Part shown: positions 1 to 64,000 of the stretch, piece after piece | Position numbering within the stretch: position 1 is the first letter of the stretch | Layout of the letters: each line of letters opens with the position of its first letter | DNA from: Roseibium album | GTDB lineage: Bacteria; Pseudomonadota; Alphaproteobacteria; Rhizobiales; Stappiaceae | Direction: 5' to 3' | DNA: 64,000 bases | NCBI RefSeq assembly: GCF_001404515.1 | Contig: NZ_CXWE01000005.1 | Coordinates: forward strand, 310,001 to 374,000 | Position numbers and translations under genes: made by a program | Notes under the pieces: generated by a model | Seen by the model: the letters and a program-made list of their open reading frames with translations, nothing else | Database searches by the model: none | Told to the model about the DNA's origin: nothing

Positions 1-157
1 CATATTCATTTGAGACAGTGGTCACGATCATCGCTATCCCGGCCGCCACTGGAGCAAACCAGCGCGGCAAACGTCCGCCGAGCACCCTGTTCACCAGCAT
101 GACGACACCCGCGGCCGCGATACCGGCGACAAAGGCTGCAATCAACTCGACAAACAT
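1..157 (-). CDS. Small membrane protein, 3' end outside window
   Basis: The reading frame opens at an ATG at 157 and stays open to the window edge, giving about 52 residues. It begins MFVELIAAFVAGIAAAGVVM, a hydrophobic segment, followed by a short basic stretch (NRVLGGRLPRW) and a second hydrophobic stretch, so it looks like an inner-membrane protein. A good ribosome binding site (GGAGG on the minus strand, about 163-167) supports the start. It lies 59 bp downstream of the DUF294 gene on the same strand, so the two are probably cotranscribed. I do not recognise the family; most of the protein is missing. Confidence 0.6.
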   Translation of the reverse strand, partial: MFVELIAAFVAGIAAAGVVMLVNRVLGGRLPRWFAPVAAGIAMIVTTVSNEY

Positions 158-216
158 ATTCTTCCTCCCGCGCGAAACTTCGGTCTTCCTCCCACCGGTT
201 CGCTTCTGAAAAATTC

Positions 217-2046
217 CTAACCCAGCATGCCGCGCCCGTGCCCGATGGAAGACTGCATTGTCTTGACCACGACAAAGGCGTCCCGCAAATGGCTTCGTTC
301 AAAATCGGACAAGGTCGAAGGCTGAAGGAAGTTGTCGGGTTTCTGGCCCTGCTTGATCAGCCCTGCCTGATGAAGCAACCGCGTTTCGGCGATCAGGTCG
401 TAGGCATCCAGCAGATCGCTGCCGCCTGATTGACTGAGCCGGCCGTTTGCCCTCGCTTCCAGCAAACGTGCCTTGGTGTTCACCGCGCTGATCTGACCTT
501 GCAATGCATATATCCGGGCAAGGTCGACAATCGGTACGACACCATTGAGCTTTGTGTCGAGCGTATTCTTGTGCTCTCCGGACCGGATCGTCGCCAGCCC
601 CCTCAGCAGGTTCAGTGGTGGATGATGTTTCAGCGAGTTGCTGACCATGTGCGCCACGAAAATGGAATTCGAAGCCGCGCTCTGGAGCGTGTCCTCCTGA
701 AGGTTTTCAAAGAGCTCTTTGCGGCCCCCGATGGGACGTAGATCAAACATCACCGAACTCAGCATCTGCGCCTCCGGATCCGGCGTCTGGATCCAGCCCT
801 CGAAGTAACTCTTCCAGACATTCACCGGTTGGCACCAGCGCGGGTTCGTCGCCATCATGTCCCCCGGGCAATAGATGTAACCGCAGGAATTCAGGCCATC
901 GCAGACGAACGTCGCCAGATCCGCAAAGTATCCGACCCGGTCGTTCTCGCTCGCCGCATCGTCGAGGAACAGGCAATTGTCCTGATCGCTCACACCCGTC
1001 TGTTCCTGGCGCCCCTGGGATCCGCAAGCCAGCCAGAGATAGGGCACTGGCGGCGGACCGAGTTTGATTTCGGCCAATGCCAAAAGGCGGCGGGTTACGG
1101 TATCGGCAATATCGGTGATCAGCCGAGTGACCACCTCATGTGGGCTGCCGGCGGCCACAAGCTGCAGCAGAAGTTGTGGAATATGGGCTGTAACCCCAGC
1201 CATGTCATCAGCGGTCGCAGCACGGGTAACCTGACCAACCATGTCCGCGGAACTGATTGCCTGAAAACGGGTCAGATCGGTCTGCGTCACCATTCCGACG
1301 AGCTTGTCTCCCTCAACAATCGGCACGTGTCCGATCCAGCGTTCCATCATCAGGTGCAGGACATCGGTTCCGATCGCCGATGGCGGCAACGTGACCGGGT
1401 TGCTCGTCATGACCTCTGACACGGCAGTATCGCCTTGCCGTCCTTCCGCAAGGATCTTGCCTGCAAGGTCGCGGTTGGTCACGATCCCGAGCAGCCTTTC
1501 GGCATGATCTGTCACGCATAGCGAAGAAATGTGGCGGTCTCGCATGACCCGCGCGGCTTCCTGGACCGACGTATCTGCCTGACAGGTAATCGGATTTCGC
1601 GCCATCAGCGTTTCCGCCAGGCTCGTGGCAAGATCCCTGCCGCGTGTGCTTGATTTGCGCGCGCGGTCGAAAAAGCGCGCAAAGACCTTGTGTTCATCGA
1701 GAAGTTTTCGGAAGTCAGCAGGTGGAAGGACAAGCAGAAGTGTGTGTTCGTCCGCCTGTGCAGACGTGACAGCCGTTCCTTCCTTCAGCAACCCCCGTTC
1801 CCCGAACGTGTTTCGCAGAACCAGATGGCTGACGACGACATTGTTCTCGTCCCTGACCTTGACCGCCCCTTCATAGATGACGAAGAGACCGGGAAGGGTC
1901 TCACCGAACTTGTAGATATGATCGTCGGGCCCGGCCTTGCGAACCTCGAAACGGTTTGCAAGTGCTTCCAGCACCTCATGCGACAGGGCATCGTAAGGGT
2001 GCAGGGTTTTCAGAAATCGCAATATCTGATCGACACTTGGCGACAT
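217..2046 (-). CDS. cNMP-binding/CBS-pair/DUF294 nucleotidyltransferase-like regulatory protein
   Basis: A 609-residue cytoplasmic protein with three parts in order. Residues about 15-125 form a cyclic-nucleotide-binding fold (FGERGLL is the usual loop). Residues about 145-262 form two CBS domains (ITCQADTSVQEAARVM and MTSNPVTLPPS). The rest is a DUF294 putative nucleotidyltransferase with GSQGRQEQTG at 342-351 and DQDN at 354-357, plus its C-terminal helical domain. Proteins of this architecture often sit beside acetate-type sodium:solute symporters, as here (the symporter is 105 bp upstream on the same strand). A role in sensing nucleotides and modifying a partner protein is inferred from the domains; no substrate is known. 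The ATG at 2046 is preceded by GAGG. Confidence 0.88.
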   Translation of the reverse strand: MSPSVDQILRFLKTLHPYDALSHEVLEALANRFEVRKAGPDDHIYKFGETLPGLFVIYEGAVKVRDENNVVVSHLVLRNTFGERGLLKEGTAVTSAQADEHTLLLVLPPADFRKLLDEHKVFARFFDRARKSSTRGRDLATSLAETLMARNPITCQADTSVQEAARVMRDRHISSLCVTDHAERLLGIVTNRDLAGKILAEGRQGDTAVSEVMTSNPVTLPPSAIGTDVLHLMMERWIGHVPIVEGDKLVGMVTQTDLTRFQAISSADMVGQVTRAATADDMAGVTAHIPQLLLQLVAAGSPHEVVTRLITDIADTVTRRLLALAEIKLGPPPVPYLWLACGSQGRQEQTGVSDQDNCLFLDDAASENDRVGYFADLATFVCDGLNSCGYIYCPGDMMATNPRWCQPVNVWKSYFEGWIQTPDPEAQMLSSVMFDLRPIGGRKELFENLQEDTLQSAASNSIFVAHMVSNSLKHHPPLNLLRGLATIRSGEHKNTLDTKLNGVVPIVDLARIYALQGQISAVNTKARLLEARANGRLSQSGGSDLLDAYDLIAETRLLHQAGLIKQGQKPDNFLQPSTLSDFERSHLRDAFVVVKTMQSSIGHGRGMLG

Positions 2047-2151
2047 CAGGTTGACCTCGGCAGGAACGGAAATATCCTGCCCGGCAGCAGCCCGGGCAGG
2101 ACGCGATCATGGTCATGTCGGGCAGCTGCAAACAGCCGCCCGCATTCGTAG

Positions 2152-3939
2152 TCAGTGATCCTGCGCAACACCGGCGCCGCGGGGAACCCGGACACTTTCA
2201 ACCAGGTCCTTGATCGCCTGCGGCGTTTCCTTGGTCATGCCTGTGACCACGTAGGCGACAAGGAAGTTGACCGCTGCACCGATCGCACCGAACGACGTGG
2301 ACTTGATGGGGCCAAGCAACGGATCGGCATCGGTAAAGCTGTTGGTTCCGGGAATGAAGAACCAACCCTTGTGCAGGAAGATGTAGACCAGGGTTACGAC
2401 CAGGCCTGCCAGCATCCCGGAAACAGCACCGATGTTGTTGATACGGGTCGAGAAGATCCCCATCATCAGTGCCGGGAAGATCGAGGCGGCTGCCAGACCG
2501 AAGGCGAGTGCCACGGTTTGTGCTGCAAATCCTGGCGGATTGAGTCCCAGATAGGTCGCAACGACAATGGCAACCGCCATGGCAATCCGTGCAGACAGCA
2601 ACTCTCCTTTTTCCGAAATCTTCGGATTGTAGGCCCCCTTGATCAGGTCGTGACTTACCGCAGATGAAATTGCAAGCAACAGACCGGCCGCAGTCGAAAG
2701 TGCTGCCGCAAGACCGCCGGCTGCCACCAGACCGATCACCCAGCTAGGCAGGTTCGCGATCTCCGGGTTGGCAAGAACGAGAATGTCGCGGTTGAACTTT
2801 GTCAGCTCATTGCCCTTCCATCCCTTTTCCTCGGCAAGGGTCTGCATCTCTGCATTCTTGTCGTTGTAATACTGGATCTTGCCATCGCCGTTCTTGTCTT
2901 CCCAATCGAGAAGCCCCGTCTTCTGCCAGGTGTCCATCCAGTCGTATTTCGGGTCGTCTGCAATGGCCTCAACGGAAACAGCTCCGCCATTGATACCGCC
3001 ATTCGGCCACATCATTTCGGTGATGTTGAGACGTGCCATCGCACCAACTGCCGGAGCCGTCAGGTAAAGCAACGCAATGAATACCAGCGCCCACCCGGCA
3101 GACCAGCGTGCATCCGACACTTTTGGTACCGTGAAGAAACGCATGATCACGTGCGGCAGACCCGCGGTTCCGATCATCAGCGACAGCGTGAACAGCACCA
3201 TGTTGAGAGTGTTGGAATGGTGGGCGGTGTAGGAATTGAAGCCGAGTTCCGTCACCACCTGGTCCAGCTTGGTCAGCAGCGGCACGCCGCTGGCAACGTC
3301 ATCGCCGAACAAGCCGAGACCCGGGATCGGATTGCCCGTGAGCTGAAGGGAGATGAAGATTGCAGGAATTGTGTATGCGGTAATGAGCACCACATACTGC
3401 GCCACCTGTGTATAGGTAACCCCCTTCATGCCACCAAAGACGGCATAGGCGAATACCACGCAGGCACCGATCAGGAGACCGGTCGTGTTGTCGACTTCCA
3501 GGAAGCGGCCGAAGGCAACCCCGACACCCGTCATCTGTCCGATAACGTAGGTGGTCGAGGCAACGATCAGGCAGACAACCGCGACGATCCGCGCCGTCTG
3601 GCTGTAGAAGCGGTCGCCGATGAATTCGGATACCGTGAATTTGCCGAACTTGCGCAGATACGGTGCAAGCAGAAGTGCCAGAAGGACATAGCCACCGGTC
3701 CAGCCCATGAGGAAGGAACTGTTGTCGTATCCGGTGAAGGCGATCAGTCCGGCCATGGAGATGAAGGACGCGGCCGACATCCAGTCGGCAGCCGTTGCCA
3801 TCCCGTTGGTGACAGGATGCACACCGCGCCCGGCAGCGTAGAATTCCGACGTCGAGCCCGCCCGGGCCCATATCGCGATGCCGATGTAGAGCGCGAAGGA
3901 GCTACCCACAAACAGCAGATTGATAGTAAACTGATCCAT
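2152..3939 (-). CDS. Sodium:solute symporter family protein, large subunit (acetate-permease-like)
   Basis: A 595-residue polytopic inner-membrane transporter of the sodium:solute symporter (SSS) family, in the subgroup that pairs with a DUF4212 small subunit. The N-terminal segment with FYAAGRGV and NGMATAADWMSAASF (residues about 33-60) is typical of ActP-like members. Monocarboxylates such as acetate are the likely cargo; this is inferred from the family. An extramembrane insertion at about 310-390 contains an EF-hand-like loop at 348-360 (D348, N350, D352, G353). The small subunit lies 14 bp upstream and the DUF294 regulator follows, so the three probably form one operon. The ATG at 3939 has only a weak ribosome binding site, which suggests translational coupling to the small subunit. 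Confidence 0.9.
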   Translation of the reverse strand: MDQFTINLLFVGSSFALYIGIAIWARAGSTSEFYAAGRGVHPVTNGMATAADWMSAASFISMAGLIAFTGYDNSSFLMGWTGGYVLLALLLAPYLRKFGKFTVSEFIGDRFYSQTARIVAVVCLIVASTTYVIGQMTGVGVAFGRFLEVDNTTGLLIGACVVFAYAVFGGMKGVTYTQVAQYVVLITAYTIPAIFISLQLTGNPIPGLGLFGDDVASGVPLLTKLDQVVTELGFNSYTAHHSNTLNMVLFTLSLMIGTAGLPHVIMRFFTVPKVSDARWSAGWALVFIALLYLTAPAVGAMARLNITEMMWPNGGINGGAVSVEAIADDPKYDWMDTWQKTGLLDWEDKNGDGKIQYYNDKNAEMQTLAEEKGWKGNELTKFNRDILVLANPEIANLPSWVIGLVAAGGLAAALSTAAGLLLAISSAVSHDLIKGAYNPKISEKGELLSARIAMAVAIVVATYLGLNPPGFAAQTVALAFGLAAASIFPALMMGIFSTRINNIGAVSGMLAGLVVTLVYIFLHKGWFFIPGTNSFTDADPLLGPIKSTSFGAIGAAVNFLVAYVVTGMTKETPQAIKDLVESVRVPRGAGVAQDH

Positions 3940-3953
3940 CTGTTCAAATGCCC

Positions 3954-4214
3954 CTATTCTTCGTCCACGCCGTGTTCACGGTCGACTTTGTTCATCCGGA
4001 ATGCGTAAAAGAAGATGATCGCCAGAAACACAAGGATCGAGCCTTGTTGCGCAAACCAGAAGCCGAGATCGGTACCGCCGACGGCGATCCCGCTCAGGAG
4101 CGGGCGCAGCAGGATGCCGAACCCGAAAGAAACCAGCGCCCAGATCACGAGGCTGATCGAGATGATCCGCATGTTGGCGGACCAATACCCGTTGTTGGAT
4201 GAATTCTCGGACAT
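3954..4214 (-). CDS. DUF4212 sodium:solute symporter small subunit
   Basis: An 86-residue membrane protein beginning MSENSSNNGYWSANMRI. It has two hydrophobic segments (about 16-38 and 50-75) and a charged tail ending DREHGVDEE. The aromatic motif WFAQQGSI between and into the second helix is typical of DUF4212, the small partner of this class of sodium:solute symporter. I chose the ATG at 4214 because GGAGGA lies 6 bp upstream and the length matches the family; the open frame extends further upstream without support. It is the first gene of the probable symporter operon that continues to 217. Confidence 0.9.
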   Translation of the reverse strand: MSENSSNNGYWSANMRIISISLVIWALVSFGFGILLRPLLSGIAVGGTDLGFWFAQQGSILVFLAIIFFYAFRMNKVDREHGVDEE

Positions 4215-5094
4215 GGCATCTCCTCCACTTCGTCCCGTCGTCTTCCGGAAACCGTCTCGCATGACGGCTCCGGATTTCCTGAACAGCTCTCCTGGTGACC
4301 GCACTGACCGAAGCAACATGTGTTCGTCGCAACGCACAAAATGAGCGGCCTGTTTGATAACGGGAGGCTGAACGCTAAAGGGTCAATTCAGAAAGGACGA
4401 AGCCGGAGAATGGCCGTGATGATACGACAGACACTGATGAATCCGGCAACACATGGCACGACTTCCCCCTTGCCCCAAACCCTTGCCCTGCCCGCCTCAC
4501 TCGGGATTCACAAGGGTTTCGGGACATCCTTTCAGACCAAACTGAAAATTGACCAGAACTAAGGTCGGGACCCTACCAGCGGCAAAACCGGATTCAACAC
4601 TACTTACGAATTACGATACTTAGGTATAATCATACGTAACCATACTATTATCTCAACGGATTAATACTTAGGTATATCAATAAAAATTGGCAGAATTCCG
4701 CGAATTTTGAGAATAATTCTCCCGTTTGCTTGGTCAAATAGGCGCGTGATCCCCAATCAGGCGGAAACAGGACACAGCAGATGCGGTATTCCTATTCTAC
4801 CAAGTGATAATGCAGCGCAGCATTCTGGGTCAGGCGACAGCGCCGCGAATCCATCGGCACGGTTGATCACAACGGCAGCACGCTGGTTGAGTCACTGTGC
4901 TTCCCATCGGCCCGGTAAACACCACTTGGCAGCCTTCATTACGCCTTCGAAAAACGGTAGGCGAACAACGCACGCGCTTGTGAACGGCGAGACAATTGAA
5001 TTTGGAACCAACGATAAGGTTCTGGAGATACTTGCCTGTATAGTGTGCCGGATGTGCGTATCGATGCGCGAAGTTGACCGGGTTTTTAGGTGTT
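4215..5094. other. Long divergent intergenic region
   Basis: About 880 bp between the symporter operon and the TlpA-like gene hold no convincing gene. Open frames here lack ribosome binding sites and run antisense to or into neighbours. The segment at about 4600-4700 is much more A+T-rich than its surroundings and holds the paired boxes described separately. It probably contains promoters for both flanking units. Confidence 0.6.
4616..4676. promoter_or_regulatory. Paired near-palindromic boxes, possible response-regulator sites
   Basis: The 13-mer ATACTTAGGTATA occurs exactly at 4616-4628 and again at 4664-4676, in the same orientation, 48 bp apart. Each contains TACTTAGGTA, which is almost its own reverse complement (TACCTAAGTA). 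A related TACGTA palindrome lies between them at about 4633-4638. Two identical dyad boxes in an A+T-rich stretch upstream of an acetate-type symporter suggest binding by a dimeric activator, perhaps a LuxR/NarL-type response regulator. The identity of the regulator is inference. The boxes lie about 400 bp from the symporter start, so a long leader or another promoter is possible. Confidence 0.5.
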
Positions 5095-5637
5095 ATGCGT
5101 ACTTCATTCATTACTTTTTTGATTCTCATCGGAAGCTTTGTAGCCGTTGCGAACCTTTACCCGAGACTCTTCACCCGGGAGTTGCCGGTCGGGAAATTCG
5201 CCCGTCTCGATACACCCCGCGATGTTCCGGACTTCGAGTTCTCGGATGCGGAAGGGCAAACCTTCAAATTGGCGGATTTTCGGGGCCAGTATCTGTTCGT
5301 CAATGTGTGGGCAACCTGGTGCGAACCATGCCGCGAGGAAATGCCCGCGCTTGATCAGCTGACGCGCGATCTGAGCGGTCAGAATATCCGCATCCTGCCG
5401 ATCTCCATTGATGTCACTGGCGCCGGTACGGTTGAACGCTTTTACCGGCGATATGAATTGCGTGATCTTCCTGTCTATATCGACCCATCCCAGGCTGTCA
5501 TGCGGTCTCTGAACGTGTTCGGTATTCCAACGACTGTCCTGATCGATCCTGATGGCCGTGAAATCGGCCGAATGCCCGGTCCGGCGCAATGGGACCGTGA
5601 GGAGAGCATTCAACATTTGCAGGAGATCATGAACTAG
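5095..5637 (+). CDS. TlpA-like thiol:disulfide oxidoreductase
   Basis: A 180-residue thioredoxin-fold protein. An N-terminal hydrophobic segment (SFITFLILIGSFVAVANL, about 4-21) anchors it in the membrane or serves as a signal, placing the catalytic domain in the periplasm. The active site is WCEPC (Cys76 and Cys79), followed by the AhpC/TSA-type fold and the cis-Pro region GIPTTVLID. Such proteins reduce or isomerise disulfides, often for cytochrome c or cell-envelope maturation; the partner is unknown. The ATG at 5095 is preceded by AGGTG and is preferred to an in-frame TTG at 5074. It appears monocistronic. Confidence 0.88.
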   Translation: MRTSFITFLILIGSFVAVANLYPRLFTRELPVGKFARLDTPRDVPDFEFSDAEGQTFKLADFRGQYLFVNVWATWCEPCREEMPALDQLTRDLSGQNIRILPISIDVTGAGTVERFYRRYELRDLPVYIDPSQAVMRSLNVFGIPTTVLIDPDGREIGRMPGPAQWDREESIQHLQEIMN

Positions 5638-6033
5638 CAGTGCGCCCTGCAGTGGTTCATCGCACAGAACAGTCGCGGATTTGTCTGCGATAACAGTCCG
5701 GCAATTGGATTTTCAGCACACCGCCATGCGAGATTGAATTTACCCTTGGACCAACGCGAGTCCGAAAATTTCGGATCCGCGGTACGGTGCGCTGTTTTTC
5801 AATCAGAAACAGCATAGTGCGGGGATTGGGGAACGCTTGGCGTTTCCTGAACACCGGCAAACCGGGTCCGGAAAGGCTTCATTTAAATTCCTTCACAACA
5901 ACGTGTCCCTAACACGTATGTGTGTACCTTGACATTTTACGCTGGGTTAATTGAAGGTTAAACCAAGGGCAGAAAATTGGGCAATATTAAAAACTACCGC
6001 TGAAGCGGGATAATTGATTTTTGGAGTGTGCAC
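5638..6033. other. Intergenic region with inverted repeat
   Basis: Nearly 400 bp without a supported gene. The notable element is the inverted repeat ACGTGT-CCCTA-ACACGT at 5901-5917, about 120 bp before the secreted-protein start, followed by a TTGACA hexamer at 5929-5934. I could not place a good -10 box at the usual spacing. A similar CGTGT/ACACG arrangement lies upstream of the glycan operon at 12873-12890. Confidence 0.45.
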
Positions 6034-6756
6034 ATGACAGGACTATTTAAAGCCGCAGCGGTCGTTGCGGTTTTCGCGGTTGTCGCGCCCGCAAATGCGG
6101 CCCCACTGCCTCCGCTGAATGGCAGTTACGCTGGCTCTTATGAGACCGAGAGCGTCAATACCGGTTCCAATCTTCATACTTTCTGGCTACCGAACTTGCT
6201 CCATGGCGCAAGCAGTTATTGGCAATTCGATACCGCAGGTGGGTCATTCAACTACGACGGTTCAACTGCCAAACTGACCGGTACGATCGTCAATAACACG
6301 GATTCCACGAAAAAATTCGGCGTCGATGTCAACCTGAACTTCACCCAAAAAGGCGGCCGCACAGCAAAATGCGAATTGGGTGGTGCATGTTCATCGCTCC
6401 AGTATGCCAATCAGGAAAACTTCTTCGAATATTTCAGCTATGGCAGCGCCACGCTGACCGGCCTCGGTATGCTGGCAGGCTTGCTGCTTGATCTTACCGA
6501 GGCTCCGGCTGATGGAAAATACCCGCCACAACTCGGGTATGGCGCAAACAACAAGAACATTGACGAGTTCGGCCTGTCCACGTGGTTCTTCTGGAACACG
6601 ACCGGCACGAACGCGGCATTGAAAAACGCAAGTGGTCAGGGAGATATCAACATCGAGCTGACCCCGGTCCCTGTGCCTGCAGCCTTGCCGCTGCTTGCGG
6701 GAGGTCTTGGCCTGATGACCTTCATGGGATGGCGCAGAAGAAAGATGCAGAGCTGA
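6034..6756 (+). CDS. Secreted protein with VPLPA-CTERM-like sorting signal
   Basis: A 240-residue protein with an N-terminal signal peptide (hydrophobic core VVAVFAVVAPANA, cleavage after the Ala-rich end). It ends in the tripartite signal VPVPAALPLL...GGLGLM...GWRRRK, that is a VPxPA motif, a transmembrane helix and a basic tail. This is the pattern of VPLPA/PEP-CTERM proteins processed by exosortase-type enzymes and linked to surface polysaccharide. The central domain is Gly/Asn/Ser/Thr-rich and I do not recognise it. The ATG at 6034 is preferred to the GTG at 6028 because TGGAG lies 8 bp upstream. No exosortase gene is in this window. Confidence 0.75.
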   Translation: MTGLFKAAAVVAVFAVVAPANAAPLPPLNGSYAGSYETESVNTGSNLHTFWLPNLLHGASSYWQFDTAGGSFNYDGSTAKLTGTIVNNTDSTKKFGVDVNLNFTQKGGRTAKCELGGACSSLQYANQENFFEYFSYGSATLTGLGMLAGLLLDLTEAPADGKYPPQLGYGANNKNIDEFGLSTWFFWNTTGTNAALKNASGQGDINIELTPVPVPAALPLLAGGLGLMTFMGWRRRKMQS

Positions 6757-6761
6757 TCTGA

Positions 6762-9089
6762 TCAGCCTTGAGACCGTCCACCATTGTTTAACGGCCCTTC
6801 GGGGCCGTTTTTCGTTGCGACCTGATCACTGTCGTTTCCTGCATCCCCCGTCACCGTGGACAAATGTTCTCCAACTTGTTGCGCGAGGCTCGCTGGTCGC
6901 TCCCGGACAATTACTGTCTCGGACAGGACAGTGATTGCTTCGGCTGCAGTGTTTGCTCCGTTTCGCACGAGGTCGTCTTCAATCTGCAGGTGAGCGTTTC
7001 GCATTTGAGCCCGTGTCTCTGAGTGAAGCATTCGGTCGAGGGCCTCATTCAGGCCGAAATCCGCCGAATGTCGAACCAGGCACCCAAGCCCCCGCGCCTC
7101 TGCATACCGCGCCCTCAGGATCTGGCGATCCTGCTGGGCATGTTCGTTTGGCACCCAGACCGTTGGCAATCCTTCGGCAAGATGTTCCGCAAAGGTATTG
7201 TATCCGGCGGCGGCGATTGCGAAATCGAAAGCGCGCAGGAATTTGCCGAACGGATAATCCGTGAGCCGGGTGACCCCGGCGGGCAGGTCAGCCTGTGTAT
7301 CGGCGATCCGCCACTGTGCAACCGTGGCCCCGACACCGTGGCGGCCATGCAGATGGGCAAGAGCGCGGGCCGTCATCCTGCTGGTATCGATATTGTTTCC
7401 CGATCCGAGCGCAACCAGTACGTTGGTCTGATCAGGATCCAGACCGATTTCATCACACGCGGCTTTACGCTCCAGCAACTCATCCTCGTCGAGCAGCCGC
7501 ACCGGTGGCACTTGAAGCGCCTGCTCGCGCCGGGCCACTGTCGGGCCATCGTCCCGTGCCCAGGCATGTTCGCCTGGCTCAAGGATCAGGTCGAAGGCAG
7601 AGCCGCGTTCCAGTGCGTCCAGATCGCGATCCGGACCCCAGAGCGCTCGCCGGATCCAAACGCGTGCCACACCCGGGCACGAATCCAAAGCCTTCATAAG
7701 TCCCGCAAATGGAACGTTGCCGTCAAAGACCACAACACGCGGATCATAGAACTCGATCGCGGTCGTCAGTGCTTCCCCCAAAGCCGCGTTCCAATGTTCT
7801 TTCCGCTCGCCATAGGCAGCATGGTAAGGCAGATATTCAGCAACGTATCCGTAGTCACCCACGACATCCACCGCTTGCGAGTGGCTGACAAACACCGGTG
7901 TCAGACGGGCGGGCATCCTGCGTGAGACGGCAAGTTGCCGCGTCAGATGGCCAAGTCCGACGCCGTTTGTCGAAAAGAACAGCGCTCGGCCTCCCGGCGT
8001 TGCGTGAACGGCGGGAGTGTAGGGATTGGGTCGTGGTGCACCGATCAGATGCTGTACTCGCTCAACCGCGGATCGGGGAGAATAAACCTTGGTGATCAGA
8101 TCCTTGCCACTGTTGCGCAGGTCAGCTGCAAGATCCGGATTTTCATGAAACTCGAGCGCGCGCTGGGCCAGTTCCGAAGGTCGCCCGTAGATGGCAGAAC
8201 CTGCGAAGACGGCTCTGTACTCCGGTTCAAGAAATGGCACGACGCGATTGCCGAGCGCCATCATGGCTTCGGCCGGACAGGGATCGTCGGCGGCGAGATC
8301 GGCATTCGCCAGAATGTCTGTCCTTGCGAGAAAATCCGCAAGATCGATCTGGTCATCCGGCCAAACCTCCATGGGAGCGGATTGCGGCCAGACGGGACGC
8401 TCTGCATTCGGTGCTGCGCGCAACCGCCACATGACCTTCGAGACGCGAAACGCGCGTGCGCCCTCTCTCACGGATACCGGCCAGGTCCCTGGTCTTGAAC
8501 GCGCAATACGGGCCATTCCGACAACCGGCCGCGCCCGTTCTATCGCGTCACGGGAACCAGGCGGACAATCGGGAACCACCGGGTTCCAGTCCCTTTCGGT
8601 CGCTGGCCAATGGGGCACAAGCGCAGACAGCGCATCGCGGCTGAGTCTTGAGTTCGGCGCCCAGACCACCGGTCCGCCAAGTGCCTCGCGAGCATTTTCA
8701 GCGACACATTCACGCCCTTGCGCAGTCAAGGACGCCAACGCTGCCGGGCGCTCGAGGGTAACGATGCGATGGTCTGCTTTGATGCGACAGACCTGGTCCC
8801 AGGGCTCTGCAAACAGACGAACGTCGAATGAAAGCGCAAGCGCACATTCCACAATGGCACCGGGAGCAAGGCGCGCTATGCGATCTTCTTGGAACAGTCT
8901 GTGATAGCGAGGGTCGACTGAATAGGCATCCGCCTCGATCGTGGAGGGTGCTACTGGCAATACGCCGACGCTGTATCCCGCAGCAACGAATGCTTCGAGA
9001 GCAGCGGCATGCAACGGCGCGGCGACGTCCCCTTTGCGGATATCCGCAAATGCACAGATATCAAGCCGGACAGCTGCGGAGCGAGCCAA
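6762..9089 (-). CDS. Two-domain glycosyltransferase, MurG/GT28-like C-terminal half
   Basis: A 775-residue protein. Residues about 1-350 look like a degenerate GT-B half, ending in a GT4-like acidic/glycine loop (PAEAMMALGNRVVP) and a terminal helix. The second half opens with TNGVGLGHLTR, the glycine-rich loop of MurG-type enzymes, and carries the nucleotide-sugar site AAGYNTFAEHLAEGLPTV followed by EHAQQDRQ. It is expected to transfer a sugar from a nucleotide donor to an unknown acceptor, in the cytoplasm or at the inner face of the membrane. The start is a TTG at 9089, 14 bp after the lipoprotein stop, with a weak ribosome binding site. It is the last gene of the caspase/lipoprotein operon. 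Confidence 0.78.
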   Translation of the reverse strand: MARSAAVRLDICAFADIRKGDVAAPLHAAALEAFVAAGYSVGVLPVAPSTIEADAYSVDPRYHRLFQEDRIARLAPGAIVECALALSFDVRLFAEPWDQVCRIKADHRIVTLERPAALASLTAQGRECVAENAREALGGPVVWAPNSRLSRDALSALVPHWPATERDWNPVVPDCPPGSRDAIERARPVVGMARIARSRPGTWPVSVREGARAFRVSKVMWRLRAAPNAERPVWPQSAPMEVWPDDQIDLADFLARTDILANADLAADDPCPAEAMMALGNRVVPFLEPEYRAVFAGSAIYGRPSELAQRALEFHENPDLAADLRNSGKDLITKVYSPRSAVERVQHLIGAPRPNPYTPAVHATPGGRALFFSTNGVGLGHLTRQLAVSRRMPARLTPVFVSHSQAVDVVGDYGYVAEYLPYHAAYGERKEHWNAALGEALTTAIEFYDPRVVVFDGNVPFAGLMKALDSCPGVARVWIRRALWGPDRDLDALERGSAFDLILEPGEHAWARDDGPTVARREQALQVPPVRLLDEDELLERKAACDEIGLDPDQTNVLVALGSGNNIDTSRMTARALAHLHGRHGVGATVAQWRIADTQADLPAGVTRLTDYPFGKFLRAFDFAIAAAGYNTFAEHLAEGLPTVWVPNEHAQQDRQILRARYAEARGLGCLVRHSADFGLNEALDRMLHSETRAQMRNAHLQIEDDLVRNGANTAAEAITVLSETVIVRERPASLAQQVGEHLSTVTGDAGNDSDQVATKNGPEGPLNNGGRSQG
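6790..6812 (+). terminator. Rho-independent terminator with TTCG loop
   Basis: The stem AACGGCCC pairs with GGGCCGTT around a TTCG tetraloop and is followed by a T run (6808-6812). It ends the rightward sorting-signal gene 34 bp after its stop. It lies inside the last codons of the convergent glycosyltransferase gene, whose C-terminus is therefore partly dictated by the hairpin. Confidence 0.85.
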
Positions 9090-9103
9090 TTACGCGTTTC
9101 CGC

Positions 9104-9562
9104 TCAGGCCGCGCGGCAGGTCAGGCCCGAGCGGAAGGTATCCTGCCCTCGCGGTCCGAACTTGATCCCTCTTAGCGACGACGCGCCGCCACCTCGCGTC
9201 TTGATGGTCACAATGTAAATGCCGTCGCGCTCATGATTGCTGAGCACACCGTCGGCTCCCGGCGAAAGTTTCAGATAAGCATCGAGCGAAATCGTCTCGC
9301 TCTGACCATTGGCGGCACGGCGCCTGGACGGTATGGGCGCGAAACTGCCCGAACCCTGCCGGCATTCCACCGCCCTGGTCATACGACCGCTATAGCGCAG
9401 GATACGCGTGCCATCAGAACGCCGTGTCACCTGCCGGAAGCCGAGTTGCTTCAACCGCGCAACCTCCTCATCGACCGAAACATCCGGACGATTGACAGAC
9501 GAACTGACGCATCCGGTCAGAAAGACCAATAAGACGATTAGAGCTGCACTGCTTTTGATCAT
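9104..9562 (-). CDS. Putative lipoprotein of unknown function
   Basis: A 152-residue protein with a short signal and lipobox (LLVFLTGC, Cys18), so it is probably lipid-anchored in the envelope. The mature part has a coiled start (VDEEVARLKQLGF), a central basic segment and a C-terminal Gly/Arg-rich stretch; no family is recognised. It sits 18 bp after the caspase-domain gene and 14 bp before the glycosyltransferase gene, all on the minus strand, so the products may share an envelope task. Confidence 0.65.
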   Translation of the reverse strand: MIKSSAALIVLLVFLTGCVSSSVNRPDVSVDEEVARLKQLGFRQVTRRSDGTRILRYSGRMTRAVECRQGSGSFAPIPSRRRAANGQSETISLDAYLKLSPGADGVLSNHERDGIYIVTIKTRGGGASSLRGIKFGPRGQDTFRSGLTCRAA

Positions 9563-9580
9563 GGGGATCCCGCCTGTGTC

Positions 9581-12496
9581 TCACTGCATTTGCGTCAGTC
9601 TCGACAGAATGTCGAGTGTGATGTCATCACCGGGCGCAGCAAGCCCGCGTGAGGAGAATGCGTCGTTCAAGCCCTGCCGCGTGGCAGGTCCGAATTGACC
9701 GTCAGCTGCTCCGGTAAGCACACCCAGACGTATCAGCAAGGTCTGCGCAGCCGCAACGAATTCGTTCCGGGTATATGAAGCTGTGCTCTTGTTCACGGAG
9801 TCCACCAGATTGGCATCGTCACTCAATCCGGTTGCCGTAGCGTACCAGATGAGTGCTGCCAACCTGTCCGCGGGCACACCCCTCCCGGCTTCCGACAGGC
9901 GCGCCATGTCCAGCGCCGCCCAGGGAACACCGCCCTCCGCGGCGACACGGAACCAGCGTGCGGCTTCTTCAAAATCAGGCTCGGCACCATCCGAGGACGC
10001 CCAGGCGCGGCCGGCATCCCGTGCCGCCCATGGGTTCTTGTCTGCGGCAGCCACGAAGAGATCACGGGCACGCGACACGTCCTTGGAGACACCGCGGCCC
10101 TCGAACAACAGGCGCCCGAGATCGCGTTCGGCACCGTAAACCTTCTCTGTGACGGCCCTTTCAAACAATGCAGCGGCGCGGCCAGGATCATCAAACAGCG
10201 GATGGCGGGACGCATAGACCCGGCCGAGCCTGTAGAACGCTTCGGGATCGTTCTCACGCGCAGCCCGCACAAACAGGCGAACAGCTGCCTCTACGTCCTT
10301 GTCGATCCCCTGCCCGTTCTCATACATGATCCCGAGCCGCGTCAGGGCATTGGGCACTCCTCGCCCCGCGGCGGTTTCGAACCAGAAACGGGCTTCTTCG
10401 AAATTTTGCGGAATGCCGTCACCGGTCTGATACATCCGGGCCAGGCGCGTCTGTGCGGTCAGCTCGCCGCTTTTCGCCGCCGCCGTATACCATGTGACGG
10501 CCTCGTTCACGTCCTTCTCGACGCCAAGACCCTTTTGATAGAATTCGGCGATGTTTGTCATGGCCCAGTCATTGCCGAGGTCGGCACCCTGCCGGTAGTA
10601 GTCCAGAGCCTGGGTATAATCCTGGGCGACGCCTACGCCCGCCCTGTAGATCCATGCAAGCGCGGTATAGGCGGCAGTTTCTCCCCGGTCGGCAGCAATT
10701 TCGAAAAGCGCTTTCGCACGAGGATAGTCGCGCGGCACCGCCTGGGCATCAAGATGCATCTGACCGAGATAAACCATGGCGGAGGCATAATCGGCATCGA
10801 CTGCCTTCTGCTGCCATTCGATTGCCTGATCATAATCACCGGCAGACCGATAGGCACGTGCGAGCTGAGCCCAGAACCGCACCACATCGGGATAGTTTGC
10901 AACGGCGATTTCGCAAACCTCGATGGCGGCATCGAAGTTTCGGTCGATAATGAATTGACGCGTGCCGGCAGTGACACGCTGGCTGTCGTAAGGGTTGCCC
11001 GCCAGGATGTCACAGGCATCCACGTAAACATCCAGTTGCGCCTCGATCGGATCTGTGTCCCCCTCGTCGCGCAATGCGATGCTGCGAAACTTGTCGCGTC
11101 CACCATTGGAACCGACTTGCGGAGTATAGGAGAGCTGATTGTCTTCCGGCAGCCAATGAACCGTTCCGCCATGAAGCGGCTTGCCCGAACCTTCCGTCAC
11201 CACTCCGAGACGCGACGCACTTTCGACATAGATCCAGCCGTTTTCACCATTCTTGCTGCCAAGGGGCTTTTCGCCGACGCCGATCGGTACGGTCAGTTGC
11301 GCATTGTCGAGCGCAGCGACGATCTCCGATCTGGCCGAGCCATTGACCGCATCAACCGGTCGGGAGGCAATTTCCGGCAGCGAGGTATCGGAGACGAGAA
11401 TATCATCGGGGTTGCCACCCAGTTCACTCAGGCGCTCTTTCGCGTCCTCAAGGAATGCTCCCGTCGGCATGGTGCGGATATAGGAAGCAAATGCCTCCGC
11501 CCGGTCACTGTCGCGGATCGAGCGCCAGAAGGTCCTGTCGATGATGCGGCGCGGCGGCAACCCGCCCAGCGTATCGGAGGCAATACTCATACCGGTGGTC
11601 GCGCTGCGCAAATCATCCACAAGCGGCATGAAGTAAAAGCGGCTTTCAAGCGTGCTGGTCGTCCAGGTGATCTGTTCCCCTTCGGTTGTTTCGCGCACAT
11701 GGCCGCGAATACGGCGGAACAGGTCGATTATTTCAAGCCCGGGCTCGCTGATATTGTCGGAAATTGCCTGCGTGTAGGGACTGTGCTTGCCCTCGCCGTC
11801 ATAGGCGACTGAACCGGGTGCGGTGGCAAAGCTGATCACTGTTTCAGCATCACCGGCCGTCATTTCCGCCAGCCCGCCACGACTGGACTGTGACAATTGC
11901 TCCAGGCCGCGCGAGACTTCTTCCTGGGAAGCTCCCAGGCTTATGGCACGCGAGACGATTGTTTCCGCTTCCTCATCGGTGATTTCGCCAAACGGATTGT
12001 TTCGGCAGGCATCGAGGAGAACGATATTAAGCTTCGCGCCCGAGTTGGACATGATGTCGACAAACAGCTGGGCGTCGATCGACTGATCTATCAACTCTTC
12101 GACGGATTGCGGCGCCACGGAAACGGGCAGCAAGTAGTTGCGTCCACCGACCTGAACACCGTGACCTGCATAATAGAACAGCGCTTCGCTGCCCTCTCGC
12201 AGACGGCTGCGGAATGTCGCCAGATCGGCGAGCATCTTCTCGCGGTCACCATCGATCGTTTCGATAACTTCAAAACCGGCTTCCCAGAGTTTTTCCGCGA
12301 CAAGCTCCGCGTCATTCACCGGGTTGGGAAGCGGGGCGACCGATCTGTAGGCCGAGTTGCCAATGACCAGCGCCACACGCGAGGTGGAATTGGCCAGGGC
12401 GTCCGGCGTTTGCGCGTATGAGGGGGCGCACAGCAATACGACGGCCACCGAAATGGCACTTGTCGTTTTCAGCAAAAACCGCATCGGTCGCTGCAT
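9581..12496 (-). CDS. Caspase-family (C14) protein with SEL1 repeats and peptidoglycan-binding-like tail
   Basis: A large exported protein of about 971 residues. A signal peptide ends near CAPSYA. The caspase-like domain (about 40-280) keeps both catalytic residues: His in YYAGHGVQ (about 112) and Cys in LLDACRNNPF (about 164). A middle region leads into a run of SEL1-type repeats (alternating LG.MY..G.G...D and A..WF..AA patterns, about 550-870). The end (GAADGQFGPATRQGL) resembles a peptidoglycan-binding domain. It may act as a periplasmic orthocaspase or scaffold; the target is unknown. I took the ATG at 12496; an upstream TTG at 12508 would overlap the preceding gene. Same operon as the flanking minus-strand genes. 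Confidence 0.82.
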   Translation of the reverse strand: MQRPMRFLLKTTSAISVAVVLLCAPSYAQTPDALANSTSRVALVIGNSAYRSVAPLPNPVNDAELVAEKLWEAGFEVIETIDGDREKMLADLATFRSRLREGSEALFYYAGHGVQVGGRNYLLPVSVAPQSVEELIDQSIDAQLFVDIMSNSGAKLNIVLLDACRNNPFGEITDEEAETIVSRAISLGASQEEVSRGLEQLSQSSRGGLAEMTAGDAETVISFATAPGSVAYDGEGKHSPYTQAISDNISEPGLEIIDLFRRIRGHVRETTEGEQITWTTSTLESRFYFMPLVDDLRSATTGMSIASDTLGGLPPRRIIDRTFWRSIRDSDRAEAFASYIRTMPTGAFLEDAKERLSELGGNPDDILVSDTSLPEIASRPVDAVNGSARSEIVAALDNAQLTVPIGVGEKPLGSKNGENGWIYVESASRLGVVTEGSGKPLHGGTVHWLPEDNQLSYTPQVGSNGGRDKFRSIALRDEGDTDPIEAQLDVYVDACDILAGNPYDSQRVTAGTRQFIIDRNFDAAIEVCEIAVANYPDVVRFWAQLARAYRSAGDYDQAIEWQQKAVDADYASAMVYLGQMHLDAQAVPRDYPRAKALFEIAADRGETAAYTALAWIYRAGVGVAQDYTQALDYYRQGADLGNDWAMTNIAEFYQKGLGVEKDVNEAVTWYTAAAKSGELTAQTRLARMYQTGDGIPQNFEEARFWFETAAGRGVPNALTRLGIMYENGQGIDKDVEAAVRLFVRAARENDPEAFYRLGRVYASRHPLFDDPGRAAALFERAVTEKVYGAERDLGRLLFEGRGVSKDVSRARDLFVAAADKNPWAARDAGRAWASSDGAEPDFEEAARWFRVAAEGGVPWAALDMARLSEAGRGVPADRLAALIWYATATGLSDDANLVDSVNKSTASYTRNEFVAAAQTLLIRLGVLTGAADGQFGPATRQGLNDAFSSRGLAAPGDDITLDILSRLTQMQ

Positions 12497-12504
12497 TGGA
12501 AATC

Positions 12505-12798
12505 TCAATAGAGGCCAGGTGCCTGAACCTGGCGAACTCCGGTCGAGGCCGAAGTGTTCTGGTTGAACATGTTAATGATCTCGTCCCTCGATAGGCCCGG
12601 ATTTTCCCGCATCAGCCGAAATTCAACGAGCGCCAGAAAAGCCGCGTTCGCCTCTGGTCCGTCCGGGTTGCTTCGCAAATAGGCGCGTGCAGAGGCGGGC
12701 GATTCAAATTGCCGGGAATTTTGTGCGACGGCACTCGTCAACGGAATGCCGAGCACGCTCAGCAAGGCCAGCACTTTTCCAAGGACCCAACGAGGCAT
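12505..12798 (-). CDS. Small secreted protein of unknown function
   Basis: A 97-residue protein beginning MPRWVLGKVLALLSVLG, with a clear signal peptide that ends at SAVAQ. The mature chain is about 70 residues, charged and helical (SPASARAYLRSNPDG, AFLALVEFRLM), with no cysteine. The ATG at 12798 is preferred because the upstream open frame lacks a ribosome binding site and would bury the signal peptide. Its stop lies within 9 bp of the caspase-domain start, so the two are likely coupled. No family is recognised. Confidence 0.62.
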   Translation of the reverse strand: MPRWVLGKVLALLSVLGIPLTSAVAQNSRQFESPASARAYLRSNPDGPEANAAFLALVEFRLMRENPGLSRDEIINMFNQNTSASTGVRQVQAPGLY

Positions 12799-12871
12799 AA
12801 CCGAATTTACCCGAATTGATTGACATAAAAAATCAGAAATCCATTGGCGCAATTAGATGCGAGCCTTAGTA

Positions 12872-12890
12872 ACGTGTCAAGGCTAACACG
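12872..12890. promoter_or_regulatory. Inverted repeat upstream of glycan operon
   Basis: CGTGT at 12873-12877 and ACACG at 12886-12890 form an inverted repeat with an 8-bp spacer, in the gap between the divergent caspase and glycan operons. It resembles the 5901-5917 repeat upstream of the sorting-signal protein. Both contain GTGTC and TAACACG. A shared regulator is possible but unproven. Confidence 0.35.
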
Positions 12891-12953
12891 GCACGGTTCA
12901 GCAACACGTGATGCTCACTAGCTCGCAATGCGAAGACGTGTAAAGGTGAACAC

Positions 12954-14030
12954 ATGAACGATGCGGCCAACGTAACCCCAGTCCCGGTAACGTTTTTCCC
13001 GGACTATCGGGCGACAAACCCCTATCAGACGCTTCTTTACGAGAATCTCGGTCCTGCGTTCAAGGCAGAACCGGGAACAATCGAGGATGCACTCGCGCTT
13101 CAAAAAGCCTCTCCAGGCAAACCGCTCCTGTTTCATCTGCATTGGGAACACGCGGTTTTCACGGGTTCGGGTGAGCCTCAAGTTGTTGACAGGTTTCTCG
13201 ACGATATCAGTCGCTTCCACTCGGCCGGAGGCAAGGTGATCTGGTCGATCCACAATCTGAGACCCCACGATGGCCACAAGAGCAATGCCAATGATGATCT
13301 TCAGTCGGGACTGTCAAAAATGGCGGATGTTCTTCACCTGCACTCACTCCCCGCGGTTGCCGCAGCACGGGACGAACTGGACCTGACAGAACGCAAAATC
13401 CGGGTGATTTCCCATCATAACTATGAAGGTGCTTATCCGGTATTCCCGCGCAAGGCCGCTCGCGCTGAACTTGGCCTGTCCGGCGCTCGAATGGTTGTAC
13501 TCTGTCCTGGTCGTGTTGCGCCCTACAAGCAACCACACGAACTCGTGTCGGAATTTCTGAAAGCAGCATCTCCGGAAGATCGTTTGATTATTGCTGGGGA
13601 AACCGCTCGAAATTTCGATTTTACCCTTCCTTCGGATGCACGGTTAATTCATCGCGAAGGCTTTGCCACTCCGGAAGAAGTCGGGCGCCTGCACGCGGCT
13701 GCGGACTTCGTGGTTTTGCCTTATCGTGCATCGCTCACCTCGGGCTCGGCAATTCTGGCCGCCACCCTGGGCAGGGCGGTTATCGGACAGGACACGCCTG
13801 GGCTCCGTGACGTGGTCGCGCCGCCAAGCACCGGTATCATCTACCAAAACGGCGGCCTCGCCGATGCCTTGCACAATGCACTTGATGAAGAGGCAGAAAC
13901 CTGGGCAGAACGTGGAAAGGCGGCTGCCGGCCTGGCGAGAGCCCGCAACCAGTTAGCGATTGCGGCAACCTGGCGGGACGTCATGAATTCTCTGGTCCGG
14001 AAGGACTACAGCCGCCTGGGAGGACCGTGA
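12954..14030 (+). CDS. Glycosyltransferase family 4-like protein
   Basis: A 358-residue cytoplasmic GT-B enzyme. The N-terminal half has LLFHLHWEH and IWSIHNLRPHD, typical of family-4-type acceptor domains. The donor half begins with CPGRVAPYKQPHEL and has ADFVVLPYRASLTSGSAIL, where the usual E-x7-E loop is replaced by a Ser/Thr-rich version seen in several glycan-cluster enzymes. It probably adds a sugar to a surface glycan. AAAGGTG precedes the ATG. It heads a three-gene rightward operon and overlaps the next gene by one base. Confidence 0.8.
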   Translation: MNDAANVTPVPVTFFPDYRATNPYQTLLYENLGPAFKAEPGTIEDALALQKASPGKPLLFHLHWEHAVFTGSGEPQVVDRFLDDISRFHSAGGKVIWSIHNLRPHDGHKSNANDDLQSGLSKMADVLHLHSLPAVAAARDELDLTERKIRVISHHNYEGAYPVFPRKAARAELGLSGARMVVLCPGRVAPYKQPHELVSEFLKAASPEDRLIIAGETARNFDFTLPSDARLIHREGFATPEEVGRLHAAADFVVLPYRASLTSGSAILAATLGRAVIGQDTPGLRDVVAPPSTGIIYQNGGLADALHNALDEEAETWAERGKAAAGLARARNQLAIAATWRDVMNSLVRKDYSRLGGP

Positions 14031-14464
14031 TGTTGAATTTCCTGATTCAGGCGCGCTGGGCAGGCAAACAGGCGCCGGAGATCCTGGATGCGGATGAGGC
14101 AGCCTGGCCATTCAATACAGACAGTCCTGTTCTGCAAGATGTCGTTCGCCAGGACCGAACGCTGTCGATCATGCTCGTTAATCTGTGCGGACTGGACTGG
14201 GTCGAGATCGAACCGCTTCTGCCCGTTGCGCGTGCAGGAGCCAGGGAGCAGGACATGCTGCCGGTCATCATCGTCGACATGACAGACCTTGTTCCACTGC
14301 GAAACACCAGCCTGGCCTATGACGTGCTGCCCAGTGTTCGGGCCAATTCACCAATTCTACCCGAGCTTGATTGGCGCGCATATTTTGCCCGCCGGAAAGC
14401 TTTATTGATCGAAAAGTGGCAACCCGAGGCGATTGTCCACCTCGGCAGTGATCAGGATTGGTAA
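14030..14464 (+). CDS. Unknown protein in glycan operon
   Basis: A 144-residue protein that I cannot assign. It begins MLNFLIQARWAGKQAPEIL, has no signal peptide or membrane segment, and shows an alternating hydrophobic core (LSIMLVNLCGLDW, LPVIIVDMTDLVPL) suggestive of an alpha/beta fold. The ATG at 14030 overlaps the preceding TGA, so translation is probably coupled. Its place between two glycosyltransferase-type genes suggests a helper or catalytic role in the same glycan pathway. Confidence 0.6.
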   Translation: MLNFLIQARWAGKQAPEILDADEAAWPFNTDSPVLQDVVRQDRTLSIMLVNLCGLDWVEIEPLLPVARAGAREQDMLPVIIVDMTDLVPLRNTSLAYDVLPSVRANSPILPELDWRAYFARRKALLIEKWQPEAIVHLGSDQDW

Positions 14465-15395
14465 GACCGTGCTTGACTTGACGACATGCGATGCGGTTTT
14501 CCTGAGTTTTGACGAGCCGAACGCGGATTCGCACTATGACCGCGCTCTGGAATATCTGCCGCACGCAAAAAGGGTGCACGGCATCAAGGGCTTCGATGCT
14601 GCTCATCGCCATGCCGGTGAAATCTGCGGCAGCGACCACGTGATCACGATCGACGCCGACAATCTGCTGACGGATGAGGAGTTCTTTTCCGGACGGTTTG
14701 ATGTGTCCCCCCGTGACAGGGAAGCTGTCTTTTCCTTCAGCGCCCGTAATGTGCTGAATGCCCTCGAGTACGGAAATGGCGGCGTAAAGATCTGGCCGCG
14801 GGAAACCCTGGTGACCTTGCGATCGCATGAAAACGCGCGGCGCCCGGAGGCAGCCGTCGATTTCTGTTGGACGACACCCTACTTCCAGGTCAACAGGGTG
14901 CTGTCGGAAGTGCATATGACCGATACGCCGTTCCAGGCATTTCGCGGCGGCTTTCGCGAAGGGGTCAAATTCAATCTCGCCGGTGGCACGCTCGCTTACA
15001 AGGTCTATCCCGACTTGCCGAAAGGTGAGGCGCTGCTCAGCCACATAGGTGATGCAAATCTTGAACGTTTGAGAATCTGGTGCAGTGTCGGCGCGGATGT
15101 TCCAAACGGCGATTGGGCAATCCTCGGCGCACGTCTCGGCTGCGTCATGACGGCACTGGACGGTTTCGAGCATGCACACGTTGCAGACTACGGCTGGGTA
15201 AGAGACTTTTGGGAGAAAACAGTTTATGCTGACTGGCAGGATGACGCCCGTCGGCACGAGGCCATCATCGATCTCGGCAATCGGCTCAACAGGGAACTTC
15301 AGCTCGAAATCGCCGATCTCGATGCTGCTGCATCCCGCTTCCTCAAATCCACGTACCACCGGCGGCGCGCCTTCGGGATGACGGTCACCGTGTAG
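14433..15395 (+). CDS. Putative glycosyltransferase-like protein of glycan operon
   Basis: A protein of up to 320 residues. It contains DHVITIDADNLL (about 68-79), resembling the DxD metal/nucleotide-sugar motif of GT-A enzymes, plus LSFDEPNADSHYDRA near the start, as in glycosyltransferases that open with a Rossmann-like strand. I do not recognise a defined family. The start is uncertain: TTG 14433 (GAGG upstream, overlapping the previous gene), GTG 14448 and GTG 14469 are all in frame. It is the last gene of the operon. Confidence 0.62.
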   Translation: MSTSAVIRIGKTVLDLTTCDAVFLSFDEPNADSHYDRALEYLPHAKRVHGIKGFDAAHRHAGEICGSDHVITIDADNLLTDEEFFSGRFDVSPRDREAVFSFSARNVLNALEYGNGGVKIWPRETLVTLRSHENARRPEAAVDFCWTTPYFQVNRVLSEVHMTDTPFQAFRGGFREGVKFNLAGGTLAYKVYPDLPKGEALLSHIGDANLERLRIWCSVGADVPNGDWAILGARLGCVMTALDGFEHAHVADYGWVRDFWEKTVYADWQDDARRHEAIIDLGNRLNRELQLEIADLDAAASRFLKSTYHRRRAFGMTVTV

Positions 15396-15492
15396 TGCCG
15401 GACCGGTCACCGGCAACGGCCTCTCCTGAGCTTGCACACAACGTTTGTCCGTCCTTGTGCTTCAAGCCGGCATCAAATCTGGATACGGGTGA

Positions 15493-15912
15493 TCAGCTGT
15501 CGCCGTCACGGACGACGAAAACGGAGCATCCCGCTCTTCTGACAACGCGCGAAGCCGTCGAGCCCAGGAAATAGTCCTGTGCGGAGGGGTGGTGCGAGCC
15601 GACAAGAATGAGATCCGTATCATTGGCTTCGGCATATGCGGCAATCTGCACCCCGGGTTTGCCTGTCACCACCTCACAGGCGATATGCTGGTCTTCACCG
15701 ACCGCGGCGCGAAGCTTCTCCGCAACTTTCTGGGTCAGATGATTGTCGATCTTCAGATCCACGAATTCGGAAACAAAACCGGGGATGCTTTCAAGAACGG
15801 TCAGCAAGGTGATCTGTCCGTCCTCCGCCAACAGGTGTCGTGCTATATCGAGTTTTCGGGCGATAAGCGTTTCATGGTCGAGCGCAACCGGAATGAGAAT
15901 TTGCTTGTACAT
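15493..15912 (-). CDS. Universal stress protein (UspA family)
   Basis: A 139-residue UspA-domain protein beginning MYKQILIPVALDH. The ATP-binding loop is visible as VGSHHPSAQDYFLGSTASRV, a variant of G-2x-G-9x-G(S/T). The C-terminal strand CSVFVVR completes the fold. The ATG at 15912 has GGAGG about 9 bp upstream and gives the standard family length. It lies 82 bp downstream of comC on the same strand and may be the last gene of the sulfonate operon or have its own promoter. Confidence 0.88.
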   Translation of the reverse strand: MYKQILIPVALDHETLIARKLDIARHLLAEDGQITLLTVLESIPGFVSEFVDLKIDNHLTQKVAEKLRAAVGEDQHIACEVVTGKPGVQIAAYAEANDTDLILVGSHHPSAQDYFLGSTASRVVRRAGCSVFVVRDGDS

Positions 15913-15994
15913 CGGATCGAACAACCTCCGTTTATCAAATGAAGTCAGACGCGGATTGATCCAATCCGCACGCGCGCGGTAGCACCCTGGTTCG

Positions 15995-17002
15995 TCACGT
16001 TCCAGCCTCCGCAATCTTTCGCAGCGCTTCGAGATAACGAGCCGGAACTTCGATACCGTTCGCTTCCGCCTGATGGATCGCGGAAATGCGTCTGCTTCCT
16101 GGAATCCGCGCACCATCAAGTGTGTCGATGGCGGTCAAGAGGTCCTCAAGGCGTTCGGCGAACCGGTCGTCCTGGGGTCTCATCGCGATCAGGAATTGCC
16201 CGACACCGGGTGGCGGCCCGTCCGCGGAGAAGAACGAGGAGGCCTGGGAGCTGAATGATGCACCGGTCATGGCGGAGGCCAGGATTTCCACCATCAGTGC
16301 CAGGGCGGTCCCTTTGGCCTCGGCGATGGGAGCCATCGTGCCATCAAGGGCTTTTGCAGCGTCCGTTGTCGGATTTCCGTCCCTGTCGAGCGCCCAGCCT
16401 TCCGGAATAGGCTTGCCCGCCTTGTGTGCGCTCATCACCTTGCCCCGTGCGACCCTGGACAGAGACAGATCGACAACCAGGGGGTCACGGCCCGGACGCG
16501 GCGCTGCAAAAGCTATCGGGTTTGTACCGAAAACCGCTTCCTTTGCCCCGTAGGGGGCCATGGCCGCCGGCGAATTTGCAACCATGATGGCAACAAGGCC
16601 CTTGCGCGCCAGTTTTTCCACCTGAACAGACAGGGCACCGCAATGATGAGAACGTGTAATCCCCATCGATACACAGCCGGCGACCTTCGCCAGTTCAGCC
16701 CCCCGTTCGATCACCTGATCAAGGGCCGGATAGGCAAAGCCGTTTCCTGCGTCCGCAAGCAGGCTTGCTGTCCCGACTTCCCGGATATCAACGGTCGCAT
16801 CAGCCTTGATCTTACCGCTGCGCGCCTGTCCGACATAGTCCTCGACCCGGGAAAACCCGTGCCCCACCTGCCCTTCCGCTTCTGCGGCCACGAGCGCGCG
16901 CGCCACGGATTTTGCGTTTTCCTCGGGCACGCCGACGCTCACAAAGGCCGATCTGATGAGATCAGTTGCGTCGTTCAAGCTCAGGCGTTCGCTCGCTTCC
17001 AT
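15995..17002 (-). CDS. comC: Ldh-family oxidoreductase, probable (R)-sulfolactate dehydrogenase
   Basis: A 335-residue NAD(P)-dependent dehydrogenase of the malate/L-lactate (Ldh2) family. Visible signatures are SRVEDYVGQ near the N-terminus, GITRSHHCGAL (catalytic His region, about 115-125) and the nicotinamide-region run VFGTNPIAFAAP. In sulfolactate degraders this family supplies ComC, which interconverts (R)-3-sulfolactate and sulfopyruvate. The assignment here rests on its place 51 bp behind suyB. I took the ATG at 17002, which has AAGGA about 7 bp upstream; the ATG at 17008 lies too close to it. Another 2-hydroxyacid is possible on sequence alone. Confidence 0.82.
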   Translation of the reverse strand: MEASERLSLNDATDLIRSAFVSVGVPEENAKSVARALVAAEAEGQVGHGFSRVEDYVGQARSGKIKADATVDIREVGTASLLADAGNGFAYPALDQVIERGAELAKVAGCVSMGITRSHHCGALSVQVEKLARKGLVAIMVANSPAAMAPYGAKEAVFGTNPIAFAAPRPGRDPLVVDLSLSRVARGKVMSAHKAGKPIPEGWALDRDGNPTTDAAKALDGTMAPIAEAKGTALALMVEILASAMTGASFSSQASSFFSADGPPPGVGQFLIAMRPQDDRFAERLEDLLTAIDTLDGARIPGSRRISAIHQAEANGIEVPARYLEALRKIAEAGT

Positions 17003-17053
17003 GCGCATTCCTTCAATGCGATGGCCGGCAAGCCGGCCATCTTCCTCCACGCG

Positions 17054-18241
17054 TCAGGCGCTTCGGTAAAGTTTGGTCATCGAGAATTCCCTGTGCCCGA
17101 GAGCTTCGGCCGCAGTGTTGCGGCCGTTGGCCGTACGGCGGATCATGTCGATAAGCTCGTCACCGGCCTCATCGATGGTCATCTCGCGGCGCAAGATGCC
17201 CGAGACATCCACATCCACGTGCTCGCTCATTGTCCGAACGGTTCGTGGATTGGCGGTTATCTTGATCACGGGCACGATCGGGTTTCCGACCACATTGCCC
17301 TGGCCTGTCGGGAACGTGTGGATCACGGCGCCACCGGCTGCCATCAGGGTCACGCATTCGGCAGCCGCCGAAGACGAGTCCATGAAATAGAGCCCTTTGC
17401 CGGACTTCGGTGCTTCGGCCGGCTCCAGAATGTCGATGTATTTCGACGTGCGGCCTATCTTTTCCAGATTGCCGAGCGCTTTCTCCTCGATCGTGGTCAG
17501 CCCACCCTCGATATTGCCCTTGGTCGGCTGGCTGTCGGACAGGTCATCGGTCTGGTGAGCGAAGATCACATCATCCTGATATGCCTTCCACATCTTGTAC
17601 CAGCGCTCGCCGACCTCTTCATTGACAGCGCGCTTTTGGCAGATGTGCTCCGCACCTGTGATTTCCGAGGTTTCGCCGAAAAAGCCGGTGATGCCCTCGG
17701 GTAGCAGCTTGTCGTACATGTTACCGACGGTCGGACAGGATCCAAGACCGGTCGTGGTATCGCTTTCGCCGCACTTGGTTGAAATCCAGATGTCCGAAAG
17801 AGGGCATTCTTCACGCTGAAGCTCAGTCGACCAGTGCACGAATTCCTTCGCTTTCCAGGAAGCGGCCCAAATGGTTTCGAAGTCCCCGTTCTGTTCGATC
17901 GAAAACTCGGCAACAGGCTTGCCGGTTTCTCTGATGCCGTCAGCGATACGCTTGGTCCACCCGGGTTCGATCCCGATCACGACAACGGCAGCAACGTTGG
18001 GGTTTGCGCCTGTTCCGATCATGGTGCGGAAATGAAGTTCGAGGTCCTCACCGAACTGAAGGCGCCCATAGGCGTGCGGGATGGCAAGCGTGCCTTTCAC
18101 GTTGTTGGCAACTGCCTCACAGGCGGCATTTGAAATGTCGTCAACCGGCAGGATTACGACGTGATTACGCACGCCGACGCGGCCGTTTTCCCGCCGGAAA
18201 CCCTTCACCGTGACATTTGAGTATTTGGAAGACATGGACAC
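17054..18241 (-). CDS. suyB: (R)-sulfolactate sulfo-lyase large subunit (UxaA/altronate-dehydratase family)
   Basis: A 395-residue protein of the altronate dehydratase large-domain family. It shows [16 protein letters not shown] near the N-terminus, [21 protein letters not shown] (Cys-rich metal-site region) and [19 protein letters not shown]. The separate SAF-domain small subunit is encoded 6 bp upstream, exactly the split seen in SuyAB, which eliminates sulfite from (2R)-3-sulfolactate to give pyruvate. Length and partner gene both fit. Cytoplasmic. The released sulfite would need export or oxidation by genes not present here. Confidence 0.88.
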
Positions 18242-18247
18242 GGTTCC

Positions 18248-18538
18248 TTACCAGCGTTTGGTTTTGCAGTTGTGGGTATGGACATGGTCACCCTTCGGAA
18301 TATCAGCGATGATCTTCCCGATGTCCTCGCCATATTTCGTCGCGGTGTCGCCGTCCTTGAGGTCTTTCAACGCGATTTTGTGACCGATCGGCACATCAGC
18401 GCCGGCGGTCAGCCTGAAGGTGGAATTGTCATGCGTAACGCAGCACAGCATGTCCGTGCCGGCGGTCAGACCCTCCACGACGACCACACCGACATTGTCG
18501 GCATGTTCGTGGACGAGCAGGTGGGGAATTTCAGACAT
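18248..18538 (-). CDS. suyA: (R)-sulfolactate sulfo-lyase small subunit (SAF domain)
   Basis: A 96-residue SAF-domain protein beginning MSEIPHLLVHEHADNVGV. The IGHKIALKDLKDGD segment is the hallmark of the UxaA N-terminal/SAF family, and the C-terminal HVHTHNCKTKRW supplies the conserved His-Asn motif. It pairs with the large subunit to cleave 3-sulfolactate. The ATG at 18538 is set by AAGGAG 5-6 bp upstream. The hpsP stop lies 10 bp upstream on the same strand. Confidence 0.88.
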   Translation of the reverse strand: MSEIPHLLVHEHADNVGVVVVEGLTAGTDMLCCVTHDNSTFRLTAGADVPIGHKIALKDLKDGDTATKYGEDIGKIIADIPKGDHVHTHNCKTKRW

Positions 18539-18548
18539 GAAAGTCTCC

Positions 18549-19544
18549 TTAGGTGTTTGGCGTGAGTAGAATTTTTGGCACTGCAACCTCGCCCGCCCGC
18601 AGATCGTTGAAGGCCTTCAGGCCGTCTGACAAAGGCCGGATCTCGACCCAGTCAAGCGATCCAAGCCGTCCGTCGAACATGGCTTTCGCAGTGTCACGAA
18701 AGTCTTCGGCAGTGTAGGTATACGTGCCGATAAAGGTAATTTCCTGAAGCGTGATGCGTCGAATATCCAGACCGCCTTCAGCCGAGCCCAGACCGATATG
18801 GGCGATCACGCCGCCCGGTTTGGCGCGGGATGATGCCGCTGCACGTGTCGCCGCAAATCCGACCCCATCAACCACAAGATCGTATTGACCGCTGGCATCG
18901 GCTTCTTCCGGTGTCAGGACTTCAATCCCGCAGCTGGAGGCAAGGAAACCGGCTCTTTCGACATTCGGCTCGACCAACTGGACCTTGTCGATGCCCTGAG
19001 CCTTGAGACAAAGCGCGGCACCCAGTCCGATCGCTCCGCCACCGATGACGAGCGCACATGCGTCGGCCGGATTGCCGAAGAGTGCCTGTCTGGCAAGCCG
19101 AACGGCATGCCAGCCACAGGAAATCGGTTCGGCAAGCGCTGCCTGGGCATCGCTGACATGGTCGGGCACGACAACCAGATTGGCTTCCGGCATCGCAAGA
19201 TAGTCGGCAAATCCGCCTTCGCGGGGCGGCATTGAAATGATCTGACGGTTGCCGCACAGGTTATCCCTGCCGGAACGGCATGCTTCGCAAGACCCGCAGC
19301 TGACAAGCGGATTGACCGTGACCCGCTGCCCGGAGAGTTCACCGGATACCACGGTACCGGCAACTTCATGGCCGAGAATGAGCGGCGCGGGACGGCGCTC
19401 GTCATGTCCAAGAAATGCGTGCATGTCCGACCCGCAGATACCGGTATGTGCAACGCGGATGAGCGCTTCGCCGGCCGACGGAACCGGGTCGGTGACGTCT
19501 CTATAGGCCTGAGCCTCGGGACCCGTGTAAACGAGTGCTTTCAT
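18549..19544 (-). CDS. hpsP: Zinc-dependent alcohol dehydrogenase, probable DHPS 2-dehydrogenase
   Basis: A 331-residue medium-chain dehydrogenase beginning MKALVYTGPEAQAYRDV. It has the catalytic zinc site (GICGSDMH, Cys; GHEVAG, His-Glu), the structural zinc cluster CGSCEACRSGRDNLC and the Rossmann loop GGGAIGLG. In DHPS-degrading bacteria HpsP oxidises the S enantiomer of 2,3-dihydroxypropane-1-sulfonate at C2 while HpsO acts on the R form, so that both feed HpsN. That role is assigned from cluster context. The ATG at 19544 overlaps the upstream TGA (ATGA), showing translational coupling to hpsO. Confidence 0.8.
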   Translation of the reverse strand: MKALVYTGPEAQAYRDVTDPVPSAGEALIRVAHTGICGSDMHAFLGHDERRPAPLILGHEVAGTVVSGELSGQRVTVNPLVSCGSCEACRSGRDNLCGNRQIISMPPREGGFADYLAMPEANLVVVPDHVSDAQAALAEPISCGWHAVRLARQALFGNPADACALVIGGGAIGLGAALCLKAQGIDKVQLVEPNVERAGFLASSCGIEVLTPEEADASGQYDLVVDGVGFAATRAAASSRAKPGGVIAHIGLGSAEGGLDIRRITLQEITFIGTYTYTAEDFRDTAKAMFDGRLGSLDWVEIRPLSDGLKAFNDLRAGEVAVPKILLTPNT

Positions 19545-20293
19545 TTTGCGGTAAACCCTCCGTCGACCATCAGGACCTGGCCTGTCACATAAGCAGATGC
19601 GTCCGAGCAAAGAAATAGGAGCGGTCCGTCCATGTCTTCCAGCTTGCCATTTCGTCCGATACAGGTCTGTGCGGCATTGCGCTGCGCCCTCTCATCGTCG
19701 CCGAAAACCGCAGCGGTCAACTCCGTTGGAAAAAAACCCGGACCGATCGCGTTGACATTGATGCCATCCTTTGACCAGGCCTCCGCCATCGCCCTTGTAA
19801 GTTGGCCGATGCCGCCTTTGGAAGCACCATATGCAATTCCCCCGGGGAACGCCCGAGAGGTCTGCAGAGACGCAAAATTGACGATCCTGCCCCAGCCTTT
19901 CTCGCGCATGGACGGCACGAATGCCTGACTGAGAAAGAACGGGACGGACAGGTTTAATGAAAGTGTAATGTCCCATCCTTCAGGTGTGACCTCGTCAGCT
20001 GTTTCACGGGTATTGATCCCGGCAGCGTGCACAAGGATCTGCGGTGGACCAAACGGACCAGCGATATTGCCTGCAACAGCCGCAATGGCGTCACGATCTG
20101 AAAGATCGGCCGTGACAGCTGCTGTTTGCCCCCCTGCTTCCCGTCTCCAGTCCTCCAGATCGGCAGATCTGCGGGCCACGCCGACGACCGATGCTCCCGC
20201 CGACGCCAGAGCTGTCGCGGCGCGCCGGCCGAGACCGGAGCTTGCCCCGGTTACACAGGCAACCTTTCCGGAAACATCAAACAGGCTCGACAT
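19541..20293 (-). CDS. hpsO: Short-chain dehydrogenase, probable DHPS 2-dehydrogenase
   Basis: A 250-residue SDR enzyme beginning MSSLFDVSGKVACVTGASSG. It contains the TGxxxGxG cofactor motif (TGASSGLG), the NAG-equivalent HAAGIN, the catalytic Ser (FASLQTSRA) and YGASK (Tyr-x3-Lys), and ends DGGFTAK. In the DHPS pathway HpsO interconverts (R)-DHPS and the 2-keto intermediate. An ATG at 20311 is also in frame but would overlap hpsN; the ATG at 20293 lies 4 bp after the hpsN stop. Cytoplasmic, NAD(P)-dependent. Confidence 0.8.
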   Translation of the reverse strand: MSSLFDVSGKVACVTGASSGLGRRAATALASAGASVVGVARRSADLEDWRREAGGQTAAVTADLSDRDAIAAVAGNIAGPFGPPQILVHAAGINTRETADEVTPEGWDITLSLNLSVPFFLSQAFVPSMREKGWGRIVNFASLQTSRAFPGGIAYGASKGGIGQLTRAMAEAWSKDGINVNAIGPGFFPTELTAAVFGDDERAQRNAAQTCIGRNGKLEDMDGPLLFLCSDASAYVTGQVLMVDGGFTAK

Positions 20294-20297
20294 GTGA

Positions 20298-21611
20298 TCA
20301 GGCCCCGGCATCGGCGGTCAGATCGAAAGTCTCGTCCGGAAAGTATTTCTTGAGCCGGATGTCTGCTGTGCGGGCATGTCCCTCCATGCCTTCAAGCCTC
20401 GAGATCCTTGCCGTTGCCTCGGCAACCGGTTTTGCACCGTCACGTGTTGCCCGCTGCCAGGTGACGATCTTCATGTATTTGTGGACGGAAAGCCCCCCGG
20501 TATAGCTGGCAGCGCCGGATGTCGGCAGCACATGGTTGGTTCCGGAAGCCTTGTCACCGAAAGCGACGGTGGTCTCCTCGCCAAGGAACAGCGACCCGTA
20601 GCAGGCCAGCCGACCCAACCACCAGTCCAGATCCTGTGCCTGCACAGTCAGATGTTCAGGTGCATAGGCGTCGGAAGTCGCGGCCATTTCTTCCCGGTCG
20701 CCGCACAGGATGACCTCTGCATAGTCCCGCCAGGCCGCCGTCGCGTTGTCCCGGTTCACTTCCGGCAGATCGTCGATCAGCTTTGGTACCAATTCCATGA
20801 CTTCTTCGGCCAGCGATCTCGTGTCGGTCACCAGCCAGACAGGCGAGTTGTAACCATGTTCCGCCTGGCCGACGAGATCTGCGGCAACGACGGCAGGGTC
20901 AGCGGTGCTGTCTGCCAGGATCAGGCTGTCCGTCGGACCCGCGATCATGTCGATGCCGACCCGGCCGAACAGTATGCGCTTGGCTTCTGCCACGAACTGG
21001 TTTCCGGGACCGACCAGAATATTCGCCTTGGGTAGTCCGAAAAGACCGAAAGTCATGGCAGCAACACCCTGGACCCCGCCCATCGCAAGGATCTTGTCTG
21101 CGCCGCAGACCTTCGCCGCATGAACAATCGCTGGATTGATTCCGACGCCGGGCCGTGGCGGCGAACAGGCGATGATATTCTTGCAGCCAGCCACCTTTGC
21201 AGTCGTTACGGTCATGATAGCGCTGGCGATGTGACTGTAGCGACCACCCGGAATATAGCACCCGGCTGTTTCGACCGGAATGCTCTTCTGACCTGCGACA
21301 AGGCCCGGGATCACCTCGATTTCGATGTCCTGACAGGTTTCTTTCTGAGCTTCGGCAAACCGCTTGACGTTTGCATGCGCAAACTCGATGTCCCGCTTCA
21401 ATTTGTCCGGCACCAGGGCGGCAGCTGCCTCGATTGCAGCATCGTCCAACAAGATGTCGCCATCATACTTGTCGAACTTTGCCGCATAGTCGAGCGCGGC
21501 TGCATCTCCCCCCTGTTCGATGGTATCGAGAATCTCCTGCACGATCTTCGTGGTCTCGGAGGCGTCGGTCTTCGATGTCCGGACCGCCTTTTTCAGATAT
21601 TCAACAGACAT
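20298..21611 (-). CDS. hpsN: Sulfopropanediol 3-dehydrogenase (histidinol-dehydrogenase family)
   Basis: A 437-residue HisD-family enzyme beginning MSVEYLKKAVRTSKTD. Family signatures seen are AGCYIPGGRYSHIASAIMT, VGPGNQFVAEAKR, IAGPTDSLILAD and the catalytic-region YAPEHL. HpsN is the HisD homologue that oxidises (R)-DHPS in two NAD-linked steps to (R)-3-sulfolactate. A true histidinol dehydrogenase is unlikely because no his genes are nearby while TRAP, hpsO/P and suyAB genes adjoin. The ATG at 21611 gives the family length and lies 7 bp after the dctM-type stop. Confidence 0.88.
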   Translation of the reverse strand: MSVEYLKKAVRTSKTDASETTKIVQEILDTIEQGGDAAALDYAAKFDKYDGDILLDDAAIEAAAALVPDKLKRDIEFAHANVKRFAEAQKETCQDIEIEVIPGLVAGQKSIPVETAGCYIPGGRYSHIASAIMTVTTAKVAGCKNIIACSPPRPGVGINPAIVHAAKVCGADKILAMGGVQGVAAMTFGLFGLPKANILVGPGNQFVAEAKRILFGRVGIDMIAGPTDSLILADSTADPAVVAADLVGQAEHGYNSPVWLVTDTRSLAEEVMELVPKLIDDLPEVNRDNATAAWRDYAEVILCGDREEMAATSDAYAPEHLTVQAQDLDWWLGRLACYGSLFLGEETTVAFGDKASGTNHVLPTSGAASYTGGLSVHKYMKIVTWQRATRDGAKPVAEATARISRLEGMEGHARTADIRLKKYFPDETFDLTADAGA

Positions 21612-21618
21612 TGTGGAC

Positions 21619-22950
21619 CTACTTGTAGATGTCAGGAAGAAACGTGGTGGAGAGCGTCGGGACATAGGCGATCAGAAGTGTCACGAGGAGCATGAAGAAG
21701 ACGAACGGCACGGCACGGGCGGCTATCTTCAAAATTGATTCACCTGTCAGGCCTGACACAACGAACAGATTGAGACCAAGCGGCGGCGTGATGAAGCCGA
21801 CACCCAGTGCAGTGATCATCATGATGCAGAACTGGATTTCGTTCATGCCGATGTTATCGGCAAGCGGCTTCAGGATCGGTGCCAGGATCACGATGTTCGG
21901 CGTGGTCTCCATGACACAGCCCGCGGCGATCAGGATCCCGATCATCAGGAGGATGACCAGCGCCGGTTCGCTCGTCAACGACGTGACGGCATAAACGAAC
22001 CCCTGTGGAACTCCGAGGATCGCCAGGGCTTGGGCGAGCGGCAGGGAAAACGCGATGATCGGCACGATCACGCCATTGACCTTGGCCGAGCTGACCAGCA
22101 TGGCCGGGAAGTCCGAGAGTTTCAGCGTTCCAAGCAGAAATCCCATCCCGATCGTGATCATGACCGCCACGGCACCGGCCTCTGTCGGTGTCAGGCGACC
22201 GGAAAAGATACCGTAAAAGATCACACCGGGGACGATGAAGGCATACCAGCCCGATTTCAGCGCCTTGCCGAGATTGGCCGCCCATTCACCGAAGGTCATG
22301 AGCCCGCCGCCCTCGTAGGCATAGATACGGTTCATGACGATGTTGGTCACCAGAATTGAAAGCAGGATCGCAATGCCGGGTATCAGCGCGGCAAGAAACA
22401 GGGTCGAAGCGGAAATACCAAGAACCAGACCGATGATGATGTATGCGATTGACGGCGGGATAAGGATCCCCGTACACGCTCCAGCCGCAACAAGAGCGCA
22501 GGCATAGGGGCGTGGATAGCCGCTTTCCACCAGTCGTTCGATTGTCATCCGGCCAACAGCAGCCGCACCGGCGGCATCGGAGCCGGAAATGGCGGAGAAC
22601 ATGCCGCAGACAAGAACCGTCGCAGATCCGAACCCGCCCTTTGCCCAGCAGGTGAGCGCTTCAGCAACATCAAGAAATTTGCGGCTGAGCCCGGTACGTA
22701 CAAGCACGTCTCCGGTCAGGATGAACAGTGGAACGGCGGTCAGGGCGAAGTGATCGATACCGTGGAAAAGGCTCTCGCCGACGAGCGACAGCGGCAAGGC
22801 ACCGGAAATCATGAGCATTGCGATTGCCGCCGAGCCGATAGCGGCCCAGACTGGGACGGCGAGCGCGATGAGACCGACGAAGATCAGAACGGGACCGTAG
22901 AAAGACCACCCCAGTTCGACGGTTTGTTGCTGTAGTTGTTGCCAAAGCAT
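21619..22950 (-). CDS. TRAP transporter large permease, DctM family (DHPS uptake)
   Basis: A 443-residue polytopic inner-membrane protein of the TRAP large-subunit family. It has MISGALPLSLVGESLFHGI early, the conserved AISGSDAAGAAAVGRMTIERL and GILIPPSIAYIIIG, and LTPTEAGAVAVM in the middle. It would couple sodium entry to import of the substrate captured by the binding protein. GGAGG stands 5 bp before the ATG. It lies between the small permease and hpsN in one operon; its DHPS specificity is inferred from that (it corresponds to one of hpsKLM). Confidence 0.9.
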   Translation of the reverse strand: MLWQQLQQQTVELGWSFYGPVLIFVGLIALAVPVWAAIGSAAIAMLMISGALPLSLVGESLFHGIDHFALTAVPLFILTGDVLVRTGLSRKFLDVAEALTCWAKGGFGSATVLVCGMFSAISGSDAAGAAAVGRMTIERLVESGYPRPYACALVAAGACTGILIPPSIAYIIIGLVLGISASTLFLAALIPGIAILLSILVTNIVMNRIYAYEGGGLMTFGEWAANLGKALKSGWYAFIVPGVIFYGIFSGRLTPTEAGAVAVMITIGMGFLLGTLKLSDFPAMLVSSAKVNGVIVPIIAFSLPLAQALAILGVPQGFVYAVTSLTSEPALVILLMIGILIAAGCVMETTPNIVILAPILKPLADNIGMNEIQFCIMMITALGVGFITPPLGLNLFVVSGLTGESILKIAARAVPFVFFMLLVTLLIAYVPTLSTTFLPDIYK

Positions 22951-22961
22951 GGTCGCCTCCC

Positions 22962-23477
22962 TCAGTCGAACAGTTTGTCGCCTTCGTAGACGGGACGACC
23001 GTCACGAAAGTCGCGCAGATCGCGCAGGAGTGACTGGGCAAGGCGGAACAAGACCAGACCAAACCCGAATGGAACGGCAGAAAGGAACCAGACCTGGGAA
23101 ATTCTCAGTCCATGCGTTACGGAGCCGAATTTCGCCGATACGAGGACGGTTTCCAAAGACCAGTAGAAGGCAACGATCGCAACGAAGACCATGACCAGGT
23201 CGCCGAAGATGTAGAGCAGTGCCTTCACGCGCGGCCCGACATACTGCATCAGCACATCGATACGGATATGCCCGCGTTCCTTGACCGCTGCCGCAGCCCC
23301 AATCCAGGCCAGGTAGATAAAGGAATAGCGGACGATTTCCTCACCCCAGATGGACGAGTATGCAAAGACCTCGCGCCGGACCACCTCAATAAACATGGTC
23401 AGGACAAGCATCACGTAGAAAACCAGCAACAGCCAACGTTCGCCGTTCCGGTCCAGGGCTTGAAGGACATTCGACAT
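22962..23477 (-). CDS. TRAP transporter small permease, DctQ family (DHPS uptake)
   Basis: A 171-residue protein beginning MSNVLQALDRNGERWLLLV with four hydrophobic helices and the family sequence EEIVRYSFIYLAWIGAAAA. It is the small membrane subunit of the TRAP system. The ATG at 23477 has GGAG 6 bp upstream; a GTG at 23483 is less likely. The large subunit starts 11 bp after its stop. A stable hairpin separates it from the binding-protein gene upstream, which is usual where the binding protein is needed in excess. Confidence 0.88.
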   Translation of the reverse strand: MSNVLQALDRNGERWLLLVFYVMLVLTMFIEVVRREVFAYSSIWGEEIVRYSFIYLAWIGAAAAVKERGHIRIDVLMQYVGPRVKALLYIFGDLVMVFVAIVAFYWSLETVLVSAKFGSVTHGLRISQVWFLSAVPFGFGLVLFRLAQSLLRDLRDFRDGRPVYEGDKLFD

Positions 23478-23558
23478 GGGCACTCCTCTGCCGTTCCCAT
23501 CAGCTCGGGGTCTGATGCGGCGGTCGCGCGATTAGGGTGTGTTTGAATGGAACTGAGA

Positions 23559-23578
23559 CCGGCGCCGGGAGGCGCCGG
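23559..23578 (-). promoter_or_regulatory. Intercistronic hairpin after TRAP binding-protein gene
   Basis: CCGGCGCC and GGCGCCGG form a perfect 8-bp stem around a GGGA loop in the gap between the binding-protein stop and the small-permease start. There is no following T run, so it is more likely an mRNA-stabilising or partial attenuation element than a full terminator. Confidence 0.6.
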
Positions 23579-23595
23579 CCAGTCAACGCAACTCG

Positions 23596-24738
23596 TTATG
23601 CGTCGTGGACGTAGTAACGGCCCATTGTGTTGGCTGCGTCTTCAAGGCGGCCGAAGGACTCCATGGAACCGGCGAGTTCAACCTTGAACTTATCCCAATC
23701 CTCAAGCTGATATCCGCCCGTTGCTTTCCATTCCGCGAGCTGATCATCACTCAGCGAGTGGAACTCAACACCGGATTTGACCAGTTCGGCCATCGCATAG
23801 GACCGGGCAGCCGGAACCTTGGCGAGATTCTGCTGTGCCGTGATTTCGCCGGCAAACTCGATGCCTTCCTGCACGTCGGCAGGCAGCGAATTGAACCACT
23901 CCAGGTTCATGGAGTAAACTTGGCTGTCCGGCACCGCCTGGGTGAACGTGACATGGCTCAGGATGTCCTTGAAGCCGAACACGTAAAGGGCACCGACGGA
24001 CGGGTCGAGAGCATCGGCCACACCTTGCTTGATCGCGGACGGTGTTTCACCCCACGCCACCGGTGTCGGGTTCGCACCCACCATGCGGTAATACTGCTGC
24101 AACATCGCCGAACCGGGGACGCGGAATTTCACGCCAGACAGATCGGACGGCGTGATCACCTTGTTGCCGCCTTTGCGCACGGCGACGACCCGCGGGTCGA
24201 TCACGACATAAAACAGTGCCTTGAAGCCGGAAGCCTCGATTTTCGGATGCACTTCCTTTTTCCAGGCGTCAGATGTCACCAGATTGGTGAAGCGCTGGTT
24301 GGAACCGCAGAAATACGGCATGTTGATGAGGTCAACAGCAGAGGCAAACGGCGCAAAGTTGGACAGGGAGTGCTGAGCTGCCTGAATAGTGCCGCCCTGA
24401 ACGGCCTGCGCCAACGCTCCGCCGGCACCAAGCTGGCCACCTGGAGCGAGCTTGACGTAGACTTTGCCGTTAGTGGCGTTCTGGATGTTTTCCTTCAGGT
24501 CCAGCTGCATGATCGGATAGCTGCGGGACGCACCGAGCACATAAGCGGTCGCAAGCGTCATCGTGTGTGCTGCAGCCTGTTCGCGCGACCGTTCTTCCTG
24601 CGCTGTTTGCGCGACGGCCTCATCGGACCACAGTGTCCCGGCTGCTCCGGCAACAACTGCTGCGGTGAAGCTGCCGGCTCCGGCCAGTTTCAAGAAATTT
24701 CTGCGCTCATTCGACGCGATGTCTTCAGTCTTCTTCAT
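23596..24738 (-). CDS. TRAP transporter substrate-binding protein, DctP family (DHPS uptake)
   Basis: A 380-residue periplasmic binding protein with a twin-arginine-like leader (NERRNFLKLAGAGSF) and cleavage near SDEAVAQ, so it may fold in the cytoplasm before export. The mature part shows GKVYVKLAPGGQLGAGGAL and GVKFRVPGSAMLQQYYRMVG (substrate-binding Arg region), then MNLEWFNSLPADVQE, all standard for DctP proteins. GGAGG precedes two adjacent ATGs; the second (24738) has the better spacing. It is the first classical gene of the DHPS operon. Substrate assignment is from context. Confidence 0.88.
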   Translation of the reverse strand: MKKTEDIASNERRNFLKLAGAGSFTAAVVAGAAGTLWSDEAVAQTAQEERSREQAAAHTMTLATAYVLGASRSYPIMQLDLKENIQNATNGKVYVKLAPGGQLGAGGALAQAVQGGTIQAAQHSLSNFAPFASAVDLINMPYFCGSNQRFTNLVTSDAWKKEVHPKIEASGFKALFYVVIDPRVVAVRKGGNKVITPSDLSGVKFRVPGSAMLQQYYRMVGANPTPVAWGETPSAIKQGVADALDPSVGALYVFGFKDILSHVTFTQAVPDSQVYSMNLEWFNSLPADVQEGIEFAGEITAQQNLAKVPAARSYAMAELVKSGVEFHSLSDDQLAEWKATGGYQLEDWDKFKVELAGSMESFGRLEDAANTMGRYYVHDA

Positions 24739-24768
24739 CATTTCCTCCCAAAATCCGAAAAGATCCAG

Positions 24769-24954
24769 CTACTTGCCGGAACGTTCATTTGCTTCTTTCT
24801 TCAGAACCGATGCGGTAAACGCGATCGAGACGGCCAAAAGCAGAATCAATTCACCGACATTTCCCAAAGGCGGTGTTGCACCGAAAGAACCGATCGAAAC
24901 ATTGACAACAAAGACCGCAAACAAAACGGCCGCCAAAACCAAAAGCATGATCAA
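24769..24954 (-). CDS. 61-residue membrane protein at head of DHPS operon
   Basis: A small protein with two hydrophobic segments (MIMLLVLAAVLFAVFVVNV and ELILLLAVSIAFTASVL), a Gly/Pro linker and a basic tail ending ERSGK. GGGAG lies just upstream of the ATG at 24954. It is immediately upstream of the TRAP binding protein and downstream of the operator, so it is the first gene of the operon. I know no function; it may assist the TRAP permease. Confidence 0.68.
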   Translation of the reverse strand: MIMLLVLAAVLFAVFVVNVSIGSFGATPPLGNVGELILLLAVSIAFTASVLKKEANERSGK

Positions 24955-24983
24955 CTCCCAACGATCATTTAACCCGGCGAGCC

Positions 24984-25005
24984 AAAATGTAAGCGCTTAC
25001 ATTTT
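24984..25005. promoter_or_regulatory. LacI-type operator, 22-bp perfect palindrome
   Basis: The 22-bp palindrome AAAATGTAAGCGCTTACATT(TT) is perfectly symmetric about the central CG (24994/24995). The core TGTAAGCGCTTACA with central CG is the classic LacI/GalR-family operator form. It lies between the divergent DHPS operon (first ATG at 24954) and the LacI-family gene (ATG at 25104), which is the obvious candidate to bind it. It would serve both the operon promoter and autoregulation. Confidence 0.85.
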
Positions 25006-25103
25006 ATATTGCAAGCAGAAATATTTATTCTCTGAAATTGAAAATACCTGTAAGGCAGGTGCAGTGAACCAAACACCCAGTAGCGCGCGAAGCGTCCGGA
25101 CGG

Positions 25104-26150
25104 ATGGAAGATAACGCCAAACCTTCAGGAACCGACGTTCCCACACTTGCAGATGTTGCTGTTGCAGCAGGTGTTTCGACGGCCACCGTTTCCAGGTGTC
25201 TCAACAGTCCTGACCGGGTGACGCAAAAGACACTGAAGATCGTGATGGACGCGGTCGACAGGCTTGGATACTCGCCGAACTATAGTGCCCGTGCGCTGGC
25301 TGCAGGCCGCACGAACACCATTGGCGCGATCATCCCGACAATGGAAAACGCCATTTTCGCGCGTGGGATCCAGGCCTTTCAGGAAGAGCTTCAACAGAAC
25401 GGTTGCACCCTTCTGGTCGCCTCTTCCTCCTACCGGCAGGACCTGGAAGAAGAACAGATAAAGACCTTGACCGTGCGGGGTGCAGACGCGTTGCTCCTCA
25501 TCGGGTATCAGCGCGATCCCAAGGTCTACGAGTTCCTCGCAAAACGTAAGATTCCTGCGGTTCTGACCTGGGTTTCGGACCCGGATAGCGATCACCTGTC
25601 GGTGGGCTTCAACAACCGGCAGGCGATGAAGTCCCTGGCGGAACTGGTCCTGGAAAACGGTCACAAGGTCATAGGCTGCATCACTGCTGAAACATCGGCC
25701 AACGATCGTGCGCGCGACCGTGTAAGCGGCATCAGAGATGCCATGAAGGAGGCAGGTCTTGATCCTTCGGAGCTGCTGGTCGAGGAGACCCAATACTCCA
25801 TTGAAAACGGTGACGTTGCCTTTCGCAAATTGATGGCAGCGCGCCCTCGTCCCACGGCTGTGATGTGCGGGAATGACGTTCTTGCCGTCGGCGCGCTACG
25901 GGCCGCTTCGGCACTGAAACTCGAAATACCGGGCGACGTTTCGATAACCGGCTTCGACGACATTGAACTGGCCAGCGTCGCACCTGTGCCACTGACCACC
26001 GTTCACGTTCCCCACCGTCGGATGGGCCAATTTGCAGCGCAGGCCCTCATGGCGGCCCTAAACGGCAATGCCCCGGACAATATCGAGTTGCCGACCAGTA
26101 TCTGTTTTCGGGAAACGCTCGGAAAAGCCCCTGCTCCGAACAAACGGTGA
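25104..26150 (+). CDS. LacI-family transcriptional regulator of the DHPS operon
   Basis: A 348-residue regulator. The helix-turn-helix is TLADVAVAAGVSTATVSRCL followed by the hinge helix SARALAAGRT (about 15-70). The rest is a periplasmic-binding-protein-like effector domain with MCGNDVLAVGALRA and ITGFDDIELA near the C-terminus. It is divergent from the DHPS operon with the 22-bp operator between. DHPS clusters described elsewhere use an IclR-type HpsR, so a LacI-type regulator here is an interesting difference; the effector is presumably the substrate or an intermediate. Confidence 0.88.
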   Translation: MEDNAKPSGTDVPTLADVAVAAGVSTATVSRCLNSPDRVTQKTLKIVMDAVDRLGYSPNYSARALAAGRTNTIGAIIPTMENAIFARGIQAFQEELQQNGCTLLVASSSYRQDLEEEQIKTLTVRGADALLLIGYQRDPKVYEFLAKRKIPAVLTWVSDPDSDHLSVGFNNRQAMKSLAELVLENGHKVIGCITAETSANDRARDRVSGIRDAMKEAGLDPSELLVEETQYSIENGDVAFRKLMAARPRPTAVMCGNDVLAVGALRAASALKLEIPGDVSITGFDDIELASVAPVPLTTVHVPHRRMGQFAAQALMAALNGNAPDNIELPTSICFRETLGKAPAPNKR

Positions 26151-26190
26151 CTTGGTCAACTCAAAGAGACGCGTGATTTTTCTGAGTTGC

Positions 26191-26970
26191 CTATTCAACG
26201 GCAATCTGTTCAAGCCGGGCGGCCGCGTCCTTCAGTTTGGGAAGCTGGGTAATCAGGCTTTCAACATCGTGGCGCTGCTTTGGCGCATGGATCGAAAGCG
26301 TTGTCATCAACCTGCCCCTGTCGTCGCAGATCGCGACCGCAACTGCTGTCATGCCGTCCATGAACTCTTCGTTGTCGACCGAAAATCCGCGGGACCTTGT
26401 TTGCGCAAGTTCGTATTCCAGATCTGCCGGTTCCACGAGAGTCTGTTCTGTCCGCCGTTCGAGTTCGACAGAGGACAGGAACCGGTCGAGCACCGAAGTC
26501 GGCAGCATGGACAGGTACATCTTGCCGCTCGCCGTGCTGTGAAAGGGTACCTGGGTTCCGATCGGAAGCTGGATCCTGAGAGGCCAATGCGTTTCGACAC
26601 GATCCAGATAGACCATGCCATCCCTGCCCGGCGCTGCCAGATTGCAGGTCTCCCCCACTTCCGAAGCAAGATCCCGCATCACCCGAAGCCGTTCAGTGCG
26701 GATCCGCTGCGAGGAAAGCGTATTTGTGGACAACTTCCGCATCCGCCTGCCCGGTCCATAGGACCGGCCGTCGAGACTACGCTGCAAGAACCCCTCCGTT
26801 TCGGCCGTATGCAGCAACCTGTGGATCGTCGGCTTGGGGAGACCAAGCAGGTCAACCAGAGCTGAGGGTGCCACCGGCACCCCGGCTCTGGCGACTTCTT
26901 CCAGAATGACCAGCAAACGCAGGTTCGTTGGTATTTTTCCTGCTTCTTCTGTTTCTTGGTCTTCTGACAT
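26191..26970 (-). CDS. IclR-family transcriptional regulator
   Basis: A 259-residue regulator beginning MSEDQETEEAGKIPTNL. The N-terminal winged helix is seen in PSALVDLLGLPKPTIHRLLHTAETEGFL. The C-terminal effector domain has FHSTASGKMYLSML and GFSVDNEEFMDGMTAVAVAI. The ATG at 26970 is 10 bp after the large-permease stop, so it is the last gene of the second TRAP operon. It is the natural candidate for the KdgR-like inverted repeat at 30356-30372 between that operon and the GMC oxidoreductase gene. Confidence 0.87.
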   Translation of the reverse strand: MSEDQETEEAGKIPTNLRLLVILEEVARAGVPVAPSALVDLLGLPKPTIHRLLHTAETEGFLQRSLDGRSYGPGRRMRKLSTNTLSSQRIRTERLRVMRDLASEVGETCNLAAPGRDGMVYLDRVETHWPLRIQLPIGTQVPFHSTASGKMYLSMLPTSVLDRFLSSVELERRTEQTLVEPADLEYELAQTRSRGFSVDNEEFMDGMTAVAVAICDDRGRLMTTLSIHAPKQRHDVESLITQLPKLKDAAARLEQIAVE

Positions 26971-26979
26971 CAGCGGCAA

Positions 26980-28338
26980 TCATCTGTTCGGCAACAACAT
27001 CAACGCCAGCTCAGGGGTCAAAGACACGATTATCCAGACACTGATCAGCGCAACAAGGTATGGCACCGTATAGCGAAGTAGCCTGAAATAGGGAACTCCC
27101 GTCACCCCGGAAGCAACATATAGGTTGAGACCATAGGGCGGTGTGATGAATCCGATGGACGCGCCGACCAGGAAGATCACGGAGAAATGGATCGGATCGA
27201 CACCGACGGACGCGGCAATCGGGGCCAGGATGGGTGCCAGGATGATTGTGACCGGAAGGCTTTCCAGAACCATGCCTGAGACGAACACGATCACCATCGA
27301 CGTGAACAGGACAGCATGGTAGCCCCCCATGGAGGTCACGAAATCTCCGATCGTCTGTTGCGCACCCAGCAGCGACAGGATCTGCTGCATCACGACGGAT
27401 ATGGCGATAAGCGGTGCGAGGATGCCGGTAATCTGCGCTGAGCGGATCACGATGGAAGGAACTTCCGTAACCGTGAAACCTTGCACGACCAGCATTTCCG
27501 CATAGCTCTTTTCAGTCACCGGCCGTTCGCTTCGCTTACCCATGATCTTGTTGAGAGGATAGCTGACGAAACCTGCGATCATGCAGAACCCGACCGTTAC
27601 GCCTGCGGCTTCGGTCGGCGAGAATTTGCCGGTATAGATGCCCCACAAGACCAGCCCGATGGCAAAGAACCCAAGCCAGGCACCGAACGCGGTCTTCAGG
27701 ATACGATTGAATTGCAGCGGTATCAGGAATCCCCAGCCGTTCATCCGGCAGATTATCCAGCAGGCAACCTGCATGCCGATCACCATCAGTGACCCCGGAA
27801 TGATACCGGCGACGAACAGGTCGGAAATCGGCAGGTTCATCAGGAACCCGTAGACGATGAAGATAATCGATGGAGGGATGATGATGCCGACCGTGCCTCC
27901 GGCTGCTGCCGTGGCGGCCGAAAACCGTTCATCGTAGCCACCTTTCACCATTTCCGGGTGGAGCATGGAACCGATCGTTGCGGTCGTCGCGGAGTTCGAC
28001 CCGGAGATCGCCGCGAACAGGCCGCAGGCGCCGAGAGAGGCCATCGCCAGCCCGCCACGTAACCAGCCCAGCATTGCATAGGCAAAATCGGAAAGGCGCC
28101 GGGCGATTCCGGATCGGTTGATGAGATCCCCCGTCAGGATGAACAGTGGCATGGCCAGGAGGGCAAAGCCCTTGTTGAACACGTTCAGCAGCTCTGCGCC
28201 TAGATTGTCGAGTGTCAGGCCCAGCACGAAGGAACATCCGATCACCCAATAGGCGATCACCAGAAGGACGGGAACTCCGATCATGAACAGGACCGTGACG
28301 CTGATCGAGATCAGTGTTACCCAGGTTGCATCTGTCAT
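26980..28338 (-). CDS. TRAP transporter large permease, DctM family (second system)
   Basis: A 452-residue polytopic membrane protein beginning MTDATWVTLISISVTVLF. It has the family landmarks ALLAMPLFILTGDLINRSG, AISGSNSATTATIGSM, GIIIPPSIIFIVYG and FSPTEAAGVTVG. The ATG overlaps the small-permease stop by one base (TGATG), so translation is coupled. It belongs to the operon binding protein, small permease, large permease, IclR. The substrate is not determined; the neighbouring GMC oxidoreductase suggests an alcohol, perhaps isethionate. Confidence 0.9.
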   Translation of the reverse strand: MTDATWVTLISISVTVLFMIGVPVLLVIAYWVIGCSFVLGLTLDNLGAELLNVFNKGFALLAMPLFILTGDLINRSGIARRLSDFAYAMLGWLRGGLAMASLGACGLFAAISGSNSATTATIGSMLHPEMVKGGYDERFSAATAAAGGTVGIIIPPSIIFIVYGFLMNLPISDLFVAGIIPGSLMVIGMQVACWIICRMNGWGFLIPLQFNRILKTAFGAWLGFFAIGLVLWGIYTGKFSPTEAAGVTVGFCMIAGFVSYPLNKIMGKRSERPVTEKSYAEMLVVQGFTVTEVPSIVIRSAQITGILAPLIAISVVMQQILSLLGAQQTIGDFVTSMGGYHAVLFTSMVIVFVSGMVLESLPVTIILAPILAPIAASVGVDPIHFSVIFLVGASIGFITPPYGLNLYVASGVTGVPYFRLLRYTVPYLVALISVWIIVSLTPELALMLLPNR

Positions 28339-29006
28339 CAGGTGTCCTCCCCGATGACGGCCGGCTTGATCAGCGGCCGGTTGGAGCGCCAGTTGCTGAT
28401 ATCGTCGCCGAGATTCTCGAACACCCGGGCAGCGAGCGCCACGAAAGACAGGGGCGCGGTGATCAGGAACCACCACTGCATGACATTGTCAGTCCCCAGA
28501 ACGATCTGAAAGTTGGATGCCGACAGGGCCGTCAGCCTTGTTGTGGTCACCAGCACGATGACCGCGAAGGCGAACCACAGGACTGCGTCAAGGAACAGGC
28601 ACGCCATCTGGGCCCATCTCGGCATGATCATCCTGAATTCGGCGAAGCTCAGATGTGTCCGAAGACGCACGTTGAAGGCCGCTCCGAACCAGGTCATGAT
28701 CATGAAGAGAAGCGGAGGGATTGTAGTGGACCAGGGTTGCTGGTTGGCAAAGACGAACCGGTCGATCACGCCCCAGAATATGATGAAGGCAATCGCCAGA
28801 TAGCTCCATACCATGATGGTGCGCTCCAGATGCCGGTCGAGGAGCGGGACCAGGCGGTAAAGAAGCAGCACCAGAAGCCCGCCGGCAGCGGTTGCAAATG
28901 CGCCTATCACCCAGGCGGCCTCTGATTTCAGGGCATTGCGGATTTCCCAGCTGTCCTGCGATGCAAAAGCGCTCAGGATCGCACCCAGATCCGACCAGAT
29001 TGCCAT
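28338..29006 (-). CDS. TRAP transporter small permease, DctQ family (second system)
   Basis: A 222-residue membrane protein beginning MAIWSDLGAILSAFASQDS, longer than the usual 160-180 residues for this family. Several hydrophobic helices are visible (WVIGAFATAAGGLLVLLLY, IMVWSYLAIAFIIFWGVID). The segment FANQQPWSTTIPPLLFMIMTWFGAAFNVR is the DctQ core. The ATG at 29006 is set by GGAGG 6 bp upstream. It sits between the binding protein and large permease genes. Confidence 0.85.
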   Translation of the reverse strand: MAIWSDLGAILSAFASQDSWEIRNALKSEAAWVIGAFATAAGGLLVLLLYRLVPLLDRHLERTIMVWSYLAIAFIIFWGVIDRFVFANQQPWSTTIPPLLFMIMTWFGAAFNVRLRTHLSFAEFRMIMPRWAQMACLFLDAVLWFAFAVIVLVTTTRLTALSASNFQIVLGTDNVMQWWFLITAPLSFVALAARVFENLGDDISNWRSNRPLIKPAVIGEDT

Positions 29007-29098
29007 TTGGACCCTCCCATTGCGCCGGTTTTCCCGGTCTGAAAACAAGACAGGCCGGCACGGATACCGCGCGCCGGCCCACAGACTTTAAAGTGTAA

Positions 29099-30331
29099 TC
29101 AGCCTTTCCACCAACGGCGCGGCTCAACGTTTTCCGGTTTCATGTCTGCCGGAACCCTGCGCGCGATGTCGTAGATTTCCTGGTAGGTGTCGATGCCACC
29201 CGCCCAGCCATTGAGGCGATCACGCCATTCCTGCCACAGCTGCGGCTGGAACTCGGGCGAACACATTTCTTCCGCGAGCTTGATTTCGCTTGCCGGCAGG
29301 AATGCTGGACGCACATCATTTTCGACGAAGATCGTACCTGGCAGTTGTGGATCGGAGAAGCCGACTGTCTTGACCAGAGCAGCTTCGTTGGCGGCCTGCA
29401 CGTGGGCCTGAGCCCAATAGGCGGACTCCATCACCGCATCCTGCAGCGGACCTTCGAGGCTGTCGAACACGCTTGCAGACATGGAAGTGTGTTCCGTGCC
29501 GCAGAAGAATTTCAGGTCGACAGACTGACTGACGACCGGAGACATGTTCGCATAGGCAACCGCGCTCGCCCAGGTTTCCGCGCCATCGATCAGGCCCTGT
29601 TTCAGTCCGTCAAGGGTTTCTTCCCAGGCGACGGGCACCGGATTGAGGTTGAGCGCTTTCATTGCGATACGTCCCAGCTGAGTGCCGGTGACGCGGTTTT
29701 TGGTGCCGAACAGCTGTTCGAGTTTGGTCACTGTCGGGCGATCCGACCAGCCCAGTCCCAACTGTATTCCACGCAACTCGCAATGGCTGAAAAGGAACTT
29801 CAAGCCATGCCGCTTCTCCAGCGGATCACGCAGAATGCGCTGTGATTCCGGGCTGTAGAGGAAGTAGTATTGAGATGCCCTTCCCGGGAACATGAACGCA
29901 TAATCAAGCACGTTCAGATAGGGCGCGCCACCAGCGGAGTTCTGCGTGGAAGCGGCATAGATGTCGATAATGCCCTGTTGGGTTTTTTCGACACAGGAAA
30001 GCTGCCCGCATATCTGGTTGTCGCCAATGAACTCGATGCGGATTTCGCCGTCGGTCCGAGCCTCCAGATCCCGGGCAAACTCAAGAGCGCCGGCCCGCTC
30101 GATCAGCAGGTTGCGCGCATTGAAGCCGGCAGCACCGAACTTGAGTGTGTGCTTGGCCGGTTTGGAAAATCGCTTGTCGTATGTTGATTCCGCAGCCGAA
30201 GCCAGGTTGGCAAGGCTCATCGCACCGCCGAATGTACCGGCCGCCAGCAATGTCGAACTCATTCCGTAAGTGCCTGCAACACGGAACAAATCGCGCCGAG
30301 AAATCCTGCCTAGTTTGCTTCCTACACTCAT
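29099..30331 (-). CDS. TRAP transporter substrate-binding protein, DctP family (second system)
   Basis: A 410-residue exported binding protein. The leader carries a twin-arginine-like motif (ISRRDLFRVAGTYG) and cleavage is likely after ANLASAAES. The mature region has GEIRIEFIGDNQICGQLSCVEK, VTGTQLGRIAMKALNLNPVPV (substrate-pocket region) and GLIDGAETWASAV, typical of DctP. GGAGG precedes the ATG at 30331. It is the first gene of the second TRAP operon and divergent from the GMC oxidoreductase. Two cysteines (CGQLSC) in the mature protein are unusual for the family. Confidence 0.88.
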   Translation of the reverse strand: MSVGSKLGRISRRDLFRVAGTYGMSSTLLAAGTFGGAMSLANLASAAESTYDKRFSKPAKHTLKFGAAGFNARNLLIERAGALEFARDLEARTDGEIRIEFIGDNQICGQLSCVEKTQQGIIDIYAASTQNSAGGAPYLNVLDYAFMFPGRASQYYFLYSPESQRILRDPLEKRHGLKFLFSHCELRGIQLGLGWSDRPTVTKLEQLFGTKNRVTGTQLGRIAMKALNLNPVPVAWEETLDGLKQGLIDGAETWASAVAYANMSPVVSQSVDLKFFCGTEHTSMSASVFDSLEGPLQDAVMESAYWAQAHVQAANEAALVKTVGFSDPQLPGTIFVENDVRPAFLPASEIKLAEEMCSPEFQPQLWQEWRDRLNGWAGGIDTYQEIYDIARRVPADMKPENVEPRRWWKG

Positions 30332-30351
30332 TGCTTCCTCCCTTTTCGCAA

Positions 30352-30376
30352 TTTTTGAGACGTTTTGTTTCAAAAA
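30352..30376. promoter_or_regulatory. IclR/KdgR-like operator between TRAP operon and GMC gene
   Basis: TGAGAC-GTTTT-GTTTCA at 30356-30372, extended by T/A runs on each side, is an inverted repeat with one mismatch. TGAAAC-N5-GTTTCA is the form bound by IclR-family regulators such as KdgR. It lies midway between two divergent starts (30331 and 30440), in an A+T-rich promoter region. The IclR gene of the adjacent operon is the expected binder. Confidence 0.6.
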
Positions 30377-30439
30377 ATGCTAGTTTATTTTGTTCTTTTT
30401 GCATAGGCTTTTTTCAAAGAAATAAAGCGGAGAACAAAA

Positions 30440-32041
30440 ATGGAGGCTGATTTCGTCGTGATCGGGGCCGGTTCGGCTGGCTGCGTCATCGCCAATCGTC
30501 TGAGCGAAAATCCCTCCAACAAGGTCGTTCTTCTTGAAGCCGGCGGCCCCGACAGGAACCCGTGGATCCACATCCCGGTTGGCTACTTCAAGACGATGCA
30601 CAACCCTTCAGTTGACTGGTGTTACCGAACCGAGCCGGATCCCGGCCTGAGCGGACGATCGATCGACTGGCCGCGGGGCAAGGTCCTGGGAGGTTCCTCA
30701 TCGCTGAACGGTCTTCTTTATGTGCGTGGACAGAAGGAGGACTATGAGCGTTGGCGGCAGATGGGCAACGAGGGCTGGGGTTGGGAAGACGTTCTTCCAC
30801 TCTTCAAACGGTCCGAGGACCAGGAACGCGGCGCCGATGACTATCACGGTGAAGGTGGACCGCTATCGGTCTCCAACATGCGCATTCAGCGACCAATTTG
30901 CGACGCCTGGGTCGCCGCCGCACAAACCGCAGGCTATCCGTTCAACCCGGACTATAACGGTGCCAAGCAGGAAGGTGTTGGTTATTTCCAGCTGACAACC
31001 AAGAATGGACGGCGGTGCAGTTCAGCCGTCGCGTTCCTGAAACCGGCAAGAAGCCGCGAAAACCTCACGATCATTACCCACGCGCTTGTGAGCAGGATCA
31101 ACCTCGATGGCAAGAAGGTTACCGGTGTCACTTACCGGGACAGATCCGGGACCGAGAGGGTTTTGACCGTGAACCGCGAAGTGATCCTGTCGGGAGGCGC
31201 CATCAATTCTCCGCAGGTCCTGATGCTATCGGGTATTGGTGATCCGGGTGAATTGCGCGACAACGGCATCGAGCCGGTGCATGCGCTTTCCGGAGTGGGG
31301 CGGGGCCTGCAGGATCATCTGCAGGCCAGGCTTGTCTACAAGTGCAACGAACCGACACTGAACGACGAGGTGCGCAGCCTCTTCAACCAGGCCCGGATCG
31401 CACTGAAATATGCCCTCTTCAGAGCCGGTCCGATGACCATGGCGGCAAGCCTTGCAACAGGCTTTCTGAAAACCCGACCGGAACTCGAGACGCCCGACAT
31501 TCAATTTCACGTTCAACCCTGGTCCGCAGATTCTCCGGGCGAAGGTGTCCATCCGTTTTCAGCATTCACGATGTCGGTCTGTCAGCTTCGGCCGGAAAGC
31601 CGTGGCGAAATTCGCCTCGCCGGACCGGATCCGCGCCAGTATCCGAAGATCATTCCGCGTTACCTGTCTACGGAAACCGATTGCCGGACCATTGTCGAAG
31701 CAGTCAAGATTGCCAGGAAGATTGCCAGGCACGCGCCGCTGACATCCAAGATCTCCGAAGAATTCCGGCCGGCTGCCAGCCTTGACATGGAAGACGACGA
31801 TGGAACGCTGGACTGGGCGCGTCAGAACAGCGTCTCGATTTATCACCCGACCGGAACCTGCAAGATGGGTACGGGAGACACCGCGGTAGTCGATCCGAAA
31901 CTGAAGGTCCACGGCATCGAGGGCCTGCGTGTTGCGGACTGCTCGATCATGCCCGAGATTGTGTCGGGCAATACCAACGCTCCTGCCATCATGATCGGTG
32001 AGAAAGCATCGGACCTGATCCGCGCAAGCCTCGCCGGCTAG
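30440..32041 (+). CDS. GMC-family FAD-dependent oxidoreductase (choline-dehydrogenase-like), possible isethionate dehydrogenase
   Basis: A 533-residue flavoprotein. The FAD-binding motif GAGSAGCVIANRL is at about 8-20, GGSSSLNGLLYVRGQ matches GMC signature 1, and GAINSPQVLMLSGIG is signature 2. The catalytic His lies in YHPTGTCKMG and the second active-site residue in NTNAPAIMIGEKA. It should oxidise a primary alcohol to an aldehyde. Divergent pairing with a TRAP/IclR operon resembles reported isethionate loci, where a GMC-type dehydrogenase makes sulfoacetaldehyde; that is a hypothesis, since no sulfoacetaldehyde acetyltransferase gene is nearby. CGGAG precedes the ATG. Confidence 0.85.
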   Translation: MEADFVVIGAGSAGCVIANRLSENPSNKVVLLEAGGPDRNPWIHIPVGYFKTMHNPSVDWCYRTEPDPGLSGRSIDWPRGKVLGGSSSLNGLLYVRGQKEDYERWRQMGNEGWGWEDVLPLFKRSEDQERGADDYHGEGGPLSVSNMRIQRPICDAWVAAAQTAGYPFNPDYNGAKQEGVGYFQLTTKNGRRCSSAVAFLKPARSRENLTIITHALVSRINLDGKKVTGVTYRDRSGTERVLTVNREVILSGGAINSPQVLMLSGIGDPGELRDNGIEPVHALSGVGRGLQDHLQARLVYKCNEPTLNDEVRSLFNQARIALKYALFRAGPMTMAASLATGFLKTRPELETPDIQFHVQPWSADSPGEGVHPFSAFTMSVCQLRPESRGEIRLAGPDPRQYPKIIPRYLSTETDCRTIVEAVKIARKIARHAPLTSKISEEFRPAASLDMEDDDGTLDWARQNSVSIYHPTGTCKMGTGDTAVVDPKLKVHGIEGLRVADCSIMPEIVSGNTNAPAIMIGEKASDLIRASLAG

Positions 32042-32134
32042 GACACACACTCACAAATGAGCTTTTAATTCCGGAGCCTGCCTGATCACCATCGGCGGAC
32101 AACCAATCGGCCGGAGCAAGGCAAGTTGTCTGCG

Positions 32135-33334
32135 TCACGTGGACAATGTCTGCTTTCCCTCGCCCTTTCGCAGCCGGTCTGAAAACGCCGCGATCCGGGT
32201 GACTGCGTTGTCAAGCATCTCTTCGGAAACCGTAAGAGACAGCCGGATCAGACCGGAAGCCTGATGCCCGAATGACGCGCCGGGCATCACGGCAACACGC
32301 TCTTCCGTCAGCAGTCGCTCTGCAAATTCCAACCCGTCGAGACCTGTCGCACTGACATCGATGAGCAGAAACATCCCCGCTTCCGGCATCATCGGATGGA
32401 GGACCTCGTTGCCTGCCAGGCGATTGAAGATGCGTTTCGCCCGCTGTCCGTAACGTTCACGCATGCGATCTGCCGTATCGAATTCTTCGTTTAGCGCTTT
32501 TGCAGTCATGTCGGCAATGAATGGCTGTCCGCCAAACAACATCGTTTCGGATATCGGCAGGAGCCGATCACAGAACTCCTCCGGTCCGACAGCCCATCCG
32601 GAACGGAACCCGGGCGCGGCGTGCGATTTGGAAATGGACGAAACGACAATCGTCCGGTCTGCCAGGTCGGGAAGATCAAAGGGAGAGGCGAACTCGCCGG
32701 CGAATATCAGTTGTTCGTAGACCTCGTCACAGACGATCCACAAGTCATGGCGCACACATACCTCACCGATTGCGGCAATTTCCTCACGTGTCAGCGTAGC
32801 ACCTGTAGGGTTGTGAGGCGTGTTCAGAAGAAGAACCCTGCACCCGGGCGCAACAGCCTTTTCAAGGTCTCCGGACTGAAGATGAAACTTCTTTTCCGGT
32901 CGGAGCGGCATCGGCACCATCGAGGCCCCCGTCGCTGCAACGACACCTTCATATGTTGCATAATAAGGATCGCAGACAAGAACGGCGTCACCGGCCTCCA
33001 CCAATGCAAGCATGACTGCAAACAGCGCCGTCTGGGTTCCAGGGAAACACAGGATGTTGCGCCTGGAAATGCCCGACCGCCGCTTGCTGTATTTCTTGAC
33101 GAGCGCGTCGATGACAACTGGTTCTCCACGCCCGTTGGAATACCGGGTGCGCCCGCCGCGCATGGAGCGATTTGCTTCGTCCAGCAAGACCGTATCAGGT
33201 CCGATGTCCGGTTCGCCAATGGTCAGCTCTATGACTGCGTGTCCGCTTGCTGCCATCTCGCGCGCCTTCAGGTGAATGGCCCATTTGCCCGAGCCCAGAT
33301 GGGCAAGCCGGTCGGTGATAGAGGCGTAATGCAT
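32135..33334 (-). CDS. PLP-dependent class I/II aminotransferase
   Basis: A 399-residue fold-type I aminotransferase. Landmarks are YSNGRGEPVVIDALVKKY near the N-terminus, LLNTPHNPTGATL, IVCDEVYEQL and the PLP-lysine motif SSISKSHAAPGFRSGW. The C-terminal Arg needed for carboxylate binding is in GLIRLSLTVS. The donor and acceptor cannot be told from sequence. It is convergent with the GMC gene and may serve the same catabolic region or be independent. The ribosome binding site is weak. Confidence 0.85.
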   Translation of the reverse strand: MHYASITDRLAHLGSGKWAIHLKAREMAASGHAVIELTIGEPDIGPDTVLLDEANRSMRGGRTRYSNGRGEPVVIDALVKKYSKRRSGISRRNILCFPGTQTALFAVMLALVEAGDAVLVCDPYYATYEGVVAATGASMVPMPLRPEKKFHLQSGDLEKAVAPGCRVLLLNTPHNPTGATLTREEIAAIGEVCVRHDLWIVCDEVYEQLIFAGEFASPFDLPDLADRTIVVSSISKSHAAPGFRSGWAVGPEEFCDRLLPISETMLFGGQPFIADMTAKALNEEFDTADRMRERYGQRAKRIFNRLAGNEVLHPMMPEAGMFLLIDVSATGLDGLEFAERLLTEERVAVMPGASFGHQASGLIRLSLTVSEEMLDNAVTRIAAFSDRLRKGEGKQTLST

Positions 33335-33688
33335 TTTCGGAACCTTTGTTCAGCTGGCTCTCGATATTTGAGTGGGTGCCGCCTGGGTGATTTTGGAGAG
33401 ATCGGACCGCGAGGCTGACAAGACCAGTGCCGGAAATCCGATCGTCCATCAGTTTGCTGCCAAGCCGGTGACCATTGATGACACACCGGTCGTTGTGGCG
33501 AGCTCATGGCAGCCAACAGGATCGTGCGCCTGCCGACTTGCGATACCACACCGGCGGCAGGTTTTTCCAGCGCCGGATTGGGCAGCATTCGTTGCACAGT
33601 GTTTCAGATCCGCAGAAACCAGCCGTGAAGCGATCACAAACCCTGTGCTTCACTTTCAGATATCAGGTCGAAATGGCACTTGAACGGT
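33335..33688. other. Intergenic region without recognised gene
   Basis: About 350 bp between the aminotransferase start and the LysR stop. Open frames here have no ribosome binding site and no recognisable product. It presumably carries the aminotransferase promoter; I see no clear hairpin or repeat. Confidence 0.4.
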
Positions 33689-34582
33689 TCAGATACTCTC
33701 AGCAAGGGTCTGGCGAACCCAGTTGTGCAGTTTGGAATGGTGCGTGCGTGTGGTCCAGAAGAGATCGATTTCAAGCGGAACCGGAATTGGAACCTCAACG
33801 CAGAGCAATGCCGGTTCCAGTGTGCTCGCCAACCGCCTGGGCATGCAGGCGATCAAATCGGATCCCTTGAGATAGGCCGCAATGTCTCCATAGTCAGACA
33901 ATTCAACCATCGGGCTCAAACTCAGGCCATGGGACTTCAGAGCGTCGATATACAAAGGTTGCCAGCCCCCTGAAAACTGCACGACAAGATGATGTGCACT
34001 TCTGATTTCGTCCAGATCCAGGGGACGGCTGGCCAGGGGGTTGTCCGCATCCATGACATAGACATAGGCATCGGACAGGAGGTGCCGCTTGAAGATGTGA
34101 TCGCCGGTCAGTTGAACAGGCCCGATCAGGAGATCACATTCACCGCGTTTCAACTGGTCTTCACCCAACGCGCTGGATGTCATGAACCTGAGTCTGAGGT
34201 TCGGCGCCTGCTTGCGGATTTTCGGTATGAATTCCGGCAGGATCGTCATGCGCTCATAGTGATTGCATGAGATCGTGATTGCCCCCTCCGCTGCGGCAGG
34301 ATTGAAATCCGGTTCGCTCGTCAGGCCTTCGAATTCGGCCAGCAAACCGGAGATGTGTCCGACGATCACCCTGCATCTCTGCGTCGGAACAACCCTGTTG
34401 CCTTCCCTTGCGAACAGCGGATCTTTGAAAATGGAGCGAAGACGCGCGATCGTGTAACTGACGGTCGATTGCGTCAAACCCAGCCTCTCCGCAGCCACGG
34501 AAAACGAACCGAAATCGTGCACATACTGGAGCACTTGCAGCGACGCAAAATTCGTCTTCAGAATTTTCTTGGCCAAGTCCAT
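33689..34582 (-). CDS. LysR-family transcriptional regulator
   Basis: A 297-residue LysR-type regulator beginning MDLAKKILKTNFASLQVLQ. The helix-turn-helix is FGSFSVAAERLGLTQSTVSYTI (about 22-43). The effector domain follows (AITISCNHYERMTILPEFIPKI onwards). It is divergent from the P450 gene across a 115-bp gap, the standard arrangement for control of a neighbouring operon. The ATG at 34582 gives the usual family length; the open frame upstream of it runs into the promoter region and the P450 leader. Confidence 0.87.
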   Translation of the reverse strand: MDLAKKILKTNFASLQVLQYVHDFGSFSVAAERLGLTQSTVSYTIARLRSIFKDPLFAREGNRVVPTQRCRVIVGHISGLLAEFEGLTSEPDFNPAAAEGAITISCNHYERMTILPEFIPKIRKQAPNLRLRFMTSSALGEDQLKRGECDLLIGPVQLTGDHIFKRHLLSDAYVYVMDADNPLASRPLDLDEIRSAHHLVVQFSGGWQPLYIDALKSHGLSLSPMVELSDYGDIAAYLKGSDLIACMPRRLASTLEPALLCVEVPIPVPLEIDLFWTTRTHHSKLHNWVRQTLAESI

Positions 34583-34697
34583 GAAATGTCTTTCCAATCG
34601 AATTTTTCGATAACTTATATTCAGCCCATTGGATTGCCAATATGCGCAATTCGGCCTCACCCTTGATGTTGCCGCCAAATCAGAAGGGAAGGCACAG

Positions 34698-35876
34698 ATG
34701 AAACCGCCCCCGGTCCTGTCAGACGTAACCATCGAGGAGTTGGCGAAAAACCCCTACCCGACCTTCGACAGAATTCGTTCGATGGCCTCGGCGGTATGGG
34801 TCGACAGTGCGCGAATTCACCTGGTGACACGGTTCGATGACATCATGACTGTAGAGCGCAACCATCACCTGTTTGCGTCGACTAATCCAGGTTCACTCAT
34901 GAACAAGGTCATGGGGCATTCTCTCATGCGCAAGGATGACGAACCGCACAAGCTGGAACGCGCCGCTGTTGAACCGTCATTTCGTCCCGGTGTTGTGAAA
35001 CAGCATTGGGCTCCCCGTTTCCGGTCGATCGCAAATGACCTGATCAATCAGTTTGAGGCCGATGGCGAAACGGATCTCTTCAGCAGTTTTGCAGCTCCCA
35101 TGGCGTCGCTGTCCCTGATCGATTTGCTAGGCTTCGAGGACGTCGCCTGGGAAGACATCGCCTGGTGGTCGCAGGCACTGATGGATGGTGTGGGGAATTA
35201 CCAAGCCGATCCGGAAATTTCGAACCGCGCCAGGCGCGCCTCTGCGGCCATAGATCAGGCAATCGACCACGTCCTCGCACGGCATGTGGAAACGGAAAAT
35301 CCCTCTATCTTGTCGTCGATGGCCCATGCCGGACACAAACATTCACGCGAGCAAATTCGTGCCAATATCAAGGTGATCGTTGGCGGCGGGCTGAACGAGC
35401 CGAGAGACGCCATTTTGACCACCGTTTTGGGATTGCTGCAAAACCCGGAACAGCTGGCTCAGGCGCAAGCAAACGAAAAACTCTTTGCCAGGGCCTTCGA
35501 GGAGTCGGTTCGCTGGATTTCGCCCATCGGCATGTATCCTCGCCGGGTCACACAAGACACCGTTCTGGGTGACACCCGTCTCAAGGCGGAAGACCAGCTC
35601 GGCATATGTGTGGGGGCAGCCAACAGGGACACCGGCCACTTCGAGCAGCCTGACAGTTTCGATCTCAACAGGACAGCTTCACGGCACCTTGGGTTCGGTG
35701 CGGGGCCGCATTTTTGTGCAGGAACCTGGGTCGCGCGGCAAATGGTTGGCGAAATTGCCGTACCGATTCTCTTCAACCGTCTGACCAACCTGAGGCTTCA
35801 AGCCGGAAATTCGCCAATCCTGCGAGGTTGGGTCTTCCGCGGACCGATAGCCCTGCCGGTTCGCTGGGACCGTTGA
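34698..35876 (+). CDS. Cytochrome P450
   Basis: A 392-residue soluble bacterial P450. The heme-binding motif is FGAGPHFCAGTWVAR (Cys340), the ExxR pair is E269/R272 in EESVRW, and RDTGHFEQPDSFDLNR is the usual meander region. The I-helix reads GGGLNEPRDA at 229-238, so the common acid-Thr pair (AGxE/DT) is replaced; oxygen activation may differ. It needs electrons, probably through the ferredoxin encoded 4 bp downstream. AAGG stands before the ATG at 34698; an earlier ATG at 34629 would overlap the promoter. The substrate is unknown. Confidence 0.88.
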   Translation: MKPPPVLSDVTIEELAKNPYPTFDRIRSMASAVWVDSARIHLVTRFDDIMTVERNHHLFASTNPGSLMNKVMGHSLMRKDDEPHKLERAAVEPSFRPGVVKQHWAPRFRSIANDLINQFEADGETDLFSSFAAPMASLSLIDLLGFEDVAWEDIAWWSQALMDGVGNYQADPEISNRARRASAAIDQAIDHVLARHVETENPSILSSMAHAGHKHSREQIRANIKVIVGGGLNEPRDAILTTVLGLLQNPEQLAQAQANEKLFARAFEESVRWISPIGMYPRRVTQDTVLGDTRLKAEDQLGICVGAANRDTGHFEQPDSFDLNRTASRHLGFGAGPHFCAGTWVARQMVGEIAVPILFNRLTNLRLQAGNSPILRGWVFRGPIALPVRWDR

Positions 35877-35880
35877 GGAC

Positions 35881-36207
35881 ATGACCATGATCAGATTTGT
35901 CTTTGTCCAACCCGATGGAAGCGAAGTGCCTGTCTCTGCAACGGAAGGTGACAGCATCATGAAAGTTGCGGTCGACAATGGTGTCGACGGGATCCGTGCC
36001 GACTGTAACGGCTCAGCTGCCTGTGCGACCTGTCATGCCTTTTTCGCACAGGAACTGCTTTGCGAACTGACGCCAATGCACGAACACGAAAACGATCTCC
36101 TGGATTTTGCGGCAACAGACCGGCAACCCGGAAGCAGGCTAAGCTGTCAGGTCATCGTGTCCCGATGCCTTGAAGGCCAAAAGGTGAAGCTGCCCGACAC
36201 ACAGTAG
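35881..36207 (+). CDS. [2Fe-2S] ferredoxin, adrenodoxin type
   Basis: A 108-residue ferredoxin with the cluster ligands Cys42-x5-Cys48-x2-Cys51 and Cys89 (CNGSAACATC and LSCQVIV). It begins MIRFVFVQPDGSEVPV after MT; an ATG at 35887 has better spacing to GAGG than the ATG at 35881. It almost certainly carries electrons to the P450 encoded directly upstream. No ferredoxin reductase gene is in the window, so a reductase elsewhere must serve it. Confidence 0.9.
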   Translation: MTMIRFVFVQPDGSEVPVSATEGDSIMKVAVDNGVDGIRADCNGSAACATCHAFFAQELLCELTPMHEHENDLLDFAATDRQPGSRLSCQVIVSRCLEGQKVKLPDTQ

Positions 36208-36239
36208 AACCAATACAAAAACGACCGAGGGAGGAAAAT

Positions 36240-37259
36240 ATGAAACTGGTGAGACTCGCAAGCCTGTTCGCTGCCGCTGCCATTGGCCTTGGCGGAGGCA
36301 CTGCACTTTCAGCTGAACACACGTTGACAATTTCATCGTGGGCTCCGCCATCACATGGCATGAACGCAAAGATGTGGCCGCGCTTTGTCGAAATGGTGGA
36401 AGAAGCAACCGATGGAAAGGTCACGGCCGAGGTGAAGCTCGGTCTTGCACCACCGCCATCACAAATGGATCTCGTGATGGATGGCGCCGCGGATGCGTCA
36501 ATCATTTTTCACGGCTATCAACCTGGCCGTTTCGTAACTACAAAACTGATCGAGCTGCCTGGTTATGAAGGCTCCGCGGAGGCCGCCTCCGTGGCCTACT
36601 GGCGGGTCTATGAGAAGTTTCTCTCCAAGGCCAACGAGCACAGAGGTGTCAAACTCATAGGTCTGGTGACCCATGGCCCGGCGCAACTCCATTCAGACAA
36701 ACCCGTGACAACGCTGGAACAGGTTGCCGGTATGAAGATTCGCATTCCCGGCGGTGTCGGCGGCGATGTTGGCAGGAAACTTGACGCCACCGGCATTCAG
36801 GTTCCGGCGCCGAAAGTTTATGAGACGCTCGCATCCAATGCGGCGGATGGCGTGGTGATGCCCATGGAAACGCGGAAGGGATTCAAGCTGACGGAAGTCG
36901 CCAGGAACGTCTACTGGATGCCGGGTGGACTTTACCGCGGTTCGTTCGCATTGATCATGAACGAGGAAGCCTTTGCCGACTTGCCGCCGGAGCTGCAGTC
37001 TGCCCTTGAAGAAAAGGTGTTTGGTGAGCCCTTGAGCCGTATGGGAGGTGCGATGTGGGATGAAATCGATCAGGACGGTATAGCGCTGACCCGCTCGACC
37101 GAAGGCAACGCAATCAATGAGGCAAGCGATGCCGACTTGGCCAGGTTTCAGGATATTTCGGCCGAAATCCGGGAAAAGGTCTTCTCCGAAGTCAACGATA
37201 CAGGCATCGACGCGCTCGCGGCCTATGAATTGATCAAGACAGAAATGTCTGCAAATTGA
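36240..37259 (+). CDS. TRAP-type substrate-binding protein in P450 operon
   Basis: A 339-residue exported binding protein. The signal peptide (MKLVRLASLFAAAAIGLGG) ends near ALSAEHT. The body has VTAEVKLGLAPPPSQMDLVMDG and GMKIRIPGGVGGDVGRKL (the carboxylate-binding Arg region), then LPPELQSALEEKV. It is the third gene of the P450/ferredoxin operon (32 bp gap), yet no matching small and large TRAP permease genes adjoin it; the dctQM genes downstream are on the other strand and have their own binding protein. It may recruit permeases elsewhere or act as a sensor. Its ligand is probably the P450 substrate or product. Confidence 0.82.
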   Translation: MKLVRLASLFAAAAIGLGGGTALSAEHTLTISSWAPPSHGMNAKMWPRFVEMVEEATDGKVTAEVKLGLAPPPSQMDLVMDGAADASIIFHGYQPGRFVTTKLIELPGYEGSAEAASVAYWRVYEKFLSKANEHRGVKLIGLVTHGPAQLHSDKPVTTLEQVAGMKIRIPGGVGGDVGRKLDATGIQVPAPKVYETLASNAADGVVMPMETRKGFKLTEVARNVYWMPGGLYRGSFALIMNEEAFADLPPELQSALEEKVFGEPLSRMGGAMWDEIDQDGIALTRSTEGNAINEASDADLARFQDISAEIREKVFSEVNDTGIDALAAYELIKTEMSAN

Positions 37260-37499
37260 CGTTTGGACGTTTGGATTTGATCTGACGGCTGCAGCCTTGA
37301 ATGCTGTGGTTGTCAGATTGGCTCAGGCCGTTTCCCTTGGCAAGCTGACTCTGTTGTCCAACAGTTAGATTGGCTGCCTGCATTCCAGAGCTGCACATTT
37401 GCTCTTGTGCGTTCACGCACATGATTGAAGAGCTCCGGTGATCTCTACCGTCAGACCGGTTTGGGTGTACAGAAGCACCTCCGCCTGCCGGTCTCGCCG
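37260..37499. other. Convergent intergenic region
   Basis: Some 240 bp between two convergent operons. Apart from a short tandem repeat of ACGTTTGG at the left edge, I see no gene, strong hairpin or binding site. Confidence 0.4.
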
Positions 37500-38792
37500 T
37501 CAGTCCAGCAACCCGGCCAGACCCAGGGACAACACCGGGATGAAGGTCACCAGCATCAGCACCACAACCATGGCCAGATAGAACGGCAGCATCGCCCTCA
37601 CCGTGTTTTCGATCTTCACGCCTCCGATGCCGCAGCCGACCATCAGGGACGTCCCCACCGGCGGCGTACACACACCTATTCCCAGATTGAGGATCATGAT
37701 GATGCCGAAATGGATCGGATCGATCCCGATCTTCACGGCGATCGGCAACAGGATCGGGGTCATGATCAGGATGAGCACACCCATGTCCATCAGCATCCCG
37801 AGGATCAGCAACAGCAGGTTGATCATCAGGAGAATGATCACGACATTCGAAGACAGGCCCAGAATGTAGTCGGCAAGGATCGTCGGCACCTTCAGGTAGG
37901 ACAACAGAAAACCGAATGCGGACGACGTCATGATGATCGCGACCACCATGCCGAGCGAGGCCAGGGTGCCGGCCATGATCCGGCGAATCTTGGTCCGGTC
38001 CATGGTGCGATAGACGAACGCCGTCACCAACAACGCATAGACGACGGCGACAGCCGCGGACTCCGTGGCGGTGAAAACGCCACCAACGATGCCACCGATG
38101 ATGATCACGATGGTGAACAGGCCGATCGAGGCACGCCCGACGATGCCGAGGCTGTCCCTTAGTCCGTAGACATCGCCCTTGGGATGATTGTGGCGCACGG
38201 CGGCGATCCAGCACAGCACCATCAGGGCGCCCGACAACAGCACGCCTGGAACATAGCCGGCCAGAAACAGCTTGCTGATCGGCAGTCCGCCGGCGGCCAG
38301 CGCGTAGTAGATCATGTTCTGACTTGGCGGGATCAACACACCCTGCACCGACGACGTGACGGTGACCGCGACCGAATATTCAGGCGCGTAGCCGCGTTTC
38401 TTCATGGCCGGTATCAGGAATGAGCCAATCGAGGCGACATCGGCGACCGAAGAACCGGAAATACCGCCGAAAAACGTGCTCGCCACCACATTGCCCTGGG
38501 CGAGCCCGCCTCGAAAACGGCCGACAAGAACTTCCGCGAATTTCACCAGGCGGTCGGAGATCCCGCCTTCCGTCATGATGTTGCCGACCAGAATGAAAAA
38601 CGGCACCGCCAGAAAGGTAAAACTGAACAGGCCGTTCACCATCCGCTGCCCGATCATCAACATCGGCAGACCGAGGTAAAACGCGGTCACGACCGATGAC
38701 ATTCCCAGGGCGAAGGCCACCGGAACCCGTAACACCATAAGGCCGAGAAAGCTGCCGAGCAGCAAGGCGATCGCGATACCCTGCGCACTCAT
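37500..38792 (-). CDS. TRAP transporter large permease, DctM family (amino-sugar locus)
   Basis: A 430-residue polytopic membrane protein beginning MSAQGIAIALLLGSFLGL. It contains FFILVGNIMTEGGISDRLVKF, GGISGSSVADVASIGSF, GVLIPPSQNMIYYALAAGG and FTATESAAVAVVYAL, all typical of the family. The ATG overlaps the dctQ stop (ATGA). It is the last gene of an operon that begins with nagB, so it probably imports an amino sugar or amino-sugar conjugate. Confidence 0.9.
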   Translation of the reverse strand: MSAQGIAIALLLGSFLGLMVLRVPVAFALGMSSVVTAFYLGLPMLMIGQRMVNGLFSFTFLAVPFFILVGNIMTEGGISDRLVKFAEVLVGRFRGGLAQGNVVASTFFGGISGSSVADVASIGSFLIPAMKKRGYAPEYSVAVTVTSSVQGVLIPPSQNMIYYALAAGGLPISKLFLAGYVPGVLLSGALMVLCWIAAVRHNHPKGDVYGLRDSLGIVGRASIGLFTIVIIIGGIVGGVFTATESAAVAVVYALLVTAFVYRTMDRTKIRRIMAGTLASLGMVVAIIMTSSAFGFLLSYLKVPTILADYILGLSSNVVIILLMINLLLLILGMLMDMGVLILIMTPILLPIAVKIGIDPIHFGIIMILNLGIGVCTPPVGTSLMVGCGIGGVKIENTVRAMLPFYLAMVVVLMLVTFIPVLSLGLAGLLD

Positions 38793-39313
38793 GACGTCGT
38801 CCCGGTATCTTCGAATTCACTTGGACGAAGCGACCCGGTCAGAATGTTTGTCAGGGCATTCAGCGCTATCAGGAAACCACCGGTGAGCGCCGAGTAATAC
38901 AGCAGGGATTTGGGAATGCCCGATGCCGGTAAAAGCGTCACACCGGCCAGGTCGACCAGCTTTGTGCCGCTGAACAGGAGCACCAGCGCGAATCCCAGAA
39001 TGACAAGATGCGCAAACACGTCAAGGACAATGCCGCCGGTTTCGCCCAGCAGATCGCGAAAGAAGACGATGGCGACATGGTGGTGGGTGCGCACGCAAAT
39101 TGCCGTTGCCAGCATGCCGTACCAGACGAGGCACAGCATGGCTGCTTCCTCGGACCATTTTGTCGGACTGTTGAAGACGTATCTCAGGACAACCTGCATG
39201 AAGGTGATCGCAACGATCAACTCCAGCAGACGGTTGCAAATCCAGCTGGCGATGCCGTTCAACCCGTCAACTGCCCGGGTCAGATTTTCAATGATGGGGG
39301 ACTTTTTCGACAA
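38789..39313 (-). CDS. TRAP transporter small permease, DctQ family (amino-sugar locus)
   Basis: A 174-residue membrane protein with four hydrophobic helices. It has VVLRYVFNSPTKWSEEAAMLCLVW, the standard DctQ helix 2/3 region, followed by VRTHHHVAI. The start appears to be a TTG at 39313: GGAGAGG lies 5-6 bp upstream and no ATG is suitably placed. It is coupled to dctM by an ATGA overlap. Confidence 0.87.
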   Translation of the reverse strand: MSKKSPIIENLTRAVDGLNGIASWICNRLLELIVAITFMQVVLRYVFNSPTKWSEEAAMLCLVWYGMLATAICVRTHHHVAIVFFRDLLGETGGIVLDVFAHLVILGFALVLLFSGTKLVDLAGVTLLPASGIPKSLLYYSALTGGFLIALNALTNILTGSLRPSEFEDTGTTS

Positions 39314-39371
39314 TGAGCCTCTCCCGAGGGGACGACTGGCCGGGCAATTTGCCCAGCCAGACGGAACGTGT

Positions 39372-40349
39372 TCAGTCTACGGCCCGGATCTGTTCGATAA
39401 GGTCGCCAAGGTGTGGGAACTCTTCATAGATCGGCAGGATCGCTGCCTGAAACGGACCATTGTCTATTTCCACAACAGAGACTCCGGCCTCCTCGACCGT
39501 GGTGCGCGCCTTGTCGTTGGCCGCAAACATCAGCTCACGCTCATAGATCGCCGCTTCCTTCGCCGCCTTTGAAATTGCCTGCTGTTGATCCTCGGGGAGA
39601 CTATCGAAGCGGGCCTTGTTCATGATCACTATCGCAGGTGGGCTGAGATGGCCATCAATGACGTAGTTGGGCGCCACTTCGTAGTGGCCGGAGGTGTGAA
39701 AACTGACGAAGTCGTTTTCCGCGCCGTCAATCACGCCGGTCTGAAGCGCCGAGAACACCTCGCCATAGTTCATCGGTGTCGGCACGCCGCCCAGCAATTC
39801 CACCATGAGGATGGAGATCGGAGAGTTCTGCACCCGGATCTTCAGACCGGATAGATCGGCAAGTTCCGAAATCGGCAAGCCTTCGCGGGTATAGAAGCTG
39901 CGCGATCCGGCTTCCATGAAATCAAAGCCGACCAGACCGGCCTCTGCCATGTCGGCGCGCACCTTCTGTCCGATTTCGCCGTCCAGAACTTTGTACTTGT
40001 GCTCAGAACCGCTGAATATGTACGGCAGCGTGAACACGCCTACCGCCGGAGTGACATTGGCAAGAGGCACCGTGTTGACGCGGGCAAGGTCAATGATCCC
40101 GGCCTGGACCTGCTCGATGGATTCGACTTCCTGACCCAGCTGCGCGCCTGAATAGACGTCGACTTTCACCTCACCATGGGTGTATTCGCCGACAAGTTCG
40201 GCAAATCGATGCATGGCAACGGTGACTGGGTTGGTTTCAGGCTGGTTTTCCGCAAGGCGCAACACGGTTTCCGCGCTCGCCAGCCCAGTGCCGCTTGCAA
40301 GCATGCAGGCCGCGAGTATCAAACCTTTTCTAAAAGTACCGGATGTCAT
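39372..40349 (-). CDS. TRAP transporter substrate-binding protein, DctP family (amino-sugar locus)
   Basis: A 325-residue periplasmic binding protein with a Sec signal peptide (LILAACMLASGTGLASA). The mature region begins ETVLRLAENQPETNP and has GLKIRVQNSPISILMVELLGG, with the Arg that binds the ligand carboxylate, and GVIDGAENDFVSF. Proteins of this subgroup bind sugar acids and related compounds. The operon context with nagA/nagB suggests an amino sugar or an amino-sugar acid. GGAGG precedes the ATG. Confidence 0.88.
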   Translation of the reverse strand: MTSGTFRKGLILAACMLASGTGLASAETVLRLAENQPETNPVTVAMHRFAELVGEYTHGEVKVDVYSGAQLGQEVESIEQVQAGIIDLARVNTVPLANVTPAVGVFTLPYIFSGSEHKYKVLDGEIGQKVRADMAEAGLVGFDFMEAGSRSFYTREGLPISELADLSGLKIRVQNSPISILMVELLGGVPTPMNYGEVFSALQTGVIDGAENDFVSFHTSGHYEVAPNYVIDGHLSPPAIVIMNKARFDSLPEDQQQAISKAAKEAAIYERELMFAANDKARTTVEEAGVSVVEIDNGPFQAAILPIYEEFPHLGDLIEQIRAVD

Positions 40350-40384
40350 TGGTTTCCTCCCATTTTGACGACTGAAATCCCAGA

Positions 40385-41593
40385 TTATTCAACTGTGAAC
40401 GGGCCAATATGAGCCCTGCGAACAACGGGGCCGTCCGCCGTGGTCTCCCACTCGACGACACCGTCCGTCGCACCCATAGGACCGGGGTCCTGACGAGTGC
40501 GGATGAAATGCAGCGGATTTTCCCGCATGAGCTGGACAAGCACAGGTACGGTCAGGCCATACCAGGCCATCATGTTGCGTAGCATCTGATCCATGGTGAC
40601 CGACGATCCGGCAAGATAGCTCGAGCCCGGGATTCGAACGGATCCCTCCTGTGAACGCTCGATCTCCGCTGCGCCCAGCGTGTAAAAACCGGGACCGGTA
40701 TTGATCCCGGCCGCGGACACCGCATCGGTCGTCAGGATCGTCCGCGTGTGTCCCTTGGCCCGCAACATCGTTTGCAGTGCCGGTCTGGGTACATGAATGC
40801 CGTCGGCGATAAACATCGCCGTCAACCGGTCGTCCGCCAACTGCCAGAAAATCGGATTGTCGGTCTTGTGCAGCATTTGCGGCAATCCGTTGCCCAGATG
40901 CGTGCAAAGCGTCACTCCGGCGTCGACCGCTGCTGAAATCTGTTGCTCGTTTGCGTTGGAGTGACCGATCGCGACCTGAATTCCTCGCCCGGCAAGCACC
41001 CGGATCATTTCGATCGCACCGCTGACTTCCGGCGCAATCGTCACCAGCTTTATCCCGCGAGACACGTTCCGTTGCAGATCATCAATCAGGTCAAGATTTG
41101 CCGCTGACATATGCGCACTGTCGTGAGATCCGCTGAAGCCGTCTTCCGGGGACAGAAACGGCCCCTCGATGTGGTAACCCGCAATCATGAGTGGGCCGAG
41201 CCGGCTGGCCGCCACAGCCTCATCAAGTTCCCGCAACACGCGGACCATACGACCGGCCGAGCCTGTGATGATCGCCGGGAGAAGAGCCGTGACCCCCGTT
41301 TTGGCCAGCTCGATCAGCGCCAGATCCAACCGGTCGGCGGTGATCCCTCCCCTGTTGAAATCCAGCCCGCCGAAACCGTTGACCTGAAGATCGATCAATC
41401 CCCGTGTGACGAAGTCGCCATCCGGGCCGGTCCGCCATTGTTGCTCCGCACTTTCGATCGTTTCCGCCACCAGGCCGCCCTCGGGAGACAGCTCACAGCA
41501 AATCGAGGTCTGTCTTGCGGCGCACAGCACGTCGAGAAGTACCGGTGCCGAGCGATTGCGGATGCCAACGGGATTGGATCTGGCTTCAGCCAT
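40385..41593 (-). CDS. nagA: N-acetylglucosamine-6-phosphate deacetylase
   Basis: A 402-residue metal-dependent amidohydrolase. The metal and catalytic residues are visible in YHIEGPFLSPE, AIGHSNANEQQI and CTHLGNGLPQM (where the usual THLFNAM is altered), with TDAVSAAG supplying the catalytic Asp. It removes acetate from GlcNAc-6-phosphate to give glucosamine-6-phosphate, the NagB substrate. The ATG at 41593 overlaps the nagB end by 8 bp. An earlier GTG at 41602 is possible. Confidence 0.88.
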   Translation of the reverse strand: MAEARSNPVGIRNRSAPVLLDVLCAARQTSICCELSPEGGLVAETIESAEQQWRTGPDGDFVTRGLIDLQVNGFGGLDFNRGGITADRLDLALIELAKTGVTALLPAIITGSAGRMVRVLRELDEAVAASRLGPLMIAGYHIEGPFLSPEDGFSGSHDSAHMSAANLDLIDDLQRNVSRGIKLVTIAPEVSGAIEMIRVLAGRGIQVAIGHSNANEQQISAAVDAGVTLCTHLGNGLPQMLHKTDNPIFWQLADDRLTAMFIADGIHVPRPALQTMLRAKGHTRTILTTDAVSAAGINTGPGFYTLGAAEIERSQEGSVRIPGSSYLAGSSVTMDQMLRNMMAWYGLTVPVLVQLMRENPLHFIRTRQDPGPMGATDGVVEWETTADGPVVRRAHIGPFTVE

Positions 41594-42341
41594 TGCGGGC
41601 ACCCGGGCTCAACTCCGTGGCCGCGGCGTCGTCCAGGATCAGGGTGGCATCGGCATGTTCCTGAAGGATCGACGCCGGGCAAAGGTTGCTCACTGGTCCT
41701 TCAACCGCATTTTTCACGGCCCTAGCTTTGCGTTGATCCTGAACGGTGCAGACTATCGCTTTCGCAGCCATGATCTGCCGAATGCTCATGGTGAGAGCTT
41801 CGGCGGGAACATCGGCCATGGTGTCAAACCAGCCCTCGTTGACCTGCTGTCTGCGGCAGGGCTCATCCAGTGACACCCGCAGGAAAGGTGCGGTGGTTTC
41901 GAAGTCTGCGGGCGGATCGTTGAACGCCAGATGTCCGTTTTCCCCGATGCCGACAAAGGCAACGTCGATGGGTTCTGTGCTCAACGTCGTGTTCAATCGT
42001 GTGATTTCGGCTTCAACGTCACCCGCTTCACCGTCAATGGCCTCGAAGTGGCCCAATCCGGGAACCTGACTGACGAAGCGCGCATTCAGATAATTGACGA
42101 AGCTTGCGCGATGGGACCGCGGCAATCCGATGTATTCATCCAGATGAAAAACCGTGCATTTCGACCAGTCGATATCTTCACAGGCAACCAGCGCTTTCAG
42201 AACCTCGAACTGACTCGCCCCCGTGGCCAGGATCAGGCGTGCCGCTCCCTGGTCCCTGATGGCCCGCCGAATGTAGCCCGCGCCCCGCAAGGCTGCCTGA
42301 TGTCCTGCATCCACACTTGTCTCGGCAATTGAAATCTTCAT
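41586..42341 (-). CDS. nagB: Glucosamine-6-phosphate deaminase
   Basis: A 251-residue sugar-phosphate isomerase/deaminase. The active-site motifs are LATGASQFEVLKAL, FHLDEYIGLPRSHRASF and VGIGENGHLAFNDPP, all classic NagB. It converts glucosamine-6-phosphate to fructose-6-phosphate and ammonia. GGAG precedes the ATG at 42341. It is the first gene of the nagB-nagA-dctPQM operon and divergent from the ROK regulator. No GlcNAc kinase gene is in the cluster. Confidence 0.92.
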   Translation of the reverse strand: MKISIAETSVDAGHQAALRGAGYIRRAIRDQGAARLILATGASQFEVLKALVACEDIDWSKCTVFHLDEYIGLPRSHRASFVNYLNARFVSQVPGLGHFEAIDGEAGDVEAEITRLNTTLSTEPIDVAFVGIGENGHLAFNDPPADFETTAPFLRVSLDEPCRRQQVNEGWFDTMADVPAEALTMSIRQIMAAKAIVCTVQDQRKARAVKNAVEGPVSNLCPASILQEHADATLILDDAAATELSPGARNG

Positions 42342-42362
42342 CGGTACTCCTATTTTTTTCCA

Positions 42363-42398
42363 TTAATGTAATTAAATACAAAAATGTCAATAATTATT
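42363..42398. promoter_or_regulatory. A+T-rich dyads between nagB and ROK regulator
   Basis: TTAAT-GTA-ATTAA (42363-42375) and the palindrome AATAATTATT (42389-42398) lie about two helical turns apart in the divergent promoter region. NagC-type ROK regulators bind A+T-rich dyads, so these are candidate operator sites. The match to the NagC consensus is loose. Confidence 0.4.
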
Positions 42399-42469
42399 TT
42401 TTGCTGAATTTTGGCTGGAGTTTCCAGCAATTCTTCTTATGCTCTGCACAGAAAAGGACTGGCTGGCGA

Positions 42470-43675
42470 ATGACTTCTCTCCCGATGAGCGACTACTATT
42501 TTCGTCAGTTCGAGCATGATGGCGCTGACGCTCCGGCTGGCCGAAAGGGACGGATTTTTTCGGCGATCTGCCAGGGCGATGCGCCGACCCGCAAGAAACT
42601 GGCCACGGATATGGCGCTCCGCCCGGCAACAGTTTCAGACCTTGTGATGGAATTGATCCATGATGGATTGATCACGGAATCACGCCCTGCGCAGTCCCTG
42701 CAAAAAGGCCGGCCGGAGATCCTGCTCACCCCCGCCCCTGGCCGCCTGTGCGCGGTGATCTTTCATTTCGTGTCACACACGATGCATTGCGCGGTGGTCG
42801 ATCTGGCCGGAACGATTCTTTTCGAGACGACGGAGCAGGTGCAGGCGGACAAGATCGACAAGCAAGGCTTCATCGACGTGCTTTCAAGCCTGGCCGGAAA
42901 ATGCACCGCGCACATTCCCGGTTCGGCCAAACAGTGCGGCTATGCGCTGTCCTTGCCGGGGATTGTCGACGAGCCCGGCAAACGCTGGGTCTACTCCGCC
43001 TATTGGCCGAAACTGTCCGACTTCGACCTGTCCGAAGTGTCTGAAACCCTCGGACATGACGTCATCGTGCGAAAGAACCTGAATTGCGAATTGCGGGCCC
43101 GCACGTCCCGCCGCAAAAGTCTCGGCACCGGCAAGACACTGCTGATACACTGGGGTATCGGCATCGGCGCGGCTTTTATCAGCAACGACAGGGAACTGGT
43201 TCTCACTGAGGGCTTTGGTGAAATCGGGCATTGTGTGCTCGATCCGCTCAGCACCGTGAGTTGCAAATGCGGCATGATCGGCTGCATGGAAGCCGAGGCC
43301 GGGCTTTGGGCGCTGGCAACGATGTCACAAGACCAGTCAATCCCGATCAACGAGCAAAAATTCGAGGACTATCTGCAGGATTGCACTGACAAGTCCTTCC
43401 TGAAACGGCCCTTGCTGCTGATGGCGCATACGCTTCGCAATCTTACACTGACGCTAATGCCGGACGAGATTGTTCTCACAGGCCCCTTTGTCCAGTGCCC
43501 GGAAACCTTCCAGCGCCTGACAGAAAGATTTGAACTGATTTTTCCCGAGGGCGCCCTGGTTCGCAAGGGCCGGAAGCCGAAAATCGTTTCAGGACGGCGC
43601 AGCAAAAGCGACGAACTCGTCGGCGCCGCCTTCGACCTGTTTCGCACCGAAATCGGCGCCCTGTGCCGTATATAA
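42470..43675 (+). CDS. ROK-family transcriptional regulator (NagC/Mlc-like)
   Basis: A 401-residue protein with an N-terminal winged helix (TRKKLATDMALRPATVSDLVM) and a ROK sugar-kinase-like domain. The zinc motif CKCGMIGCMEAEAG and GIGIGAAF are seen. With its DNA-binding domain it is a repressor rather than a kinase, presumably controlling the divergent nagBA-TRAP operon in response to an amino-sugar phosphate. The ATG at 42470 is the likely start (another ATG lies at 42485); the frame extends further upstream into the A+T-rich promoter region without support. Confidence 0.85.
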   Translation: MTSLPMSDYYFRQFEHDGADAPAGRKGRIFSAICQGDAPTRKKLATDMALRPATVSDLVMELIHDGLITESRPAQSLQKGRPEILLTPAPGRLCAVIFHFVSHTMHCAVVDLAGTILFETTEQVQADKIDKQGFIDVLSSLAGKCTAHIPGSAKQCGYALSLPGIVDEPGKRWVYSAYWPKLSDFDLSEVSETLGHDVIVRKNLNCELRARTSRRKSLGTGKTLLIHWGIGIGAAFISNDRELVLTEGFGEIGHCVLDPLSTVSCKCGMIGCMEAEAGLWALATMSQDQSIPINEQKFEDYLQDCTDKSFLKRPLLLMAHTLRNLTLTLMPDEIVLTGPFVQCPETFQRLTERFELIFPEGALVRKGRKPKIVSGRRSKSDELVGAAFDLFRTEIGALCRI

Positions 43676-44065
43676 TCATTGCCCGAGGCCAAACCTTCCC
43701 GCAAACACCGGGGATTTCGTCAGCTGGGTTCGGCTAAAAGCCGCCCCTTTCAACGGCATTTTCACGCTAAAATTCGCAGCACGTGAAATGGCCGCAGATG
43801 AACGCGGTTTCTAGCCGTTACAACCGTTCCCGCCCTTCACGGTTTGGATCCGCGCCTCAGCGCGCAAGTTGTTCAAATTTCGACCAAAGCTGAGCCAAGG
43901 TGGCGCTATTCAAAGTCCCGGCTGATCCGCAACGCTTGTCGCGGTTCCCTGGTTCCAGGTAACATTTTGAGTTTGGGTCCAACAATCCGGATTGAACACC
44001 GAAATGTCCCCCTGGAATGCCCCACCTGGGCAATCCGGCAATTAAGGCATTGATTTTAAAGAAAA
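43676..44065. other. Intergenic region before tRNA
   Basis: About 390 bp between the ROK gene and the tRNA 3' end. I see no coding frame with a ribosome binding site and no clear terminator. Confidence 0.4.
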
Positions 44066-44142
44066 TGGTGGGCCCGGAGGGACTCGAACCCCCAACCAAT
44101 CCGTTATGAGCGGACGGCTCTAACCAGTTGAGCTACAGGCCC
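44066..44142 (-). tRNA. tRNA with CAT anticodon, probably tRNA-Ile2
   Basis: A 77-nt cloverleaf: acceptor GGGCCTG pairs with CGGGCCC, D arm GCTC/GAGC, anticodon stem GTCCG/CGGAT (the outermost pair is G-T) with loop CTCATAA, and T arm GGGGG-TTCGAGT-CCCTC (last pair G-C, one wobble-free stem). The CCA end is encoded (44066-44068). The anticodon CAT is at 44106-44108. The acceptor and variable loop (TTGGTT) are closer to the lysidine-modified tRNA-Ile2 than to elongator Met, but this needs identity-element comparison. The gene is not disrupted and there is no adjacent integrase. Confidence 0.88.
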
Positions 44143-44442
44143 ACGGCGCGTCTCTGCGAAAGACAGAACGGCGCAGATGTTCCCTATACCACGGCAATTC
44201 GTCGGGGCAAGAGGTTTGCGGCATGAAGGTGAAAAAGGTCTTGGAAAGTCCGGCCCCCAGGTTGCGCCGTCTGTCAGGGCACCCGGCCCTGGCCGGAAAT
44301 GTGGCTGGCACGATGCAAAACGTTTCCACGCAAAGGCAATAGGGGACCGTTGCCGCACGGCTTGAGGTCTGAGGCGGCTTGAGGTCTAAATGGATCGACA
44401 CGTGGCGGCTGAGTCGCCGTTACCGCAATTGCCGGAGCCACA

Positions 44443-45507
44443 ATGCGAAGCCCCCTTCTGTCCGCCACGCTGACGGTTCTACTGGTCTGCATGATCGGCT
44501 GGCTGCTGGTTATCGGGCGCTCGTTACTGCTTCCCTTCGTCATTGCCCTGATCGTCTGGTACATGATCAATTCGCTTGCGCATCTTTTTGCAAAGGTGCC
44601 GATCGGCCGCTGGCGGCTTCCAGGCTTCATTTCCTTCACGCTGTCTTTGCTGTCGATCTTTGCTGTCAGCACGATCGTTCTGGACATTGTGACGGCCAAC
44701 CTGTCCCAGCTCGCCCAGGATGCCCCGACCTACCAGAGACGCCTTGAAGAGCTGTTCAACCAGGTGTCGTCTCACCTCGACTTCAACGATCCGATCGAGT
44801 TGAAGGACCTGCTGCCAGACTCCGTCGTGCCGCGCATGGTGACGGCCGGCGCCAGTCTTGTGACCGCGCTTGCCGGCTCCGCCAGCCTGGTCTTCATCTA
44901 TGTTCTGTTCCTGGTCCTGGAACAGTCGACCTTCGATCGGAAATTCGAACGGCTGTTCGCCTCTCCCGAACGCGCCCAGTCGGCGTTTGCGATCCGCGCG
45001 GAAATCAACCGCTCGATCATGCATTACTTTTCGATCAAGACCGCCGTGTCCGTTGCCACCGGTGTACTCACCAGCCTGGTCCTGATCCTGATCGGTCTGC
45101 CCTATGCCGCTCTCTTCGGCTTCATTGCCTTTCTGCTGAACTACATTCCGACCATCGGTTCGCTGATCGGTGTCATATTTCCGAGCCTTCTGGCGATCGT
45201 CTACTATGACACTCTCGGCCCCTTCTTTGCGATTGCCACTGGTCTCGGCCTGATCCAGTTCGCCATCGGCAATCTGGTGGAGCCGAAACTCATGGGGTCC
45301 AACCTCAACCTGTCGGGTCTCGTCATCATGCTCTCGCTCGCGTTCTGGGGGGCAATCTGGGGCATTGTCGGCATGGTGCTTTGCGTGCCGTTGACCGTGA
45401 TGATCGTTATCGTCTGCGCACGGTTCGAAAGCTCCCGGCCGGTCGCAGTATTACTGTCCGAAACCGGCGATGTCGGCTTCAGTGGATCTCAGGATTCCAA
45501 AAAATAG
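44443..45507 (+). CDS. AI-2E family permease
   Basis: A 354-residue membrane protein of the AI-2E (PerM/TqsA) family with eight or so helices. Landmarks are LLLPFVIALIVWYMINSLA near the start, LTSLVLILIGLPYAALFGFIA and LLNYIPTIGSLIGVIFP, then GNLVEPKLMGSNLNLSGLVIMLSLAFWGAIWGI broken across the last helices. Members export or exchange small solutes or ions; the substrate cannot be inferred. GGAG precedes the ATG. Confidence 0.85.
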   Translation: MRSPLLSATLTVLLVCMIGWLLVIGRSLLLPFVIALIVWYMINSLAHLFAKVPIGRWRLPGFISFTLSLLSIFAVSTIVLDIVTANLSQLAQDAPTYQRRLEELFNQVSSHLDFNDPIELKDLLPDSVVPRMVTAGASLVTALAGSASLVFIYVLFLVLEQSTFDRKFERLFASPERAQSAFAIRAEINRSIMHYFSIKTAVSVATGVLTSLVLILIGLPYAALFGFIAFLLNYIPTIGSLIGVIFPSLLAIVYYDTLGPFFAIATGLGLIQFAIGNLVEPKLMGSNLNLSGLVIMLSLAFWGAIWGIVGMVLCVPLTVMIVIVCARFESSRPVAVLLSETGDVGFSGSQDSKK

Positions 45508-45648
45508 GGCCGGAACGCGGTCCGCGTCATTGGAAGTACTAATGCAAGCCCTTGAAAATGAACGAAAGCTGAACCGGCAAGCCTTACCCCTGCCGCATTG
45601 GCCAACAATCTTCCCGGTCAAGTCAAATAGTGTTGAAAGGAATTTCAC

Positions 45649-46410
45649 ATGTCCGGTTCGATAACGGTTCTGCCCATCCGTCCGCTTGCACTGGCGCGCA
45701 AAATCGCATTTGCCTCAGCCCTTGGGGTTGCCCTGATAACCGCCAACACCGCTTTGGCACAGGATGCACAAACCCTGGCGGGCAGCATTACCATGGAAGG
45801 AAGAGGCACGGTCGCCGTCACGCCCGACATGGCCGTCATCACGACGAATGTCGTATCCACGGCCAAAACGGCCGCCGAGGCGCTTTCGGAGAATTCTGCC
45901 TCGATCTCAAAGGTCATCGATGCAATCAAGGGCGCCGGCATCGAAGCCAAGGACATCCAGACAAGGGGATTTGGTATTTATCCGCGCTATGAGCGGGTTG
46001 CCAGCGGCTCCGATCAACAGCCCGGGATTGCCGGCTACGAGGTCCGCAACGGCGTTGAGGTTAATGTCCGTGACCTGGCAAAACTGGGTGGTTTGCTTAC
46101 GCTCGTTGTTGAAAGTGGCGCGAATTCCGTGGACGGCATTCGTTTCGAAGTCAGCGACCCGGCGGACAAGCTTGACGAAGCCCGTAAGAAGGCCGTCGAT
46201 GCCGCACGTCACAAGGCGGAGATCTTCGCAAGTGCTGCGGGCGCCGAGTTGGGTACCATCATATCCATTTCAGAGACCGGCACACAGATGCCTCAACCGC
46301 TCATGATGCGGGCCGGAAGCATGATGGCCGCGAGCGCTGAAGCCGTTCCGGTCGAGACCGGAGAACAAACCATAGGCGCGAACGTAACCATTCGCTGGGC
46401 GCTGAAGTAA
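45649..46410 (+). CDS. SIMPL domain (DUF541) exported protein
   Basis: A 253-residue protein with a signal peptide ending ITANTALA. The SIMPL domain opens ITMEGRGTVAVTPDMAVI and shows ADKLDEARKKAVDAARHKAEIFA and the final strand NVTIRWAL. These periplasmic or outer-membrane proteins are linked to oxidative stress and signalling, with no defined reaction. GAAAGGA precedes the ATG. It lies 141 bp downstream of the AI-2E permease and may be separately transcribed. Confidence 0.85.
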   Translation: MSGSITVLPIRPLALARKIAFASALGVALITANTALAQDAQTLAGSITMEGRGTVAVTPDMAVITTNVVSTAKTAAEALSENSASISKVIDAIKGAGIEAKDIQTRGFGIYPRYERVASGSDQQPGIAGYEVRNGVEVNVRDLAKLGGLLTLVVESGANSVDGIRFEVSDPADKLDEARKKAVDAARHKAEIFASAAGAELGTIISISETGTQMPQPLMMRAGSMMAASAEAVPVETGEQTIGANVTIRWALK

Positions 46411-46488
46411 CCGACGGTTCGGAGTGCGGGGCACATGCGCCGGTGCCTCGCTCCTCGCAAGTAAACGCTCTAAACCAGAGACACCTTC

Positions 46489-47361
46489 TCAAGAACCGGT
46501 TTTGTCGTGAGGAGCCGGTCTTGCGCTGAAACCTTCAGCCGGCCTGAACTGGAGGGCGATGCCCAGCTGATCGCTCCACTTGTTCACGGTCTTTTCGAAG
46601 AAGTCGGTCTGCTTGAGGTCTTCATATGCCGCTTCCCACCGGGCAATGATGTCGGGATCGGTTTCTGCAGAAATCATGAGGTAGGACGGCGAGCGTTTCA
46701 CGGTGTGGATTGCCGTGACGCTGTCTGCGTCCCGCCCGAGGTCCTTCAGCACCGAGGAGGCCTGCAGTCGCGATGTGATCCAGAGATCGACCCGTTCTGC
46801 AAGAAGCATCCTTGCGCCTGTCTCATGGTTTTCCGTTTCAACGGTCTGGACACCGGCATCTTGCAACAGGCGGATCTGCCAGGAACCTCGCACTCCGGCA
46901 ACGACGAGGTTTTGCGATCTGACAGCGTCAACCGCATCGACGGCGATCTCAGAGCCTTTCCGGGCCATCAGTGCATGTGTCCACATCACCACGGGTCCGA
47001 CGAAGTGAAATCCCATGTCGACACGCTCCGGTGTACGCCCTGCCGTGAAAAGCAGGACGTTCGGGTCCGATTGGGCAACAAGATATCCCCTCGCCCAGGG
47101 AAGGACTTCCACGGGCGTTTCCAGTTTCAACCTGTCCTTGATCGCTTCAATGACGTCGACACTGATCCCCGCAGGAATCCCGTCAGTCCGAATATAGTTT
47201 GACGGCGGCCAGGGAGAGGTCAGCAATCGCAATTCCTGCGCCTGTGCCATACCTGATGTCAATGCGGCGAGCCAGATGAGCAACGCAAGCGCCAACGCAA
47301 ACCGCAACGATCCAGATGGCAATTCCGGGTGAGTGTTACAGTGGTCGTTTTGCTTGTTCAT
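46489..47361 (-). CDS. Periplasmic family-3 solute-binding-like protein (second of a pair)
   Basis: A 290-residue exported protein. A signal peptide (LRFALALALLIWLAALTSG) ends at AQAQ. The mature part follows the family-3 amino-acid-binding fold (LRLLTSPWPPSNYI, GISVDVIEAIKDRLKLETPVE and FTAGRTPERVDMGFHFVGPV). No permease or ATPase is adjacent. A start at 47547, overlapping the upstream stop as ATGA, is also possible and would add about 62 residues before the signal peptide. It is a paralogue of the next gene. Confidence 0.75.
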   Translation of the reverse strand: MNKQNDHCNTHPELPSGSLRFALALALLIWLAALTSGMAQAQELRLLTSPWPPSNYIRTDGIPAGISVDVIEAIKDRLKLETPVEVLPWARGYLVAQSDPNVLLFTAGRTPERVDMGFHFVGPVVMWTHALMARKGSEIAVDAVDAVRSQNLVVAGVRGSWQIRLLQDAGVQTVETENHETGARMLLAERVDLWITSRLQASSVLKDLGRDADSVTAIHTVKRSPSYLMISAETDPDIIARWEAAYEDLKQTDFFEKTVNKWSDQLGIALQFRPAEGFSARPAPHDKTGS

Positions 47362-47543
47362 CGCTGCACTGGTGAATGATCCGAACACGGCATGAGAGAA
47401 TTCTTTCAACCGGATTATTCGAGTGTGGTGACTAGCGCCCCACTTGAACCGGGGTGAATATGGCAGGACTTTCGAATTTGTGCCCGGAACGCTTGGCCAG
47501 GCGCACGCGTTCCAGCGCAACTTTCCGTCTGTTCCTAGATGGC

Positions 47544-48422
47544 TCATGACGGTTTCTTTCTGGCCGGACCGGATTTGATATGGAAGCCTTCCCTGCCGCT
47601 GAAGCCAAGGTCCAGGCCGAGTTCCAAGCTCCACTTGTTCGACAACCGTTCGAGGAACACCGTGTCCCGCGTCATTTCGGAGAATACGCCGCGCCAGCGC
47701 GCGAGTTCCTTCTCGTCCGTGCCCCTGGAAGCGAGAATGTAGCTTGGGGCAGACCGGAACACGAAAGCAATTTCAATCGCCGACGGATCAGCACCGGCCT
47801 GTGACAGGATCGACGGTGCTTCAAGATCAGACGATATCCAGAGATCCGTGCGCTCTGCCATGAGTTTTCGGAAGTTGAGAAGATGCTGAGATGTCGTCTC
47901 GACCGTCACACCCTCCGACAATAAAAACCCGGTTCGCCAGTCACCATCAACACCGGACACGGTCAGCTTCCTGGCAACAATATCCTCGACACTCGATATC
48001 TCGAAGTTGCTGCCCGAACGAGCAAACAGAATGTGCCTTCGGGTGATGACCGGACCGATCGGTTGGTAGCCGAGTGCTTTTCGCTCTTCTGTCAGGCCGG
48101 CCGTGAAGACAAGGCAGTTCGGGTTGCTTTGCGCCTTCAGGAACGCACGTGCAGTGGGCAGGAACTCAATTTCCGGCTGCTCGCCGAGCCGGCGTGCCAT
48201 TTCGTTGACAAGGTCAACCGTTGTTCCGGAAATCTCGCCGTCTTTCAGATAGTTGGTCGGCGGTTCTTCAAGGGTCAGAAACCGGATGTCAGACGCGATC
48301 GAAGGCACTACGGTTCCAAGGATGCAAAATACAAACTGAACCGCAAATATCACGCTGTTTCGCTGATTTCGGCCATTTGAGCATGCGCTGAAACGCGATG
48401 TCACCGGCAACGGATCGTTCAT
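47544..48422 (-). CDS. Periplasmic family-3 solute-binding-like protein (first of a pair)
   Basis: A 292-residue protein beginning MNDPLPVTSRFSACSNGRN with a signal-type hydrophobic stretch (VIFAVQFVFCILGTVVPSIA). The mature sequence IRFLTLEEPPTNYLKDGEI and FTAGLTEERKALGYQPIGPV parallels the downstream gene, so the two arose by tandem duplication. The ATG at 48422 overlaps the TGA of the acetyltransferase stump (48419-48421), showing that this gene was once coupled to an intact GNAT gene. The A+T-rich insert now separates them. Confidence 0.75.
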   Translation of the reverse strand: MNDPLPVTSRFSACSNGRNQRNSVIFAVQFVFCILGTVVPSIASDIRFLTLEEPPTNYLKDGEISGTTVDLVNEMARRLGEQPEIEFLPTARAFLKAQSNPNCLVFTAGLTEERKALGYQPIGPVITRRHILFARSGSNFEISSVEDIVARKLTVSGVDGDWRTGFLLSEGVTVETTSQHLLNFRKLMAERTDLWISSDLEAPSILSQAGADPSAIEIAFVFRSAPSYILASRGTDEKELARWRGVFSEMTRDTVFLERLSNKWSLELGLDLGFSGREGFHIKSGPARKKPS

Positions 48423-48557
48423 AGTCTCCTGTACCAGACCTGCATTGGCTTTTCTGTTTCTTCCGCCTCGCCGATATCCAACCACGGGAAGGTTACGATA
48501 ACGTTTTCCAGCTTCTCATACCCGCGCTTGCGCCAGAACGGGTCGAGAGGCCGGTAG
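48419..48557 (-). pseudogene. 3' stump of GNAT acetyltransferase
   Basis: This minus-strand frame encodes only the last 45 or so residues of the acetyltransferase, from YRPLDPFWRKRGYEK to MQVWYRRL and a TGA. The intact gene at 50859-51461 ends MQVWYCNL. Here the stop overlaps the start of the next gene as ATGA, the tight spacing expected of the original chromosomal arrangement. The stump is therefore probably the native 3' end, cut from its gene by the insert. Confidence 0.85.
48432..48557. repeat. Left copy of 126-bp direct repeat
   Basis: Runs from TACCAGACCTGCATT to GGTCGAGAGGCCGGTAG. It matches 50872-50997 in the same orientation with 5 mismatches (two of them adjacent codons changing Lys-Ala to Glu-Glu in the acetyltransferase). 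Both copies correspond to the last 42 codons of the GNAT gene. Confidence 0.95.
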
Positions 48558-48582
48558 CCCCCGGATCGAATGAGAACAACAA

Positions 48583-48606
48583 CAAAAAATCTAGGCCGAA
48601 CGGCCT
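48583..48606 (-). terminator. Minus-strand terminator at left edge of island
   Basis: AGGCCG-AA-CGGCCT (48593-48606) is a perfect 6-bp hairpin; read on the minus strand it is followed by AGATTTTTTG. It would stop leftward transcripts, such as read-through from the acetyltransferase across the island, before they reach the two solute-binding genes. Confidence 0.65.
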
Positions 48607-48663
48607 CATTTGGATCAAAACTAAAACTTCAGAGCAACAACCAGATACAAAGAAAAATACATA

Positions 48664-48690
48664 ATTTTTACCTAGAGTTAGGAAAAAAAT
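48664..48690. repeat. A/T-flanked hairpin in island leader
   Basis: ATTTTTACCTA-GAGT-TAGGAAAAAAT is an inverted repeat with one mismatch, having T and A tracts on its two sides. It could act as a weak bidirectional terminator or a regulatory structure about 100 bp before the peptide gene. Confidence 0.45.
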
Positions 48691-48735
48691 ATAACCAAAG
48701 ATTCGAATACAAACAAAGGGAAAATTGTTTTTAAT

Positions 48736-48764
48736 TTGAACAAAAATTTTTTTTGATGTATAAA
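48736..48764 (+). promoter_or_regulatory. Sigma70-like promoter of island genes
   Basis: TTGAAC (48736-48741) and TATAAA (48759-48764) are separated by exactly 17 bp in an A+T-rich stretch. The peptide start codon follows 27 bp after the -10 box. This is a good match to the housekeeping promoter form and would drive both island genes. Confidence 0.7.
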
Positions 48765-48791
48765 TAGATAATTAAATCAGGGGTAGGCATT

Positions 48792-48923
48792 ATGAAAAAG
48801 ACTATGATTTTAGCCTTGACAGTGTTTACATTATTCTCGCTGTTCGGCTCACTAAAGATAACTGTCGATAAACAGAGCAATGCTGCTTATGCGCAATGCC
48901 ATGTAAATCCAAGCCTTTGCTAA
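48792..48923 (+). CDS. 43-residue peptide with signal-peptide-like leader and two-Cys tail
   Basis: A short gene: MKKTMILALTVFTLFSLFGS, then a polar stretch, then NAAYAQCHVNPSLC and a stop. The leader has a basic start and a hydrophobic core; AYA before Gln is a plausible signal-peptidase site. Cleavage there would release QCHVNPSLC, nine residues with two cysteines able to form a ring and an N-terminal Gln able to cyclise. AGGGG lies 8 bp before the ATG, the same site and spacing as the downstream gene, and a promoter lies just upstream. I recognise no family. An uncleaved membrane peptide is the alternative. Confidence 0.65.
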   Translation: MKKTMILALTVFTLFSLFGSLKITVDKQSNAAYAQCHVNPSLC

Positions 48924-48964
48924 AAATATTTAAATGATGCTCTTTCATAAAAGGGGCTACTCAT

Positions 48965-50887
48965 ATGATCGAAAAAGCCAGAGATATCGATAAGTCAAAC
49001 ATAAATATCTATGAGTATTACTCTACAAATATTATTGACGATCCCATTTTTACGAGCACTCTCCTTCTATCGTTGCTATACCTAATTTTTGAAGGCGCAA
49101 AAAAGTATTCTGAGGAAACTAGCAATAGACAGCAAGCACCTCAGATTGATGCTATTGAAAACCCTGAAGCTCCAGGAAGTAGACAAGAAATCACTAACCG
49201 TTTTTTCTCTGAAAGAGAAATTAGCGCAGCAAGCAAATGGTATCGCGGCAGAATTATTTACGTTTCAATAATGATAAGTATTTTTATATTAAGTATTCCT
49301 CTATTTCCTCAATTACTAAGCGCATTATTACCAGATTCACCTTTTGCAAATTTACCTAACTCTTTTGCACCTTTACTAGCAGCGCTGTGTGTTGGAGGTT
49401 TTTTTCCCAATTTCCCAGGTATTAATCAGCTTGAACTCTTAATTCGACAATTTGCTCATAAACAAGCTGGAGTTCCAGAAGACATTAATTTTTTAAAAAA
49501 TAAGCTTTTACTAAATCCTGTAAACTGGAATGCTTTGTCGGCAGCAAAATCTAGTGATAACCAATTGACAATTTCCGAATCATTCGAAAACAATCACGAT
49601 AAAAGTATTTCCAGCTACTCTGATGCAATACGATCAGTTCAGAAGCTAAAACTAGAGGCTCCATATTTCTTTGAAATAAAGAATAGGCTACAAAAAGCAT
49701 TATACTATCACAACATTATTAAGAAAAATCCATTTCATCCAAATGCTATTGAAAACGATATTGTAGAACGTTTTAATACACTATCTGAAAACAATCAATT
49801 CAGATTAGAATGGGTGGAGAAGCAGTTAGCATCAAATATCGGAGAAAATGAACGTAAAAAGATAAATAAAGAACTCGAAACCACTTTGAGATCCATATGC
49901 TACCTATTAGCATTAAATATTCTAACTCAAACAAAAAAACTTGAGAAAATCGATGTAATTACAAGTGAATATTTCATTTATCAAGGAGATAAATCGGAAT
50001 TGCCATATTCATTTAGCAATCAAATAATCTACAGTTTTCTAATTAGCGGTATATGCTTATTTTTTTACGCATTAGTTTTTCAATTAATTGCACAAGTTAG
50101 TATTTGGGATGCCTATTACACCTATCAATACAATGAAGTTGCTTCAGAGAAGCGACGCTGGGTTCTTTCACCCTCATCGATTAAAGATGCTTTCACCGTA
50201 GCGATACAAATCGCAATTCCCTCTATCACCGCCATCGCAATTTATATGAAAATTCGTCAACGCAAAGCTAGAGATAACGCGTGGTACTTCTCTAATATTC
50301 AACCTAAAGATGCAAGTATTAAATACGTTTCTCCGAAGTCAATATTGTTCGCACTCACAATATCCTATTTGGCGATTGCTCTCCTTCAAATATTATTCAT
50401 GACACCACTAACAATTTTTTTAGATGGAAAACCTGCCCCCAACATATTTGGAGTAGACTACTTCGCGAAAACAATTGGATCTTCTTCAAATCTTTTTATA
50501 TTACTCAAACCATGTCTACCGGCGATGATTTTTACTTTGATATTTGCTAGGATGGTAGAAAATATAATTAAAAATATGGCAAGATCTAATTCCACAATAA
50601 TTAGCATTGAAGAAATATTATGCAACTCTACTGTAATATCGATTATAATTTCGATAATCAGCATTTCAATAATGATGAATTTATTAAACGAAGAAAATAT
50701 TATATTTTCAAAGCCACCACCAATGCTGCCTACAAAAGAGAAAATTAGCCCACTAACAATAATTCATGCGCAATCGCTTGATTTGTTTTGGATTTTTTCA
50801 ATGAACTTTCTATTCTTTAGCGGGACAATCCTTAATGTTCGCAATTCTCTGAATCAACCTAAAGGTTACAATACCAGACCTGCATAG
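48965..50887 (+). CDS. 640-residue polytopic membrane protein of A+T-rich island
   Basis: The protein has about eight or nine hydrophobic segments: near 27-42, 97-118, 131-149, 353-378, 410-428, 459-482, 510-528, 556-572 and 605-623. A cytoplasmic or periplasmic domain of about 200 residues (150-350, helical and charged) separates the first three from the rest. The motif QLELLIRQFAHKQAGVPED follows helix 3. I do not recognise the family. AAGGGG lies 8 bp before the ATG and the peptide gene ends 41 bp upstream, so the two are probably cotranscribed. The last residues (YNTRPA) are encoded by the right repeat, and the gene overlaps the acetyltransferase tail on the other strand. Confidence 0.8.
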   Translation: MIEKARDIDKSNINIYEYYSTNIIDDPIFTSTLLLSLLYLIFEGAKKYSEETSNRQQAPQIDAIENPEAPGSRQEITNRFFSEREISAASKWYRGRIIYVSIMISIFILSIPLFPQLLSALLPDSPFANLPNSFAPLLAALCVGGFFPNFPGINQLELLIRQFAHKQAGVPEDINFLKNKLLLNPVNWNALSAAKSSDNQLTISESFENNHDKSISSYSDAIRSVQKLKLEAPYFFEIKNRLQKALYYHNIIKKNPFHPNAIENDIVERFNTLSENNQFRLEWVEKQLASNIGENERKKINKELETTLRSICYLLALNILTQTKKLEKIDVITSEYFIYQGDKSELPYSFSNQIIYSFLISGICLFFYALVFQLIAQVSIWDAYYTYQYNEVASEKRRWVLSPSSIKDAFTVAIQIAIPSITAIAIYMKIRQRKARDNAWYFSNIQPKDASIKYVSPKSILFALTISYLAIALLQILFMTPLTIFLDGKPAPNIFGVDYFAKTIGSSSNLFILLKPCLPAMIFTLIFARMVENIIKNMARSNSTIISIEEILCNSTVISIIISIISISIMMNLLNEENIIFSKPPPMLPTKEKISPLTIIHAQSLDLFWIFSMNFLFFSGTILNVRNSLNQPKGYNTRPA

Positions 50888-51461
50888 GCTTTTCTGTTGC
50901 TTTCGCCTCACCGATATCCAACCACGGGAAGGTTACGATAACGTTTTCCAGCTTTTCATACCCGCGCTTGCGCCAGAACGGGTCGAGAGGCCGGTAGTCA
51001 GCCGGCTTCATCGGGTGATCATCGGGACGGACAACCCCGCAAAACGCCGCCTGGTCAAATCCCAGACCGCGGGCATGGGCCTCGCGCCCGTCGAAAAACC
51101 GATGACCGATGCCCTGGCCCCGATAGGCGGGATCGAGAACGGACTCTGCGAGGTAGAAAATCTTATCGGTGTCGTATCCGCGTTCCCTCAACGGTGCCTG
51201 AAACGCCTCGTACTCTTCCCCGAGCGGTTCGCCCGTTGCCGCTCCCACAAGTTTGTCACCGTCATATGCCCCGACAATCACGGCACCTTCCGTCGCAACG
51301 TAGCGCTGCAGGTACCTGGCTTCGTACTCCATCGTTCCTTCATACAGATACGGCCAGTCGTGAAACACAGATATCCTGAGAAGTGCAAGATCCTTCAGCG
51401 TGTTTTTCAGATCTTCGCCTGTTAAGCTTCTGATTGCGATCGACACGGCTAACCCTTTCAA
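50859..51461 (-). CDS. GNAT-family N-acetyltransferase
   Basis: A 200-residue acetyltransferase. The acetyl-CoA loop YRGQGIGHRFFDGRE is at about 113-127, and AESVLDPAYRG precedes it. The C-terminal region YRPLDPFWRKRGYEKLENV is typical of a GNAT subgroup with a WRKRGY tail. The substrate is unknown. Its last codons were replaced on insertion of the island: it now ends MQVWYCNL rather than the MQVWYRRL of the stump at 48419. The gene lies next to speD and is divergent from it. Confidence 0.85.
   Translation of the reverse strand: MKGLAVSIAIRSLTGEDLKNTLKDLALLRISVFHDWPYLYEGTMEYEARYLQRYVATEGAVIVGAYDGDKLVGAATGEPLGEEYEAFQAPLRERGYDTDKIFYLAESVLDPAYRGQGIGHRFFDGREAHARGLGFDQAAFCGVVRPDDHPMKPADYRPLDPFWRKRGYEKLENVIVTFPWLDIGEAKATEKPMQVWYCNL
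50872..50997. repeat. Right copy of 126-bp direct repeat
   Basis: This copy supplies the 3' end of the intact acetyltransferase gene and, on the other strand, the stop of the 640-codon gene. It differs from the left copy at 5 of 126 positions, too many for a very recent target duplication, so the two probably came from different strains or have diverged since insertion. Confidence 0.95.
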
Positions 51462-51630
51462 ATGGCAACCGTTTTTCTAAAACGACTGCGAATATCTGGT
51501 GCGTTCATATCAGACATGCGTTGGCTGCAGAAAGATTTTGCAGATTTCCCATTGAGATCAAACACTCTTTTTTGTATGGAGTGCGCTCCGGAATTAATAC
51601 CGGGGACATCTGCTGGTTTGGGAGAGCGAT

Positions 51631-52188
51631 ATGGAAAGCAACGCCCTCTTCGAACTGGGGATGGACTTGGAGGTTCGTGTAGCAGAAGACGCAGCGTGCG
51701 TTGCCGAACCAAGAAGCACCACCCAGAAGGAAGAAAACGTTTTGACCGCGGCCGCTGGCGTTTACGCAGACGACCGCCTGGATCACTTCATTCAAAAGGA
51801 AGGGGTCCACTGCGCTGGTGCGCATCTGATTATTGATCTTTACGACGCCGAAAGGCTTGATGACCTGCCTTACGTCGAACAGGCGCTGCGCTCCTGTGTC
51901 GAGGAGGCTGGCGCAACCCTTTTGCATATCCACCTTCATCCGTTCGAACCGACCGGTGTCTCGGGTGTCGCCGTGCTCGCTGAGAGCCACATTTCCGTTC
52001 ACACCTGGCCGGAGGCAGGTTACGCCGCCTTCGACGTGTTCATGTGCGGCGATGCCAAACCTGAAAAGTGTGTCGACGTCCTGCGCAACGCGTTCAATCC
52101 CGGCAAGACAGCCGTTTCGGAATTGCTGCGCGGTCGGGAAGTTGCCAATCAGCTCTCCAAGCCGCACACCCTGGAAGCCGCAGAATGA
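51631..52188 (+). CDS. speD: S-adenosylmethionine decarboxylase proenzyme
   Basis: A 185-residue pyruvoyl enzyme precursor. The cleavage/activation site is AESHISVHTWPEAGYAAFD: self-cleavage before Ser119 makes the pyruvoyl group, and the His and Cys (FMCGD) are the usual catalytic residues. It supplies decarboxylated AdoMet for spermidine synthesis. An N-terminal extension of about 55 residues precedes the conserved GAHLIIDLYDA, longer than the compact bacterial form. GGGAG precedes the ATG. The stop overlaps the speE start. Confidence 0.92.
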   Translation: MESNALFELGMDLEVRVAEDAACVAEPRSTTQKEENVLTAAAGVYADDRLDHFIQKEGVHCAGAHLIIDLYDAERLDDLPYVEQALRSCVEEAGATLLHIHLHPFEPTGVSGVAVLAESHISVHTWPEAGYAAFDVFMCGDAKPEKCVDVLRNAFNPGKTAVSELLRGREVANQLSKPHTLEAAE

Positions 52189-53057
52189 GCGAAGGTCTGG
52201 TATTCAACGAAATCCTTTATCCGGGGGTTCAGGTCAGCTACAGCTGCGAGGAAATCCTCTATCAGCAAAAAACGGAGCACCAGGACCTGGTGCTCTTCTC
52301 CAATCCCGTTTTCGGCAAGATCCTGATGCTTGACGGGGTGACCCAGGTCACGACCGCGGACGAGTTCATCTATCACGAGATGATGTCCCACGTGCCGATC
52401 ATCGCCCATGGAGCAGCCAAAAACGTCCTGATCGTAGGCGGTGGTGATTGTGGTCTTGCGGAAGAAGTCCTCAAGCACGCTTCTGTTGAAAAGCTGGTGC
52501 AGGTGGAAATCGACGCGTCGGTCGTCGACTTTTCCAAAGAGCATTTCAGTGACTTCAATCAGGGTGTCCTGGAAGACCCGCGCTTTGAACTGGTCATCGC
52601 CGACGGCATGAAATTCGCTGCAGAGACCGACCATCGGTTCGATGTTGTCATCGTCGACAGCACCGATCCGCACGGACCGGGTGCAGTCCTCTTTTCCGAA
52701 GAATTTTATCGAAATGCTCACCGCATGCTGACGCCGGGAGGAATCCTGGTGACACAGAATGGCGTCCCCTTCCTCCAGCGGGACGAGTTGGTGACAAGCG
52801 TCGAACGCTTCTCCCGTATCTTCAAGGATGCGGCGGCCTATATTGCGGCAATCCCGACCTATTTCGGTGGTCACATGACCCTGGGTTGGGCGACCGACAA
52901 CCCCGACCTGCGCAGACAGGCCGTACCGGTTCTGGAACAGCGTTTCAAAGCGGCAGGTTTCGAGACCCGGTACTACACACCGGACGTCCACGCGGCTGCT
53001 TTTGCACTGCCGAAGTTCATTCTGGACGCCGTCGAGGAAGGCCGGACGAAAGTGTAG
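52185..53057 (+). CDS. speE: Spermidine synthase
   Basis: A 290-residue aminopropyltransferase beginning MSEGLVFNEILYPGVQVSY. It shows LMLDGVTQVTTADEFIYHEMM, the AdoMet-binding loop VLIVGGGDCGLAEEVL (the usual GGGDGG has Cys here) and IVDSTDPHGPGAVLF with the catalytic Asp. It makes spermidine from putrescine and decarboxylated AdoMet. The ATG lies inside the speD stop (ATGA), so translation is coupled; the frame extends upstream without an alternative start of merit. Confidence 0.92.
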   Translation: MSEGLVFNEILYPGVQVSYSCEEILYQQKTEHQDLVLFSNPVFGKILMLDGVTQVTTADEFIYHEMMSHVPIIAHGAAKNVLIVGGGDCGLAEEVLKHASVEKLVQVEIDASVVDFSKEHFSDFNQGVLEDPRFELVIADGMKFAAETDHRFDVVIVDSTDPHGPGAVLFSEEFYRNAHRMLTPGGILVTQNGVPFLQRDELVTSVERFSRIFKDAAAYIAAIPTYFGGHMTLGWATDNPDLRRQAVPVLEQRFKAAGFETRYYTPDVHAAAFALPKFILDAVEEGRTKV

Positions 53058-53156
53058 ATCGTCGCCGGGAAGCGCGGTGTTTTCCGGCAAATTCACGAAA
53101 GTGGGCGGTTTGCGAATTCTCTGTGCAGCGCGAATGCGCCAAACGCCTGATGGCGA

Positions 53157-54227
53157 TCATGAAGGTATGAGCACGGGACCGGGGAACCTGAAACTGACCT
53201 GAACCGCAGTCCCCGGCTCCAGGGGATGCTGGACGTCATCCTGGACCGCGAACATCGAACCAAATGATGTCTCGAGCGAATACTCCATACGGACACCAAC
53301 ATAGGTGGACTTTGCGATTTTCGCATCAAAACCCGTACCCTCGTTGAGGGCGATGCGGGCGGGACGGACGGCCAGCTGACCGGCACCTGTAGAAAGGCCG
53401 CGTGAAGGAAGCTGGCAGCGATAACCATCGACATCGATCTCGGCCATTGGTCCGTCCAACGCGGTCACGTTGCAGGGGATCAGGTTTGCCTCGCCGATGA
53501 AATCGGCGACGAACGCATCGACAGGTTCATCATACAGGGTTCTCGGGGTTCCTATTTGCGCGATTGCCGCATTGCGCATGACAACAATCTCGTCACTCAC
53601 CGCCAGGGCCTCTTCCTGATCATGCGTTACGTAGACCACCGTCAGGCCCAGGTCCTGCTGGATGGCACGGATATCCTCACGTACCTGGCGGCGGAGCTTT
53701 GCATCGAGATTGGACAGGGGTTCGTCAAACAAAAGAACCTGTGGCTCCAGTACCAGTGCACGGGCAACCGCGACACGCTGCTGCTGGCCGCCGGAAAGCT
53801 CGCTCGGCAGGCGTTTGTCGTAGCCCTTCAGGCCAACGAGTTCGAGACCGGCACGCGCCCTGTCGCCGGCTTCGGATTTCGGAAACCCTGAAAATCCAAG
53901 ACCATACGCCACATTTTCAAGAACGGTCATATGGGGAAAGAGCGCGTATGACTGGAACACCATGGATACATCCCGGTCGGTCGCCGGGAGTTTTGTAACA
54001 TCTTCCTCGCCAATCAGGATTTGACCGGAGGTCGCCATTTCCAAGCCTGCGATCATGCGTAACGTAGTGGTCTTTCCGCAGCCGGACGGTCCGAGCAACG
54101 TCACCAGTTTGCCCGCCTCGATTTCAAGATTGATGTCATCGACGGCAACCACGTCGCTGCCGTAAACCTTTGTAACGCCGGAGAACTTGACGGGCGCAGC
54201 CTTGCTCGAGATTTTTGTCTGGGTCAT
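53157..54227 (-). CDS. afuC: ABC transporter ATP-binding protein, AfuC-like
   Basis: A 356-residue ATPase with Walker A GPSGCGKTT, the ABC signature LSGGQQQRVAVARAL, Walker B VLLFDEPLSNLD and a switch His in VTHDQEEAL. A C-terminal TOBE-like regulatory domain follows. It is encoded last in an afuA-afuB-afuC operon and would power uptake of sugar phosphates. Its gene is separated from afuB by three bases. Confidence 0.85.
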   Translation of the reverse strand: MTQTKISSKAAPVKFSGVTKVYGSDVVAVDDINLEIEAGKLVTLLGPSGCGKTTTLRMIAGLEMATSGQILIGEEDVTKLPATDRDVSMVFQSYALFPHMTVLENVAYGLGFSGFPKSEAGDRARAGLELVGLKGYDKRLPSELSGGQQQRVAVARALVLEPQVLLFDEPLSNLDAKLRRQVREDIRAIQQDLGLTVVYVTHDQEEALAVSDEIVVMRNAAIAQIGTPRTLYDEPVDAFVADFIGEANLIPCNVTALDGPMAEIDVDGYRCQLPSRGLSTGAGQLAVRPARIALNEGTGFDAKIAKSTYVGVRMEYSLETSFGSMFAVQDDVQHPLEPGTAVQVSFRFPGPVLIPS

Positions 54228-54230
54228 GGA

Positions 54231-56444
54231 TCAGGTTCTCGTGGCGAATTGAGTGCGGCGGCCGATCTGGGTACGACCGACAATGAACTGCAGGAGAGCA
54301 ACGACCGACAACATGACGAATATGAGCGTCGTTGAATATGCAATCGCGAGGCCATAGTCGTTGTTCTCCACCCGGCCGATAATGTAGCTGGTGGCCATAT
54401 CGTATTCGGCGGAGACAAGGAAAATCACTGCGCTGATCGCCGTCATGGCGCGCACAAAGCTGAACACCAGGGCGGCCAGAATGGCCGGACGCAACAGCGG
54501 CAGAATGACCTTTCGGAAAGTCTGCCAACTGTTCGCTCCAAGTGTGAGGGAACTCTCGTCCAGAGACTTGTCGAGCTGGCTCATCGAGGCGATGCCGGCA
54601 CGCACACCAACCGGCATGTTCCGGAAAATGAAACTGACGACAAGAATGATGCCGGTCCCGGTTATTTCGATGGGTGGTACGTTGAAGGCCAGAATGTAAC
54701 TTACACCGATCACCGTTCCCGGGATGGCAAAACTCAGCATTGTACCGAACTCGAAGGCATTCTTGCCCGCGAAGGTCTGTCTTGTCAGCAAATAGGCCGT
54801 TATGAGGCCAACTGCCGCGGTCAGCGGCGCCGCTGCTGCGGCGATCTGGATCGTCGTGAAGAAGCTGTCCCAGGCCGCTCCAGACCAGTGAAGTCCGTGC
54901 TCGGTCCAACCGACCGAAAACGCGGTGATATAGTGCTTGAAAGTCAGGGTATTGCGAACACCCCAGAGCTCTACGAAACTCCCGTAGACAATCATGCCGT
55001 AGACGATGATCGTAAAGGCACCCCAAATCCCTGCGACGGCAAAAACGGGAAAAGACAGCCTGCGAGGCATGAGCGGGTGCACGCCGGCGTCCCCTTTCCC
55101 CGTGACCGTTGTGTAGTTCTTCTTTCCGAGCCAGACCCGCTGGAAATAGAAGGCAGTCAACGTAAAGAACAACAGCACCATTGCCAGGACCGCCGCACGG
55201 CTCTGGTCATATTGTGCACCGACGATTGCAAAGAAGATCTCGGTACTGAGCACATCGAAGTTGCCACCCAGAACGAGCGGATTGCCGAAATCCGCCATGC
55301 TTTCGATGAACCCCAGCAGGAAGGCATTGGCAAGACCTGGACGCATCAGGGGCAACGAAACGGTCTTGAATGTCTGCCAACGGTTGGCGCGCAGTGTCTG
55401 CGCGGCTTCTTCCATGGATGGGCTGACCCCCTCGACCACGCCGATCAGAACAAGAAAGGCGATCGGCGTGAAGGCCAATGTCTGCGCAATCAGTATCCCG
55501 GGAAGTCCGTAGAGCCACCTTGTCGGCTGTATGCCGAACAGCTCCGATACAAACACGGTCACGGAGCCGGAGAGGCCGAACAACAAGATGAGTGCCAGAC
55601 CGATCACGAATGGTGGCGTAATGATCGGCAGAACCGTCAGCGCGCGCAAACCCCGCTTGAAGCGGAAGCCGGAACGCGTCACCACCAACGCAAAAACAAG
55701 GCCCAGGCCCGTGGTAATGATGCCGACCAGCACTGCCAGGAACAACGAGTTCCACGCCGCGCCGCAGCGAGCGCCCCAGAAACACCCCAGTCCCCACAGT
55801 CGGTCGTCGAAGAACTTCGATACGAATACCGTTATGGAATAGTGGCCGCCATCGGTTACGAAGGCAGCCACAAGCATCCGCACGATCGGGAAAAAGACAA
55901 ATGTGGCAACGATGATGATAACGCCGCCGATGGCGCTTACGACAAAGACGTCACCGTTTATCGCACCGCGTGCGGCAATGCCCTGCGTGAACAGAAAAAG
56001 GAACGCGGTTGCGACGAGCAGGGCCCCGTAGCCCATCCCGAACTGACGATCACCAAGCTCACCAAAAACGGCATTGAGCCATTCATAGCTGAAGCCTCTG
56101 ATGCCAATTCCAAACCCTTGTGCAATCAGCCAGGCGAAGCCAAGGCCGCCTGCAAGGATCAGCGTTGCCGAATAGACTGGGTCGGATTTTCGCCGACGCA
56201 GTACGAACAGCGGGGCCAACAGTGGTGCAATTAATGGCGCCAGCCACATTTTTTCCGATTGAGCGATCAGAAATGCGGCTGGCGCATAGTCTTCATCCAA
56301 CGGGTATCCGTCGAGCAGCCAGGCGAATGAGAAGAAACCGTCCTCAATCCCATACCAGGGCAATAGGCAAAACCCGGCCCATCCGGCGGCAATCCAGAAT
56401 ATCAGAACGGACAGGCCGGTGTTTTCAACGGATACGTTGCGCAT
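54231..56444 (-). CDS. afuB: ABC transporter permease, fused double-length AfuB-like
   Basis: A 737-residue polytopic protein consisting of two binding-protein-dependent permease domains in one chain. Each half carries an EAA-like loop: MEEAAQTLRANRWQTFKTVSLPL in the first and LDESSLTLGANSWQTFRKVILPL in the second (each about 20 residues). The fused length and its partners match AfuABC, first described as iron uptake but shown in Actinobacillus to import hexose phosphates. Three bases separate it from afuA. Confidence 0.85.
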   Translation of the reverse strand: MRNVSVENTGLSVLIFWIAAGWAGFCLLPWYGIEDGFFSFAWLLDGYPLDEDYAPAAFLIAQSEKMWLAPLIAPLLAPLFVLRRRKSDPVYSATLILAGGLGFAWLIAQGFGIGIRGFSYEWLNAVFGELGDRQFGMGYGALLVATAFLFLFTQGIAARGAINGDVFVVSAIGGVIIIVATFVFFPIVRMLVAAFVTDGGHYSITVFVSKFFDDRLWGLGCFWGARCGAAWNSLFLAVLVGIITTGLGLVFALVVTRSGFRFKRGLRALTVLPIITPPFVIGLALILLFGLSGSVTVFVSELFGIQPTRWLYGLPGILIAQTLAFTPIAFLVLIGVVEGVSPSMEEAAQTLRANRWQTFKTVSLPLMRPGLANAFLLGFIESMADFGNPLVLGGNFDVLSTEIFFAIVGAQYDQSRAAVLAMVLLFFTLTAFYFQRVWLGKKNYTTVTGKGDAGVHPLMPRRLSFPVFAVAGIWGAFTIIVYGMIVYGSFVELWGVRNTLTFKHYITAFSVGWTEHGLHWSGAAWDSFFTTIQIAAAAAPLTAAVGLITAYLLTRQTFAGKNAFEFGTMLSFAIPGTVIGVSYILAFNVPPIEITGTGIILVVSFIFRNMPVGVRAGIASMSQLDKSLDESSLTLGANSWQTFRKVILPLLRPAILAALVFSFVRAMTAISAVIFLVSAEYDMATSYIIGRVENNDYGLAIAYSTTLIFVMLSVVALLQFIVGRTQIGRRTQFATRT

Positions 56445-56447
56445 GAT

Positions 56448-57473
56448 TTACTGCGGCAGCGTGGACACCTCCTCGTCCCACTTTTGCAGCAACCGCTTGC
56501 GCTCGTCCGATGAACCGTATTTGGCGAAGTCATAGTCAATCAGCTTGATTTGGCTCATATCGGGCGCGGAAGGTGACGTTTCCGAATTCTTGTTGGACGG
56601 CACCTGGAACGCGTTGACTTCGAGTGCGAGGTTCTGCGCTTCGGGTGACAATGCCCAATCATAGAATTTCTTGGCTTCATCGAGGTTTCTGGCACCGTCG
56701 ATGATGGACATGGACCCGATCTCGTAGCCTGTACCTTCGCAAGGGGCGACGACCTTGATCGGGAATCCGGACACCGCCTGCTTGACGGCATCATGCATGA
56801 ACACGATTCCGATCGTATTCTCGCCACGGCCTGCTGCCTTGATCGGTGCGGAGCCGGATTTGGTGTACTGGTTGATATTGGCGTGCAGACCTTTCATGAA
56901 TTCAAAACCCTCATCCTCGCCAAAAATCTGCACCATGGATGCAAGGGTTGTATAAGCCGTGCCGGATGAATTCGGGTTCGCCATCTGGACATGACCCTTG
57001 TATTCGGGCTTCAGCAGATCTTTCCAGCAGGATGGTTCAGGCAGATTGTTGGCGGACGCCAGGTCGGTGTTATAGCCATACCCAAGTGCACCGGAATAAA
57101 TCCCGATCGTCCGGTTGCCGGCGCTCTCTGCCTGGGAGATCGCCCAATCGTGCAGCTGATCGCGCATCGGGGAAACGTACTCTTGTGTGAGGCCTTCCTC
57201 TGCTGCCTGCAGATGCGGATCGCCGGTTCCACCCCACCACACGTCACCCTTCGGATTGGCCGACTCGGCACGTATCTGCGCAAACGTCTCACCGGACGAT
57301 TTCCGGGTCATGTTGACGTCAATTCCGGTCGCCTCTTCAAAGCTGCGCGCCATCAGCTGACACCAATCTTCCTGCGCACTGCAATAGAGGGTCATTTTGT
57401 CCGCATGCGCGGAACCGGTGGCTGCAGCAAACGCAAATAGCGAGATACCAAACGCAAATTTGATAGATTTCAT
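56448..57473 (-). CDS. afuA: ABC transporter periplasmic binding protein, AfuA-like
   Basis: A 341-residue binding protein with a Sec signal peptide (ATGSAHA). The mature sequence begins DKMTLYCSAQEDWCQLMARS and has DVWWGGTGDPHLQAAEEGLT, NPNSSGTAYTTL and EGTGYEIGSMSII, which I recognise as AfuA-type. The substrate is probably a sugar phosphate rather than ferric iron, as for characterised AfuA; the paired Tyr of FbpA is absent. GGGAGG precedes the ATG. It is the first gene of the operon. The gap upstream holds a PHO-box-like repeat. Confidence 0.86.
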   Translation of the reverse strand: MKSIKFAFGISLFAFAAATGSAHADKMTLYCSAQEDWCQLMARSFEEATGIDVNMTRKSSGETFAQIRAESANPKGDVWWGGTGDPHLQAAEEGLTQEYVSPMRDQLHDWAISQAESAGNRTIGIYSGALGYGYNTDLASANNLPEPSCWKDLLKPEYKGHVQMANPNSSGTAYTTLASMVQIFGEDEGFEFMKGLHANINQYTKSGSAPIKAAGRGENTIGIVFMHDAVKQAVSGFPIKVVAPCEGTGYEIGSMSIIDGARNLDEAKKFYDWALSPEAQNLALEVNAFQVPSNKNSETSPSAPDMSQIKLIDYDFAKYGSSDERKRLLQKWDEEVSTLPQ

Positions 57474-57975
57474 AGTGACCTCCCAAGATTTATGACATTT
57501 TTATGACAATACGTTAGGGCATCAATGCGCCCTCAGCAATCGCTAAATTAACTGTCGTGATTTTGCCTTCTGTCCGGCTCGACATACGTTGTCGATTGCC
57601 TGCAACCAAAGCGTTCTCGCAATGCAGGTATCAATCACGGGAAGGTGCAAAACCCTCCCCGGTTGCTGGTTTCCGGATTTGTTGACAGACAAATGAAGTT
57701 GGCACAGGCGGCTGCATGCAATCTGAAAGAATGTTCCAGATCAGAAGGCTTCTGAAACCCGAATTCGTGCGGCCAATCGAGGCCAATCTACGTTCGGCCG
57801 CGTATGCGTCGATGATAATGATTGCGAATGCGAACCAGAGACAGGTTCGCACGATCTTGCAGAACCGGGTCGCGACCCGGGAACAGACAGCCCAACCAGG
57901 CACAACCTGCCTGGTTCACGCCCGGACGCCATAGACATCGCGCGGATCAAAGGTGCCACTGCTCGGCAGTCGACA
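57474..57975. other. Intergenic region upstream of afuABC
   Basis: About 500 bp between the afuA start and the chemoreceptor stop. It holds the PHO-box-like repeat and a short inverted repeat AGGGC/GCCCT at 57516-57533. I see no supported gene. Confidence 0.45.
57492..57509 (-). promoter_or_regulatory. PHO-box-like direct repeat upstream of afuA
   Basis: Read on the minus strand, TTGTCAT-AAAA-ATGTCAT is two 7-bp repeats with a 4-bp A spacer, the form of a PhoB site (CTGTCAT-N4-CTGTCAT). PhoB control would suit a sugar-phosphate transporter. However, it ends only 18 bp before the afuA start, which leaves little room for a -10 box and leader, so the position is odd. Confidence 0.5.
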
Positions 57976-59979
57976 TCAAGCAGCAGCGACATCTCCCAGG
58001 AACTCTTCGATGACATCACGAAGCTGTTCCGTGTTCGCCGAAACACCCTTTGCTGCCGACAGCACCTTTTCAACGGAGTCCTGACTTTCATCCGCGGCCT
58101 GCTGAACACCGACAATATTCTCCGAAACTTCATTGGATCCGGCAGCAGCGGAATTGACGTTTGCCGTGATTTCCGCGGTCGATGATCCTTGCTCTTCAAC
58201 CGCCGCGGAAATGGCCTCGGTGGCTGAAGAAACCTCACGCATCGTTTCGGCAATTCCGCGAATGGCATCGACCGAACTTTCGGTCTCTTTCTGAATATCG
58301 GTGATCTGGGTAGAGATGGCTTCAGTTGCCTTGGCAGTTTGCGTGGCAAGTTCCTTCACCTCGGACGCGACAACCGCAAAGCCCTTGCCCGCTTCTCCAG
58401 CTCTTGCTGCCTCAATTGTGGCGTTGAGAGCGAGAAGGTTCGTCTGCTCGGCAATTCCCTGGATCAACAGAATGACTTCGCCAATCTTGTCTGCAGAGTC
58501 AGCAAGACCTGCGATCTTGGTGTCTGTCTCGATTGTTGCATCAGTCGCTTGTTCGACGATGCTCTTCGTCTGGCTGACCTGCCGGGATATTTCACCGATC
58601 GATTCCGACAGCGTTTCCGTAGCCGCAGCGACAGCCTGGACGTTGTTCGATGCGTCCTTCGACGCACTGGAAACACTGTCCGCCTGCGAGGTTGTCTGCG
58701 AGGCGATGGTCGAAAGGTTGCCTGCCGAAGTCTCCATTTCCCGGTTTTCCGCATTGACTGCTTCAAGCACACCAAGGACGGTTTCACGGAAGTTGCCAAT
58801 GAGGTCATCGACCTTTGTCTGGCGACCCGCACGCATTTCCTGATCGCGTTCGTTTTCATTCATGAGCGCCATTCGCTCAAGGGACGTGTTCTTGAAAATC
58901 TCAACGGTCCCGGCCATTTCGCCGATTTCGGTCTTCAAGCCGATCAATGGAACCTCGGTCTCAACGTCCCCCTCAGCAAGCGATTTCATCGCGTTGTTTA
59001 GTCGAGCTATTGGTGACGTGATGCTCCTTCCGATCAGAAAACCGGAAAAGATCACCGCTGCAAGAATGCCAATTCCCGCAGCCAGAAAAGTCTGGTCCGT
59101 CGTTTTCATGGTCGAAGTGAAGTGAGCGTTGGCCGCGGCCTGGCCTTCGTCGGCTGCTTCGCGGATCCTCGCGAAATCCGGCTGCATCTCCGCAAAAATC
59201 TGACTGAGCTTTTTCGTCTCCGGCTTCAGCAACATGGAGGTTTTGGCAAATGACTTGAAACCTGCCTGATAGGAGTCCATCAGGATCGTCAGTTTGGCGC
59301 TCAATTCTTCGGGAAGAGCCGCGTTGCCGAGGAGTGCATCGAACTCTTCGCGTCTTTTATCGATACGCGCGACGTACTTTTCCTTGCCACGCATCATGAA
59401 GTCTTTCTCGTGACGGCGCATCATCAGCATCTTGACGGTCAAGGAATCCAGTTTGGCCGTCTTTAGCAGTTCCTCCACGTTATGAACGGCTTGTCTCAGT
59501 TCGCCCTCAAGCCCGTCCTTTTCGTTCAAACCAACGGTTTGATGCAGTCCCGCAACCTTGTGGAACTGCTCTTTATGATGATCGACTTCGTTTTGGAGTT
59601 TCTCGATATTCTCAAGAACCGCTGCGGAAGCCTCCAGGTCCGCCATTTGCATCAGCGCGGCGTTCACTTTCGAAACTGCAGCATCATATTTTCCGATGTA
59701 CTTGGTATCACGCCGAAGCAGGAAGTCCTTTTCGCTGCGGCGCATCTGCAAGGCACCGATCTCCACAGACTGAACGAGTTCGTAGAGAGTTGCATACTGG
59801 TTTTTGCTCTCAAGGGAATGCACGGTGCCCATACGGCCTACAAGATAGGTAATCCCGAGCGCAGAGACCGCCACCATCGTCAACAGCACAAGCAGATTGA
59901 TACGCGTACGGATCCTCAATCGGTCAAGCAAGCCAACCTTTTTGCGTCCGTTTTCAGCGAATTCCGTTTGATCAGACAT
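57976..59979 (-). CDS. Methyl-accepting chemotaxis protein with HBM-type sensor domain
   Basis: A 667-residue chemoreceptor. A first membrane helix (about 27-48) is followed by a periplasmic domain of about 250 residues with two repeats of the helical-bimodular signature ([13 protein letters not shown] and [12 protein letters not shown]). Then come a second membrane helix (about 305-325), a HAMP segment ([21 protein letters not shown]) and the signalling domain with the hairpin tip [21 protein letters not shown] (written here to its core). HBM domains of known receptors bind carboxylic acids; the ligand is unknown here. It is not in a visible chemotaxis operon. Confidence 0.9.
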
Positions 59980-60478
59980 TTGGTGAACTCCCCCCGAGCC
60001 AGGTCATCGAACTCGTCACAGTGAAAATCTCCGACAAGTCTCAACCGTCCAAATTTGCAAGTTTTAGTAAAATGCTCGTCAAAAATTACTAAAGTTATAA
60101 ATATCCCAAATGATGTTTCCACTCGAAACAACAACGTGACATTTGTTTCGAACGTGCGAATTGCGTGAGTAAGAACCGGACTGCACTGTCAGATTTAACT
60201 AGAATTCAGCCTTGCTGTTATTTGCAAAATTGCCGATAGATTTTTACACATGGATGTGAGTAAATAAGACTGCTTTCCCAAGCGGAATTCTAAAAGATAA
60301 ATCAGTAAAAACATTACAAATTACAAACACTATTGCAGAATGAATTTTACACGCTTAAGCTGACGAACAAGGTAATTCACTTGTATGCTGTAATCCGATT
60401 TGGGATTTAGCTATATTCCCAGTTGTTCAGCAATGCATTACTTTAATACGCGAACCCAAATTTGCGAGGTACCTCGCG
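59980..60478. other. A+T-rich divergent promoter region
   Basis: Some 500 bp between the divergent chemoreceptor and cyclase genes, more A+T-rich than the average of the window. It should hold both promoters. I see no gene; the palindrome near its right end is listed separately. Confidence 0.5.
60464..60477. promoter_or_regulatory. 14-bp palindrome over cyclase ribosome binding site
   Basis: GCGAGGTACCTCGC is a perfect palindrome ending one base before the cyclase ATG. It contains the GAGG ribosome binding site on one arm, so in mRNA a stem could hide that site, or a protein could bind the DNA. Confidence 0.5.
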
Positions 60479-62272
60479 ATGATTTCAACCTCGTACTCGG
60501 ATTTTTTAACGTTAGGTACGGGGCTCCTACGGGTTAACAAAGCGGTTCTGTTTGCCGACGTTGTTGACTCCGTGCGTCTGTTTGAAGTCGACGAGGAAGG
60601 GACAATTGTCCGCTGGATCGGCTTCGTCGACGATCTTGAACGCAGGTTGTCCGCCTCCGGACAAGGACGGCTCGTCAAGCGCATGGGTGATGGGCTGCTG
60701 GCTGAATTCGACGATGTCAGCTTCGCGGCACGGACCGCACTGGACATTCAGGACGCCATCAGGAAAGTGAATGAAAATCTCGGAACGGATCGTCGCATCG
60801 AATTGCGTATCGGCCTGGACGTTGGCGAGATCCTCCACAGCTCCGACCAGGACCTGTACGGACAGCACGTAAACACCGCCGCGCGATTGTCTGCCGCATC
60901 GCGAGCAGGACAAATCATCGTCAGCGCTGCAATTCGGAATGTCCTGGCCAGCGATCCCGATTCAGAATTTGAAGACCTCGGCGAACTGCATCTCAAGAAC
61001 CTGTCACAACCTGTCAGCGCGTTCCTGCTGCGCAGTCCGGACGAGGTTCCGAACCCGTCGCCAAGAATAGCGGCAAAGGACCTGCAGCCGACGATCGCTG
61101 TCCTGCCTCTGATGTCTCCGACCGTATCTCAGGAGACCATGATCTGGTCGAACCTGATTACCGAAGATCTCGTCGGCGCATTGGCACGCTCACCAGCGTT
61201 AAGCGTCATTTCGAACCTGTCCACCGCCAATTTCCGGGCGAAGCCCGTCGAACTGGAGGACATACGAACGAAACTGAGTGCTGATTTCATTGTGACAGGT
61301 TCGTTCCGCCATCACAAAGGCATGACGTTGCTTGATCTGGAGGTGGTTGAAACCCGCACGGGTCTGGTTGTCCTGTCTCAGCGCCTCGAATTCGACACGT
61401 CCGAGTTACTGCAGCAAAACACCATCTTCAGCGATCTCGCCAACAACGTGCATGCCGCTTTGCTGAATCGCGAAATGAAGCGGGCCCTGTCGGCGCCAAT
61501 TCCGTCCCTGGAAGGCTACGCCATTTTGTTCGGCGCCATCGCATTGCTGAACCGACTGTCTCACCAGGATTTCAATCTTGCCGGAGAATTGCTGACCGGC
61601 CTGATCGAACGCATCCCCAACGCCCCCACTGCGCTCGCATGGAAGGCCCGCTGGCACGTTCTGAAGGTGCAGCAGGGCTGGGCGGACGACCCCGGACTGG
61701 AGGCCCGGTTGGCGCTCGATTGCACCGGGCGCGCGCTGGACATCGACCCGCAAAACTCCGGTGCCCTGGTCGCGGAGGGCTTTGTCCGCAACAACCTCTT
61801 GCACGATCTCGACGAAGCCGAGGAACTTTTTGACTGCGCCTTGGAAATGACCCCCAACGATGCGACCGGACGCGCATTGCGCGCTGGTCTTTACACATTC
61901 CGGGGAGAAGGACCGCAAGCGGCCAATGACGCGGAACGCGCACTGCACCTGGCACCACTTGATCCCAACCGGTTTTTCTTTCAGGCCATGGCGGCCGGCG
62001 CCAATCTCGCCAACAAGGACAATGCGCGGGCACTTGAACTCGCCTCCAGCTCGTTGCGTCTCAATCGGTCACACACGTCGACATTGAGGATCAAGGCCGT
62101 CGCGGAGTGGCGCCTGGGCAAGACCGACGACGCCAGGAAAACACTCGCCAAACTTTTAAAGAAACAACCGAATTTCACAGTCAGCTGGTGGCGGCAGTCA
62201 TCGCCTGCAGCAGACTACGAAATGGGCCGGGCATTTGCCCGCTCACTGAAGGAACTTGGTGTACCGGAATAG
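60479..62272 (+). CDS. Adenylate/guanylate cyclase with TolB-like and TPR regions
   Basis: A 597-residue class III nucleotide cyclase. The N-terminal catalytic domain (about 20-190) has metal-binding Asp27 (LFADVVDSV) and Asp71 (MGDGLLAEF), and HVNTAARLSAASRAGQI. A TolB-like segment (TIAVLPLMSP and ADFIVTGSFRH, about 205-320) and a TPR-rich C-terminus (about 400-590) follow. It probably makes cAMP in response to an unknown signal. No membrane helix is seen. It heads an operon with the PAP2/haloperoxidase-type gene and a truncated third gene. Confidence 0.87.
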   Translation: MISTSYSDFLTLGTGLLRVNKAVLFADVVDSVRLFEVDEEGTIVRWIGFVDDLERRLSASGQGRLVKRMGDGLLAEFDDVSFAARTALDIQDAIRKVNENLGTDRRIELRIGLDVGEILHSSDQDLYGQHVNTAARLSAASRAGQIIVSAAIRNVLASDPDSEFEDLGELHLKNLSQPVSAFLLRSPDEVPNPSPRIAAKDLQPTIAVLPLMSPTVSQETMIWSNLITEDLVGALARSPALSVISNLSTANFRAKPVELEDIRTKLSADFIVTGSFRHHKGMTLLDLEVVETRTGLVVLSQRLEFDTSELLQQNTIFSDLANNVHAALLNREMKRALSAPIPSLEGYAILFGAIALLNRLSHQDFNLAGELLTGLIERIPNAPTALAWKARWHVLKVQQGWADDPGLEARLALDCTGRALDIDPQNSGALVAEGFVRNNLLHDLDEAEELFDCALEMTPNDATGRALRAGLYTFRGEGPQAANDAERALHLAPLDPNRFFFQAMAAGANLANKDNARALELASSSLRLNRSHTSTLRIKAVAEWRLGKTDDARKTLAKLLKKQPNFTVSWWRQSSPAADYEMGRAFARSLKELGVPE

Positions 62273-62310
62273 ACAGACACCTGGGCAATTTATGCTGAAA
62301 GGAGCGAATA

Positions 62311-63510
62311 ATGGCACATTCAGGAGGAGTTGGACCCGAAGGAAGTCTCGGAAGTCTGGGCAGCCTCGGCAGCCTGGGAAGCCTTGGGAGTTTGGGGAGC
62401 CTCGGCAGCCTTGGCAGCCTGGGGAGCCTTGGCAGCCTGGGCAGCCTCGGATCGGTCGGCGCCAATCCGCCCCTGGTGGCGCAGGCACTGATCACCAGTC
62501 GTGACGGGATCGCCGGCACCTGGGAGCCAGTGCAGTACACTGAAGTGACGGCAAACCACCAGGAGGACACCGCCTATCTCGAACGGCTCGCTCCCGCCGT
62601 GAGGACGAGCGTCTTTGCGCTCGAAATCGGCTCCCGGATTGGCTTCAATTTCGCAAACGGCAACGCAAAGGTCTTTCACCTGCAGACGGACTTCCAGTTG
62701 CCGGATACGAAGTATCAGACACTGATGGAAATGAAGCGTCCCACACGGGAAATTTTCGCTGATCAGCTGACCATGGTCGCAAACTACGCGGACTTGCGCC
62801 CGGACCGTTCAGGCGAAATCATCGCGCAACTTGCAACACCGTTGGAGTTTCTGCGCGCAATTGCGTTTGTTGATCCGGAACGCACTCCATTCACTGTCGA
62901 ATTGCTGGGTATGTCGCTTTGGCTCGCCAACTACGTCGAAATGCGGCTGAAATACTCGTTGTCGTGCAAGCGGCCGATAGAATGGTCGCCGCAAATCCAG
63001 CCAATGATCTGGACACCAACCCATGGCAGCCTGCCCAGCGGGCATGCAACGGAAGCGTTCTGCATGGCACAGGTGCTTTGGCTGTTGCTGCGGGAATCCG
63101 GAACGAGTCCTTACTCTGGTGACCTGTGGGGCGAAATGATGATGCGGCAGGCCGCGCGCATCGCGATCAACCGAACCGTGGCCGGCGTACACTTTCCGGT
63201 CGACAGTGTCGCCGGTGCCGTGCTGGGTCTCAATCTCGGCGAATATCTCGTCAAACGATGCAAGAGAGAACAGCCGGATACCGGCTGGAAATTCAACGGC
63301 GAGCACTTCCATGACGGGTCGGGTTCGGCAACGAACATGGATTTCAACTGGAGAGACTATTACGATTTCTCCTCCAGTCCCCCCGGGCTGAGTGACACGA
63401 CTGGCTGGGTAAGCCGCACTAACTTCCAAAATTCGATCGATGATGCTGTTTCTGAACCTCTCGGGTGGCTTTGGGCCCGGGCAAAGGCGGAATGGCACGA
63501 CATCACCTGA
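62311..63510 (+). CDS. PAP2/vanadium-haloperoxidase family protein with Gly-Ser-Leu repeat tail
   Basis: A 399-residue protein. The phosphatase/haloperoxidase core has three motifs: KRP (Lys220, Arg221), PSGH (Ser243-Gly-His245) and NRTVAGVHFPVDS (Arg288, His294). These are the vanadate/phosphate ligands and the catalytic His of the PAP2/VHPO superfamily. The N-terminus is MAHSGGVGPE followed by twelve GSL triplets and one GSV (residues 11-49). No signal peptide is visible. It may be a vanadium-dependent haloperoxidase or a phosphatase; sequence alone does not decide. The gap to the cyclase gene is 38 bp. GAAAGGAG precedes the ATG. Confidence 0.83.
   Translation: MAHSGGVGPEGSLGSLGSLGSLGSLGSLGSLGSLGSLGSLGSLGSLGSVGANPPLVAQALITSRDGIAGTWEPVQYTEVTANHQEDTAYLERLAPAVRTSVFALEIGSRIGFNFANGNAKVFHLQTDFQLPDTKYQTLMEMKRPTREIFADQLTMVANYADLRPDRSGEIIAQLATPLEFLRAIAFVDPERTPFTVELLGMSLWLANYVEMRLKYSLSCKRPIEWSPQIQPMIWTPTHGSLPSGHATEAFCMAQVLWLLLRESGTSPYSGDLWGEMMMRQAARIAINRTVAGVHFPVDSVAGAVLGLNLGEYLVKRCKREQPDTGWKFNGEHFHDGSGSATNMDFNWRDYYDFSSSPPGLSDTTGWVSRTNFQNSIDDAVSEPLGWLWARAKAEWHDIT
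62341..62457 (+). repeat. Tandem 9-bp repeat encoding Gly-Ser-Leu
   Basis: Thirteen 9-bp units of the pattern GGN-AGY-CTN encode 12 GSL and one GSV. The third bases vary among units, so the repeat is old enough to have drifted or is selected at the protein level. Slippage at such repeats can change the tail length between strains. Confidence 0.95.
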
Positions 63511-63539
63511 CGAAACCGAATGATTGAAGGGAGGCTCAC

Positions 63540-64000
63540 ATGGTCTTCACTTGGAACGAATTCGACGCTGGTGACATCGTTCTGAATCCATCGGCGGATT
63601 TTCGCGTTAACACGGTAAGTCGCTCCATTGCCGCGGATCTGGCGATTCCAGAAGATGAAATCTGGTGGCTGATAGCTGCTAATCCGGCGAAAAGAGACAA
63701 GGACAGTGACGGCTACTACTCCCTTGACGAAATTTGGGACTTGTCGAAAAAACTGGGGCTGGGTGACGATCCGAAAAAATTCCTGCTGATTCCGCCCGAA
63801 TACCCGGAAGAAGTGCGAGGAGTCTCAGCCCCCCCTGTCATTTCCCTTTACGCGCGGCGCAATTACATCAACGCGGTGAACGATAATGCGGTGAAAGAGC
63901 GTGGAGCCGAAACAGGCATTGCCTGGTTCGAAGTCGGCCCCGCGTTCCAAAAAGACGATATTGTCATGCAGGAAGTACCGTTCAACTTCGACCCTGGACC
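63540..64000 (+). CDS. EF-hand-like protein, 3' end outside window
   Basis: The frame opens at an ATG at 63540, with GGGAGG upstream, and stays open to the window edge (about 153 residues). It begins MVFTWNEFDAGDIVLNPSAD and contains DKDSDGYYSLDE, which fits an EF-hand calcium loop (Asp, Asp, Asp, Gly, Ser, Glu at the usual places). No signal peptide is seen. It lies 29 bp after the haloperoxidase-type gene, so it belongs to the same operon. The family is not recognised. Confidence 0.7.
   Translation, partial: MVFTWNEFDAGDIVLNPSADFRVNTVSRSIAADLAIPEDEIWWLIAANPAKRDKDSDGYYSLDEIWDLSKKLGLGDDPKKFLLIPPEYPEEVRGVSAPPVISLYARRNYINAVNDNAVKERGAETGIAWFEVGPAFQKDDIVMQEVPFNFDPG

Follow-up and report, generated by a model that had tools for sequence, protein, structure and literature searches.

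Known target-restoring islands

Tyrosine-integrase islands that enter protein genes carry blocks of identity with their target, up to ~250 bp long at icd, together with replacement sequence (excerpted text of PMC10111431). The reasoning by which a displaced gene fragment reveals an island is set out in excerpts on Islander (PMC4383910), and elements that keep their att sites after integration and transfer genes have been lost are termed CIMEs (PMC5704250, excerpted). The locus described here belongs to a window of 64,000 nucleotides, the whole stretch of Roseibium album DNA that was analysed (G000:C5:310001-374000, on a 623-kb contig of a 6.9-Mb genome). It shares with icd-type islands a gene 3' end at both ends, island DNA that completes the working gene copy, an identity block of >100 bp and an empty site in a relative; unlike them, it has no integrase, measures only 2.3 kb, targets a GNAT acetyltransferase gene and has no recognised arm sites. 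Like a CIME, it is devoid of integration and transfer genes and keeps att-like ends, whereas a related ICE or IME was not found at the site, there is no tandem partner, and its mobilisation is putative. By analogy, its repeats are the attL/attR signature of target-restoring islands, a signature that is known for protein genes too; a protein-gene target, which a sequence-only reading of this window had regarded as unusual, is thus no oddity. The value of the locus lies in its being a clean, recombinase-less, target-restoring island in which empty site, native end and element end are all readable, so that the question of who moves such islands becomes testable. The anatomy of target restoration is already known, and the cargo is the fresher part of the finding.

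Anatomy of the insertion

An AT-rich insert lies between two copies of the last 126 bp of the GNAT gene (Table 1), a description from the sequence-only reading with which repeats, G+C content and gene order agree. The copies are identical at 121 of 126 positions (96%), and their five differences are as first counted; a search of the GNAT end against its own downstream DNA recovers the left copy at E = 1e-57. The insert has 33% G+C overall, with windowed values of 0.31–0.36 inside it vs 0.50–0.60 outside, and contains two plausible genes. The right copy makes the GNAT gene complete, and the left stump continues through an ATGA overlap into SBP1, which encodes a solute-binding protein. One end is marked by the displaced native fragment and the other by the regenerated gene, which bears out the initial proposal that the element follows the logic of target restoration. 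Terminator-like sites number 3 vs 2.5 expected (consensus match only), promoter-like sites show no excess (10 vs 9.4 in shuffles), and Rfam gives no match.

Table 1. Features of the GNAT locus, in window coordinates.
Feature	Position	Strand	Basis
SBP1, family-3 solute-binding protein, native GNAT neighbour	47544..48422	-	SBP_bac_3; 95% identical and GNAT-adjacent in G020
ATGA overlap of native GNAT stop and SBP1 start	48419..48422	-	sequence; same in G020
Left repeat copy, the displaced native GNAT 3' end (stump)	48432..48557	-	matches G020 at 4/5 differing positions
AT-rich insert, 2,314 bp	48558..50871		repeats, G+C; cargo not found in 44 other genus genomes; empty site in G020
Terminator-like hairpin followed by T run, reading leftward	48593..48606	-	consensus match only
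Small ORF, 43 aa, hydrophobic leader and C-terminal Cys loop (QCHVNPSLC)	48792..48923	+	sequence; pattern control
Gene for 640-aa polytopic membrane protein, TAG stop within right repeat	48965..50887	+	ORF; remote homologs
GNAT acetyltransferase gene, 200 aa, complete, 3' end probably element-supplied	50859..51461	-	Pfam Acetyltransf_1; ortholog in 45/45 genus genomes
Final GNAT codons CNL, TAG, insert-supplied; native RRL, TGA	50859..50871	-	protein length same as in G020
Right 126-bp repeat copy, attachment-site-like, completing GNAT	50872..50997	-	repeat comparison, allele comparison

Such an arrangement is rare in the sequence scanned. Across 1.24 Mb of the 6.9-Mb genome, six pairs of repeats (40–600 bp) with identity of at least 85% and no more than 15 kb between them were listed, and of these only the GNAT pair encloses an AT-rich insert. 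Among the loci of >5.5 kb examined, other repeat pairs (at least 50 bp, at least 80% identity) occur in L034, L048, L055 and L092; none of these encloses an AT-rich stretch, the sole AT-rich gap being 33 bp long (L034).

Empty site and distribution among relatives

The sister species G020 (locus L033) has the order speD-GNAT-SBP1-SBP2 unbroken, with the GNAT TGA overlapping the SBP1 ATG (ATGA), and it is colinear on both sides (DNA identity 94.7% across 2,997 bp on one and 95.0% across 2,456 bp on the other). An empty site with GNAT joined directly to the solute-binding gene, for which a search had been recommended, is therefore present. GNAT genes with an ATGA end also lie beside SBP1-like genes of 52–63% identity in L039, L046 and L063. 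GNAT neighbourhoods were taken from all 44 relatives in the genus, among which L058 stops inside GNAT and L061 stops 296 bp past it. Of 87 family genomes, 65 with a GNAT match, only this one was found to have a second GNAT 3' fragment. The suggested search for other inserts at the GNAT end thus produced no second fragment in the 86 other family genomes (64 with GNAT), a count to which inserts without such a fragment do not belong. No second GNAT copy was found in G033, where a contig ends inside GNAT, a hint of an assembly break. The cargo membrane protein is likewise confined, at E <= 0.001, to this one genome of the 45 in the genus. Beyond chromosomes, GNAT was matched neither in viral contigs (short-peptide patterns) nor in phages (tblastn); 13 plasmid records match it, all at <60% identity, 11 covering at least 80% of the protein and two partially, and the partial match in record H13 is a C-terminal piece.

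The empty site in G020 rules out tandem duplication of the gene end. The broader notion that duplication or an assembly error created the repeats with no mobile event draws on the strain being known from one assembly, and it is very improbable: the copies differ at five sites, they enclose 2.3 kb at 33% G+C encoding a protein that the other 44 genus genomes lack, and the locus lies inside its 623-kb contig.

Native and replacement gene ends

The five differing sites are positions 42, 87, 94, 98 and 111 (zero-based numbering within the block), and alleles were compared in 42 of the 44 relatives, the incomplete L058 and L076 being dropped. G020 equals the left copy at four sites and the right copy at position 42 only, which is a third codon base and freely variable across the genus. 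Position 98 is A in 42/42 relatives and C in the right copy (Glu to Ala), and the right copy's T at position 111 occurs in none of the 42; right-copy bases at 42, 87 and 94 are found in 14, 12 and 3 of them, respectively. Judged by these alleles and by the ATGA overlap with SBP1, the left copy is the native GNAT end, as the sequence-only reading had held. Past the block, the right copy ends in Cys-Asn-Leu-stop and the native gene in Arg-Arg-Leu-stop, and the element-borne end leaves protein length and stop position unchanged relative to G020.

The island probably brought a replacement GNAT end, which appears to have drifted rather than to have been imported from a sampled species because the right-copy bases at 98 and 111 occur in none of the 42 related GNAT genes. 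The idea that the element carried its own gene end survives as probable, and its derivation from another strain is less well supported. Position 111 corresponds to window position 50886 and forms part of the stop codon of the cargo gene that converges on GNAT. The five right-copy differences may also be mutations that followed insertion.

Mechanism of insertion

It is fairly probable that the locus is a foreign two-gene island with peptide-linked cargo that entered by a single crossover of a circle with GNAT, its integrase most likely having been lost or supplied in trans. A circular molecule would have carried a copy of the final ~139 bp of GNAT. Its single crossover with the GNAT gene, within an identical part of the repeat, would have left the native 3' end beyond the island, still leading into SBP1. 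GNAT would at the same time have received the island's end and remained whole. The crossover itself is well supported and its agent is not; we infer both the circular form and the action of an integrase rather than RecA, and no excised circle was observed. That agent would most likely be a site-specific integrase, since lost, which would make the island a CIME-like remnant, or acting in trans. The element is best called CIME-like, meaning decayed or trans-mobilised, because the insert contains no recognised recombinase.

The absence of a recombinase inside the island, already noticed in the sequence-only reading, holds against profile collections: neither of its two plausible ORFs matches an integrase, recombinase or transposase in Pfam, PHROG or NCBIfam. 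An integrase gene of the island's own was not found beside either end, and a comparison for integrase arm-type repeats gave 28 9-mers shared by the ends vs a shuffle mean of 29.1. A profile built from 19 genus integrases, among the matches listed, was run on the stretches beyond GNAT. In these stretches, which come from 44 relatives and are in some cases short, it recognised no integrase <2.2 kb past GNAT, and its matches fall in seven loci, all at least 2.2 kb past GNAT. Six of these (L037, L050, L051, L059, L072 and L073) adjoin tRNA-Met and were rejected as a different hotspot; the seventh, in L065, is weak.

These negative results also suit an entry by RecA only, in which circular DNA with a chance GNAT 3' segment would have recombined through ordinary homology (126 bp) with no site-specific recombinase. 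Strand exchange could have used identical runs of 42 and 44 bp, and the allele at position 42 speaks weakly for a crossover somewhere in positions 43–86. The right copy equals G020 at position 42, so the exchange point may be internal to the block instead of at its edge, which RecA would also allow. A random fragment, however, is unlikely to preserve gene length and stop, and such precision is typical of evolved attachment sites; we consider entry by RecA only a minority possibility.

Marine alphaproteobacteria acquire DNA by transformation or by gene transfer agents, and linear foreign DNA could have been joined to the chromosome through GNAT homology at one end and by illegitimate recombination at the other. 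An insert with one homologous edge is compatible with that route. Such one-sided joining usually deletes recipient DNA rather than duplicating it, whereas nothing of the native locus seems to be missing here and 126 bp are repeated, which makes linear uptake improbable.

Cargo: a Cys-loop peptide and a membrane protein

The island's two genes form an apparently intact module, in which an exported-type peptide ending in a Cys loop accompanies a polytopic membrane protein. The membrane protein has no significant match in Pfam, NCBIfam, PHROGs, PADLOC or PDB sequences, and both cargo proteins and the relative L163 match 0 PADLOC families of known anti-phage defence. Fold prediction gives a pLDDT of 37.6 for the window protein alone and 55.5 for L163 with an 8-sequence alignment; the predicted L163 structure has no Foldseek match in the PDB at E <= 0.001. 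Short-peptide patterns found the cargo in neither genome nor viral collections, and tblastn found neither it nor its relative G469 in plasmids or phages.

A search of 398 genomes of the phylum yields one convincing relative of the 640-aa protein, in G469 (590 aa, blastp 1e-6). Searches from that relative reach 9 of 397 order genomes and 17 of 146 genomes of the G469 genus, some matches being weak. Weak matches to the cargo itself in G248 and G380 were judged spurious by eye from sequences and neighbours. The relatives thus gathered are mostly polytopic, 542–1028 aa long, with a loosely shared motif. In one clade the membrane gene is directly preceded by a short ORF whose product starts with a hydrophobic leader and ends in a Cys loop, mostly CNPxxxxC. 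This pattern, fixed after the first peptides were seen, occurs in the window, at 8 of 21 family loci from the searches (which include two poor members, the short L127 and L136 without membrane segments) and at 9 of 9 named loci, vs 1 of 347 other long ORFs of the genome when the window's pair is set aside. Later profile searches reach 4 of 385 class genomes and 5 of 398 phylum genomes, with the peptide at one of five new loci (G384). The pair is present at 17 distinct loci, window included, once loci represented twice are merged (L138/L166 and L139/L165). The genome itself has a second copy on contig C1 (L140) with ordinary G+C content. The gene after the peptide-clade member encodes a family-3 solute-binding protein at 7 of 9 loci tested (L163–L167, L169 and L170) and has no match at the other two (L168 and L137).

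Distant relatives connect the cargo with peptide maturation. Among 12 peptide-less loci (L124–L135), six have a radical-SAM-like ORF directly upstream and four others have different ORFs, L127 and L128 being outside this survey. All six upstream proteins submitted exceed the curated GrrM/OscB cutoff, and the membrane-protein relatives at these six loci follow the GrrM/OscB maturases at 9–75 nt. Unlike GrrM/OscB cyclophane systems, the island has no radical-SAM gene (a GrrM/OscB radical-SAM/SPASM maturase ORF was not found in the insert) and no glycine-rich precursor was seen; its peptide is short and of exported type, with the Cys loop at its end. The link to peptide maturation is good for the distant relatives and only suggestive for the island. 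Gene neighbours suggest that the cargo role is likely peptide-linked, as immunity, receptor or exporter. The cargo points to an uncharacterised family in which very small Cys-loop peptides of exported type are paired with a polytopic membrane protein, and which is tied through distant relatives to radical-SAM peptide maturases. Literature listings for the peptide pair, for membrane partners of GrrM and for integrase-less or Labrenzia islands show nothing on the module. A bolder reading, which we find doubtful, is that the island is a complete minimal mobile unit, a portable gene end plus peptide/membrane-protein module moved by borrowed or host recombination, and that the module would constitute a novel peptide system that recurs in Alphaproteobacteria and is akin to GrrM cyclophane systems but separate from them.

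A second AT-rich two-gene island on the same contig (C5:484578-486598) starts 6 bp past the stop codon of a gene that, judged by eye, is uvrB-like, and no flanking repeat was found around it. It is unmatched in G020, where similarity stops at the end of the uvrB-like gene. Its two genes, one for a reverse transcriptase of type RT_UG13b and one for a SLATT protein, make up a DRT defence pair.

Repeat boundary and neighbouring tRNA gene

The stop codon of the cargo membrane-protein gene lies within the right copy of the repeat derived from the 3' end of the GNAT acetyltransferase gene, and a base that differs between the right and left copies falls within this codon. Among the 45 genus matches listed, only the GNAT ortholog of a genus relative (L076, G030:C8) has an internal stop, a TAG after codon 162. 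A tRNA-Met gene occurs downstream of GNAT, as it also does in six relatives (L037, L050, L051, L059, L072, and L073); in all six, an integrase frame adjoins the tRNA-Met.

Coordinates of features in the window and elsewhere in the genome
Feature	Location	Remark
Cargo gene stop codon	window 50885-50887	inside right repeat
tRNA-Met	window 44066-44142	downstream of GNAT
Second cargo-family member	G000:C1:692681-694723	L140
DRT island	G000:C5:484578-486598	L193:10578-12598
AT-rich 10-kb stretch	G000:C3:68251-78750	

Cargo family and other AT-rich stretches

The genome carries a second cargo-family member, which is 97% identical to a Labrenzia sp. DG1229 protein and whose peptide has the C-terminal end QTACNPATQYCR. 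Genes for GrrM/OscB cyclophane-forming radical-SAM maturases lie immediately upstream of cargo-family membrane proteins at L125, L126, L130, L131, L133, and L134. The C-terminus of the L126 protein (residues 559-604) weakly matches the Xre_ParS antitoxin model (5.9e-6, under the curated cutoff).

An AT-rich DRT island of two genes (RT_UG13b and SLATT) starts 6 bp beyond the stop of a uvrB-like gene, with which it is convergent; the sister species with the empty site (G020) has no match to this island, and a search for a repeat flanking the island found none. Another AT-rich stretch contains large ORFs of 1,202 and 1,344 aa, with a resolvase-like ORF, called by eye, nearby.
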